From contig JAFLRU010000003.1 in the NCBI GenBank assembly GCA_022511325.1, forward strand, positions 1 through 48,294: a stretch of DNA of 48,294 nt, read 5' to 3'. The DNA comes from Campylobacter sp. (GTDB lineage: Bacteria > Campylobacterota > Campylobacteria > Campylobacterales > Campylobacteraceae). Each line of letters opens with the position of its first letter. The stretch's first letter is position 1. Positions 1 through 48,294 of the stretch are shown here, in pieces. Below the pieces are notes generated by a model. It was given only the letters and a program-made list of their open reading frames with translations, did no database searches and was not told the DNA's origin. A program made the translations under genes and the position numbers.

Positions 1-354
1 ATCCACAATCACTTATCCTATAAACTCGGGCAAATTATGATAAGAAATTCCAAATCTTTCTTTGGCTTTATTAAAATGCCTTTTCTTTTAATGGCTATGA
101 GCTTAACCCATAAAGAACAAGAAAAGATTTACAAAGAAAAAATTAAAACTAATCCAAATTTAGCTCTCCCTCCTTTAGAATCTTATCTTGATTATCAAGA
201 AGCCTTAAAAGAAAAAGAGTGTTTGACTTATAAACTTGGAAATGCTTTTATCAAAGCTAGTAAGTCTTGGTATAAAGGAGGACTTATTAAATTTTATTTT
301 GAAGCTAAAAGGCTTGAGAGGGAGTTTAGGGGAAAAAATAAGCAAGAATTATAA
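1..354 (+). CDS. C-terminal part of a Campylobacter LOS/capsule-type glycosyltransferase or sialyltransferase-like protein (5' end lies outside the window)
   Basis: Frame 1 is open from base 1 (IHNHLSYKLGQIMIRNSKSFFGFIK...) and continues through the listed ORF to the stop at 354. It contains HLSYKLGQ and TYKLGNAFIKASKSWYKGG motifs that I recognise from C-termini of Campylobacter glycosyltransferases. Confidence 0.6.
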   Translation: MHNHLSYKLGQIMIRNSKSFFGFIKMPFLLMAMSLTHKEQEKIYKEKIKTNPNLALPPLESYLDYQEALKEKECLTYKLGNAFIKASKSWYKGGLIKFYFEAKRLEREFRGKNKQEL

Positions 355-387
355 ATGAGCGAATATCAAACTAAACGCGAAACTTAC

Positions 388-1656
388 TCATCTGCTAAGT
401 TTTTTAATGCTTCTTTGCAAAGCTTCAAAAAAATAATCCACATCTTTTTTTTCGTGCGTATAATGAGGGCTAATTCTTAACCAACCGGGTTTAAAATCAA
501 GCTTTTGATTATCTTTAAGTCCTAATAAATCGTGTCCATAAGGTCCAGCACAAGCACAACCTGCCCTTGTTTCGATATGAAAATTCTCACTCAGTTCATA
601 AGCAAGGTCAAAAGGCGAAATTCCTTTAATATTAAAAGAAAAAATTGCAAGTCTTTTTTTTAAATTCTTTGCATAAAGCTCCAAATTTGAAATTTCTTTA
701 AATCTTTCAAAAATATATTCTCTTAAAATTTTTTCATTTTTAGCAATTTCTTCTTCGGTGATAGCATCTTTGATTTTAAAAGCCAAAGAAGCCCTAATAA
801 GCTGTAAAATTCCGGGTGTCCCAGCCTCCTCCAAAGCTTCTTCATTGCAAAGATAATTTTGTGAAGTCCTTGAAACATAGCCTACCGTTCCGCCTGCTGC
901 AAAACTTGGTTTAGCTCCGCAAAACTTTTTTTTAATCACCAAAAGCCCACAACCACCTATTCCGCCTACAAATTTATGTGAGCTGATAAACAAAGCGTCA
1001 TAAAGATTGCAAGCTATACTTTTATAAGGCATAAAACTCGAGCCATCAAAGGCTACTATACCTTTATACGCACGCACAAGCTTTGAAATTTTTTTAAAAT
1101 CACTCAAAATTCCCGTAACATTAGAGGCTAAGGAAAAACTTGCTATGATTTGTCTTTTTTTATTTTTCTCCAAAATTTGTTCAAAAACTTCAAAATCAAT
1201 TTCACCTTTAGAATTTAGAGGCAAACGCACACATTCGCACAAACCCTCTCTAAAAGAAAGTTCATTAGAATGGTGTTCATAAGGTCCTACAAGCACCAAA
1301 GGTAGAGTTTTTACATCCAAATTATTTAAATACCTTTGTTTAAGCAAAGGCGGAGCATAAATTCCTAAAAGTTCTTGAAATTTTTTAATCGCCCCGCTAG
1401 AACCTGTCCCGCAAGCAATTACAGCAAAATCATCATCTAGTTTTAAACTTCTTTTAATATATTCTCTTGCACCCTCATAAAGCTCTTGAGTTTTAAAAGA
1501 ATTTAAAGAACTATCAGAATGCGTATTTGCATAAATTGGAAGAATTTTTAAAATTTGCTTTTCGACACTTTTTAATGCCAAAGCACTTGCTGCAAAATCA
1601 AAATAAAGTGTTCTTTTTTTTACAATCAAATCTTTTCTTAAATCCGCAATTTGCAA
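388..1656 (-). CDS. Aminotransferase class V / cysteine desulfurase-like PLP enzyme (Cj0791-like)
   Basis: 422 aa ORF with a PLP-lysine region FISSHKFVGGIGGCGLLV and a C-terminal RAGCACAGPYGHDLLG motif. Confidence 0.8.
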   Translation of the reverse strand: MQIADLRKDLIVKKRTLYFDFAASALALKSVEKQILKILPIYANTHSDSSLNSFKTQELYEGAREYIKRSLKLDDDFAVIACGTGSSGAIKKFQELLGIYAPPLLKQRYLNNLDVKTLPLVLVGPYEHHSNELSFREGLCECVRLPLNSKGEIDFEVFEQILEKNKKRQIIASFSLASNVTGILSDFKKISKLVRAYKGIVAFDGSSFMPYKSIACNLYDALFISSHKFVGGIGGCGLLVIKKKFCGAKPSFAAGGTVGYVSRTSQNYLCNEEALEEAGTPGILQLIRASLAFKIKDAITEEEIAKNEKILREYIFERFKEISNLELYAKNLKKRLAIFSFNIKGISPFDLAYELSENFHIETRAGCACAGPYGHDLLGLKDNQKLDFKPGWLRISPHYTHEKKDVDYFFEALQRSIKKLSR

Positions 1657-1717
1657 ATAAAATCCTTTAAAAATTTGCTAGAATTATACAATAAAAAGTT
1701 TTTTAAAAAGGAAAAAT

Positions 1718-2560
1718 ATTAATTTTAACAAATTTGCGTCTTTACATCCTGAATTTAAACTTAATGAGCTTGTGAATTTTTATAGCGTTTTTGATGGAAG
1801 TGAGATTAAAAATTTTTCTGCTCCTCTTTTTGAGAGCATTGAGAATTTACTTCTAAAAAATTATCTTGAGTTTAAAAATAAATTAAATCTTGATTCTTTA
1901 AGTTCTTATGCGCTCACACTTTTAGCAAAAAATAATCGCAAAAGATATTCAATCCATCGTAAAATTCACCATTTTAAGGCTTTAAGTATCATTCATAAAC
2001 TCCTTGATTTAGAAATTTTAAAAATTGAAAAAAGCAAAGAAGTTAAAATCATAAGAAGCAAAGGGCAAAAACTTAAAAAAGAACTAAGAAGCTATGTTAT
2101 ACAAGATAAAATTATTTTTAAAGACCACTTTACACGCTTTTTCTTTTATTTTTTAAAACCGAATGAAAATTTGATTTTGGAGGGAAAATTTAATGAGGTT
2201 TTAGACAAAATTAAAGAAAATTTTGAACTTTATCAAAGCTTTTGTTTCGAACAACTTTGCCGTGAATTTTTAGAAAAAAGATTTAATATCAACTCTGTGC
2301 AAAGTTATTGGGATAAGAAATTAGAACTCGATTTGTATTATAAAGATGAAAATTTTTGTTTGATTGGTGAGGTTAAATTTAAAAATAAAAAAATTTGCAA
2401 AAATATCTTAAATCAACTTCAAAATAAAGCGAAAAGTCTTAAACTTATACCAAATTATTATGTGCTTTTTTCAAAAAATGGCTTTAGTAAAGAATTTGAT
2501 AAAATACAAGAACGGAATTTGCTTTTATTTGATTTGAATGATTTTAAAATTTTATTATAA
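1718..2560 (+). CDS. Cj0792-like protein with PD-(D/E)XK-type C-terminal motif
   Basis: The listed ORF starts at GTG 1772. The frame stays open upstream to ATT 1718 (INFNKFASLHPEFKLNEL...) with AAGGA just upstream. The C-terminus has ELDLYYKDENFCLIGEVKFKNKK. Confidence 0.6.
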   Translation: MNFNKFASLHPEFKLNELVNFYSVFDGSEIKNFSAPLFESIENLLLKNYLEFKNKLNLDSLSSYALTLLAKNNRKRYSIHRKIHHFKALSIIHKLLDLEILKIEKSKEVKIIRSKGQKLKKELRSYVIQDKIIFKDHFTRFFFYFLKPNENLILEGKFNEVLDKIKENFELYQSFCFEQLCREFLEKRFNINSVQSYWDKKLELDLYYKDENFCLIGEVKFKNKKICKNILNQLQNKAKSLKLIPNYYVLFSKNGFSKEFDKIQERNLLLFDLNDFKILL

Positions 2561-2569
2561 AGGTTAAAA

Positions 2570-3589
2570 ATGGACGAAAATATCTTAAAAAGCTTGGATT
2601 CTAAAGATAAACAAACCCTGCAAAAAGGACTTGAAAACCTAATTGAACAAACTTATGTGATAGAAAATGAATATAAAATTCTTAATGAAAATTATAATTC
2701 TTTAAAAGCTATGGTAAGTGAAATTATCGAAGTTTTACCTACAGCTCTTTGGATACTTGATACTGAAAAAAATATTATTTTACAAAACCACGAAGCTTTA
2801 AAAAATTCGAATTTATTAAAACAGATTAAACTGGAAAAAGAACATTATGAGCTTGAATTTGAAGGTAAATTTTATATCGTAAAAATCATCACTCAAAATC
2901 AAAAAACCATCATTAGTGCCACAGATATTAGTGATGAAAAACGCAACGAAAGACTCGCAAGTATGGGTAGTGTTGCAGCTCATCTTGCTCACGAAATTCG
3001 AAATCCTATAGGTTCAATTTCCTTACTTGCCTCGACTTTGTTTTCAAGAAGTGAGCTTAAAAATAAGCACATTGTTTTAGAAATTCAAAAAGCCATTTCA
3101 AGGGTTGAACGCATTGTAAATTCCACTTTACTTTTTACTAAAGGTGTTCATATCAATGCAAGTGAATTTAATCTTTTAGAGCTTAAAGATGAATGCGAAC
3201 AAGCTATAAACTCTTATAATTTCTCAAGTGCCATTGATTTTGAAATTATTTTTTTGGATCTTAAAATTAAAGCGGATAAAGCTCTCTTAAGTCTTGTTTT
3301 GCAAAATCTTATTTATAATTCAATTGATGCAATAGAAGAAAATGAAGCTCCTAGTCCAAAAATTAGAATCATTTCAAGTATCCAAAATGGAATTTTACTC
3401 GTAAGGGTATATGATAATGGCTGTGAGATTAAAGATGAAAAACTTGTTTTTGAGGCTTTCAAAACAACAAAACTCAAAGGAAATGGCTTAGGACTTTCGC
3501 TTTCAAAAGAAATTATAAAAGCTCATAATGGAGAATTGGGTTTTGAAAAAGAACCCAAAAATTTTTATTTTTCCTTACCTTTAGCGTAA
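2570..3589 (+). CDS. flgS: Sensor histidine kinase, FlgS-like (flagellar regulation)
   Basis: HisKA region AAHLAHEIRNPIGSISLLAS and HATPase motifs NLIYNSIDAIEEN and GNGLGLSLSKEII. The protein has no transmembrane segment. Confidence 0.8.
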   Translation: MDENILKSLDSKDKQTLQKGLENLIEQTYVIENEYKILNENYNSLKAMVSEIIEVLPTALWILDTEKNIILQNHEALKNSNLLKQIKLEKEHYELEFEGKFYIVKIITQNQKTIISATDISDEKRNERLASMGSVAAHLAHEIRNPIGSISLLASTLFSRSELKNKHIVLEIQKAISRVERIVNSTLLFTKGVHINASEFNLLELKDECEQAINSYNFSSAIDFEIIFLDLKIKADKALLSLVLQNLIYNSIDAIEENEAPSPKIRIISSIQNGILLVRVYDNGCEIKDEKLVFEAFKTTKLKGNGLGLSLSKEIIKAHNGELGFEKEPKNFYFSLPLA

Positions 3590-3607
3590 AAATGAAATTT
3601 GCAAGTA

Positions 3608-3656
3608 AAAATACCTAAGTAAGTGCAGTTAAATCGCACATTTACTTAGGATTTTT
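3608..3656. terminator. Bidirectional intrinsic terminator between convergent flgS and dnaE
   Basis: CCTAAGTAA-GTGC (3614-3626) pairs with GCAC-AT-TTACTTAGG (3636-3650), flanked by A-rich and TTTTTT tracts. The dnaE stop codon lies in the loop. Confidence 0.75.
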
Positions 3657-6600
3657 TCGCTTGTATTATCAGAAATGATAAAATCTGTATAATGAAGCAA
3701 GCAAGAACCCGATCTTATAACCTTTAAAACAAGCTTTTTATTGCCCTTTTCTTTTGGATTGTGTGCATTTCTAGCAAGCTCATAAATTTCATAAATAATT
3801 TCTTTATTTAAACTACTTAAATCAAGTTCTATAACCTTATCTTCGAATTCACTTGGTTCTTTAGTGAATTCTTTATCTGTGTTTTTTGTATTAAATTTTT
3901 TTACAGCTTTAAATTTAGAGTCTTTTAATTCTTCTAAAGTTTTTAAGCTTTTAAGAGAAAAATTCACTTTGCCTTCATCAGTTCTATAAGAAAGTAAGAA
4001 GCCATAAGCTAAATTTCGCTTTTCATTATCCTTAAAAATTTCCTCTATCTCTTCAACATTTGTTTGAAAAACAAAGCTTTCAAAAGAAGAATAAAAATCT
4101 AAAATTTCAAGAGTTCCATAACGTTTGTTATTTTTACTCATCATTGATTTAAAGTCTTCTATTTTTCCTATGCTTAGAATCTCTCCATTGCCTTTAAGCT
4201 CAGAAAAATCAATGCTTTTAACATAGTCAATCTTATCAATTTCATTAAAAAATCTATCAAGCGGATGTCCTGAAACATAAATTCCAAGGATTTCTTTTTC
4301 GTAACCTAATTTTTCCATAAGTTCGAATTCTTTGTCGTTTACAACGATATTTACTTTTAAATCTGAATTAAGCTCCTCTTCACCAAATAAAGAATTTAAA
4401 GCCTCTTTACGCACCTTTGTCATTTGCCTTGAAGTTTCAGCTAAAAGCTCTAAATTATCACACAAACATTTTCTTGTATAACCAAATTCATCAAAAGCTC
4501 CTGATTTTATGAGACTCTCTAAGGTGCGACGCGTGATTTTAGCTGGTTCAATCCTACTTAAAAAATCATTAATATCTTTAAATTCTCCATTTTTTCTAGC
4601 TTCAAGCAAATTTTCAACGGCTGGAACACCTACGCTTTTAATTGCATTCAAACCATAAACAATCACTTCCTGCCCATTTTCGTTCGTCGCACTAAATTCA
4701 CCAATAGCTTTATTGATACTTGGTGGAGAAAGCTTGATATTCATTTTTTTCATCTCATCAATATAAACAGCAACTTTTTCAACATTGTTATCTTCGCTTG
4801 TTAAAAGTGCTGCCATAAACTCACTTGGATAATAAGTCTTTAAAAAGGCTGTTTGAAAGGTAATAAGAGCATAAGCTGCAGAGTGGGATTTATTAAAACC
4901 ATAACCTGCAAATTTTACGATAAGTTCCCAAAGTTCCTCGGCTTTAGTTTTATCATAGCCTTGCTTTTGAGCTCCGTTTGCAAATTCGCTCTTAAGTTTT
5001 TTCATCTTTTCAGGGTCCTTTTTACCCATAGCGCGACGTACTACATCAGCACCTCCTAAAGAAAATCCACCAATAATTTGCACAATTTGCATAACCTGCT
5101 CTTGATAAACAATAACTCCATAAGTAGGTTCTAAAACACTTTTTAAAGAATCAAAAGGATATTGTATAGATTTTATGCCGTGTTTTCTGTCAATGAAATC
5201 ATCAAGCATTCCTGATTCCATAGGACCTGGACGATAAAGGGCTAAAACCGCAATAAGATCTTCAAAACGTTCAGGTTTTAGCCTTGCATTCAAACTTTGC
5301 ATACCGCTTGATTCAATTTGAAAAATTCCTAAGGTATTTCCACTTTGTATAGTCTTATAAACCTTAGGATCATTTACATTAATGCTTTGCCATACAATGT
5401 CTTTATTATGCCTTTTTTTGATAAGTTTAATCGCATTATCAATTAAAGTTAAGGTTTTAAGCCCCAAAAAGTCAAATTTGATTAAATCAATATCCTCTAA
5501 ATGATCCTTAGAATACTGGGTAACTAAATGTTTTTCATCATTTTTGCTTTGTCTAAAAAGCGGAGTTTTTTTCCATAAAGAATCATTTGAAATCACAACC
5601 CCTGCGGCGTGCATACCTGCATTGCGATTAAGTCCTTCTAAAGCCCTAGCATACTCCCAAACTTCTCTACCTTTAGGATGTCTTTCAATGAATTCTTTAA
5701 TCTTTGGTTCTTTTTCATAAGCACTATCGAGAGTGATTTTAAGCTCTTCAGGTATGAGCTTGGTAAGCTCATCTGCATCAGCAATACTCATATCGCAAAC
5801 CCTTGCAACATCTCTTATCACACCCTTAGCTAAAAGCTTACCGAAGGTAATGACTTGTGCAACCTTATCTGCTCCATATTTGTCAATCACATAATCAATC
5901 ACTTCGCCGCGTCTGTATTGACAAAAATCTACATCAATATCAGGCATTGATACACGTTCAGGATTTAAAAATCTCTCAAAAAGTAGATTATATGGAATAG
6001 GATCTAAGTCTGTGATTTTCAAACAATATGAAACCAAGCTTCCTGCAGCTGAACCTCTGCCCGGTCCTACTGGAATTTCCTTATCTTTTGCCATTTTAAT
6101 AAAATCGTGTACTATGAGCATATAACCTGAAAATTTCATATTTTTTATGATTTCTATTTCTAAATCAAGTCTTTGTTTATACTCCTCGTGTTTGCTTTCA
6201 TCAACAAATTTAAGTCTTTCTTCAAGTCCAAGCTTGCAAAGATATTCAAAAACCTTATCATCGTTACTAAAACTCGTATCACTATCAGGTTCTGGCAAGG
6301 TGATATTATGTTTTTTAGCATATTCAAGGGTAAATTTAAAATTTGGAGGCGTTGGATTGCCAAGTTTAAGCTCCAAATTGCATTTTTCCACAATCTCTTG
6401 GGTGTTTGAAATCGCTTCTGGTATATCTGCAAAAAGCTCGCTCATTTGAGCTGGACTCTTAACATAAAATTCGTGCACATTATGACGCATTCTATCAGGA
6501 TCATTAAGCTTTTTTCCCATAGAAATACACATAAAAACTTCGTGTGCAGCGGCTCTTTCCTTGAAAGTATAGTGTGTATCATTTGTAGCAATAATTTTTA

Positions 6601-7216
6601 TATCAAGCTCTTTTGAAAGTCTTATAATATCATCATCAATAAGCCTTTGGTCCTTGATGCCGTGCCTCATAATCTCAAGGTAAAAATCTTCTCCAAAAAC
6701 CTTTTTATACCAAAGAGCTGCTTCTTTTGCAAGTTCATAACCCTTCGCACCAAAGCGAACATTTTTTTCATTATGTATATTTAATTGCCAATTTACTTCC
6801 CCTTGCAAACAAGCTGAAGAGCAAATTAACCCCTCGCTATGCTGCTCTAAAAGTTTTTTATTGATTCTTGGATAATAATACAAACCCTTAATATAACTTT
6901 GAGAACTAAGATACATTAAATTTTGATAACCTATTTCATTTTTAGCATATAAACAAAGATGAAATCTTTGTCTTGAACTCTTGTCATCAAGTTCATCAAA
7001 ATTATGTAAATAAGCTTCAATCCCTATAATAGGCTTTAATCCCTCTGCTCTCATTGTTTGATAAAAATCAATAGCCCCAAACATATTGCCGTGGTCTGTC
7101 ATTGCAACACTTGTTGCACCTTGATTTTTAAGTGTTTTGGCTAATTCTTTAAGCTTATTAGCTCCATCAAGCAAAGAGTATTCTGTATGCAAATGAAGAT
7201 GAGTAAATTGACTCAT
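3629..7216 (-). CDS. dnaE: DNA polymerase III subunit alpha
   Basis: About 1195 aa. PHP domain FTHLHLHTEYSLLDG and C-family polymerase motifs (PGRGSAAGSLVSY, PDIDVDFCQYRRGEVIDYV). Start set at MSQFTHLHL (7216) rather than at upstream ATG 7234. Confidence 0.95.
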   Translation of the reverse strand: MSQFTHLHLHTEYSLLDGANKLKELAKTLKNQGATSVAMTDHGNMFGAIDFYQTMRAEGLKPIIGIEAYLHNFDELDDKSSRQRFHLCLYAKNEIGYQNLMYLSSQSYIKGLYYYPRINKKLLEQHSEGLICSSACLQGEVNWQLNIHNEKNVRFGAKGYELAKEAALWYKKVFGEDFYLEIMRHGIKDQRLIDDDIIRLSKELDIKIIATNDTHYTFKERAAAHEVFMCISMGKKLNDPDRMRHNVHEFYVKSPAQMSELFADIPEAISNTQEIVEKCNLELKLGNPTPPNFKFTLEYAKKHNITLPEPDSDTSFSNDDKVFEYLCKLGLEERLKFVDESKHEEYKQRLDLEIEIIKNMKFSGYMLIVHDFIKMAKDKEIPVGPGRGSAAGSLVSYCLKITDLDPIPYNLLFERFLNPERVSMPDIDVDFCQYRRGEVIDYVIDKYGADKVAQVITFGKLLAKGVIRDVARVCDMSIADADELTKLIPEELKITLDSAYEKEPKIKEFIERHPKGREVWEYARALEGLNRNAGMHAAGVVISNDSLWKKTPLFRQSKNDEKHLVTQYSKDHLEDIDLIKFDFLGLKTLTLIDNAIKLIKKRHNKDIVWQSINVNDPKVYKTIQSGNTLGIFQIESSGMQSLNARLKPERFEDLIAVLALYRPGPMESGMLDDFIDRKHGIKSIQYPFDSLKSVLEPTYGVIVYQEQVMQIVQIIGGFSLGGADVVRRAMGKKDPEKMKKLKSEFANGAQKQGYDKTKAEELWELIVKFAGYGFNKSHSAAYALITFQTAFLKTYYPSEFMAALLTSEDNNVEKVAVYIDEMKKMNIKLSPPSINKAIGEFSATNENGQEVIVYGLNAIKSVGVPAVENLLEARKNGEFKDINDFLSRIEPAKITRRTLESLIKSGAFDEFGYTRKCLCDNLELLAETSRQMTKVRKEALNSLFGEEELNSDLKVNIVVNDKEFELMEKLGYEKEILGIYVSGHPLDRFFNEIDKIDYVKSIDFSELKGNGEILSIGKIEDFKSMMSKNNKRYGTLEILDFYSSFESFVFQTNVEEIEEIFKDNEKRNLAYGFLLSYRTDEGKVNFSLKSLKTLEELKDSKFKAVKKFNTKNTDKEFTKEPSEFEDKVIELDLSSLNKEIIYEIYELARNAHNPKEKGNKKLVLKVIRSGSCLLHYTDFIISDNTSEKILSKCAI

Positions 7217-7317
7217 ATTAATCCTTAAACTCACTTTTATTTTGATAAATATTATAAAATTTCTAAGCTGAATTTGAAAGAAAAATTCGCTGAATTTTTT
7301 ATGAAAATAAGCTAAAA

Positions 7318-7347
7318 TTAAGGATTATCTTAAGTAATAATCCTTAA
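7318..7347 (-). terminator. Hairpin downstream of the DJ-1 gene
   Basis: TTAAGGATTA (7318-7327) / TAATCCTTAA (7338-7347), a 10-bp perfect stem. Reading the minus strand, it is followed by TTTTAG. Confidence 0.55.
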
Positions 7348-7351
7348 AAAA

Positions 7352-7927
7352 TTATTTCGTAAGTGGAACTTGTAAGCCTTCATATAAAGCTTTATAAATT
7401 TCATTGCCACAAAGAGTTTTAACAAGCTCTAAACCAAATAAAATTGCTGTTGCAGGACCCGCTGAAGTGATAACATTTTTATTGACATTGATTGCTTTTT
7501 GCACTCTTGTGCCTTTAAGTCCAACCTCACAGCCTGGATAACAAGTAAATTCACCCTCTAAAACACCTGCAGCATCTAAAACTATAGGAGAAGCACAAAT
7601 GGCTGCGACAATTTTGCCCTTGGCGTGTAAATTTTTAATAATCTTTAAAATTTCCCCATTATTTTTGAGATTATTCATTCCATCAAATCCTCCGGGTAAA
7701 GCGATTGCATCTAAATTTTCAACATCAACTTGAGCTAAAGCTAAATCTGCTTTTATGCTAATACCATTTGCTCCCTTTACCAAAAGCTCTTTATCTAAGG
7801 AAGCTGTAATAACTTCTAAGTTTTTATCCATTTGTTCTGCTCTTTTTAAAACATCTGCAATACCTATAAATTCAGCTTCTTCAAAGCCTTGTGCAAGTGG
7901 AACTAAAATCTTTTTACTCATTTTCAT
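7352..7927 (-). CDS. DJ-1/PfpI (ThiJ) family protein
   Basis: ILVPLAQGFEEAEFIGIADVLKRA, nucleophile elbow AAICASPIVLDAAG. The start could be 7927 or 7921. Confidence 0.85.
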   Translation of the reverse strand: MKMSKKILVPLAQGFEEAEFIGIADVLKRAEQMDKNLEVITASLDKELLVKGANGISIKADLALAQVDVENLDAIALPGGFDGMNNLKNNGEILKIIKNLHAKGKIVAAICASPIVLDAAGVLEGEFTCYPGCEVGLKGTRVQKAINVNKNVITSAGPATAILFGLELVKTLCGNEIYKALYEGLQVPLTK

Positions 7928-8063
7928 CTCCTTTTTTATTTAATTTACTAAATCTTTCTTCTCTTGCTTTTGTTCTTTCGTTCATTTGTCTATTAAACCC
8001 AATCACTAAAAAAGCGATAAAAAATACAAAAAGTGTATATAAAATGATTTCTAAAATTTCCAT
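7914..8063 (-). CDS. Small single-pass membrane protein (about 49 aa)
   Basis: MEILEIILYTLFVFFIAFLVIGFNRQMNERTKAREERFSKLNKKGDENE, with RBS AAGGTAAATAT-ATG. It overlaps the DJ-1 start by a few bases. Confidence 0.65.
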   Translation of the reverse strand: MEILEIILYTLFVFFIAFLVIGFNRQMNERTKAREERFSKLNKKGDENE

Positions 8064-8120
8064 ATATTTACCTTTAAGTGATGATTGTAACACAAAAAAA
8101 TAAATCAAAATAAATTTAAA

Positions 8121-9578
8121 TCAGTCCCAACATTCAGCGTTTTTAATGCCAAGTTTTGACGCACTAAACTTAGGGTTAAGTCCTGCTTTTCTTTGCTTAT
8201 CAAAATCATCAAGCACCTTAAGCACGATTTTGCCCAAAAGAAGCAAGGCGATAATATTTGTCGTTGCCATAAATGCCATAGTTAAATCTGCTAGATTCCA
8301 AGCAAGGCTAAGATTAATTTGAGTGCCGATAAATATCATTGCCACCGCACTCACCCTAAAAGCGTTCATAGCAGTTTTTGATGAGCTTAAATACTTCATA
8401 TTTGCTTGTGCGTAATAATAATTTCCTATCAAAGAAGTGATAGCAAAAAGCACAATCGCCAAAGTAATAAAATGAAGCCCAAAAGAACCATAATACTCAC
8501 TCATCGCTTCTTGCACCAAAGGCATAGCTGTAAGTAAAGGCTTTCCATTCTCGCCAACATTAAAATAACTATTAGAAAAAAGCACCAAAAACCCCGAACT
8601 TGTGCAAATAATTACATCAATAAGAACAGAAAAAGTTTGCACTATGCCTTGTTTAGCAGGGTGAGAGGTAAAGGCTGCGGCTGCTGCATTAGGTGCAGAG
8701 CCCATTCCTGCTTCATTAGAAAAAAGCCCTCTTTTGATACCTATAACCAAAACTGAACCCGCAAAGCCTCCAAAAATCGCTTTAAAATCAAAAGCACTCT
8801 CAAAAATCACCTTAAAAACAAGAGGTAATTTTTCAAAATTCATCACAACTGCAATGAAGGCTAGAATGATATAAGCCATAGCCATAAAAGGAACGATGAT
8901 TGAGCTTATTTTGCCAATTTTTGTATGATGAGAGAAAAACATCCACGCTCCAAACACACTCAAAATCACTCCAATTACCACAGGATAAGAGCTTTGGTTA
9001 TAAGGCAAAGTAGAATCTAAGCTAAACATCTTATAATACACCTCAAAAGCGGAAGTAAGAGTGTAGCTTTGAAGTCCATTAAATCCATACGCATAAGTGA
9101 TGATAAGAATAAAAGCAAAAAATAGAGCAAGCTTATCAAAACCTAGGGCTTTTTTGATGTAAAAAGCAGGACCTCCTTTAAACCCACCTCCATCTTTTGA
9201 CTTATACACTTGAGCGAGGGTGCTTTCTGCGAAGGCTGAAGCTCCACCAAAAAAAGCCATTATCCACATCCAAAATAAAGCTCCTGCCCCACCTGAAGCC
9301 AAAGCAAATGAAATTCCTGCAATATTTCCTATACCAACCCTTGAAGCAGTCGAAACCATCAACGCTTGAAAGGGTGAGAGTTGTTCTTTGCTCAATTCTG
9401 CTTTTTCTTTAAAAATCGCAAAACTTAAAAACAACATTTTAAATTGCACAAAACGGGTGAGAAAACTATAATAAAAACCGCAAATGATAAGCAAGATAAT
9501 CATTATAGTATCCGTATAAGGCACAATATCTGCAGCAATAAAATTTGAAATTGTATCAATAAGTTTTAAAAAATCCAT
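8121..9578 (-). CDS. Sodium:alanine/glycine (AGCS family) symporter
   Basis: 485 aa membrane protein with family motifs VGIGNIAGISFALASGGAGALFWMWIMAFFG and GLFSNEAGMGSAPNAAA. Confidence 0.9.
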   Translation of the reverse strand: MDFLKLIDTISNFIAADIVPYTDTIMIILLIICGFYYSFLTRFVQFKMLFLSFAIFKEKAELSKEQLSPFQALMVSTASRVGIGNIAGISFALASGGAGALFWMWIMAFFGGASAFAESTLAQVYKSKDGGGFKGGPAFYIKKALGFDKLALFFAFILIITYAYGFNGLQSYTLTSAFEVYYKMFSLDSTLPYNQSSYPVVIGVILSVFGAWMFFSHHTKIGKISSIIVPFMAMAYIILAFIAVVMNFEKLPLVFKVIFESAFDFKAIFGGFAGSVLVIGIKRGLFSNEAGMGSAPNAAAAAFTSHPAKQGIVQTFSVLIDVIICTSSGFLVLFSNSYFNVGENGKPLLTAMPLVQEAMSEYYGSFGLHFITLAIVLFAITSLIGNYYYAQANMKYLSSSKTAMNAFRVSAVAMIFIGTQINLSLAWNLADLTMAFMATTNIIALLLLGKIVLKVLDDFDKQRKAGLNPKFSASKLGIKNAECWD

Positions 9579-9682
9579 AATATTCTCCTTTTTGATATCA
9601 TTTTAATGTATTTTTTATAAAAATTGTATTTTATGTGAGAAAAAATGTATTTTTTTTAAAAAATGTGAAAATATGAAACTTT

Positions 9683-10150
9683 TTAAGAATTAAAATTGCA
9701 AAAATTCTGTCTTAAAGCTTCATAAGAAATGATACCTACGCTTGTAGCTAAATTTAAACTTCTTCCGTAAGATTTCATTGGTATGGTGATAGCATTGTTC
9801 GGATTTAAATCCATAAGTTCTTTTGGCAAACCAAAACTCTCACTTCCAAAGAACAAAAAATCTCCATTTTGAAATTTCACTTCAAAATAAGGCTTTTTAC
9901 TCTTCGTTGTAGCAAAGAAAAAACGGGATTTTTGAGTTAAATTTTCTTGTAAAAACTCTTCTAAACTTTCCCAAATTTTTGGTTCTAATTTGCTCCAGTA
10001 ATCAAGTCCTGCTCTACGCACAGCCTTTTGAGAAAGTTCAAAAATCGTAGGTTTTACAATGTGAAGCTTAAAACCTGCATTATAACACATTCTTCCTATG
10101 CTGCCTGTATTTTGGGGAATTCTTGGATGAACTAAAACAATGTTAAACAT
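9683..10150 (-). CDS. trmL: tRNA (cytidine(34)-2'-O)-methyltransferase, SPOUT family
   Basis: VLVHPRIPQNTGSIGRMCYNAG, LFFGSESFGLPKE, IPMKSYGRSLNLATSVGIISYEALRQ. Confidence 0.88.
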   Translation of the reverse strand: MFNIVLVHPRIPQNTGSIGRMCYNAGFKLHIVKPTIFELSQKAVRRAGLDYWSKLEPKIWESLEEFLQENLTQKSRFFFATTKSKKPYFEVKFQNGDFLFFGSESFGLPKELMDLNPNNAITIPMKSYGRSLNLATSVGIISYEALRQNFCNFNS

Positions 10151-10152
10151 TA

Positions 10153-11139
10153 CTAAACTACAATTCTAGGGATATTTGGGTGAAGTTTAACCAAAATTTC
10201 ATATTCTATTGTATTAAAAAATTTTGCCCAAAGTTGCACATCGTTAAATACGCAAATTTCATCTCCTAAATCCTCGCAAGAAAAGCTGTCCATAGACATT
10301 TTGCCAAGTATAGGCTTACCATTTGCTAATTTTAGCTCACCCTTACCATTAAAGCGAAATAAACCATCAGCATACCCAAGGTCATAAGTTGCAACCTTTA
10401 AATCCTCTTTAGCTGTGTAGGCACCGCCATATCCTATGCTTTGAGAGCTTTTTAAGATTCTTGAGCTTATTTTGTGAGCATAAAGACTCAAAACTTTTTT
10501 TAAGTTCTCTTGTCCATAACCAAATTGAACAAGTCCTACTCTACAAAGCTCATCATCAGGGAGTTTTGTAGCTCTAAAAAGAGCTGAAGAATTATAAGAA
10601 TGAAAAATAAGTTTTAAATCAGTCGATTTTTTTATCAAATCTTTAGCTTTTTGAAAATTTTGTTTTTGTATAAAAAAGCTTGCGTCCATTTCATCTGCAC
10701 CTGAAAAATGTGTGAAAACTCCCTCTAAACGAAGTTTAGAAGCATTTTTTAAAACTTGTTGTAAATTTTCTAAGCAAACACCGTTGCGATGCATATTTGT
10801 ATCAATTTTAAGATGAATTCTTGTATGTTTTTTAAATTGGTCTATCGACAAAGGTTCGTTGAGTGCATAGATAAATTTAGGATTTTCTTTGCCATTAGGA
10901 CGATGAGAAAGTATGAGTATGTTTTCGAAAATATTTTCAAGTTCAAAAGCTTCTTGTTCGTTTCTAACAGCAATAAAATTAACTCCAAGAGCCTTAGTAA
11001 TAGGAGCTAAAAGCTTAGTTCCGTGTCCATAGGCATTGTCTTTAAAAACACAAATAAGCCTTTCAAAACCGCCAGCTTTAGTGGCAATTTGATTAAGATT
11101 ATATTCATAAGATTTTTTGTCAAGTTTAATTAAAGACAT
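10153..11139 (-). CDS. alr: Alanine racemase
   Basis: VFKDNAYGHGTKLLAPI (PLP lysine), YDLGYADGLFRF, LGKMSMDSFSCE. Confidence 0.88.
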   Translation of the reverse strand: MSLIKLDKKSYEYNLNQIATKAGGFERLICVFKDNAYGHGTKLLAPITKALGVNFIAVRNEQEAFELENIFENILILSHRPNGKENPKFIYALNEPLSIDQFKKHTRIHLKIDTNMHRNGVCLENLQQVLKNASKLRLEGVFTHFSGADEMDASFFIQKQNFQKAKDLIKKSTDLKLIFHSYNSSALFRATKLPDDELCRVGLVQFGYGQENLKKVLSLYAHKISSRILKSSQSIGYGGAYTAKEDLKVATYDLGYADGLFRFNGKGELKLANGKPILGKMSMDSFSCEDLGDEICVFNDVQLWAKFFNTIEYEILVKLHPNIPRIVV

Positions 11140-12125
11140 TATTGTTCTGCAAGAATTTTCATTTTACCTTTATTATCAAGCCTAACATATAAGATTTTAT
11201 CTCCTCTAAACTGATAATTTTTAGTATAATAGTCCTCATAAAAAGAAATCCTATACATTTTTTCATTATTTATATTCGGATAAGGACTTATGATAATATT
11301 TGAAAATTTAATATTTTTTTGTTCTTTTCTTGAAAAAACGGCTTTTTTCATTGCAGAAAATTGCTCAAAATTACTTTTATCGAAGCGTCTAAAATCTTTT
11401 TCATCATAAAAATTTAGATAAGCATTTACATCACTTATAGTCCAAGCTTGCTTCCAAGCAAACAAATCCGCAAACAAAGAAGCAATATCATCTTTATTTC
11501 CTAAAACTTGGTCTTTTTCTTCAGTTAAAACATAAACTTTCTTATCTTCTATAACCTTAGCAAAACGCTCTAATTTATCGTTAAGAAAAGCGATACAACC
11601 TTTAGTTTTAAACTCATCAAGTCTTGTTCCGTCTAAAGGATAGCCGTGTATCCAAATTCCCCCGCCTGTTTTTCCTTGTAATTTATCGAGCAAATTTGGA
11701 TAACTTGTTGCAAAAGCAAGAGGTCCATAATAACCATCCGGTGGAGTAAATTTACGTCCAAGCTCGTAAAAACCAACAGGAGTCTTTAAATCACCTTCTT
11801 CTTTTTTATCACCCATTAAACCTGTGATTACATCTTTTTGCTCAAATTCTTGTTTTAAAACTCCATCGTTATAAGAATAAACTTTAAGTACTTTGCTTGT
11901 TTTATTTGTTACAACTATATAGCTTTCTTTGTCATAGTATCCAAGTGAAACATCTTGGTTTCCAAGCTCTTTAAGCCAAAAATCCTTACTTGTAAGCTCT
12001 TTTTCTATGGCAACACCTACAGCATTTAAGCCTTCATTAAGGTAAATTTTAACCAAATCAGAAGCACTAAGGCTCGAAGCAAAAATCAAAACAAATGCAA
12101 CGATTTTAAATTTAATTTTTAACAA
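11139..12125 (-). CDS. pgp2: Secreted LD-carboxypeptidase with YkuD domain, Pgp2-like (cell shape)
   Basis: Signal peptide, GGGIWIHGYPLDG...KGCIAFLN catalytic motif, and a C-terminal NTF2-like region. Confidence 0.8.
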   Translation of the reverse strand: MLKIKFKIVAFVLIFASSLSASDLVKIYLNEGLNAVGVAIEKELTSKDFWLKELGNQDVSLGYYDKESYIVVTNKTSKVLKVYSYNDGVLKQEFEQKDVITGLMGDKKEEGDLKTPVGFYELGRKFTPPDGYYGPLAFATSYPNLLDKLQGKTGGGIWIHGYPLDGTRLDEFKTKGCIAFLNDKLERFAKVIEDKKVYVLTEEKDQVLGNKDDIASLFADLFAWKQAWTISDVNAYLNFYDEKDFRRFDKSNFEQFSAMKKAVFSRKEQKNIKFSNIIISPYPNINNEKMYRISFYEDYYTKNYQFRGDKILYVRLDNKGKMKILAEQ

Positions 12126-12324
12126 GATTTATCCTTTTAATACGATGATATTTTGTTTTTAAATATAACTAGGTATATTATAAGATTTTTTCCTTAAAAA
12201 AGAGTGATTTAGTATTAAAAATTGAAAAAAATGAATGAAAATTTTTTAGTTATGTGTTTTAGTAAAAAAAGTAAATGACTATAATTTTATTATCTAGAAA
12301 ATAATTAAAAATAACGACGAGGCT

Positions 12325-12362
12325 AATAAATAATCCTAGCTTAAAAGCTAGGATTATTTATT
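12325..12362 (-). terminator. Intrinsic terminator downstream of the Zn-ADH gene
   Basis: AAATAATCCTAGCTT-AA-AAGCTAGGATTATTT: 15-bp perfect stem at 12328-12342/12345-12359, extendable by about 3 bp on each side. Confidence 0.75.
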
Positions 12363-13558
12363 TAATCAAGGCTTTTCATATCGATGACAAAGCGAAAATC
12401 CGCTTCACCTTTAGCCACCTTTTCATACGCTTCATCAAGCTTTTGTATAGGGATTATCTCTACTTTCGGATAGATTTTGTTTTTCACAGAATAATCAAGC
12501 ATTTCTTGTGTTTCTTTAATGCCTCCAATCAGTGAAGCATAGATTTTTTTATCTCTAAACTGCCAAACAAAAGCATTTATATCAAAAGTAGGAAAATCTT
12601 TAGGTGCAGGTAAGCCCACTATTGCCATTTCTCCGCCAAATTTAAGCATTCTTGCATAATCATTTATATCATATTTATAAGGAATCGTTGAGATGATGAA
12701 ATCAAAGCGATTTGCAATCTTTTTAAATTCCTCGCTTTGCACATCGATAAATTCCTTTGCTCCAAATTTTAAACACGCTTCTTTTTTGCTTGGCACAATA
12801 TCAAAGCAGGTTACTTCAGCTCCCAAAGCCACCATATATTGTAAAGCCATATGTCCTAAGCCTCCAACCCCTGCCACGGCAACTTTATCGCCTTTTTTAA
12901 CTTTACTAAATTTGATAGGCGAATAAGTCGTAACTCCTGCACAAAGCAAAGGAGCAACCTTTTCAAACTCGGCATTTTTTGGCACTTTAATGGCAAATTT
13001 TTCACTCACAACGATATTGTTAGAATATCCTCCGTAGGTGATTTCATCGTTATGAAACACATCTTTGCTGTTGTAGGTAAAAACGGTTTTTGCATTTGTG
13101 CAGTATTGTTCTTTGCTTTGTTTGCACGCTTCGCACTCTCCACAGGAATTTACCATACAACCAACCCCTGCATAATCTCCAACTTTAAACTTACTTACCT
13201 TTTTACCTACAGCGACAACCTCACCTGCTATTTCGTGTCCAGGAACCATAGGATAATTTGCTTTGCTGTGGTCGCCTCTAACAGTATGTAAATCACTATG
13301 ACAAATTCCTGCATATTTAATTTCTATCAAAACATCATTTTCTCCTAAAGGGTGTCTTGTAAAACTATAAGGCTTAAATTTCCAATCCTTGCTAAAAGCT
13401 GCATAACCTTTGGCTGGGATTCTCTCTCCTTCTTTAAAAAAGATTTTTGAAGTTTGGGCATCAGCAAAAAGTGCATTTGCTCCAAGTGAAAGAGCTGCTA
13501 AACCTCCAGCAACTTTGGCTGAATTTTTTAAAAATTCTCTTCTTTGTGAAGTTTTCAT
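12362..13558 (-). CDS. Zn-dependent alcohol dehydrogenase (YahK/cinnamyl-ADH type) with Tat signal peptide
   Basis: Leader MKTSQRREFLKNSAKVAGGLAALSLGANALFA. Catalytic GICHSDLHTVRGDH, structural-Zn cysteines GCMVNSCGECEACKQSKEQYC, Rossmann AVAGVGGLGHMALQY. RBS AAAGGATATACA-ATG gives the start at 13558. Confidence 0.88.
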   Translation of the reverse strand: MKTSQRREFLKNSAKVAGGLAALSLGANALFADAQTSKIFFKEGERIPAKGYAAFSKDWKFKPYSFTRHPLGENDVLIEIKYAGICHSDLHTVRGDHSKANYPMVPGHEIAGEVVAVGKKVSKFKVGDYAGVGCMVNSCGECEACKQSKEQYCTNAKTVFTYNSKDVFHNDEITYGGYSNNIVVSEKFAIKVPKNAEFEKVAPLLCAGVTTYSPIKFSKVKKGDKVAVAGVGGLGHMALQYMVALGAEVTCFDIVPSKKEACLKFGAKEFIDVQSEEFKKIANRFDFIISTIPYKYDINDYARMLKFGGEMAIVGLPAPKDFPTFDINAFVWQFRDKKIYASLIGGIKETQEMLDYSVKNKIYPKVEIIPIQKLDEAYEKVAKGEADFRFVIDMKSLD

Positions 13559-13643
13559 TGTATATCCTTTCAAAAATTTGTTTTATCAATCTAGTCTTAA
13601 CACAGTTTTGCTCAAAGATAGCAAATGCATTAAGTTAAATATT

Positions 13644-14657
13644 TTAAAATTTATCCTTATGAACCTCTATCAAAAACTTCGCAGTTTGCGGGTCTTGATG
13701 ATTTAAAAAGAGGCTTTGCTTATTATCAAGTGAGGCGATTTTTTGCATATCCTCATCGCTCAAAGCAAAGTCAAAGACATTAAAATTCTCAATCATTCGC
13801 TCTTTGCGTATGGTTTTTGGAATAGCGATGATATTTCTTTGAATCTGCCACCTTAAAATCACTTGAGCAATGCTTTTATTGTATTTTTTGCCAATCGCGC
13901 TTAAGGTTGGATTAGAAAACATATCATTCTTTCCCTCACCAAAAGGCGCCCAAGATTCCATAGCGACATTATATTCCTTCAAAATCTTTTGTGCCTCAAA
14001 TTGTGCGAAAAAGGGATTGCACTCGATTTGATTGAGTGCGGGTTTGATTTCGTTATTAAGACAAAAATCAACGATTCTATCCGGATAAAAATTGCTTACC
14101 CCAATGGCTTTGAATCTACCCTCTTTGTAGAATTTACTCAAGGCTCTCCACGCTCCATAAGTATCATTAAAGGGCTGATGTAAAAGCATCAAATCCACAT
14201 AATCAAGCCCGAGCTTACGCAGAGATTCCTCACACGCTTTGAGCGCTTTTTCTTCCTTGTAGTTATTAATCCAAAGCTTTGTCGTGATAAAAAGCTCCTC
14301 ACGTTTTATGCCACCACTCATAGCATTCTTTATTGCAGCACCCACTTCTGCTTCGTTAAAATAAGCTTGAGCTGTATCAATGCTTCTATATCCTACTTCT
14401 ATGGCATCTTCAACGCATCTTTGTGTTTCTTTTGGTTTAACTTGAAAGACTCCATAGCCTAAAATGGGCATTTTAACCCCATTATTTAATGTTACAAATT
14501 CCATTGTTTTTCCTTTTGTATGGTTGTTTGAGTTCTTGCTTGTTTTATCTTGTTTAGAGCTTGTATTAAGAGCAAAAGCTCCAAGAGATGCAAAAGTCGC
14601 TATTGTAGTGAGTTTTGCAGAGTTTTTAAGAAATTCTCTGCGTTTGTTTTTATCCAT
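13644..14657 (-). CDS. Aldo/keto reductase with Tat signal peptide
   Basis: MDKNKRREFLKNSAKLTTIATFASLGAFALN leader. AKR motifs GYRSIDTAQAYFNEAEVG, YVDLMLLHQPF, GVSNFYPD, IPKTIRKERMIENF. Confidence 0.88.
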   Translation of the reverse strand: MDKNKRREFLKNSAKLTTIATFASLGAFALNTSSKQDKTSKNSNNHTKGKTMEFVTLNNGVKMPILGYGVFQVKPKETQRCVEDAIEVGYRSIDTAQAYFNEAEVGAAIKNAMSGGIKREELFITTKLWINNYKEEKALKACEESLRKLGLDYVDLMLLHQPFNDTYGAWRALSKFYKEGRFKAIGVSNFYPDRIVDFCLNNEIKPALNQIECNPFFAQFEAQKILKEYNVAMESWAPFGEGKNDMFSNPTLSAIGKKYNKSIAQVILRWQIQRNIIAIPKTIRKERMIENFNVFDFALSDEDMQKIASLDNKQSLFLNHQDPQTAKFLIEVHKDKF

Positions 14658-14681
14658 TAATATCCCTTAATTTTTACTTTC

Positions 14682-15572
14682 TTAATCCACCCAAGAAAAA
14701 TAGCTTTTGTTTTCATCGAGTTTTCTTAGCTTTTGCATATCTTGCGAATCTATGGTAAAATCAAAAATATCTAAATTTTCTTTCATTCTTTCTTTATGAG
14801 AAGTTTTAGGAATGAGGGCAATGTTTTCTTGATTTAAAAAGCGTAAAATGATTTGAGCAGGAGTTTTTGCATATTTTTTACTTAAATCTTGCACTAAAGC
14901 ATTTTCAAATACTTTTTTATTTCCTGCTATAAAAGGACTCCAACTTTGCAAAATTGTTTCTTTCATCACAGCTCTTAAGGCATTTTGTTGATAAAATAAA
15001 TGAGTTTGGCATTGATTGATTGTTGGCATAATTTCAACTTCTTTAATAAACTCGCTGTAAGCTTTTGCATTAAAATTTGAAATTCCAAGAGCCTTAATAA
15101 GCCCTTGTTTATAAGCTTCTTCCATAGCTTTGTAAATTTCTTTGCTGTTTGAATAATTGCTGTGGATTAAAAGGAGGTCAATATAAGTTGTTTGAAGCTC
15201 GTCCAAAGCCCTTTTAATTATCTCTTTTGCTTGTGAAAAAGTTGCATTTTGAGAAATTTTTGTTTCTATGAAAAGCTCACTTCTTGGCATTTGTTTTATG
15301 GCATTGCCTATTTCTTTTTGATTTGCATACATTTGTGCGGTATCAAAAAGTCTATAACCACATTCATAAGCGTCTTTGATAGCTCTTTCACACTCGCTTC
15401 CACGCAAAGCATAAGTTCCAAGCCCAAGAGCAGGCATTTTTACTCCGTTATTTAAAGTCATCATCGGTATTTTTTCTCCATTTTGTGCAAAGAGTGAATC
15501 AGCACCAAAGCTTAAAACACCCAAAATCCCAGCAACTTTGGCTGAATTTTTTAAAAATTCTCTTCTTTTCAT
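14682..15572 (-). CDS. Aldo/keto reductase with Tat signal peptide (second copy)
   Basis: MKRREFLKNSAKVAGILGVLSFGADSLFA leader. GYRLFDTAQMYANQKEIG, YIDLLLIHSN, GISNFNAKAY, IPKTSHKERMKENL. Start set at 15572, with RBS GGGAG. Confidence 0.87.
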   Translation of the reverse strand: MKRREFLKNSAKVAGILGVLSFGADSLFAQNGEKIPMMTLNNGVKMPALGLGTYALRGSECERAIKDAYECGYRLFDTAQMYANQKEIGNAIKQMPRSELFIETKISQNATFSQAKEIIKRALDELQTTYIDLLLIHSNYSNSKEIYKAMEEAYKQGLIKALGISNFNAKAYSEFIKEVEIMPTINQCQTHLFYQQNALRAVMKETILQSWSPFIAGNKKVFENALVQDLSKKYAKTPAQIILRFLNQENIALIPKTSHKERMKENLDIFDFTIDSQDMQKLRKLDENKSYFSWVD

Positions 15573-15585
15573 TTGGAAAACTCCC

Positions 15586-16086
15586 TTAGAAAATTTCAGT
15601 ATCTTGAATAGCTTTTTGATAATCCTCATCACTCACAAGCTCAAGCCATTCGACATTTTTTCCATCTTTATAGCCTGTAAGAGCAATATGAGAAGCTTTA
15701 GAATTTCTTGCTCCGTGCCAGTGTTTGATATTTGGTGGGCAAGAAATTACATCTCCTTTTTTGGCAACACTTGCCTTTTCGCCAAGAACTTGAGTGATAA
15801 TTTCACCTTCAGTTACAATCAAAGTTTGTCCAGCCGGATGAGTATGCCACGCACTTCTAGCATTAGGACTAAATTCAACCAAAGCTCCACCAAATTCACG
15901 CCATTCTTTATTTTCAAAAAGCATAGTAACTCTTACTTCTCCACTAAAAATATTGCTATTGCCCTTAAAACTTGGACGCGAATTTTCTTTTTCTATGATT
16001 TGAGTATCATCATTTTGATTTTCTCCAGCTCCACCGCCTGTTATGATGCAAGCAAACAGACAAAAAGGTCTTAAAAATTTTAGCAT
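15586..16086 (-). CDS. Cupin-domain protein with N-terminal signal/lipobox-like sequence
   Basis: Cupin motif SAWHTHPAGQTLIVTEGEIITQV...GDVISCPPNIKHWHGA. The leader MLKFLRPFCLFACIITGGG contains LFAC. Confidence 0.8.
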   Translation of the reverse strand: MLKFLRPFCLFACIITGGGAGENQNDDTQIIEKENSRPSFKGNSNIFSGEVRVTMLFENKEWREFGGALVEFSPNARSAWHTHPAGQTLIVTEGEIITQVLGEKASVAKKGDVISCPPNIKHWHGARNSKASHIALTGYKDGKNVEWLELVSDEDYQKAIQDTEIF

Positions 16087-16113
16087 TTTTTCTCCTTTGA
16101 TTTAGTTTTTAAA

Positions 16114-16144
16114 ATTATACAACATTAGAGCAACTCTAAGTCAA
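16114..16144 (-). promoter_or_regulatory. MerR-type promoter for the cupin gene: -35 TTGACT, 19-bp spacer, -10 TATAAT, with operator TTAGAGTTGCTCTAA
   Basis: Minus strand reads TTGACT-TAGAGTTGCTCTAATGTTG-TATAAT. The perfect 6-bp dyad spans 16125-16139. Confidence 0.85.
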
Positions 16145-16167
16145 GTCTTTTTATGAAATTTCATTCA

Positions 16168-17355
16168 TTATTTTTCAAATTTAGAGCGGATAAAGACACT
16201 TACAATCCCAGCTAAAATCAGTAAAATGGCTGAAATAGCAATGAATCTTGTATTCCAAAAAGTAATGAAAAACCCACAAACAGCGGTACCAACAAAAAGC
16301 CCTATATTAGCTACAGATATAAATAGACCATTGGTAAATTCAGCAGCGTTTGGATAAGGATAAGAAATCATAAAATGCGTTGCGTTGTTCATAATCCCAC
16401 CTAAAATTCCAAGTAAAAAAATTATGCCGATTAAAAACCGAATTTCATTAGCTTCCATAAAAATAGCTCCATAAAATAAAATCATTATAAAAGGCACAAA
16501 TTTAAGGGTAAAATTTGCATTTTTTACCAAAGCTTTTCCAGCAATGATATTGCCGATGATATTAGAAGCTCCGTAAATAAAAAGAGTGGTGCTAATATAA
16601 GTAAAATCCATCTCTGAAATTTTAAATAAAAAATCAGATAAATAACCATAAAATCCCCATATTCCACCATTAAGACAAACTACAGCGATGATAGAAGCCC
16701 ATAAAAGAGGTTCTTTTAAAATTTTAAATTGATGAGTAAGTTTGATTTTTTCTTTATTTTGGAGTTTTGGCATAAAAAAGATTGTTGCAAGAAAAGTTAG
16801 AGCATTGATAATAAAGAAAAATCCCATTGAGGCTTCAAAAGAAATTTCACCCCCTAAGTAGCTTGTAATTGGCACACCTAAAACCATACCTGCAGAAACT
16901 CCTGCAAAAACTTTTGCTACGGCTTTTGGAGCATCTTTTGGATCATCAACACAAGTGCTTGCAACACTTAAAGCTAGAGCTATGTAAATGGGATGAAAAA
17001 ATGCAGCAAGTGCTCTTAAAACAAGTAAAAGCCAAAATTCATTCACAAAAACACAAGCTAAGGAGCTAAGGCAAAACACTGCTAAACATATACTCATTAA
17101 TCTTTTTTTCTCAAAACCTGAACAAAGCAAAGGAACAATAGGAGCACAAAAGACTATCATCAAAGCAAAAACACTTAAAGTCCAACCTGCATCAGCAGCT
17201 GAAACTCCAAATTTTTGTGAAACTATAGGAATAATGCCCATCATTCCAAGTTCTGTGCTTAAAATTCCAAAAACTCCTAAACATAGGATAAATAAAAGTG
17301 TATTATGATGTTTTTGTGTATGAGTTTGCATTTTTTTCCTTAAAAATAAAATCAT
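16168..17355 (-). CDS. MFS transporter, AraJ/drug-efflux type
   Basis: 12-TM-like 395 aa protein with LGVFGILSTELGMMGIIPIVSQKFGVSAADAGWTLS and VPITSYLGG. The start may be internal (MQTHTQKHHN). Confidence 0.85.
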   Translation of the reverse strand: MILFLRKKMQTHTQKHHNTLLFILCLGVFGILSTELGMMGIIPIVSQKFGVSAADAGWTLSVFALMIVFCAPIVPLLCSGFEKKRLMSICLAVFCLSSLACVFVNEFWLLLVLRALAAFFHPIYIALALSVASTCVDDPKDAPKAVAKVFAGVSAGMVLGVPITSYLGGEISFEASMGFFFIINALTFLATIFFMPKLQNKEKIKLTHQFKILKEPLLWASIIAVVCLNGGIWGFYGYLSDFLFKISEMDFTYISTTLFIYGASNIIGNIIAGKALVKNANFTLKFVPFIMILFYGAIFMEANEIRFLIGIIFLLGILGGIMNNATHFMISYPYPNAAEFTNGLFISVANIGLFVGTAVCGFFITFWNTRFIAISAILLILAGIVSVFIRSKFEK

Positions 17356-17408
17356 TAAAGTTTAAAAAAATATGGAATAAAATTTGTCAATAAATTTTAA
17401 AAACTAAA

Positions 17409-17439
17409 ATTATACAACATTAGAGCGACTCTAAGTCAA
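17409..17439 (-). promoter_or_regulatory. MerR-type promoter for the MFS gene: -35 TTGACT, 19-bp spacer, -10 TATAAT, with operator TTAGAGTCGCTCTAA
   Basis: Minus strand reads TTGACT-TAGAGTCGCTCTAATGTTG-TATAAT, one base different from the copy at 16114-16144. Dyad at 17420-17434. Confidence 0.85.
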
Positions 17440-17501
17440 GAGTTTTTATGACATTTTAATTTATTTTAGAAATAATATAAAAGAGTGTAAAATAAGAATT
17501 A

Positions 17502-17969
17502 TCATTTTTTGAGCTTTTTATTGAAATTTTTTCCTTGATAGCTTTTATTTTTTTTATAAAAATCCTTGCCTTCGTAATTTTTGGTGTAAGGATTGAGTCT
17601 ATCTTGTTTGTCTTTTATATCTTTTTCATAAATTTTAACTTTATTTTCTAATTTTTGTAAAATTTCTTCATAATTTTTCAAGATATTTTTAGCTTTGTCT
17701 CTTTGAATTTTAATAAGCTCAAACCTTTCTTCTAAAGATTCATCACCTAATAAACACAAATCAAGATAATGTTTAATCTCATCTAAACTTAGTTCTAACT
17801 CCCTAAAACACTGCACTAAAGACACTAATTGTAAATCTTGTTCGCTAAAATACCTTACCCCATTTTTATCTCTTTGCAAATGAGAAAAAAGTCCTTTTTT
17901 TGCCCAAAATCTTATAGTATGTTCATTAATTTTCGTAATTTCACTTACTTTTTTAATCGTATAAGCCAT
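17502..17969 (-). CDS. MerR-family transcriptional regulator
   Basis: MAYTIKKVSEITKINEHTIRFWAKKGLFSHLQRDKNGVRYFSEQDLQLVSLVQCFRELELSLDEIKHYLDLC is the MerR HTH plus coiled coil. Start set at 17969; the ORF extends to 18035, overlapping moeA. Confidence 0.9.
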   Translation of the reverse strand: MAYTIKKVSEITKINEHTIRFWAKKGLFSHLQRDKNGVRYFSEQDLQLVSLVQCFRELELSLDEIKHYLDLCLLGDESLEERFELIKIQRDKAKNILKNYEEILQKLENKVKIYEKDIKDKQDRLNPYTKNYEGKDFYKKNKSYQGKNFNKKLKK

Positions 17970-17983
17970 AATTTTTCTTTCTT

Positions 17984-19177
17984 TTAAGGCATAAAAATAA
18001 TATCTACTAAAGCTTTGTCTTCTAAGCTTTGGCACTCTTTTGGAACAACCATTAAAGCAGCTTTGTTATTAAGATTGTTAATGATTGCACTTGAACCATC
18101 TTTTTTGCCTTTTAAATTTGCTAAAATTTGTCCATTTTTAAACTCTATATTACAAGCAACAAATTCCAAATAAGGTGTTTTTTTCGTATAGTTTCCACAT
18201 AAAAAAGCTTTGCAAATATAATCTTTTTTTTGTAAAAGCCAAAAATTAAGAATTTCTCTTGTATAAAGGTTAAACATTACCATAGCAGAATAAGGAAAAC
18301 CGGGTAGTGCGATGATGAATTTATTTTTAAATTTAGCAATTTTTATATGTCTTCCAGGTTTTATATCTACTTTGTCAATGATGATTTCATATTCTCTTAC
18401 AGCTTTTTTTAAAAAATCAAAATCTCCCATAGAAACGCCACCTGTAGTGATTAAAATATCACAACTTTGCAAAGCATTCTCTAAAGTATTTTTAGTTTGT
18501 TTTTCGTCATCTTTTAAAAGAGGAAAAATCACACTTTTGCATCCTAATTTTTGTGCTAAATTTGCTAGGGCAATATGATTTGAAGAACGAATTTGAGCGG
18601 GATTTTCCAAACTTTCTCCTAAGTCTTTTATCTCGCTTCCACTGCTTAAAACCCCAACAATAGGTTTTATAAAAACGCTGATATGAAAAAAACCAAGTTC
18701 GGCTAAAAGAGCGATTTCACTATAACTAAGCTTTGTGCCTTTTTGGAGTAAAACTTCGTCTTTTTTATAACTCTCGCCAATTTCTCTTATAGCAAAACCT
18801 TTTTTTACAGCTTCTTTGATGAAAATTTTATTTTCTTTTACTTCAACATTTTCAACTGGAACTAAGGTATCACTTCCTTCACTCATCAATGAGCCGGTGA
18901 AAGTTTTGACGCATTGTCCTTCGCCAACACAAAATTCGGGCATAGTTCCTGCAGGAGTTTTTCCTAGAATAGTTAAAGCCTTATTTTGGTCTTCAAATCT
19001 AAGAGCATAGCCGTCCATTGCTGCAGTTCTAAATTCAGGGTGATTTTTAGGAGCTTTAATATCCTCAGCCAAGATGCGTCCTAGACACTGCGTTATAGCT
19101 ATTTTTTCAATTTTTTCATAAGTTTTAAGATGGGTTTTTAAAAGTTCTAAACTTTTTTCATAAGACATTAATGTCAT
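17984..19177 (-). CDS. moeA: Molybdopterin molybdenumtransferase
   Basis: HPEFRTAAMDGYALR, LSSGSEIKDLG, ILITTGGVSMGDFDFL, IALPGFPYSAMVMF. Confidence 0.93.
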   Translation of the reverse strand: MTLMSYEKSLELLKTHLKTYEKIEKIAITQCLGRILAEDIKAPKNHPEFRTAAMDGYALRFEDQNKALTILGKTPAGTMPEFCVGEGQCVKTFTGSLMSEGSDTLVPVENVEVKENKIFIKEAVKKGFAIREIGESYKKDEVLLQKGTKLSYSEIALLAELGFFHISVFIKPIVGVLSSGSEIKDLGESLENPAQIRSSNHIALANLAQKLGCKSVIFPLLKDDEKQTKNTLENALQSCDILITTGGVSMGDFDFLKKAVREYEIIIDKVDIKPGRHIKIAKFKNKFIIALPGFPYSAMVMFNLYTREILNFWLLQKKDYICKAFLCGNYTKKTPYLEFVACNIEFKNGQILANLKGKKDGSSAIINNLNNKAALMVVPKECQSLEDKALVDIIFMP

Positions 19178-19185
19178 TTAAATCC

Positions 19186-19638
19186 TTAGTTTAAAATTCC
19201 TGCTCCACGCAGCTTACTTGAACGTTCTTTTGCATAAATTTTTTCGCCTTTAATCACATCATATTTCCAAATTGGAGCATTTGCTTTAAAATCTTCTACG
19301 AAATCATTAATGAGTTTAAGTCCTAGTTTTCTTTGCTTGCTTAAAACCCCAGCGAAATAAGAACTTTTATGCACCTTAACTTCACCGATAGAATGAGCAA
19401 ACATTAGCTTCACCTTGTCTTTTTCAACCTTTTTTTGCCATTCTTCAAACCAAGTTTTAAGCAAAGGTTCGTAAATATCAAAACTCAAAGCTTCAACATC
19501 ATTTTCGGCACGCACTATGCCACAAAAAGTAATCAAAGCCCCACAATTTTGCTCTTTTGCATAATTATACCATTTGTTATAAATTTTTGTAATATCTAAA
19601 TCCCCATTATAGAGTTCAAACATTGAATTATCCGCCAC
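19186..19638 (-). CDS. moaE: Molybdopterin synthase catalytic subunit
   Basis: GALITFCGIVRAEN, MFAHSIGEVKVHKSSYFAGVLS, APIWKYDVIKGE. Confidence 0.9.
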   Translation of the reverse strand: MADNSMFELYNGDLDITKIYNKWYNYAKEQNCGALITFCGIVRAENDVEALSFDIYEPLLKTWFEEWQKKVEKDKVKLMFAHSIGEVKVHKSSYFAGVLSKQRKLGLKLINDFVEDFKANAPIWKYDVIKGEKIYAKERSSKLRGAGILN

Positions 19639-19849
19639 AAACAGGAGGTAACAAAGCTATTTTATCCCCGTCTTTTAAAGTTTGATTTTCATCAAAAATG
19701 ATTTTATCATTTAAAGCTACTGCACAAAGACTTAACCATTCCTTTAAGCTTTCATCTTGTTTTAAAAATTCTTTAAGTTCTTTTAAAGTATGGACATTAA
19801 CTTCTACATTTTCTTTATTAATCGGTCCTAAAAATTCAATTTTTATCAT
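19628..19849 (-). CDS. moaD: Molybdopterin synthase sulfur carrier subunit
   Basis: 73 aa ubiquitin-like protein ending GDKIALLPPVCGG; overlaps moaE. Confidence 0.9.
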   Translation of the reverse strand: MIKIEFLGPINKENVEVNVHTLKELKEFLKQDESLKEWLSLCAVALNDKIIFDENQTLKDGDKIALLPPVCGG

Positions 19850-19922
19850 ATTAATTCCTTGAAAAATTTGTTACCATTATAATGTTTATTTTTTAAAATT
19901 GAGATAAATTTAAGGATTAAAA

Positions 19923-21071
19923 ATGTTTGAAAATTTAGAACAAACTCCCGCTTATATTTTAGAGGAGGATAAGCTTAGAAAAAACTGCGAACTTTTAGCT
20001 AAAATCAGCAAAGAAAGTGGAGCTAAAGTGCTTGTAGCTCTTAAAGGTTTTGCATTTTCAAGGGCTTTAAAAATCGTGGGAGAGTATTTGAGCGGTTGTA
20101 GTTGTAGTGGGCTTTGGGAAGCAAAATTCGCAAAAGAATTTATGAATAAAGAAATTCACACTTATTCTCCAGCTTTTAAAGATGATGAATTTGATGAGAT
20201 TGCTTTGCTTTCAAATCATATTATTTTTAATTCTTTAAATCAATTTGAAAAATTTAAAAATAAAGCCAAAAATAAAGCCTTAGGACTTCGTTTAAACCCT
20301 GAATTTTCAGTTGCTCCAAAAGAACTTTATAATCCAAGTGGGAGATATTCAAGGCTTGGAATTCGTGATAAGGATTTAAAAGATGCAAATTTAGACGCGA
20401 TTAGTGGGTTCCATTTTCACTCTCTTTGCGAAGAAAGTGCTAACTCTTTGGAGCAGGTTTTAAAGGTTTTTGAGCATAAATTTAAAGCTTATATTTCAAA
20501 GGTTGATTGGGTGAATTTTGGTGGAGGGCATCATATCACCAAAGAGGGCTATGATACGCAAAAACTCATAAGGCTTTGCAAGGAATTTTCTGATAAATAT
20601 GGAGTGCAAGTGTATTTAGAACCGGGTGAGGCTGTGGGTTGGCAGTGCGGAGTTTTGGTAGCAAGTGTGATTGATTTGATTGAAAATGAAAAACACATTG
20701 CAATTTTAGATACTTCAAGCGAGGCACATATGCCAGATACAATTATAATGCCTTATACGAGCGAAATTTTAGGTGCAAGAATTTTAGCTACGAGAGAAAA
20801 TGAAAAAATTTCAGAACTCAAAAAGGGTGAAAAAGCTTATTTACTTGGTGGAAATACTTGTTTGGCGGGAGATATTATGGGTGAATATGCTTTTAAAAAA
20901 GAACTTAAAATCGGCGATAAAATTGTGTTTTTAGACCAAATTCATTATTCCATCGTTAAAAACACAACCTTTAATGGAGTAAGATTGCCAAATTTAATGC
21001 TTTTAAATCAAAAAAATGAACTTGAACTTGTGAGGAAATTTTCTTATGAGGATTATGCGAAGAGGAATTAA
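19923..21071 (+). CDS. nspC: Carboxynorspermidine decarboxylase
   Basis: TPAYILEEDKLRKNCELL, KVLVALKGFAF, VNFGGGHHITKEGYD, YLEPGEAVGWQCG. Confidence 0.9.
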   Translation: MFENLEQTPAYILEEDKLRKNCELLAKISKESGAKVLVALKGFAFSRALKIVGEYLSGCSCSGLWEAKFAKEFMNKEIHTYSPAFKDDEFDEIALLSNHIIFNSLNQFEKFKNKAKNKALGLRLNPEFSVAPKELYNPSGRYSRLGIRDKDLKDANLDAISGFHFHSLCEESANSLEQVLKVFEHKFKAYISKVDWVNFGGGHHITKEGYDTQKLIRLCKEFSDKYGVQVYLEPGEAVGWQCGVLVASVIDLIENEKHIAILDTSSEAHMPDTIIMPYTSEILGARILATRENEKISELKKGEKAYLLGGNTCLAGDIMGEYAFKKELKIGDKIVFLDQIHYSIVKNTTFNGVRLPNLMLLNQKNELELVRKFSYEDYAKRN

Positions 21072-21655
21072 TTTTTTTTGTTATATTTTTAAATCGCTAA
21101 AAGTTTAAAAAGAGACAAAATGAGAAAGAAAACTTTAAACTTTATTAACACTAGTTATTGATACAAATAAAATCACCAATATGAGCGGCAGATTTTTTAT
21201 AAAACTAAGCGTAAAGATTTTAAATAGGATAGAGAGTTGGAATACAAGAAAGCTTATAAAAATATGAGTGGTATTCCCCTTTAGAGAAAAACACCTAGGT
21301 GGTGTAAATAAGTTTTTATTTTAAATTTAAGCAAAGTTTTATTATTTACACAGAACATAAAATATCATTTTTATTAAAGTTTTTAAGACTAAAATTTTTT
21401 AAAGGATTTTAGCCTTAAAAATAAATTTTAAAAATTATAAAATTACTATTTTATAGGGATTTAAAGGATATTTATTCTTTAAAAAATATTTATGAATTGT
21501 TTAAAAATTCAGTTTTTTTTAAACTAAATAGTATTATCATAGATTTAAGTTTATAAATGTTTCAAAGGGTGAATTGAGTGTATTTTACATAATATATCAA
21601 TTTTGAAACTTTACTTATTTTGCATTTTGCAGGGATTAACAAATTTAGGTGAGCT

Positions 21656-22354
21656 ATGAATTTAGAAGAATTTAAATTAGCTAGAAGTCTTTATTATCAA
21701 TGCTTAGGAGAGTTTTTTACCTTTTCTTTTTCGCAGGAAAGATTTAAAAATGTAAAAAATTATTTAAGTTTGATGAAAGAATGTTTATTTGATGAGAGTT
21801 TGGCTGAAAATTTTGATACCTTACTTGAGTCTTTAGAAGAAAATTCTACGCAGACTTTAGCTAAAGAATACGAACTTCTTTTTTTAAGCCTTAAAAATGC
21901 TATTCCTACAACTTTTTCTTATATTGAAGAAGGTTTTGAGAATTCAAAAGCTTTGCTTTGTGTAAGACAAATTTTGGCAAGGAGCAAAATAAGACGCAAT
22001 GAAACGCTTTTTAAGGAAAGCGAAGATAGCGTTGGCTTTTGTTTTTTATTGATGAGTGAGTTTTTAAGAACCGATGAGTTAAAACTCGCTAAAGAACTTT
22101 TTGAAAATGTCATTAATAAAGGCATAGATGAGTTTTTAGAATTAGTTTTTACTCATACAGACTCAAAACTTTATAAAGAAATTTCAAGCATAGCTATGAA
22201 ATTCATAGAATTTGAAAGATTTTGTTTTGAACTTAATAAGCCTTTAAAAACTAATGCAAAAAAGGTTCAAAATGATTTATCTCGTTCAGAATTCTTAAGA
22301 AGAGAAGCAAATAAACAAAGGAGGAATCGTGAAAAATCGCAGGGAATTTCTTAA
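21656..22354 (+). CDS. TorD/DmsD-family chaperone associated with formate dehydrogenase
   Basis: 232 aa, helical, first gene of the fdh operon; EYELLFLSLKNAIPTTFSYIEEG is typical of TorD-like proteins. Confidence 0.75.
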   Translation: MNLEEFKLARSLYYQCLGEFFTFSFSQERFKNVKNYLSLMKECLFDESLAENFDTLLESLEENSTQTLAKEYELLFLSLKNAIPTTFSYIEEGFENSKALLCVRQILARSKIRRNETLFKESEDSVGFCFLLMSEFLRTDELKLAKELFENVINKGIDEFLELVFTHTDSKLYKEISSIAMKFIEFERFCFELNKPLKTNAKKVQNDLSRSEFLRREANKQRRNREKSQGIS

Positions 22355-22514
22355 AAAATCTGCTTTAGCTTTGGCAAGTACTTCAGCACTTAGCACTTTA
22401 GCTTTGGCTAATGACGATGAAAGAAAGGATTTGGTTAAGGGTAAAAGCAAGAAAAAAGAAGTGCTTTTTCAAAGAAGTGCAAATTGGGAAAAATACTATG
22501 TAAAGGCTCAATAA
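22329..22514 (+). CDS. Small Tat-leader protein of the formate dehydrogenase operon
   Basis: MKNRREFLKKSALALASTSALSTLALA leader plus a short basic tail. GTG start, overlaps the upstream gene, and its stop overlaps the fdhA start (TAATG). Confidence 0.8.
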   Translation: MKNRREFLKKSALALASTSALSTLALANDDERKDLVKGKSKKKEVLFQRSANWEKYYVKAQ

Positions 22515-25318
22515 TGTCAAGTACAAAAGAAAATATCAAGCTTGCACGTCGTTCTTTTTTAAAAATGGCTACACTTTCATCTTTGGCAGTGCCAATGCTT
22601 GGACGCAGCGAAGTTTTAAGAGAGGCATCAGAAGACGAGCTTAAAGAGGCTTATGAGGGAAGCAAGAAGGTTAAAAGTGTTTGTACAGCCTGTTCTGTAG
22701 GCTGTGGAATTATCGCAGAAGTGCAAAATGGAGTTTGGGTGCGTCAAGAAATTGCTCAAGATCATCCTGTAAGCGTTGGCGGGCACTGCTGTAAAGGTGC
22801 AGATATGATTGATATGGTGCGTTCTCACGTGCGTTTAAAATATCCTATGAAAAAGGAAAATGGAGAATGGAAACGTATCACTTATGAACAAGCCTTAGAC
22901 GAAATCGGTGAAAAACTTGCCGCATACCGCAAGGAAAATCCAGAAAGCGTTATGTTTTTGGGTTCTGCAAAACTCAGTAATGAACAAGCGTATTATATAA
23001 GAAAATTTGGAGCTTTTTTTGGCACAAACAATGTAGATCATCAAGCTCGAATTTGACATAGTGCAACAGTCGCCGGTGTGGCGAATACATTTGGTTATGG
23101 TGCTATGACAAACCATCTTGGCGATATACAAAGAAGTAAGTGTATATTTATAATAGGTTCAAATCCAGCTGTCAATCACCCTGTAGGCTTTAGACACTTT
23201 TTGAAGGCTAAAGAAAAAGGGGCTAAGATGATTGTTGTAGATCCAAGATTCACTAAAAGTGCAGCGAAGGCTGATATTTACGCACGAATTCGTCCCGGAA
23301 CAGATATAGCCTTTATGTATGGAATGTTAAAAATCATCTTTGATGAAGGTTTAGAAGATACAAAATACCTTGATGAAAGAGTTTTTGGGATTGATAAGAT
23401 TAGAGAAGAAGCTGCAAAATGGACTCCTGAAATTGTTGAAGATGTAACAGGAATTTCAAAAGATTTGCTTTATCAAATCACTTATGAAGTTGCTAAAAAC
23501 AAACCAACTACTCTTGTTTGGGCTATGGGTTTAACTCAACATACTGTGGGAACTTCAAATACGCGTTTAGCTCCTATAGTGCAAATGGTTTTAGGAAATA
23601 TAGGAAAATTCGGAGGTGGCGTTAATATCTTAAGAGGACACGACAATGTTCAAGGTGCTTCGGATATGGCGTGTTTGAGCGAGAATTTACCGGGTTATTA
23701 TCCTCTTAATGAACCAACTTGGAGATATTATGCAAAAATTTGGGGTGTTGAGTATGATTGGCTTTTAAGTAATTTTGTAAGCAAAGATTGGATGCATAAA
23801 AATGGACTTACTCTTGCAAGATGGTGGGCTGGTGCACTTAATGGCAAAGATGGCAACGATAAAGTGGATAATGCAGGAACAGCTCTTAAAGCTTTAATAG
23901 TATTAGGAAATGGTATTACTTCAACTGCTCAACAAGCTAAAGTTAAAGAAGGCTTAGAAGCCTTAGAACTTTTAGTTTTAGCTGATCCTTTTGTTAATGA
24001 AGCAGGTGTGATTGCGGAAAGAAAGGATGGTATTTATCTTTTACCGGCTGCGACACAGTTTGAAACAAGCGGAAGTGTAACAGCAACAAATCGTAGCGGG
24101 CAATGGAGATTTAAGATTGTAGATCCTCTTTATGAAAGCAAGGAAGACCAAGAAATTTTATTTGAACTTGCGAAAAGACTTGGTTTCTACAAAGAATTCA
24201 CTCAAACCTTAAGAGATGAAAAAGGCGAGATTGTTTGGCCTGAAAATGCTACAAGAGAATTTGCAAGGGCGGTTCGAACCATAGGACTTAATGGTTGGAG
24301 TCCTGAAAGACTTAAAAAGCATACTTTAAATTGGGACCAATTCGATGAGGTAACTTTAGAAGGTAAAGGAGAGCTTGCAGGAGAGTATTATGGACTTCCT
24401 TGGCCTTGCTGGAATCAAGATCATCCGGGAAGCCCTGTGCTTTACAATACAGATGTAGAGCCTACAAAAGGTGGTATGGGCTTTAGAAACAATTTTGGTT
24501 TGGATTATGAAGGAGAAAGCTTACTTGCTAAAAATGCTCCTTTAAATTCCCCGATAGATACAGGCTATCCACAAATCACTAAAGAAAATATCGAACAAGT
24601 TTTAGGTATTACCCTTAGTGAAGAGGAAAAAGAAAAAATAGGACCAAGCTGGATTTATGATGATAGCAATATCATTGTGGATAAATGTATGCAAAAAGGC
24701 ATAATTCCTTATGGAAATGCTAAAGCTAGGGCTGTGGTTTGGAATTTTAAAGATAAGATTCCACTTCACAGAGAGCCTTTACATTCTCCAAGAGCTGATT
24801 TGGCACAAAAATATCCAAGTTTTGAAGACCAAAAAGCACAATACCGCGTGGATACTAAGTTTATTTCTGTGCAACAAGCTAAGGATTATTCTAAGGAATT
24901 CCCTTTGAATTTAGTTACAGGGCGTTTGGTGAATTTAAATGGTGCAGGTATGGAAAATCGTGCTTCAATGTATTTAACAAGACTTACGCCTGAAATGTTT
25001 TGTGAGATAAACAGCGAGCTTGCCTCAAGCCTTGATATTAAAGCTGGAGATATGATTTGGATTCATTCTCCTGAAAATACAAAGATCAAGGTTAGAGTTA
25101 AGATAAATAATGGCGTGGCTAAAGATATGGTTTTCTTGCCTTTCCATTTTACAGGGGTAATGCAAGGAGTGGATTTAACGCATAATTTCCCAAAAGGAAC
25201 TAAGCCTTTTGCAAACGGAGAGAGTGCAAATACCGTTACAAATTATGGTTATGATATAGTATGTCAAATTCCAGAAACTAAGGGCGGATTATGTAGGATT
25301 AGTAAGGATGGAGTATGA
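22514..25318 (+). CDS. fdhA: Selenocysteine-containing formate dehydrogenase major subunit (UGA at 23054-23056 read as Sec)
   Basis: Two same-frame ORFs (22484-23056 and 23078-25318) are joined through ...[31 protein letters not shown], the FDH active-site motif. Tat leader LARRSFLKMA and an N-terminal 4Fe-4S motif CTACSVGCG. Confidence 0.93.
23070..23084 (+). promoter_or_regulatory. Bacterial SECIS-like hairpin downstream of the fdhA UGA
   Basis: TCGCC-GGTGT-GGCGA: 5-bp perfect stem with a GU-containing loop, starting 14 nt after the UGA. Confidence 0.7.
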
Positions 25319-25956
25319 GTAAGATAAATTTTGCAAATTTAGAAAAAGATCGCTTGAAATTTTATTGTGATAATGAAAGGTGCATTGATTGTAATGGTTG
25401 TGCGGTTGCTTGTGATGAGGCTCACGAGCTGCCGATTAATATACGTCGCAGACGCGTCATCACTCTTAATGAAGGGGTGCAAGGCAAGGAAGTTTCAACT
25501 TCTATTTCTTGTATGCATTGTGATGATGCTCCTTGTTCTATAGTGTGTCCTGTGGATTGCTTTTATATTCGTGCTGATGGTATAGTTTTACACGATAAAG
25601 AAATTTGCATAGGTTGTGGATATTGTCTTTATGCTTGTCCTTTTGGGGCACCACAATTTCCTAAAGATAGTGTTTTTGGGAATAAAGGCATAATGGATAA
25701 ATGCACAATGTGTGCAGGGGGTCCAGCACCAACAAATTCAGAAAAAGAAAGAGAGCTTTATGGACAAAACCGCATTGCAGAGGGTAAAGTACCCGTATGT
25801 GCTGCAATGTGTTCTACCAAAGCTTTGCTTGTGGGTGAGAGTTCAAAAATCGAAGAAATTTATGAAAATCGCCTTCAAAGTCGAAAATACGGCATAGCTT
25901 CACCTTCTCAAAGTATGGAATGGAAAATCGCCTACATTGGAAAGGAGAGATTATGA
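25315..25956 (+). CDS. fdhB: Formate dehydrogenase iron-sulfur subunit
   Basis: Four cysteine clusters: CIDCNGCAVAC, CMHCDDAPCSIVCP, CIGCGYCLYACP, CTMCAGG. Confidence 0.93.
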   Translation: MSKINFANLEKDRLKFYCDNERCIDCNGCAVACDEAHELPINIRRRRVITLNEGVQGKEVSTSISCMHCDDAPCSIVCPVDCFYIRADGIVLHDKEICIGCGYCLYACPFGAPQFPKDSVFGNKGIMDKCTMCAGGPAPTNSEKERELYGQNRIAEGKVPVCAAMCSTKALLVGESSKIEEIYENRLQSRKYGIASPSQSMEWKIAYIGKERL

Positions 25957-26882
25957 AAAAGCTGTTTTTGATGATATTAAGTTTTGTGAATTTATTTGGA
26001 TATGGGGAAGAGCGTATGGGACAAGATACCCAAATTTGGGATTTCCATCGTATTACTAATATACCAAATTATGATACCTTTGGTAAGCTTTGGACAACTT
26101 TACAAGGCGAATATATTGCCACGATAGCACTTGTTTCAGTTATTGCTGTTTTGGCAGCCTTTTCACTCCATTATATGGTTATAGGTCCAAAGCAATTTTC
26201 TCACGCAGGAAAGAAAATTTACGCTTTTACTTTGTTTGAAAGGATTTTTCATTTCATAGCAGCTCTTTCTTGGGTGATTTTAGTTCCAACAGGCTTTATT
26301 ATGATGTTTGGTTCTTATTTTGGTGGAGGAATGTTTGTAAGGGTTTGTAAAAATTTACACGCTTTTGCAACGATTTTGTTTATCATTTCGGTAATTCCTA
26401 TGTGTTTGTGGTGGATTAAAAGAATGCTTCCTGCAAGTTATGATTTGCGTTGGATGTTGATAGTGGGCGGATATTTAAGCAAAATCAAGCGTCCAATTCC
26501 TGCAGGAAAATTTAATTTTGGGCAAAAATCTTGGTATTATATCGCTGTTTTTGGTGGTTTTCTTATGATAATCACTGGAGGCTTTATGTATTTTCTTGAT
26601 TTTAACTCAACCTCTGTTCAAAGCTTGTTTGGCTTAACTCAAATTGAGCTTTTAAGACTTTGTGCAATCATTCATAATTTCTTAGGTATAGTTTGTGCTT
26701 TGTTTTTTGGCATACATATTTATATGGCAGTATTTGCGATTAAAGGAAGTATTCATTCTATGGTTAGTGGCTATAAAGAAGAAGAGGAAGTGTATATACT
26801 TCATAGCTATTGGTATAAAGAGCTAAGTCATAAAAATAAAATTAACCCTAGTTTTTCTTATGATCCTAAGGTGAAAATTTGA
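25953..26882 (+). CDS. fdhC: Formate dehydrogenase cytochrome b subunit
   Basis: MKKLFLMILSFVNLFGYGEERMGQ. Multiple TM helices with FERIFHFIAALSWVILVPTGF and CKNLHAFATILF histidines. Confidence 0.9.
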   Translation: MKKLFLMILSFVNLFGYGEERMGQDTQIWDFHRITNIPNYDTFGKLWTTLQGEYIATIALVSVIAVLAAFSLHYMVIGPKQFSHAGKKIYAFTLFERIFHFIAALSWVILVPTGFIMMFGSYFGGGMFVRVCKNLHAFATILFIISVIPMCLWWIKRMLPASYDLRWMLIVGGYLSKIKRPIPAGKFNFGQKSWYYIAVFGGFLMIITGGFMYFLDFNSTSVQSLFGLTQIELLRLCAIIHNFLGIVCALFFGIHIYMAVFAIKGSIHSMVSGYKEEEEVYILHSYWYKELSHKNKINPSFSYDPKVKI

Positions 26883-26888
26883 ATTAAG

Positions 26889-26951
26889 ATACCAAAAAAT
26901 ATGCGAATTGACTAGAAATTTAGTTAATTCGCATTTAAAGTTTTTTGGTAT
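26889..26951 (+). terminator. Two-tier terminator hairpin between fdhC and fdhD
   Basis: Inner stem ATGCGAATTGACTA/TAGTTAATTCGCAT (14 bp with one G-U, loop GAAATT) inside an outer ATACCAAAAAA/TTTTTTGGTAT arm pair. Confidence 0.7.
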
Positions 26952-26971
26952 GATTGATAAAAGAGGTAATT

Positions 26972-27754
26972 ATGGAAGCTTTATTCACAACCGAAATTCT
27001 TAAATTTAAAGGCGATGAATCCTTTGTTTGTGATGATGTTTTAGTGCGTGAAATTAAGTTAGAGCTTTTTGTTAATGACGAAAAAGTGGGAACCTTAATG
27101 GCAACGCCTATTGACGAGCAAGCTTTGGCTGTGGGATATTTGATGAGTGAAAATATCATTGCAAATGCCAAGGATATACAAAGCATAGAAAGCCAAAATG
27201 ATGGAATGAGTGTGCATATTAAAGCCAAGATTGATGAGGCTAATTTAGCTAAGCTTAATGCTTCTGGCGTTGTGATTAGTGGTTGTGGTAGGGCTTTAAG
27301 TGCAAACATTGATCCGCAAAGCATTGAAGCAGCAAAAATAGACTCACAAATTCATTTTTCAAAAGAGCAAATTTTAAAGCAAATGAGTGAATTTTACACT
27401 CAATGTGAATTATATGAGAAAACAGGCTGTGTGCATACAGCTAAACTTTTTGTAAATGAAAACACTTTTTTTATAGGGGAGGATATAGCTCAACATAACA
27501 CAATAGATAAAGCTTTAGGTAAAGCAAGACTTGCAAATGTAGATTTAAGCAAGTGTTTTTTGATGGTAAGTGGCAGACTAAGTTCTGAAATGGTCGCAAA
27601 GGCTGTAATGCACAAGGTTCCTGTCATTGTTTCACGCACAGCACCAACCTGTCTTGGTGTGATGATTGCTAGAAAATTTAATCTCACTCTTTGTGGCTTT
27701 GCAAGAGGAGATAAAATCAACATTTATAGCGGAGAATTTAGAATTGAAAAATAA
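26972..27754 (+). CDS. fdhD: Formate dehydrogenase accessory sulfurtransferase
   Basis: VGYLMSENII, VVISGCGRALSA, KTGCVHTAKLF, SGRLSSEMVAKAVMHKVPVIVSRTAPT. Confidence 0.92.
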   Translation: MEALFTTEILKFKGDESFVCDDVLVREIKLELFVNDEKVGTLMATPIDEQALAVGYLMSENIIANAKDIQSIESQNDGMSVHIKAKIDEANLAKLNASGVVISGCGRALSANIDPQSIEAAKIDSQIHFSKEQILKQMSEFYTQCELYEKTGCVHTAKLFVNENTFFIGEDIAQHNTIDKALGKARLANVDLSKCFLMVSGRLSSEMVAKAVMHKVPVIVSRTAPTCLGVMIARKFNLTLCGFARGDKINIYSGEFRIEK

Positions 27755-28472
27755 AGAAATTATAGCTTATATGAAAGAGCTTTTAAATAGCAATGAGAAG
27801 TTAGACTGCGGAACGGCTTTTAAAATTGCTAAAAAATTTGACAAAAGCATAGAAGAAATAGGGAAAATTGCCGATGATAATGCAATTCGCATTGACAATT
27901 GTGAGTTAGGGCAGTTTGGACACCTTGAGTTTGAAAAACCAAAAATTGAAGTGCTTAAGCTTGTTGAGCCAAAACTTGATGAGAAGCGTAGAATTTCTTG
28001 CAAAGAGGCTAGGGAACTTGCTAAAAAAAATTGGAGCTTAAAAAGCATACGTTCGACTTTAAAAGGTTATAAAATCGATGTAAAGTATTGTATGCTAGGC
28101 TGTTTTGAGGAAAAAAGAGGCAAGAAATTTGTGGTTAAAACCAAAACTTGGATAGAAAATGCAGACGGAGATTTGCTTTTTGGCAAAGGTAAAACCGAGC
28201 TTTTAGAACTCATTGCTCAAACAGGAAGTTTGCTCCACGCTTCGAGAATTATGGGATTAAATTATAAAAAAGCTTGGACTCATTTGCAAGTTTTACAAAA
28301 AAATAGCCAAGAAGAACTTGTGATTACAAGACAAGGACGTAGCGAGAATTCTGGAACAAAACTTACGCCTAGAGCTAAAGAGCTTATGGAAAATTATTCG
28401 CTTTTGCAAAAGGATATTGAAGAATATGCTAATAAACGCTTCAAAGAACTATTTTTAAAGGATAAAAAATAG
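27744..28472 (+). CDS. modE: ModE-like winged-helix regulator with extra N-terminal domain
   Basis: ModE HTH GKGKTELLELIAQTGSLLHASRIMGLNYKKAWTHLQVLQ. A TTG start at 27744 overlapping fdhD gives MKNKEIIAYMKEL. An N-terminal region of about 135 aa carries the duplicated motif CELGQFG/CMLGCF. Confidence 0.75.
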   Translation: MKNKEIIAYMKELLNSNEKLDCGTAFKIAKKFDKSIEEIGKIADDNAIRIDNCELGQFGHLEFEKPKIEVLKLVEPKLDEKRRISCKEARELAKKNWSLKSIRSTLKGYKIDVKYCMLGCFEEKRGKKFVVKTKTWIENADGDLLFGKGKTELLELIAQTGSLLHASRIMGLNYKKAWTHLQVLQKNSQEELVITRQGRSENSGTKLTPRAKELMENYSLLQKDIEEYANKRFKELFLKDKK

Positions 28473-28484
28473 TTTTTAGCTGTG

Positions 28485-28554
28485 AAAATTAAGCTATAAA
28501 TTTTCTTTGGGTTACTAAATTACTCAAAGATTGATTTTTTAGCTTAATTTTTTT
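28485..28554 (+). terminator. Nested hairpin with U-tract between modE and putA
   Basis: Outer AAAATTAAGCTA (28485-28496)/TAGCTTAATTTT (28540-28551), inner TCTTTG...CAAAGA (28504-28530), then T-run. Confidence 0.6.
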
Positions 28555-28624
28555 AAATATTTTATCAATATTAATATTTTTTTGTGTTATTCTACAATTC
28601 ATTATGAAAAAACAAGGAAGTAAA

Positions 28625-31600
28625 ATGATACAAGAAGCTCTAACTCTTGCTCAAAATTTACAGCAAAAGATTCAAGATAATATTTCAAATGCCGAAATAA
28701 CTTTTCATACTAAAATGCAAAAATTACTTTTAAACCCTAAAAATAAGGTTATGCTTATAGAATTACTCGATCGCTCCTTTAGGTGCAAGGATAAAAAAGC
28801 AAGTTTTGATTTGATTGCTTATACTCTTCATCATTATGGAATAGCTGATTTTTTCACAGATTTTGAGAAATTTTTACTTTGGAATTTTCTTAATTTTGGT
28901 AAGTTTATACCGCAATTAAGTGTGCCATTTTTTATCTCTCATCTAAGAAAAGATACGCAAAATATGGTTTTGGATACAAACACACTCGAAAATCATATTG
29001 CAGAAAGAAAAGCAGAGCATATTACTTTAAATGTAAATCTCATCGGTGAGGAGGTTTTGGGCGAGGAAGAAGCAAATTTTAGAATGCAAAAATATAAAGA
29101 AGCTTTAAAATCAAGCTATATTACTTATATTTCTATCAAAATTACGACGATTTTTTCACAGATTAATATCATTGATTTTGAGTATTCTAAAAGTGAAATT
29201 GTCAAAAGACTTGATATTCTATATGCTTTAGCTTTAGAGGAGCAGCAAAAACAAGGAGTAGAAAAATTTATCAATCTTGATATGGAAGAATTTAGAGACC
29301 TTGAGCTTACCGTTGCAGCTTTTATGGAAAGCGTGGCAAACTTTGATATCAAAGCTGGAATTGTGCTTCAAGCTTATATCCCTGATTCTTATGAGTATCT
29401 TAAAAAGCTTTTTGCCTTTTCAAAAGAAAGGGTTTTACAAGGAAAAAAACCCATTAAAATTCGTTTTGTTAAGGGTGCAAATATGGAAAATGAAGAAACT
29501 ATTGCTTCTTTAAGAGGCTGGGAACTTGCACCTTTTAAAGAAAAAACTCATACAGATAGCCATTATAAAAAAATGCTTGATTTTATCTTGCAAGATGAAA
29601 ATTTCAAATTTATCAACATAGGCATAGCTAGCCATAATATCTTTGAGATTGCTTATGCTTATACGAGGATTAAAGAAGCAGGGGCTTTAGAATCTTTTAC
29701 TTTCGAAATGCTTGAGGGTATGAGTGAGCAATGTTCTTTAGAGTTAAGTCATTTATCAAAGCTTATTTTATATGCTCCAGTTTGTGATGAGAAACATTTT
29801 AATAACGCCATAGCTTATCTTGTAAGACGTCTTGATGAAAACACGAGCGAAGATAATTTTATGCGTTATTTTTTTAATCTCAAAGTAAATGATAAAAACT
29901 ACAATATCCAAAAAGAGCTTTTCTTAAAGTCTGTTGAGGGCGTTAAAACTCTTCAAACAAGCACACATCGTAAGCAAGATAGAAACAAAGAACAAAAAAT
30001 TCTAAGTTCTTATGAGAGTAAAAAATTTAGTAATGAAAGTGATACGGATTTTATCCTCCCACAAAATAGAACTTGGGCTCAAAATATTCGCTCTAAATAT
30101 CAAAATTTAAACCCTCTAGAGCTTTATCCTGTAGCAGGAACTTTAGAATTTCAAAAAGAAAAAATGCAATCTTTAGAGGTGAAAGATAAAATTGAGCAAA
30201 GGCTTATAGGAAAAGTATATTTAGCAGGAGAAAATGAAATCAAACAAGCCCTAGAGTGTGCTAAAAACTCAAAGTTCAAAGAAAAAAGTCATAGTGAAAT
30301 TTATGAGCTTCTTTCAAAAACTGCAAAGTTAATGAGAGAAAGAAGAGGGGATTTGATAGGAATAGGGGCTTTAGAAGTTGGTAAAACCTTTCTTGAACTT
30401 GATGTGGAAGTGAGTGAGGGAATTGATTTTGTGGAATTTTACCCACATTCCTTAGAAGTGCTTAAAACTCAAAACAAAAATACGGATTTTAAACCAAAGG
30501 GCATAGGTGTAACCATAGCTCCTTGGAACTTTCCTATCGGCATTTCAGTTGGAACAATCGCAGCACCTCTAGCAGCAGGAAATGTAGTCATTTATAAACC
30601 TTCATCTCTTTCAATGCTTACAGGTTATAAACTTTGCGAATGCTTTTGGGACGCTGGAATTCCAAGAGATGCACTCATTTTTTTACCCTCTAAAGGAAGT
30701 GATATTTCTAAATATTGTTTGAGTGATGAAAGTGTGAAATTTTCGGTTCTAACTGGAGGAGAAGAAACAGCTTACGCAATGTTAGAAACTAACCCAACCT
30801 TGCTTTTAAGTGCAGAAACAGGAGGCAAAAACGCTACGATTGTATCTAAATTTGCAGACCGAGATAGTGCGATAAAAAATATCATTCATTCTGCTTTTTC
30901 AAATTCAGGACAAAAGTGTTCAGCTACTTCTTTGCTGATTTTAGAAGATGAGGTGTATGATGATGAGGATTTTAAGAAAGGCTTAGTTGATGCGGCAAAT
31001 TCTTTAAATATAGGAAGTCCTTTTGAATTTAAAAATAAACTTGCAGCTTTAGCAAGTAAGCCAAATGAGAAAGTTTTAAAAGCCTTAAATGAGCTTAAAC
31101 CTTATGAAGAATGGGCTTTAAAGCCTAAATTTGTAGGAGAATACTTAATGACTCCGGGTATTAAATATGGCACAAAAAAAGGTGATTTCACTCATATGAC
31201 TGAACTTTTTTGTCCTATTTTAAGCGTGATGAGGGCAAAAGATTTAGAAGAAGCAATTGATTTGGCAAATTCCACAGGATATGGACTTACTGCGGGTTTT
31301 GAAAGCTTAGATGAAAGAGAATGGAAATTTTTTCATACAAAAATTGAAGCAGGAAATATTTATATTAATAAGCCAACCACAGGTGCAATTGTGTTGCGTC
31401 AGCCTTTTGGAGGGATTAAAAAATCTGCTATAGGTTTTGGTAGAAAGGTAGGAATTTACAATTATATCACGCAGTTTTTGGATATTGCTCAAGAAAAAAT
31501 TGATGAAAATTTGCTTGATAATCCTTTTTCAAAAGCTTTAGAAAATTTAGTTTTACAAGAAAATAATGAAGATAAAAAGCTTTTAAATGAGCTTGCTTTA

Positions 31601-32116
31601 ATTGCAAAATCTTATTTTTATCATACTAAAAATGAATTTGAGTGCGAAAAAGATTATGTATGTATTCGCGGCGAAGAAAATATTTTTTCTTATATTAAGA
31701 TTAAAAATATTGCTTATAGGGTATGTAAGGAGGATAGTTTAAGAGATATTTTAGCTGTGATTTTAGCAGCAAATATCCTTGATATTGAGCTTTTAGTGAG
31801 TTTTGATGAAAATGATAAAATGGAAAAAGTAAGGAAAATATGTGATACAATAAAGCTCAAAGCTAGTTTTGTTAAAGAAAACAAAGAGGCATTTTGCCAA
31901 AAGATTGCTTTATATGAGAGAATTCGCTATTTTGCTACGCCTTCTAAGGAGGATAAAATTTATCAAGAAGCAGCAAAAAATGCTAAAATTATCATTAGGG
32001 ATAAACCTTTACTTAATGGACGCTTTGAGCTTTTATTTTATCATAATGAAAAGTCTTTAAGTATTTCTTATCATCGTTACGGAAATTTAGGTATTCGTGG
32101 TTTAGAAAAGGAGTAA
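28625..32116 (+). CDS. putA: Bifunctional proline dehydrogenase / L-glutamate gamma-semialdehyde dehydrogenase
   Basis: PRODH region [18 protein letters not shown] region [56 protein letters not shown]. Confidence 0.93.
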
Positions 32117-32120
32117 AATT

Positions 32121-33596
32121 ATGGAAAAAGTAACTATAAGTTTTGAAATAGCCATTATGTTTGCGACTTATGCAATTTTAATGCTTGTTATAGGTTTTTA
32201 TTTTTATAAGAAAAACAAAAATTCAGAGGATTATTTCTTAGGCGGACGCTCTATGGGTCCTGTGGTTTCAGCTTTAAGTGCAGGAGCAAGTGATATGAGC
32301 AGTTGGCTTTTAATGGGTTTGCCAGGGGCTTTGTATTTAAACGGCTTCATAGATAGCTATATTGCCATAGGTTTAACCATAGGAGCGACTTTAAATTGGG
32401 CTTTAGTAGCGAAAAGACTTAGAGTTTATACAAGTGTGATTGCAAATTCTATTACAATTCCTGATTATTTTGAAACAAGATTTGATGATGATAAACATAT
32501 TTTAAGGATTGTATGTGCGATTGTTGTGCTTGTTTTTTTTACTTTTTATGTTTCATCAGGGCTTGTTGGTGGGGCGAAACTTTTTGAAAGTGCCTTTGGA
32601 ATTGAGTATTCTTACGCCTTAACGACAGGAACTTTAATCATTGTAGTTTATACTTTTTTCGGTGGATATAAAGCGGTTTGTTGGACGGATATGATTCAAG
32701 GACTTTTAATGTTAGGAGCTTTGATTGCTGTGCCTCTTGTGATGCTTTCGCATTTGGGAGGTTTTGAAGAGGCAATGAAAATTGCTAAAGAAATCAAACC
32801 TAATGTTTTATCAATGGGTGAGGGTATAGGAATTTTAAGCATTATATCAGCCTTAGCTTGGGGACTTGGATATTTTGGGCAACCCCATATACTTGTGCGT
32901 TTTATGTCGATTCGTTCAGTTAAAGATATTCCAACCGCCACAATTATAGGCATTGTTTGGATGAGTGTGTGCTTACTTTGTGCTTGTTTTATAGGAGTTT
33001 TAGGTATTGCTTATGTGAGTAAATTTAACCTTACTTTGCAAGATCCTGAAAGAATTTTTATCGTAATGTCTCAATTACTTTTTAATCCTTGGATAGCAGG
33101 AATTTTGCTTAGTGCTATTTTAGCAGCCATTATGAGTACAGCAAGTTCGCAGCTTCTCGTTTCAAGTTCAGCTTTGGCTGAAGATTTTTATAAAAGAATT
33201 TTTAATAAAAATGCTTCAAGTGAGCTTGTGATGAAACTTGGAAGAATAGGTGTTTTACTTGTGGCTGTGATTGCATTTTTTATTTCTACAGATAAAAACT
33301 CAAGCGTTTTAAGCATAGTTGCTTATGCTTGGGCGGGTTTTGGAGCAAGTTTTGGTTCTGTGATGATTTTTTCTCTTTTTTGGAAGAGAATGACGAGAAT
33401 AGCTGCCATTGCAGGAATGATTACAGGAGCTGTTGTTGTCGTTGTTTATGCAAATTTTTTAAAGCAATTTTTAGATATTTACGAGATAATACCGGGATTT
33501 TTGGCTGCTTCTTTGGTGATTATCATCGTAAGTTTGCTTACTAAAGTGCGTCCGGGAACAAAAGCAGCGTATGAAAAAATGCTTGAATATCTTTAG
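32121..33596 (+). CDS. putP: Sodium/proline symporter
   Basis: SSS-family motifs [36 protein letters not shown]. Confidence 0.93.
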
Positions 33597-33702
33597 GATT
33601 TTATTTTTAAAGCAAGAAATTTTGGATAAAAATTTATTCATTTTTCATTAAAAATTGCTATAATTTTTTAAGATGAATTATAAGTCTTAAGAAAGGGATA
33701 AA

Positions 33703-34275
33703 ATGAAAATAGATTGTCGTAATCTTAGCTGCCCAAAGCCTATTATTGAAACCAAAATTGCTTTAGAAAAGCTTAATGAGGGAGAGAATTTAGAAATTCT
33801 TTTAAATTCTCAAATTTCAAAAAATAATGTATTAAAATTTCTTCAAAGCTCGAATTTAGAAGCTAGGGTTAGTGAAGAGGGTGAAGAAATCACCATTAAA
33901 GTGTGTAAGAAAAATGCTTGTTTAAATGAAGATAAACTTGATGATTATAATGTTTTATTCCTAAAAAGTGATAAAGTGGGAAATGGCGAACTAGGAGAAA
34001 ATTTACTTAGCGGTTTTTTAAACGCACTTAAAAATATCCCAAATCCTCCAAGCAAGATTCTTTGTGTGAATGAAAGTGTTTTAATCAACACAAATGCAAA
34101 TCATAAAGCACATTTAGCAATGAAAGAACTTGAAGAATTTGGTGTAGAGATTATCTCTTGTGCTTCTTGTTTGGAATTTTTTGGCAAAACAAATGAAGTT
34201 AAAATCGGAGCTATAGGCAATGCTTATGAAATTTTGAGTGAACTTTTTGGTAAGGCAAAAATTGTGAGTTTATGA
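33703..34275 (+). CDS. yedF: YedF-like sulfurtransferase-like selenium metabolism protein
   Basis: TusA-type N-terminus DCRNLSCPKPIIETKIAL plus DsrE-like C-terminus GVEIISCASCLEFFG; stop overlaps the selD start. Confidence 0.85.
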   Translation: MKIDCRNLSCPKPIIETKIALEKLNEGENLEILLNSQISKNNVLKFLQSSNLEARVSEEGEEITIKVCKKNACLNEDKLDDYNVLFLKSDKVGNGELGENLLSGFLNALKNIPNPPSKILCVNESVLINTNANHKAHLAMKELEEFGVEIISCASCLEFFGKTNEVKIGAIGNAYEILSELFGKAKIVSL

Positions 34276-35300
34276 AATACAAAAATCAAAAATTAACTCA
34301 CTATGTTAAAGCCGCAGGTTGTGCAGCAAAGTTAAGCCCGGGTGGTCTTAAAACAATTTTAAACTTTATGCAAAAATCTCCAGCTTTGCTTAGTGGTATC
34401 GGCAATAATGAAGACGCAAGCGTATATAAGCTAAATGATGAGTTAGCTTTGGTGCAAACCCTTGATTTTATCACGCCTATTGTGGATAGTGCTTATCATT
34501 TTGGCTCTATTGCTGCAGCAAATTCTTTAAGTGATGTTTTTGCAATGGGTGCAGAGGCGATTAATGCTCTAAATATCGTAGGTTTTGATAAATGCAACCA
34601 CGATTTAGAAATTCTAAAAGAACTTTTAGAAGGAGCAAACGACAAGGTTAGTGAGTGTGGTGCTTTGGTAGTTGGAGGACATACTATTGAGAGTTCGGAG
34701 CTGTTTTTTGGCTTGAGTGTTACGGGAGTGGTAAATCCTAAAGAATTTATTGCAAACAATACTGCAAAAGTTGGCGATTTAATTGTGCTTACCAAGCCTT
34801 TAGGTGTGGGAATTCTAAGTACGGCTTTAAAAGGAGGATTGCTTCAAGAAAAACATTTAGAGCCTATGTTAAAAAGTATGCAAACCTTAAATTTAAAAGC
34901 AAGCAGAGTGGCTAAAAAATTTGGTGCGAGTGCAATGAGCGATGTTACGGGATTTGGACTTTTAGGGCATTTAAGCGAAATGCTTAATGATTTAATCTCA
35001 ATTGAGGTTTTCAAAGATAAAGTGCCTTTTCTAGAGGGTGTTAAAGAATATTTTGATATGGGTTTAATACCGGGTGGAGCTTATAGAAATTGCGATTTTG
35101 TTAAAGAATTTTGTCCTGAGCTTAATGATGAGAATTTAGCCCTTTGCGACCCGCAAACTTCAGGAGGACTTTTAGTTGCTTTAAAAGAAGATAAAATCAA
35201 AGATTTTTTAAAAGCTTTAGAAGATGAGGGAAGTTGTGCAAAGGTGATTGCCCAGTGTTTGGATAGAAAAGAAGTTAAAATTTCTTTGAAAAATTCCTAA
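34272..35300 (+). CDS. selD: Selenide, water dikinase (Cys form)
   Basis: KAAGCAAKLSPGGL, EDASVYKLNDELALVQTLDFITPIVDS, DVTGFGLLGHLSEM, CDPQTSGGLLVAL. Confidence 0.93.
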   Translation: MKYKNQKLTHYVKAAGCAAKLSPGGLKTILNFMQKSPALLSGIGNNEDASVYKLNDELALVQTLDFITPIVDSAYHFGSIAAANSLSDVFAMGAEAINALNIVGFDKCNHDLEILKELLEGANDKVSECGALVVGGHTIESSELFFGLSVTGVVNPKEFIANNTAKVGDLIVLTKPLGVGILSTALKGGLLQEKHLEPMLKSMQTLNLKASRVAKKFGASAMSDVTGFGLLGHLSEMLNDLISIEVFKDKVPFLEGVKEYFDMGLIPGGAYRNCDFVKEFCPELNDENLALCDPQTSGGLLVALKEDKIKDFLKALEDEGSCAKVIAQCLDRKEVKISLKNS

Positions 35301-35662
35301 ATTTATTTAATATAAAGAACTTCTAAAACTCTAAAATTACGAAAGGCTTTTGTCCAAAAGGAAGAAATTTTAATTTCAAGCTTTATTTTGTGATAAATTG
35401 CCTTGAGTTTTTAGAGTTTTAAATTTTTGGTAGAGTTTAGTGAAATTTTATAACAAGGAAAAGTTTGGGACTTTGGGCAAGTTTGCAGAGTGGAATTTGG
35501 AAGTAAGATTTATGAAATTTAGTGCAGGGTTTTAAATCTCTTGTTTATCTTACAAAGTTAAGGTTGAGTGATGAACTCTTTTTGCGTAGTTTTGGTTTAT
35601 TTATAATCAAATTTTTAAATTTTATTTTATTTTTTATTAAAAACCGCTATAATTAACTTTTT

Positions 35663-35760
35663 GGAAGATAAGTGTATCTGGTGATCGCCACTGACTTCAA
35701 ATCAGATGAAAGGATAGCTGGCTATTCTTTGGGGAGTTCGATTCTCTCATCTTCTCGCCA
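35663..35760 (+). tRNA. selC: tRNA-Sec, anticodon UCA
   Basis: Anticodon arm CTGA-CTTCAAA-TCAG, 9-bp extra arm AAAGGATAG/CTATTCTTT, T arm GGGAG-TTCGATT-CTCTC, acceptor GGAAGAT/ATCTTCT, 3' CCA encoded, TATAAT upstream. Confidence 0.93.
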
Positions 35761-35792
35761 AGTCACTAGATTTTAAAAATAAGGAAATTTTT

Positions 35793-37043
35793 ATGGGCAA
35801 AGCAGATATTGTCGTAGGTATTCAATGGGGTGATGAAGGCAAGGGCAAGATCGTCGATAAATTATGTGAAAATTATGATTTTGTTTGTAGGAGTGCAGGA
35901 GGACATAACGCAGGACATACAATTTGGGTAAATCATACGCGTTACGCACTTCATCTTATCCCTTCAGGTGTGCTAAATCCACTCTGTATTAATGTGATTG
36001 GTAATGGAGTTGTAGTATCTCCCGAAGTTCTTATCAGTGAAATGGCTCAATTTGAAAATTTAAAGGGAAGATTATATATTAGCGATAGGGCTCATCTTAA
36101 TTTAAGACACCATTCTTTAATGGATATTGCCAAAGAAAAACTCAAGGGTAAGGACGCCATAGGCACGACAGGTAAGGGCATAGGACCAAGTTATGCTGAT
36201 AAGATTAATCGCACAGGACATAGAGTGGGTGAGCTTTTAAACCCGCAAAGACTCTGTGATGCTTTGATGAAAGATTTTGAAGCAAATCAAGCTTTTTTTG
36301 AAATCTTAGAAATAGAACTTCCAACAAAAGAAGATTTGCTTCATGATTTAAATCGTTATAATAAAATTTTAGCTCCTTTTATCACTAACACCACGAGTTT
36401 GCTTTGGAAAGCTTTAGATGAGGATAAAAGGATACTTTTAGAGGGAGCTCAAGGCTCAATGCTCGATATTGACCACGGAACTTATCCTTATGTAACAAGT
36501 TCAAATACTATTTCAGCAGGAGCTTTAACAGGACTAGGGCTTAATCCTAAAGAAGTAGGTTCTATCATAGGTATAGCTAAAGCTTATACAACAAGAGTAG
36601 GCAATGGTGTGTTTCCAACAGAAGACAAGGGAGATGATGGAGAGAAAATTGCCTTAATTGGTAAGGAAATTGGCGTAAGCACAGGGCGTAAAAGACGTTG
36701 CGGTTGGTTTGATGCAGTGGCGGTACGTTATGCTGCGAGGCTTAATGGGCTTGATTTTTTGGCTTTGATGAAACTTGATGTGTTAGATGGCTTTGAAAAG
36801 GTAAAAATTTGCAGAGCTTATGAATATAACGGGGTTGAGATTGATTATATGCCAAGTGATTTGGAAAATGTAAAGCCTATTTATGAGGAATTTCAAGGTT
36901 GGGATAAGGTTTTTGGATTAAGAGATTTTGATTTATTGCCTTCAAATGCGAAACTTTATATCAAACGTTTAGAGGAACTTGTAGGAGTGAAGATTAAAAT
37001 CATTTCAACAAGTGCAGAAAGAGATGATACCATTATACTATGA
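35793..37043 (+). CDS. purA: Adenylosuccinate synthetase
   Basis: [37 protein letters not shown]. Confidence 0.96.
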
Positions 37044-37471
37044 AAACGAAATTTAGTTCTATCGTTAAGGTTAAAAAACAGCAGCTTGATAATGCCGAAA
37101 TTCACCTAAGCAAAGCTAAACAAAGACAACAAGAGCACCAAAAACTTTACGAGCTTTCATATCAGCAGCTTAGAACTTTAAGTGCTATACCACATTCAGG
37201 TTCAAGCAATGAATTAAAACATAATCTCGCAATGGCAAATGTCGGCAAAGAAGCCTTACAAAGAGCTAGAGAAAAAGTCGAACTTTCCGAAAAAGAAATC
37301 ACACATTATCAATTTTTATATCAAAAAGCAAATATAGAATATGAAAAAATGAAAGCTTTAGAGGGTCAAGAAATCAAAGAAAAACAAAAAGAACTTCAAA
37401 AAGCAGAGCAAAAATTTATTGATGAACTTGCAATTACAAGGTTCTTCAGGGGGAATAAAGATGATGATTAG
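37040..37471 (+). CDS. Coiled-coil flagellar protein, FliJ-like
   Basis: 143 aa charged coiled coil, overlapping purA and the following MotE-like gene. Confidence 0.55.
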
Positions 37472-37991
37472 AATTGTTTTAACTTTTGTTTTATTTGGAA
37501 TTTTTGCCTTTGGTGCGGAACAAGATTGTGAGCAGTATTTTGAATCAAAAAAAGCTCAACTTGAAATTCAAACAAGAGAATTTGATGAAGCAAGACAATC
37601 CTTAGAAGCTTATAAGGCTTCATTTGAAACACTACAAAAAGAAAAACTTGAAGCTTTAAATAAAAGAGAAGCTGAGGTGAATGCGACTTTGGCACAAATT
37701 GAGGAATTAAAAGCCGAAAATGCAAGACTTTTAAAAGAAAGCCAAGATATTTTAAACACTATCAACGAAAAAACTGAAGGTAGGGTAAGAGAGATTTATT
37801 CCCAAATGAAAGATGCTGCAGTTGCCGCTGTTTTAAGTGAAATGGACAATGATGAAGCAAGTAAGATTATGCTTTCTTTGGAATCGCGTAAAATTTCAGG
37901 TGTTCTTTCCAAAATGGATCCTAAAAAGGCATCAGAACTCACCTTACTTCTTAAAAATATGGATAATAATACAAGCCAAACAAGCGAATAA
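37461..37991 (+). CDS. Periplasmic MgtE_N/MotE (FlgX)-like flagellar stator chaperone
   Basis: Signal/anchor [18 protein letters not shown], coiled coil, and C-terminal MKDAAVAAVLSEMDNDEASKIMLSLESRKISGVLSKMDPKKASEL. Confidence 0.7.
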   Translation: MMIRIVLTFVLFGIFAFGAEQDCEQYFESKKAQLEIQTREFDEARQSLEAYKASFETLQKEKLEALNKREAEVNATLAQIEELKAENARLLKESQDILNTINEKTEGRVREIYSQMKDAAVAAVLSEMDNDEASKIMLSLESRKISGVLSKMDPKKASELTLLLKNMDNNTSQTSE

Positions 37992-37993
37992 TT

Positions 37994-38037
37994 TCAAAAA
38001 AAAAAAAAACGATTTAGGATTTTAAAATCGTTTTTTT
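37994..38037 (+). terminator. A-tract/U-tract intrinsic terminator
   Basis: A13 then CGATTT-AGGATTTTA-AAATCG then T7. Confidence 0.7.
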
Positions 38038-38190
38038 GAAATTTAGCTTTTGGGGTGGAAATTTGAATTGTTTTTTAGAAAATTTATAAGATTAAATAAA
38101 AATGAGTTTTTTATAAAAGAAAAATTTTCTTTTAACCTTTTTTTACCAAAAATAAGCTATCATTTCATAATCTTAAATAAAGGCTTAATA

Positions 38191-38742
38191 ATGCGTATAA
38201 AATTACCACATATTCCTTATATTGCAAATAAAATTATGCTTGATATTGCGAATTCTTCTTTTATTGAGATTAAAGACCAAATTGAAAAACTAAATCAAAG
38301 CGTCAAAAATATACTTGAAAAAGATGCAATGAATGAAAAAAAGCTTGATGAAAAAGTCAAAGAACTCCTACAAGAACAAGAAGAAGAAATGGAGCTTATG
38401 CAAGTGGATAGAAAAAATATGTTTTGGCTTGTAAAGAAAAAACTCGCAAACGATTTTGAAGTGATTTTAAATACAGAAGATAGGCACAATCACCTTGCAC
38501 ATCAAATTCTTAATGAGCTTGTAGAAAATGATTTTATCAATTTTGTTGTGAGTGAAAATCGGGTAAAAAATTTGATTTTTTTGAGTATTGAAAATTACTT
38601 AAAAATTTATGAAAAAATTGAAGATGAAGTGTATGATAAAATCAGCAATTACAAAACAAAACCTATCCCGGGCAGTGAAGAATATGAGTTGATTTTTGAA
38701 AAGCTTTATCAAGAAGAACTTAGAAAAAAAGGTATGTTTTGA
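38191..38742 (+). CDS. DUF507-family protein
   Basis: MRIKLPHIPYIANKIMLDIANS...IENYLKIYEKIEDEVYDKISNYKTKPIPGSEEYELIFEKLYQEELRKKGMF. Confidence 0.75.
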   Translation: MRIKLPHIPYIANKIMLDIANSSFIEIKDQIEKLNQSVKNILEKDAMNEKKLDEKVKELLQEQEEEMELMQVDRKNMFWLVKKKLANDFEVILNTEDRHNHLAHQILNELVENDFINFVVSENRVKNLIFLSIENYLKIYEKIEDEVYDKISNYKTKPIPGSEEYELIFEKLYQEELRKKGMF

Positions 38743-39854
38743 TGAAAGCTTGGGTGTATTTAGAAAATGATATTTTTTTGAGTGCTAAAGCCTTTGGAAA
38801 AAGTGGAACCTTTTTTGGTGAGCTTGTTTTTAACACTTCAATGACAGGTTACCAAGAAATCATTTCAGACCCTTCTTATGCAGGACAATTCATAGTCTTT
38901 TCAATGCCAGAAATCGGCATAGTTGGAACAAATGATGAGGACAATGAAAGCAAAGAAATTTTTGCAAGCGGAGTTTTAATGCGTGAGTTAAGCCCCACAT
39001 TTTCAAATTATAGAGCCAAGCAAAGTTTAGAAGAGTATTTTAAAAAGCATTCTAAAATAGGAATTTATGAGCTTGATACGAGATTCTTAGTCAAAATGAT
39101 AAGAGATTTTGGCAATCTTAGAGCTGTCATTTCAACCGAAATTTCAAACAAAGAGGAACTTAAAACCTTGCTTGAAAATAGCGGTAAAATAGAGGATTTT
39201 AACTTCGTCAAAGAAGTCAGCACTAAAAAGCCTTATGTCCATAAACAAGGCGTTTGGAATGGAAAAAGTTTTAATAAAGCTAAAAAAAGTGTGAAAAAAG
39301 TTGCTGTGATTGATTATGGGGTGAAGATGAACATACTCAATGAGCTTGTAGAGCTTGGATTGGAAGTAAAGGTTTTTCCTTATGATACTAAAGCAAAAGA
39401 GCTTATCGAGCTTTATAAAAACGGCGAAATTCATGGCGTGTTTTTATCAAATGGTCCCGGAGAGCCAAAAATTCTTAAAAATGAAATTGCAGAGCTTAAA
39501 AAACTCATAGAAGCTAAAATCCCTATGTTAGGCATTTGTCTAGGACATCAGCTTCTAAGCAATGCTTTTGGTTATGAAACTTATAAGATGAAATTTGGAC
39601 AACACGGAGCTAATCACCCTGTCATTAATCTCGAAAATAAAAGCGTTGAAATCACAGCACAAAACCATAATTACAATGTGCCTGAAAATTTATGCGAGGT
39701 GGCTATCATCACGCATAGGAATTTGTTTGGCGATAATGTCGAGGGAGTTCGGTATAAGCATTATCCTATCATCTCTGTGCAACACCATCCCGAAAGTTCA
39801 TCAGGTCCGCACGAGAGTAAATATATTTTTAAAGAATTTTTAAATTTAATGTGA
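38742..39854 (+). CDS. carA: Carbamoyl-phosphate synthase small subunit
   Basis: GELVFNTSMTGYQEIISDPSYAGQ, GAT motif MLGICLGHQLLSNAFG, VQHHPESSSGPHES. Confidence 0.95.
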   Translation: MKAWVYLENDIFLSAKAFGKSGTFFGELVFNTSMTGYQEIISDPSYAGQFIVFSMPEIGIVGTNDEDNESKEIFASGVLMRELSPTFSNYRAKQSLEEYFKKHSKIGIYELDTRFLVKMIRDFGNLRAVISTEISNKEELKTLLENSGKIEDFNFVKEVSTKKPYVHKQGVWNGKSFNKAKKSVKKVAVIDYGVKMNILNELVELGLEVKVFPYDTKAKELIELYKNGEIHGVFLSNGPGEPKILKNEIAELKKLIEAKIPMLGICLGHQLLSNAFGYETYKMKFGQHGANHPVINLENKSVEITAQNHNYNVPENLCEVAIITHRNLFGDNVEGVRYKHYPIISVQHHPESSSGPHESKYIFKEFLNLM

Positions 39855-40510
39855 GTATAGATTTTATAGCCATTGTTAGCGTAGCTTTTTTATCAAGTTT
39901 TGGACATTGTTACTCAATGTGTGGCGGTTTTAACCTTGCCTTTATCAACCTCAATCTTGGAGCTAAGAATTTATTTTTACTTTCTTTGTTTTATCATCTT
40001 TCACGCATTTTCGCTTATATCTTGCTCGGCGTAGTTTTTGGAGCTTTTGGAAATATCCTAGCTTTAAATGCTAAGGTTCAAAGTTTATCTTTTTTTATAC
40101 TTGGCGTATTTATGATGATACTGGGTTTTGCTTTGATTTTAAGAGGAAAAATTCTTATTTTACTTGAAAGCAATGTTCTTTTTGAAAAAATTTTCAAAAA
40201 AACAATACAAAAGGCAAAAAGCTTTAAGGGCATAAAATCTGCTTTGATTTTAGGTTTTGCAAATGGTTTTGTGCCTTGTGGTTTGGTGTATTTTTTCTTA
40301 GCAAGTGCTTTAAGTAAAGAAAATTTTTTAGAAAGTGTTTTAACAATGGCTATTTTTGGACTCTCAACCCTACCTGCTTTACTTTTTTTCTCAAAATTTT
40401 CAACATTTTTGAGTGAGAAATTTAAAAAATTTTTTAGCATTCTTTCTTATATACTCATCATCATTTATGGAATAATGCTTGCTTTTATAGGATTTAAAGG
40501 GTTTTATTAA
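39851..40510 (+). CDS. Sulfite exporter TauE/SafE / UreH-like membrane protein
   Basis: SSFGHCYSMCGGFNLAFI, FANGFVPCGLVYFFLASAL; multiple TM helices. Confidence 0.8.
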   Translation: MSIDFIAIVSVAFLSSFGHCYSMCGGFNLAFINLNLGAKNLFLLSLFYHLSRIFAYILLGVVFGAFGNILALNAKVQSLSFFILGVFMMILGFALILRGKILILLESNVLFEKIFKKTIQKAKSFKGIKSALILGFANGFVPCGLVYFFLASALSKENFLESVLTMAIFGLSTLPALLFFSKFSTFLSEKFKKFFSILSYILIIIYGIMLAFIGFKGFY

Positions 40511-40610
40511 AATTTTTGTGTCGATTATTGAAAAAAATAAGTAGCAATATTTTCATAGTTTTGTTGAAAAATTTTAAAAGTTTAATTTAAATACTTTAAG
40601 AATTATTTAT

Positions 40611-41210
40611 TTAAAACCCAAATTCTTTAGCTTTTTCTTTCATAAACCATAAATGTGCAAAGTTAAGCAAGGGTGTGTGAATGGTGTTTGCAAAAAATTC
40701 TTCACATTCTTTTACTTTTACAAAAACAGCTTCAATTTGCTCTCCGTCAATTCCGCCTCCAAGTCCAACCTTATCTTTTTCATCAATAACAGCAAAATAA
40801 AAGCTTTGTTTGCTTGTGCCTGAACCAAAACCTGTATAAAAATCTCCTATTTTTTCTAAAAATTTTGGGCTGTATCCAAGCTCTTCGATACATTCTTCTT
40901 TAGCAATCTCCTCAAGACTTAAATCCTTATCTACCAAACCCGAACAAAGTTCAATGGTATAGCCCATATTTTCATCTTTTTTATAGCTTTTATCTTTGTT
41001 TTGATGATACCAAAGTGGAATTCTAAACTGACGCACAAAAATAAAACTTTGAAAATCTCTATGATACAAGAGCGTAGAAACGCTGTCCTTAGCCTCAATA
41101 AAATCCCAAATACAAGTTTTTCCCTTACTTTCATAACTAAATCTTTTAGGTCTTATATAAATAGAAGTATCAAAGCTTTCTTCTTTTAAATTTTTAAAAC
41201 CCATTTTCAA
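40611..41210 (-). CDS. NUDIX hydrolase (ADP-ribose/UDP-sugar diphosphatase-like)
   Basis: Nudix box GLVDKDLSLEEIAKEECIEELGYS. Confidence 0.85.
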   Translation of the reverse strand: MKMGFKNLKEESFDTSIYIRPKRFSYESKGKTCIWDFIEAKDSVSTLLYHRDFQSFIFVRQFRIPLWYHQNKDKSYKKDENMGYTIELCSGLVDKDLSLEEIAKEECIEELGYSPKFLEKIGDFYTGFGSGTSKQSFYFAVIDEKDKVGLGGGIDGEQIEAVFVKVKECEEFFANTIHTPLLNFAHLWFMKEKAKEFGF

Positions 41211-41251
41211 ACCTCTTTCACAAAAAATATTCCAAAAAACATTTCAATTTA

Positions 41252-43048
41252 TCAAAAAATTTCAAATTTTTTAAACAATTTAGGATCATCTTCTAAAATT
41301 TTGCGTAAAATCAAATCTTCAATCACCTTTTTAGAGCAATCTGTTTGCTTAGGCCAAGCTCTTGGATAATCCTCTAACTCACCCTTAGCACTCGCATCAA
41401 CTCCCACAACTTCTTCTTCTATAAAAATATCTCTTAAAGCATCAATATTATTTACCACACGCCAAACAAGCATATAAGGGTTTTCTAACTCATTATAAGA
41501 ATCTAAAAATACCAAAATTCTAAAATGCTTTTTAAATTTCAAAAGCCTTTTAAAAAGCTGCTTAACTTTTTCTTTCTTTTTAATCAAAATGCAAACAATA
41601 GGGCTTTTTGTATGCGTATAAAATTGCTTTAAATTTACGATTTGCTCTTCATTAAAAAGCTTTTTAAGCTCTTTATCTTTTAAGAGTTCTAAATTTTCTG
41701 CCTTAAAATCACTCGTTGCGTCAAGTCCGGCTTTGCCTCCAAAACAAGCATTAGGTGAAGCGTGGTCAAGTTGGTCGCAAATTCCCTCACTCAAAAGCAA
41801 ATTTTTAGTGCTAAAACGATTTAAAATATAAGGGATTAAAGCATCATAATCTTCTAAATTTGGTGCCTTTTCATCAACAAAAATAGCGTGTTTAACAAAA
41901 CTCATTTGTCCTATTCCCCAAAAAGCGTGCATAATTTGTTTTGCGTGTGCAGGGTAGTTTGAATGGATTTTTGCAAGGATTAGGTTGTGAAAGACTCCAT
42001 TTTCTGGCATTTTATAATCAATCAAATCAGCAATCGTGCTTTGCAAAAGAGGTAAGAAAATTCTTTCTGTTCCAAGTCCCATAATTTTGTCTTCTAAAGG
42101 AGGCTTTCCAACCACAGTGGCTTGAAAGATTGCATTTTTTTTCGCATAAATTTTTTCAACTTTCATCACAGGAAAAGGTTCGCTCGGTGTATAAAAACCT
42201 GTATGATCCCCAAAAGGACCTTCGGTTTTAAACTCATCTAAGCTCACATAACCCTCAATCACTATATCACTATCGAAAGGAACGAAAATTCCATTCTCGC
42301 AAGGAGTAAGTTTGGCTGGAGTTTTTTTGATAAAACCATAAAGTAAAAGTTCAAATATCCCTTTTGGAAGTGGAGCTTGGGCGCACCAAATATAAAGCGG
42401 GTCTCCCCCGATAGCAATGCTTACAGGCATTTTTTTAAGCCCGGCTTTTTTATATTCATTGTAAAAACTAGCCCCATCTTTATGAATTTGCCAGTGCATT
42501 AAAAGTTCGTTTTTATCACTTACTTGAAGTCTATACATTCCAAGATTATTTTGTGTTTTATTAAGATTTTGCGTATAAACTTGCCCCATAGTGATAAACT
42601 TACCCGCATCTTCTTCCCAAGTTTTAAGTATAGGAAGCTCATCAAGCGAAGATAAAATTTCAAAATTATACTCACTTTGCTTAGCATTCACTCTTTTAGG
42701 AGGAACATTTTTAAGACTAAAAATTTGCTTAAAAAAATCCACTTTAGCCTTGAAATTCGTAGGAATATGAAGCTTTAAAAGCTTAGAAATTTCAGCACTA
42801 ATCTCCTCATAATCCCTGCCAAAAGCTAAATTTAAAGCTTTATTGGAGCAAAAAGTATTCATCAAAACAGGAAATTTATACTGCTTGTTTAATTTTTTAT
42901 CCACAGGATTTGTAAAAAGCAAAGCTTTTGCATCCTCTTTTTTAGCCTCTATATAAGCTAAATGAGCTATTTCAAGCTCGACATCTAAAGGTTCTTCTAT
43001 AATTTTAAGCAAACCATTTTCTTTTAAAAGCTTTATAAATCTTTGCAT
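41252..43048 (-). CDS. ubiD: UbiD-family decarboxylase
   Basis: IAIGGDPLYIWCAQAPLPKG, EGPFGDHTGFYTP, ITMGQVYTQN. Confidence 0.85.
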   Translation of the reverse strand: MQRFIKLLKENGLLKIIEEPLDVELEIAHLAYIEAKKEDAKALLFTNPVDKKLNKQYKFPVLMNTFCSNKALNLAFGRDYEEISAEISKLLKLHIPTNFKAKVDFFKQIFSLKNVPPKRVNAKQSEYNFEILSSLDELPILKTWEEDAGKFITMGQVYTQNLNKTQNNLGMYRLQVSDKNELLMHWQIHKDGASFYNEYKKAGLKKMPVSIAIGGDPLYIWCAQAPLPKGIFELLLYGFIKKTPAKLTPCENGIFVPFDSDIVIEGYVSLDEFKTEGPFGDHTGFYTPSEPFPVMKVEKIYAKKNAIFQATVVGKPPLEDKIMGLGTERIFLPLLQSTIADLIDYKMPENGVFHNLILAKIHSNYPAHAKQIMHAFWGIGQMSFVKHAIFVDEKAPNLEDYDALIPYILNRFSTKNLLLSEGICDQLDHASPNACFGGKAGLDATSDFKAENLELLKDKELKKLFNEEQIVNLKQFYTHTKSPIVCILIKKKEKVKQLFKRLLKFKKHFRILVFLDSYNELENPYMLVWRVVNNIDALRDIFIEEEVVGVDASAKGELEDYPRAWPKQTDCSKKVIEDLILRKILEDDPKLFKKFEIF

Positions 43049-43059
43049 TTTCTTTTCTC

Positions 43060-43986
43060 TTAAATCATCTCTTCAGCTCTTTTAAGCAAATCTTTTGCAC
43101 CTCTTTGTATGAAAAGTTTGGCAAGTTTTTCGCCGTAATTTTCAAACTCGTCTTTTTTAATGCTTTGCTTTTCTTTAAGAAATTCACTCCCATCAGGAAG
43201 CCCTAAAACCGCACGGATTATAATCTCATCTTTCTTAAGTTCTGCATTAATGCCTATAGGAACTTGACAACCGCCCTCTAAGGTTTTGATAAAATCTCTT
43301 TCAATCCTAGTTTCGATATAGGCATTTTCATCATTAAGACATTCTAAAAGAGATAAAATTTCCTCATCTTCAATGGCTTCAATGCCTAAAGCTCCTTGAG
43401 CTGCTGCAGGAACAAGCTCATCTTTTGAAAAAGGGTATAAAAATTTCACTTCTTTATCCAAACCAAGCCTTTTAATCCCTGCTTGTGCAAGGATAATTGC
43501 ATCAAATTCGCCATTTTTTAGCTTTTGTATGCGAGAATTGACATTACCCCTTAAAGAAATGATATTTAAATCACTTCTTAAAGCCAAAAGCTGCATTTTG
43601 CGTCTAAGGCTTGTCGTGCCAACTTTCGCGCCTTTTGGAAGTGCGTTTAAGCTTTCATAATTTTGACTTAGCATTGCATCATTGCTTTGCTCTCTTTTGC
43701 TTATAGCAGCAAGTTTTAAGCCCTTTGGAAAAAAACTTGGCACATCTTTAAGGCTATGCACAGCCAAATGTGCCTCGCCCCTTAACATACTTTCTTCAAG
43801 CTCTTTGGTGAAAAGCCCTTTGCCACCGATTTTTGCTAGGGGGGTATCTAGTATCACATCGCCCTTAGTTTTAAAACCCTCAAGACGAACCTTAATGGAA
43901 TGTTTTTTCTGCAAAAAATCCTTGACATATTCACTTTGCCACAAGGCTAATTGACTTTTTCTCGTTGCGATAATAAGTTCTTTCAT
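43060..43986 (-). CDS. hemC: Porphobilinogen deaminase
   Basis: ATRKSQLALWQSEYVKDFL, HSLKDVP, EGGCQVPIG. Confidence 0.95.
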   Translation of the reverse strand: MKELIIATRKSQLALWQSEYVKDFLQKKHSIKVRLEGFKTKGDVILDTPLAKIGGKGLFTKELEESMLRGEAHLAVHSLKDVPSFFPKGLKLAAISKREQSNDAMLSQNYESLNALPKGAKVGTTSLRRKMQLLALRSDLNIISLRGNVNSRIQKLKNGEFDAIILAQAGIKRLGLDKEVKFLYPFSKDELVPAAAQGALGIEAIEDEEILSLLECLNDENAYIETRIERDFIKTLEGGCQVPIGINAELKKDEIIIRAVLGLPDGSEFLKEKQSIKKDEFENYGEKLAKLFIQRGAKDLLKRAEEMI

Positions 43987-44011
43987 TATTTAAAATCCTT
44001 GATTATATCTT

Positions 44012-44383
44012 TCATTTTTTATCCTCGATAATTTCCACATCGATAATCTCTTCGTTGTCTAAATTTTGCTTGTTTTTTGCGGGTCTTATTTTAATGAAAA
44101 GTCCAAAAATAAGAACCAAAATTCCAAGAACACTTGTTAAAATTCCCGGAAATATCAGTAAAAATCCTGCAATCACAAAGCTAAATTGTCTTAACATACT
44201 TTTAAAATCTCTAACTTGAAATTCTAACATATTGTTCCAAAAAATGACTAAAAGTATCACACCAAAAATCACGCTAAGAAGCATAAAAATCAAAAAATTT
44301 CCCAAGCCAAAAGCACTGATAAAAAGAACACTTGCAACAATTTCAAGCAAAAATAAAGGCGTTAAGCTTAAACTTTTACTCAT
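44012..44383 (-). CDS. FxsA-family membrane protein
   Basis: 123 aa, LFLLEIVASVLF start and GFLLIFPGILTSVLGILVLI. Confidence 0.75.
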   Translation of the reverse strand: MSKSLSLTPLFLLEIVASVLFISAFGLGNFLIFMLLSVIFGVILLVIFWNNMLEFQVRDFKSMLRQFSFVIAGFLLIFPGILTSVLGILVLIFGLFIKIRPAKNKQNLDNEEIIDVEIIEDKK

Positions 44384-46089
44384 AAGCTCTCTTTAAGAAA
44401 AGTTAAAGCTTCATCAGCTTTAATAATGCTTTTTTGAAGGCTTTTGCGTTCTATAAATTCAAGCTCATTGTTTTCTAAACCTTTACCGACAACGATTGCA
44501 TAAGGAAAACCCATAAGCTCAAAATCATTCATTTTAACGCCAAATCTTTCATTTCTATCATCAAGCAAAACCTCTACACCTTGATTTTTAAGGCTTTCAT
44601 AAAGAGAAGTCGCAAAATTCACAGCTTTTTCATCTTTAAGATTTGAAATGATAATTTCAAGCACAAAAGGAGCTAAAGTTTTGTTCCAAATGCAACCTTT
44701 TTCATCAAAGCTCGCCTCCACAGCCACTGCCACCAAACGACTTACTCCCATACCATAACAACCCATATAAAAAGGCACACTTTTACCATTTTCATCTAAA
44801 AAATTTGCATTCATCGCGGAGGAGTATTTTTGCCCAAGTTTGAAAATATGTCCAACCTCTATGCCCTTGCTTCTTTTAAGTTTGCCTCCACATTTTACGC
44901 AGGCATCATTTTCTTTAACTTCGATTAAATCCTTAAATCTTTCTTTATTAAGATTGATTACATCAATGCCGATAAGATGATAATCCGTTTCGTTCGCCCC
45001 CATTATCATTTGTTTTTCATTTTCAAGCTCATTATCAATGTAAAAATCCACATTTTTAAGCCCGATAAAACCTATAAATCCGGGCTTTAAACCTGCTTTT
45101 AAAAGTTCGTCTTCTTTTGCATCTACAAGCTCTAAAGCCTTTGAGGCATTTTGTGCCTTAGTATCACAAAGCTCATCACAACCTCTTATAAAAAACACAA
45201 CAAGCTTGCTCTCGTTCTCATAAACAGCTTTTTTAACCACAGCTTTAATGGTATAAAATTCATCAATCTTAAAAAAATCCGCCAAAGCTTCAATTGTTTT
45301 AACATTTGGAGTGTGAAATTTACTCGCATAATTTGCCTCCGGTCTTGGCTTATCGCAAGTTTTCTTAGCTCTTTTAGCTGCCTCAACATTAGCTGCGTAA
45401 TCACAATTCTCACAAAGCAAAATATCATCTTCGCCGTTTTTTGCTAAAACCATAAATTCCTTACTCCCACTTCCTCCAATCGCACCGCTATCTGCTTCTA
45501 CAGCTCTAAACTCAAGCCCCAAACGCTCTAAAATGCGGCTGTAAGTTTGGTGCATTAAGTTAAATTCGCGTTCTAAATCCTCTTCATTAGAATGAAAGCT
45601 GTATCCATCTTTCATCAAAAATTCACGACATCTTAAAAGTCCAAATCTTGGTCTTAATTCATCTCTAAATTTCAGCCCGATTTGATAAAGGTGTAAAGGA
45701 AGCTGCTTGTAACTTGTGATTTTATTTTTAACCAAAGATAGCATAGCCTCCTCGTGCGTTGGTCCTAAAACAAAATCATTATCCTTGCGGTCTTTAAATT
45801 TCAAAAGTTCCTTACCAAAAACATTATAACGCCCACTTTCTCGCCACAAAGTCGCAGCAGTTACAAAGCTAAGTGAGACTTCTAAAGCTCCTGCATTGTC
45901 CATTTCTTCTTTGATAATGGCTCTAATCTTATCCAAAACCCTTTTTCCTAGAGGCAAAAAATTATAAAGTCCGCTTCCAAGCTGTTCTACAAAGCCTGCA
46001 CGCAATAAAAAAATATGGCTTGGCAAACTTGCGTCTTTTGGGGCTTCTTTTGTGCTTGGAGCATAAAATTTACTCATTCTCATCATCAT
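44380..46089 (-). CDS. proS: Prolyl-tRNA synthetase
   Basis: HIFLLRAGFVEQLGSGLYNFLPLGKRVLDKI, FRDELRPRFGLLRCREFLMKDGYSFH, MGCYGMGVSRLVAV. The start is likely internal (MSKFYAPSTK). Confidence 0.95.
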   Translation of the reverse strand: MMMRMSKFYAPSTKEAPKDASLPSHIFLLRAGFVEQLGSGLYNFLPLGKRVLDKIRAIIKEEMDNAGALEVSLSFVTAATLWRESGRYNVFGKELLKFKDRKDNDFVLGPTHEEAMLSLVKNKITSYKQLPLHLYQIGLKFRDELRPRFGLLRCREFLMKDGYSFHSNEEDLEREFNLMHQTYSRILERLGLEFRAVEADSGAIGGSGSKEFMVLAKNGEDDILLCENCDYAANVEAAKRAKKTCDKPRPEANYASKFHTPNVKTIEALADFFKIDEFYTIKAVVKKAVYENESKLVVFFIRGCDELCDTKAQNASKALELVDAKEDELLKAGLKPGFIGFIGLKNVDFYIDNELENEKQMIMGANETDYHLIGIDVINLNKERFKDLIEVKENDACVKCGGKLKRSKGIEVGHIFKLGQKYSSAMNANFLDENGKSVPFYMGCYGMGVSRLVAVAVEASFDEKGCIWNKTLAPFVLEIIISNLKDEKAVNFATSLYESLKNQGVEVLLDDRNERFGVKMNDFELMGFPYAIVVGKGLENNELEFIERKSLQKSIIKADEALTFLKESL

Positions 46090-47377
46090 TCTCCATATTC
46101 ATTTCACATTTATACTCATTAAGTGCTTCTAAATCGTTTTTTAAATCAAAAACATAACGCATTGCGTTGATAATAGTATCACTCTCAACCTTACCTTGCA
46201 AAGTTTTTAACTTGATTGTTGGTTCGTGCAAAAATGCTTTAAAAACCTGATGAATAAGTTTTCTAGCCTCGTATTCATCAGATTTTTTCAAATAACCTTT
46301 TTTAAGGGCAATTGCAAGCTGTTTATCTGCACACTCTTTAGCCTCTAAGCGTATAGCTTTAATAATTGGCATTAAAGCTAAATCATTTAAATGCTTGAAA
46401 AACTCCGAAGTCATCGCACCTATAATGCTATAAGCAATCCCTGCTTCGTGTTCTCTTAAGGCTAAATTTTTTCTAACCACTTCTTCTAAGTCATCAACAG
46501 CAAAAACCTTAATTTTATCATTTTCGTCCAAATCAATATCCCTTGGCACAGCAATATCGAAAAAATACCTTGTAAAATCCACATTTTCAAGCAAAGAATT
46601 TGTGATAATTGCTGAACTTGCATTTGTTGCAGAGAAAAAAAGCTCATAAGAATTTAGATATTTTTGCAAATTTTCAAGGCTATCGTATTCACTCAAAACG
46701 CCTAATTTTTCGCTTAAATCTTTGGCTTTTTTTACATCGCGGTTAAGGATTAAAACCTTAGCACCCGCTGCGATTAAATGCTTACAGGCTAACTCTCCCA
46801 TTTCTCCTGCACCAATCACCACAGCTTTTTTTTGACTTAAATCAACAAGCTCTTTAGCCTTAGCTACAGCTACAGAAGCTACAGAAATAGGATTTTTAGA
46901 AATTTGCGTTTGATTTCTTACTTTAGCCGCACATTTAAAAGCGTAATGTATGGCACGAGAGAGATTTAAAGCACAAAATTCATTTTTTAAAGCAAAAGAA
47001 AAAGCGGTTTTGAGTTGCCCAGAAATTTGAGTTTCACCTACGACAAGACTATCTAAAGAACTAGCCACAGCAAAAAGATGATGGATAGCTCCACTATTTT
47101 CAAACACATCAGCTTTTTGCGAAAGCAAATCCTTAGAAATATTACAAAATAAAGCTAAACAAGCAATAATATGCTCACTTGCTTGTTCTAAATTCTTAAC
47201 AAAACAAAACACTTCAACGCGGTTACAAGTGCTAATGACTAAGCTTTCTAAGATATTTGAACTTGAATTAATCGTTCTTAAGAGTTCTTTTTTTCTTAGC
47301 TCATCACTCATTGAAAGCTTTTCTCTTAAAGCAATATCAGTATTTTTATGCGTAAAACTGATACAAAAATAATTCAT
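46070..47377 (-). CDS. hemA: Glutamyl-tRNA reductase
   Basis: STCNRVEVFCFV, LDSLVVGETQISGQLK, VIGAGEMGELACKHL. Confidence 0.94.
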   Translation of the reverse strand: MNYFCISFTHKNTDIALREKLSMSDELRKKELLRTINSSSNILESLVISTCNRVEVFCFVKNLEQASEHIIACLALFCNISKDLLSQKADVFENSGAIHHLFAVASSLDSLVVGETQISGQLKTAFSFALKNEFCALNLSRAIHYAFKCAAKVRNQTQISKNPISVASVAVAKAKELVDLSQKKAVVIGAGEMGELACKHLIAAGAKVLILNRDVKKAKDLSEKLGVLSEYDSLENLQKYLNSYELFFSATNASSAIITNSLLENVDFTRYFFDIAVPRDIDLDENDKIKVFAVDDLEEVVRKNLALREHEAGIAYSIIGAMTSEFFKHLNDLALMPIIKAIRLEAKECADKQLAIALKKGYLKKSDEYEARKLIHQVFKAFLHEPTIKLKTLQGKVESDTIINAMRYVFDLKNDLEALNEYKCEMNMENDDENE

Positions 47378-48270
47378 TAAAAATCCCTATCAAGCATAGC
47401 TTTGATAATATCATTAAGCTTTTTATTTTCATAGTTTTTAATGGCTTTAAGGGCTAGATTGCTGTATTCTTTTGCTTCATCAATCACTCTTTGCAAAGCC
47501 CCATTTTGCATAAGTTTAAGCTTTAGCCATTCAAGTTCATCAGGATTTAAATCCTTTTTGAAGAGTTTTTTTAATTTAACTTTATCTTCATCATTGAGGC
47601 TCTCATAAAGATAAATATAAGCTAAAGTTGCTTTACCCTCTTTAAAATCATTCATTGCAGGTTTTCCAAGCGTTTTTTCATCACCCTTAATATCCAAAAT
47701 ATCATCTATCATTTGAAAAGCAAGTCCTAAATTTTTGCCATATTCTCTAAAAGCTTCTTCATCGAATCCAGCGATTATCGCTCCGCATCTCGCACTTGCT
47801 TCAATCAAAACTGCAGTTTTGTTATAAATCATCTTAAGATAGGCTTCTTTGTCTGTGTTAAAATCTTTGCTTAGCTCAATATCCATAAGCTCACCTATGC
47901 TCAAATTCACAACCGCACTTGAAAGCACAGCAGCAATTCTAGTATCTGTTAAAGAAAGTTCATAAAAAGCTTTAGAATACAAAATATCTCCAAGCATTAA
48001 AGCATTTTTCGCCCCAAAACGAGCATTAATGGACTTCGCACCTCGTCTTAACTCACTCTCATCAATAATATCATCGTGCAACAAACTTGCCAAATGTATA
48101 AGCTCTATCACCGCACAAAGTTTGCAAGAAAGCTCATTTTCTCCAGCTATATTTAAAAGGAGTTTCGAGCGAAGTTTCTTGCCCGAATTTGTGTGCGAAA
48201 ACATTTGCATAATAGGCTCGTAATCTAATTCTTTTAAAAATTTTTGCATAAGCTCATCGATAAACTGCAC
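47377..48270 (-). CDS. Polyprenyl diphosphate synthase
   Basis: LLHDDIIDESELRRG and FQMIDDILDIKGD aspartate-rich motifs. Confidence 0.9.
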   Translation of the reverse strand: MQFIDELMQKFLKELDYEPIMQMFSHTNSGKKLRSKLLLNIAGENELSCKLCAVIELIHLASLLHDDIIDESELRRGAKSINARFGAKNALMLGDILYSKAFYELSLTDTRIAAVLSSAVVNLSIGELMDIELSKDFNTDKEAYLKMIYNKTAVLIEASARCGAIIAGFDEEAFREYGKNLGLAFQMIDDILDIKGDEKTLGKPAMNDFKEGKATLAYIYLYESLNDEDKVKLKKLFKKDLNPDELEWLKLKLMQNGALQRVIDEAKEYSNLALKAIKNYENKKLNDIIKAMLDRDF

Positions 48271-48294
48271 TCTTTATCCTTGAATTTTTTGTGT

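Follow-up and report, generated by a model that had tools for sequence, protein, structure and literature searches.

Two near-identical 19-bp-spacer promoters in Campylobacter and an NmlR/AdhR-like MerR regulator that very likely controls them

The gene cluster

The window studied here is a stretch of 48,294 nucleotides of contig JAFLRU010000003.1 from a Campylobacter sp. assembly (GCA_022511325.1). It holds a cluster of genes, all encoded on the minus strand and arranged as moaD-moaE-moeA-regulator-P1-MFS-P2-cupin-AKR-AKR-ADH, where P1 and P2 are two promoter/operator sites. The first gene after P1 encodes an MFS transporter of the Cmx/CmrA/AraJ-like drug or sugar efflux type (16168..17355; Pfam MFS_1, 2.4e-34). 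P2 is followed by the gene of a (R)-mandelonitrile-lyase-like cupin with a signal-like stretch at its N-terminus (15586..16086; NF049940, 146 bits at a cut-off of 140), whose ATG lies 27 nt from the −10 box. Then come two DkgA-like aldo-keto reductases (AKRs), both with a twin-arginine signal, which in the first reads RREFLK (14682..15572, Pfam 4.5e-40; 13644..14657, Pfam 8.6e-49), and an Ahr-like zinc alcohol dehydrogenase/aldehyde reductase (ADH), again with a twin-arginine signal (12362..13558; NF047908, 273 bits, below the cut-off of 470). The names of these regulated genes are backed by Pfam and NCBIfam. Directly upstream of the regulator gene (17502..17969) lie three genes (17984..19849) which we take to be moeA, moaE and moaD, as recognised from their sequences and from synteny. 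No copy of the operator precedes the regulator gene at this locus, and it is therefore probable that the regulator shares a transcript with moeA and does not control itself.

The nearest relative, genome G257, carries a regulator with 75% identity, the same gene order including moaD-moaE-moeA-merR, and both sites, with one of the AKRs missing; the counterpart of P1 lies at position 6397 of locus L110 on the plus strand. A regulator cluster directly downstream of moaD-moaE-moeA was seen again in a further Campylobacter genome, G188 (L045, 5590-12265), with a different gene content and a different operator class. We also observed that the first AKR and the ADH begin alike (about 15530-15572 and 13505-13550 on the minus strand): ~38-40 bp, which code for the twin-arginine signal RREFLKNSAKVAG, are identical in both genes. 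The two enzymes are unrelated, and it looks as though a module for a signal peptide had passed from one gene to the other by copying.

The two promoter sites

P1 occupies 17409..17439 and P2 16114..16144, both on the minus strand and both with the layout TTGACT-N19-TATAAT (TTAGAGTCGCTCTAA and TTAGAGTTGCTCTAA, respectively). In P1 the −35 box TTGACT lies at 17434-17439 and the −10 box TATAAT at 17409-17414; the corresponding boxes of P2 lie at 16139-16144 and 16114-16119, and in each case the boxes are separated by a spacer of 19 bp. The location, strand and layout that the first-pass annotation had given for both sites proved to be exact, as did its count of a single difference between the copies across 31 bp, which falls on the centre of a 15-bp dyad. 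This dyad reads TTAGAG-TCG-CTCTAA in P1 (17420..17434) and TTAGAG-TTG-CTCTAA in P2 (16125..16139), and its arms are the putative half-sites of the regulator around an odd centre. It had been described as lying inside the spacer; this holds for 14 of its 15 bases, but the first base is the final T of the −35 box. At both sites the centre of the dyad is 7 bp from the end of the −35 box. The similarity that had been noted in the upstream flank is real but weak (19 of the 31 bp before the −35 box, permutation p=0.007). It need not point to a recent duplication, since a conserved C before TTGAC and an A/T periodicity are found at the related sites as well.

We scanned the window with up to 3 mismatches allowed and found only these 2 matches, compared to 0 in 100 dinucleotide shuffles. 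The same 2 matches (≤3 mismatches) were the only ones in the whole assembly of 1,245,338 bp, which is 89% complete. When we listed all pairs of TTGAC[ACT] and TATAAT in the window with gaps of 14-22 bp, P1 and P2 were obtained at 19 bp together with one other pair at 14 bp. A chance origin of the sites was considered and judged improbable.

A consensus −35 box had been called unusual for Campylobacter, which agrees with the dRNA-seq work on this genus (PMC3656092). The sigma70 promoters of C. jejuni show periodic A/T and an extended −10 box (TGx) and lack a clear −35 box (PMC3656092). The sites related to P1 and P2 keep the A/T periodicity upstream and add the consensus −35 box, and the TGx extension is absent from the −10 boxes of both window sites. 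We think that a consensus −35 box without TGx suits a promoter that needs an activator to align its boxes. In the related sites of both operator classes described below, a C stands right before TTGAC in 96-98% and a further C three bases before it in 67-77%, in surroundings that are rich in A/T. These conserved Cs possibly form an extended −35 element.

The regulator

The gene at 17502..17969 (minus strand) encodes a MerR regulator of 155 aa (Pfam MerR_1, PF13411, 6e-18) with His17 in the recognition helix and a cysteine at position 54. The best MerR model was the NmlR model NF041849 (3e-25), which reached 88.5 bits, 44 bits ahead of the next model and below its equivalog cut-off of 175 bits. 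The best matches in the PDB were 5e01, 5d90 and 5d8c at about 1e-19, all of them NmlR of H. influenzae, and the alignment to this protein ran over 116 residues without a gap and matched Cys54 to Cys54. As in NmlR and AdhR, the protein is short, consisting of the MerR HTH domains with no C-terminal sensor domain, and it has the characteristic cysteine (Cys54; Cys52 in AdhR). Both the NCBIfam model and the PDB matches place it closest to NmlR within the MerR family. Taken together, these comparisons narrow the protein down to an NmlR/AdhR-like subfamily.

The presumed signal of NmlR-clade proteins is carbonyl or oxidative stress, and the cysteine is required for sensing it (PMC4776306, PMC10151825). 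Among 47 distinct homologues from Campylobacterota, Cys54 is kept in just 25. In the regulators of genomes G251, G253, G254, G281 and G282 and in others it is replaced by Trp, and the nearest operator of these regulators is of the same His17/G type. Their sensing chemistry must therefore differ and a sensor based on Cys54 cannot be universal in this group.

Distribution of sites and regulators

The first-pass annotation had proposed that the two promoters depend on the regulator at 17502-17969. The co-occurrence of sites and regulators, the covariation of residue 17 with the operator, the shared kinds of target genes and a precedent in the gonococcus all speak for this link. In 49 Campylobacter genomes a site of the window type (GAG-type) was present in 17 of the 23 genomes with a regulator and in 0 of the 26 without (Fisher 1.6e-8). 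Across the wider order 12 of 249 genomes encode a strong homologue of the regulator, and the 4 genomes in which a site was found all belong to these 12 (p=3e-6); neither Fisher value takes shared ancestry into account. Controls with the reversed pattern gave zero matches in these searches. A second, CAC-type class of sites was detected by a weight-matrix scan, for which 1 Mb of simulated sequence produced no score >8.7. Counting both types, 22 of the 23 regulator-bearing Campylobacter genomes had a site compared to 1 of the 26 regulator-less ones. The spacer was always 19 bp at the related sites of both classes.

Nor did the sequence turn up at many unrelated places, the outcome that would have spoken against the proposal: the genome holds 2 sites, and elsewhere the sites lie upstream of regulon genes. 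This is also the case in genomes G279 and G263, in which sites are present and a regulator is not detectable. In G263 (L178, 1681-5145) we observed two sites next to MFS and hydrolase genes that are apparently broken, with no detectable regulator, and this copy of the regulon looks to be in decay. A search with the regulator against genome contigs returned just three distant betaproteobacterial loci, and generic scans there revealed no convincing operator.

Related sites precede similar kinds of genes at different genomic places. A few of the loci entered the set on account of a site in them, so that the following counts describe our set and are no census. The 123 downstream ORFs comprise 30 AKRs, 19 ADHs, 15 alpha/beta hydrolases, 12 cupins, 8 copies of the regulator itself and 7 MFS transporters; carboxymuconolactone decarboxylases, flavodoxin-like proteins and short-chain dehydrogenases form smaller groups. 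The distance from the −10 box to the start is 24-36 nt in 68 of the 123 ORFs, and in 33 of the 123 a twin-arginine-like motif is found close to the N-terminus.

Operator classes and residue 17

The second class of operators is of the TTGAC-AAACACTAGGTGTTAGG type, with CAC/GTG in place of GAG/CTC. We aligned the regulators with their nearest operators and detected a clear correspondence with residue 17, which lies in the recognition helix EHTIRFW. His at this position was paired with a GAG/CTC operator in 16 of 16 cases and Arg with a CAC/GTG operator in 22 of 22; one half of one Arg site is degenerate. With Tyr or Thr at this position the operator base was mostly T. In metal-type MerR proteins one position of this helix is the most strongly correlated with the operator bases (PMC5045206). 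According to our own mapping, residue 17 would be residue 2 of the recognition helix and thus this very position. On the tree of the regulators 6 changes of residue 17 are needed. For His and Arg there is 1 independent contrast on well-supported branches and there are 3 on the best tree, too few for significance in an independent-pairs test. This test thus has little phylogenetic power, and the perfect covariation rests on few events.

One genome can have both classes, as illustrated by G257 with two regulators and two operator classes. In genome G272 (L112-L120) we observed 9 GAG-type and 7 CAC-type sites, which are dispersed, and regulators of both types; apparently this genome runs two parallel regulons.

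On balance we favour the following picture for the Campylobacterota. The regulators would form a paralogous NmlR-like family whose operator codes (GAG, CAC and TAG/TAC) are set largely by residue 17, acting on an odd dyad of 15 bp within a rigid 19-bp spacer. Their dispersed regulons would be rich in oxidoreductases, many of them Tat-exported, and about half of the regulators lack Cys54, so that a part of the family would sense in another way.

Proposed mechanism and alternative explanations

Very likely P1 and P2 are controlled by the regulator at 17502-17969 in the MerR manner and form one small regulon. The association of regulator and operator is strongly supported, while we infer that the regulator binds, that it activates by distorting the DNA, what induces it and what Cys54 does. 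Promoters of the MerR type have spacers of 19-20 bp and a dyad between the boxes centred 7-8 bp from the −35 box (PMC5045206), and are linked to a winged-helix MerR regulator. The window sites show the same with their spacers of 19 bp, which the related sites share, the centre at 7 bp, and a regulator tied to them by its Pfam match and by co-occurrence.

In the mechanism that we propose, a dimer of the regulator would bind TTAGAG-N3-CTCTAA, and each subunit would read one half-site via the recognition helix, in which His17 goes with the GAG/CTC base. With 19 bp between them, the −35 and −10 boxes would be out of register, which would keep resting transcription low. The inducer is probably a reactive electrophile or oxidant. 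It would be sensed, most likely via Cys54, whereupon the operator would be untwisted and kinked so that RNA polymerase could use both boxes. Activation of P1 would then yield the MFS exporter and activation of P2 the cupin, the two AKRs and the alcohol/aldehyde dehydrogenase, and the induced enzymes and the pump would reduce or export the offending compound.

There are several other possible explanations for the same observations. The regulator or another protein could simply block P1 and P2, with induction by release and no distortion of the DNA. The dyad covers the last base of the −35 box and most of the spacer and would be well placed for this purpose, but a blocking repressor does not need the 19 bp that are held in two operator classes, and a spacer that is out of register is a hallmark of MerR-type activation (PMC5045206, PMC9909328). 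We thus regard plain repression as unlikely. That the same promoters respond to a metal (Zn, Cu, Cd or Hg) seems quite unlikely: weak matches to metal-sensing MerR models were found, but the NmlR model is far ahead (88.5 compared to 44 bits), NmlR of H. influenzae is the closest solved relative, and the downstream genes encode reductases, cupins and hydrolases, with no metal ATPase or chaperone among the genes examined.

It could also be that the sites are bound by an unlinked factor and that the regulator next to them is a mere bystander, for which the sites that persist in G279 and G263 might be taken as an indication. However, the apparently broken MFS and hydrolase genes of G263 fit a decaying regulon. 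A bystander would not explain the match of presence and absence across the genus, nor the perfect covariation of residue and base, and in several genomes, as in the gonococcus, the sites lie directly upstream of the regulator gene itself; we consider this explanation very improbable. The least credible alternative is that P1 and P2 arose when an ordinary promoter was recently duplicated in place. Only one base differs in 31 bp and there is the weak similarity upstream, yet the same pair occurs in the same order in G257, despite the divergence of its regulator. Moreover, equivalent sites are dispersed in other genomes, with up to 9 of the GAG type in G272, and they were found at unlinked targets in distant genomes.

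Control by the neighbouring MerR regulator thus remains our preferred explanation, and the analysis adds to the first-pass annotation the NmlR/AdhR clade, a wider regulon and a second operator class. What is new is that the system is spread through the Campylobacterota, that its dyad is odd with 15 bp, that His or Arg in the regulator goes with a particular operator, and that about half of the regulators are without Cys54. The range of NmlR-like systems thereby grows to include Campylobacter and further families of the same order, and the analysis predicts which genes belong to the regulon, which classes of operators exist and which single residue determines specificity. The sites also represent a regulated class of promoters in a genus in which a clear −35 box is normally missing (PMC3656092). 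The view of Cys54 as absolutely conserved in the NmlR clade is limited as well.

Comparison with known systems

In a 2016 review, the only Gram-negative bacteria listed with NmlR are Neisseria and a few members of the Pasteurellaceae (PMC4776306), and we found no described NmlR regulon of Campylobacter in the searchable literature, a coverage outside which most subscription journals fall. Among the NmlR systems (N. gonorrhoeae, H. influenzae, S. pneumoniae) the structures from H. influenzae are the closest to the window regulator. In N. gonorrhoeae the sequence TTGCCT-TAGAGTGAACTCTAAAATG-TAAACT lies directly upstream of an nmlR-type gene on the opposite strand, and on a Vibrio plasmid TTGACT-TAGAGTTCACTCTAACTTG-TAAGGT adjoins a MerR gene. 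Both sites have a 19-bp spacer and the same half-sites as the window sites, TTAGAG/CTCTAA in the gonococcus, but their dyads have a centre of N4 (16 bp in the gonococcus) whereas those of the window have N3 (15 bp). When we searched the 49 Campylobacter genomes for the N4 operator, we obtained 4 weak, chance-like matches, no more common than those of the reversed-pattern controls. The targets differ as well: in the window they are AKRs, an Ahr-like ADH, a cupin and an MFS transporter and not adhC-estD, the genes of GSH-dependent formaldehyde oxidation. The class III ADH model reached 96 bits with a cut-off of 544, and neither an estD-like gene nor a GSH-dependent adhC/estD pair was found beside the regulator in the cluster. 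Nor is Cys54 a constant feature of the Campylobacterota group.

AdhR (YraB) of Bacillus subtilis is likewise a MerR protein of the NmlR clade which serves in carbonyl and electrophile defence and has a single key Cys (PMC4776306). It controls another set of genes (adhA, yraC, yraA), though genes of the carboxymuconolactone decarboxylase family also occur in some of the Campylobacterota regulons. A gene set similar to that of the window, AKR-AKR-MerR-oxidoreductase-MFS, is found on a Priestia plasmid. In the promoters of CueR and CadR, too, an odd dyad is centred 7 bp away from the −35 box and the spacer measures 19-20 bp (PMC5045206), but these proteins sense metals, and their half-sites and targets are different. 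Spacers of 19-20 bp and distortion of the DNA are the hallmark of MerR-type activation in general (PMC5045206, PMC9909328). SoxR and BmrR activate by distortion on a 19-bp spacer (PMC9909328), as we propose for P1 and P2, but judging from its length and domain matches the window protein of 155 aa should have neither the Fe-S cluster of SoxR nor the large drug-binding domain of BmrR.
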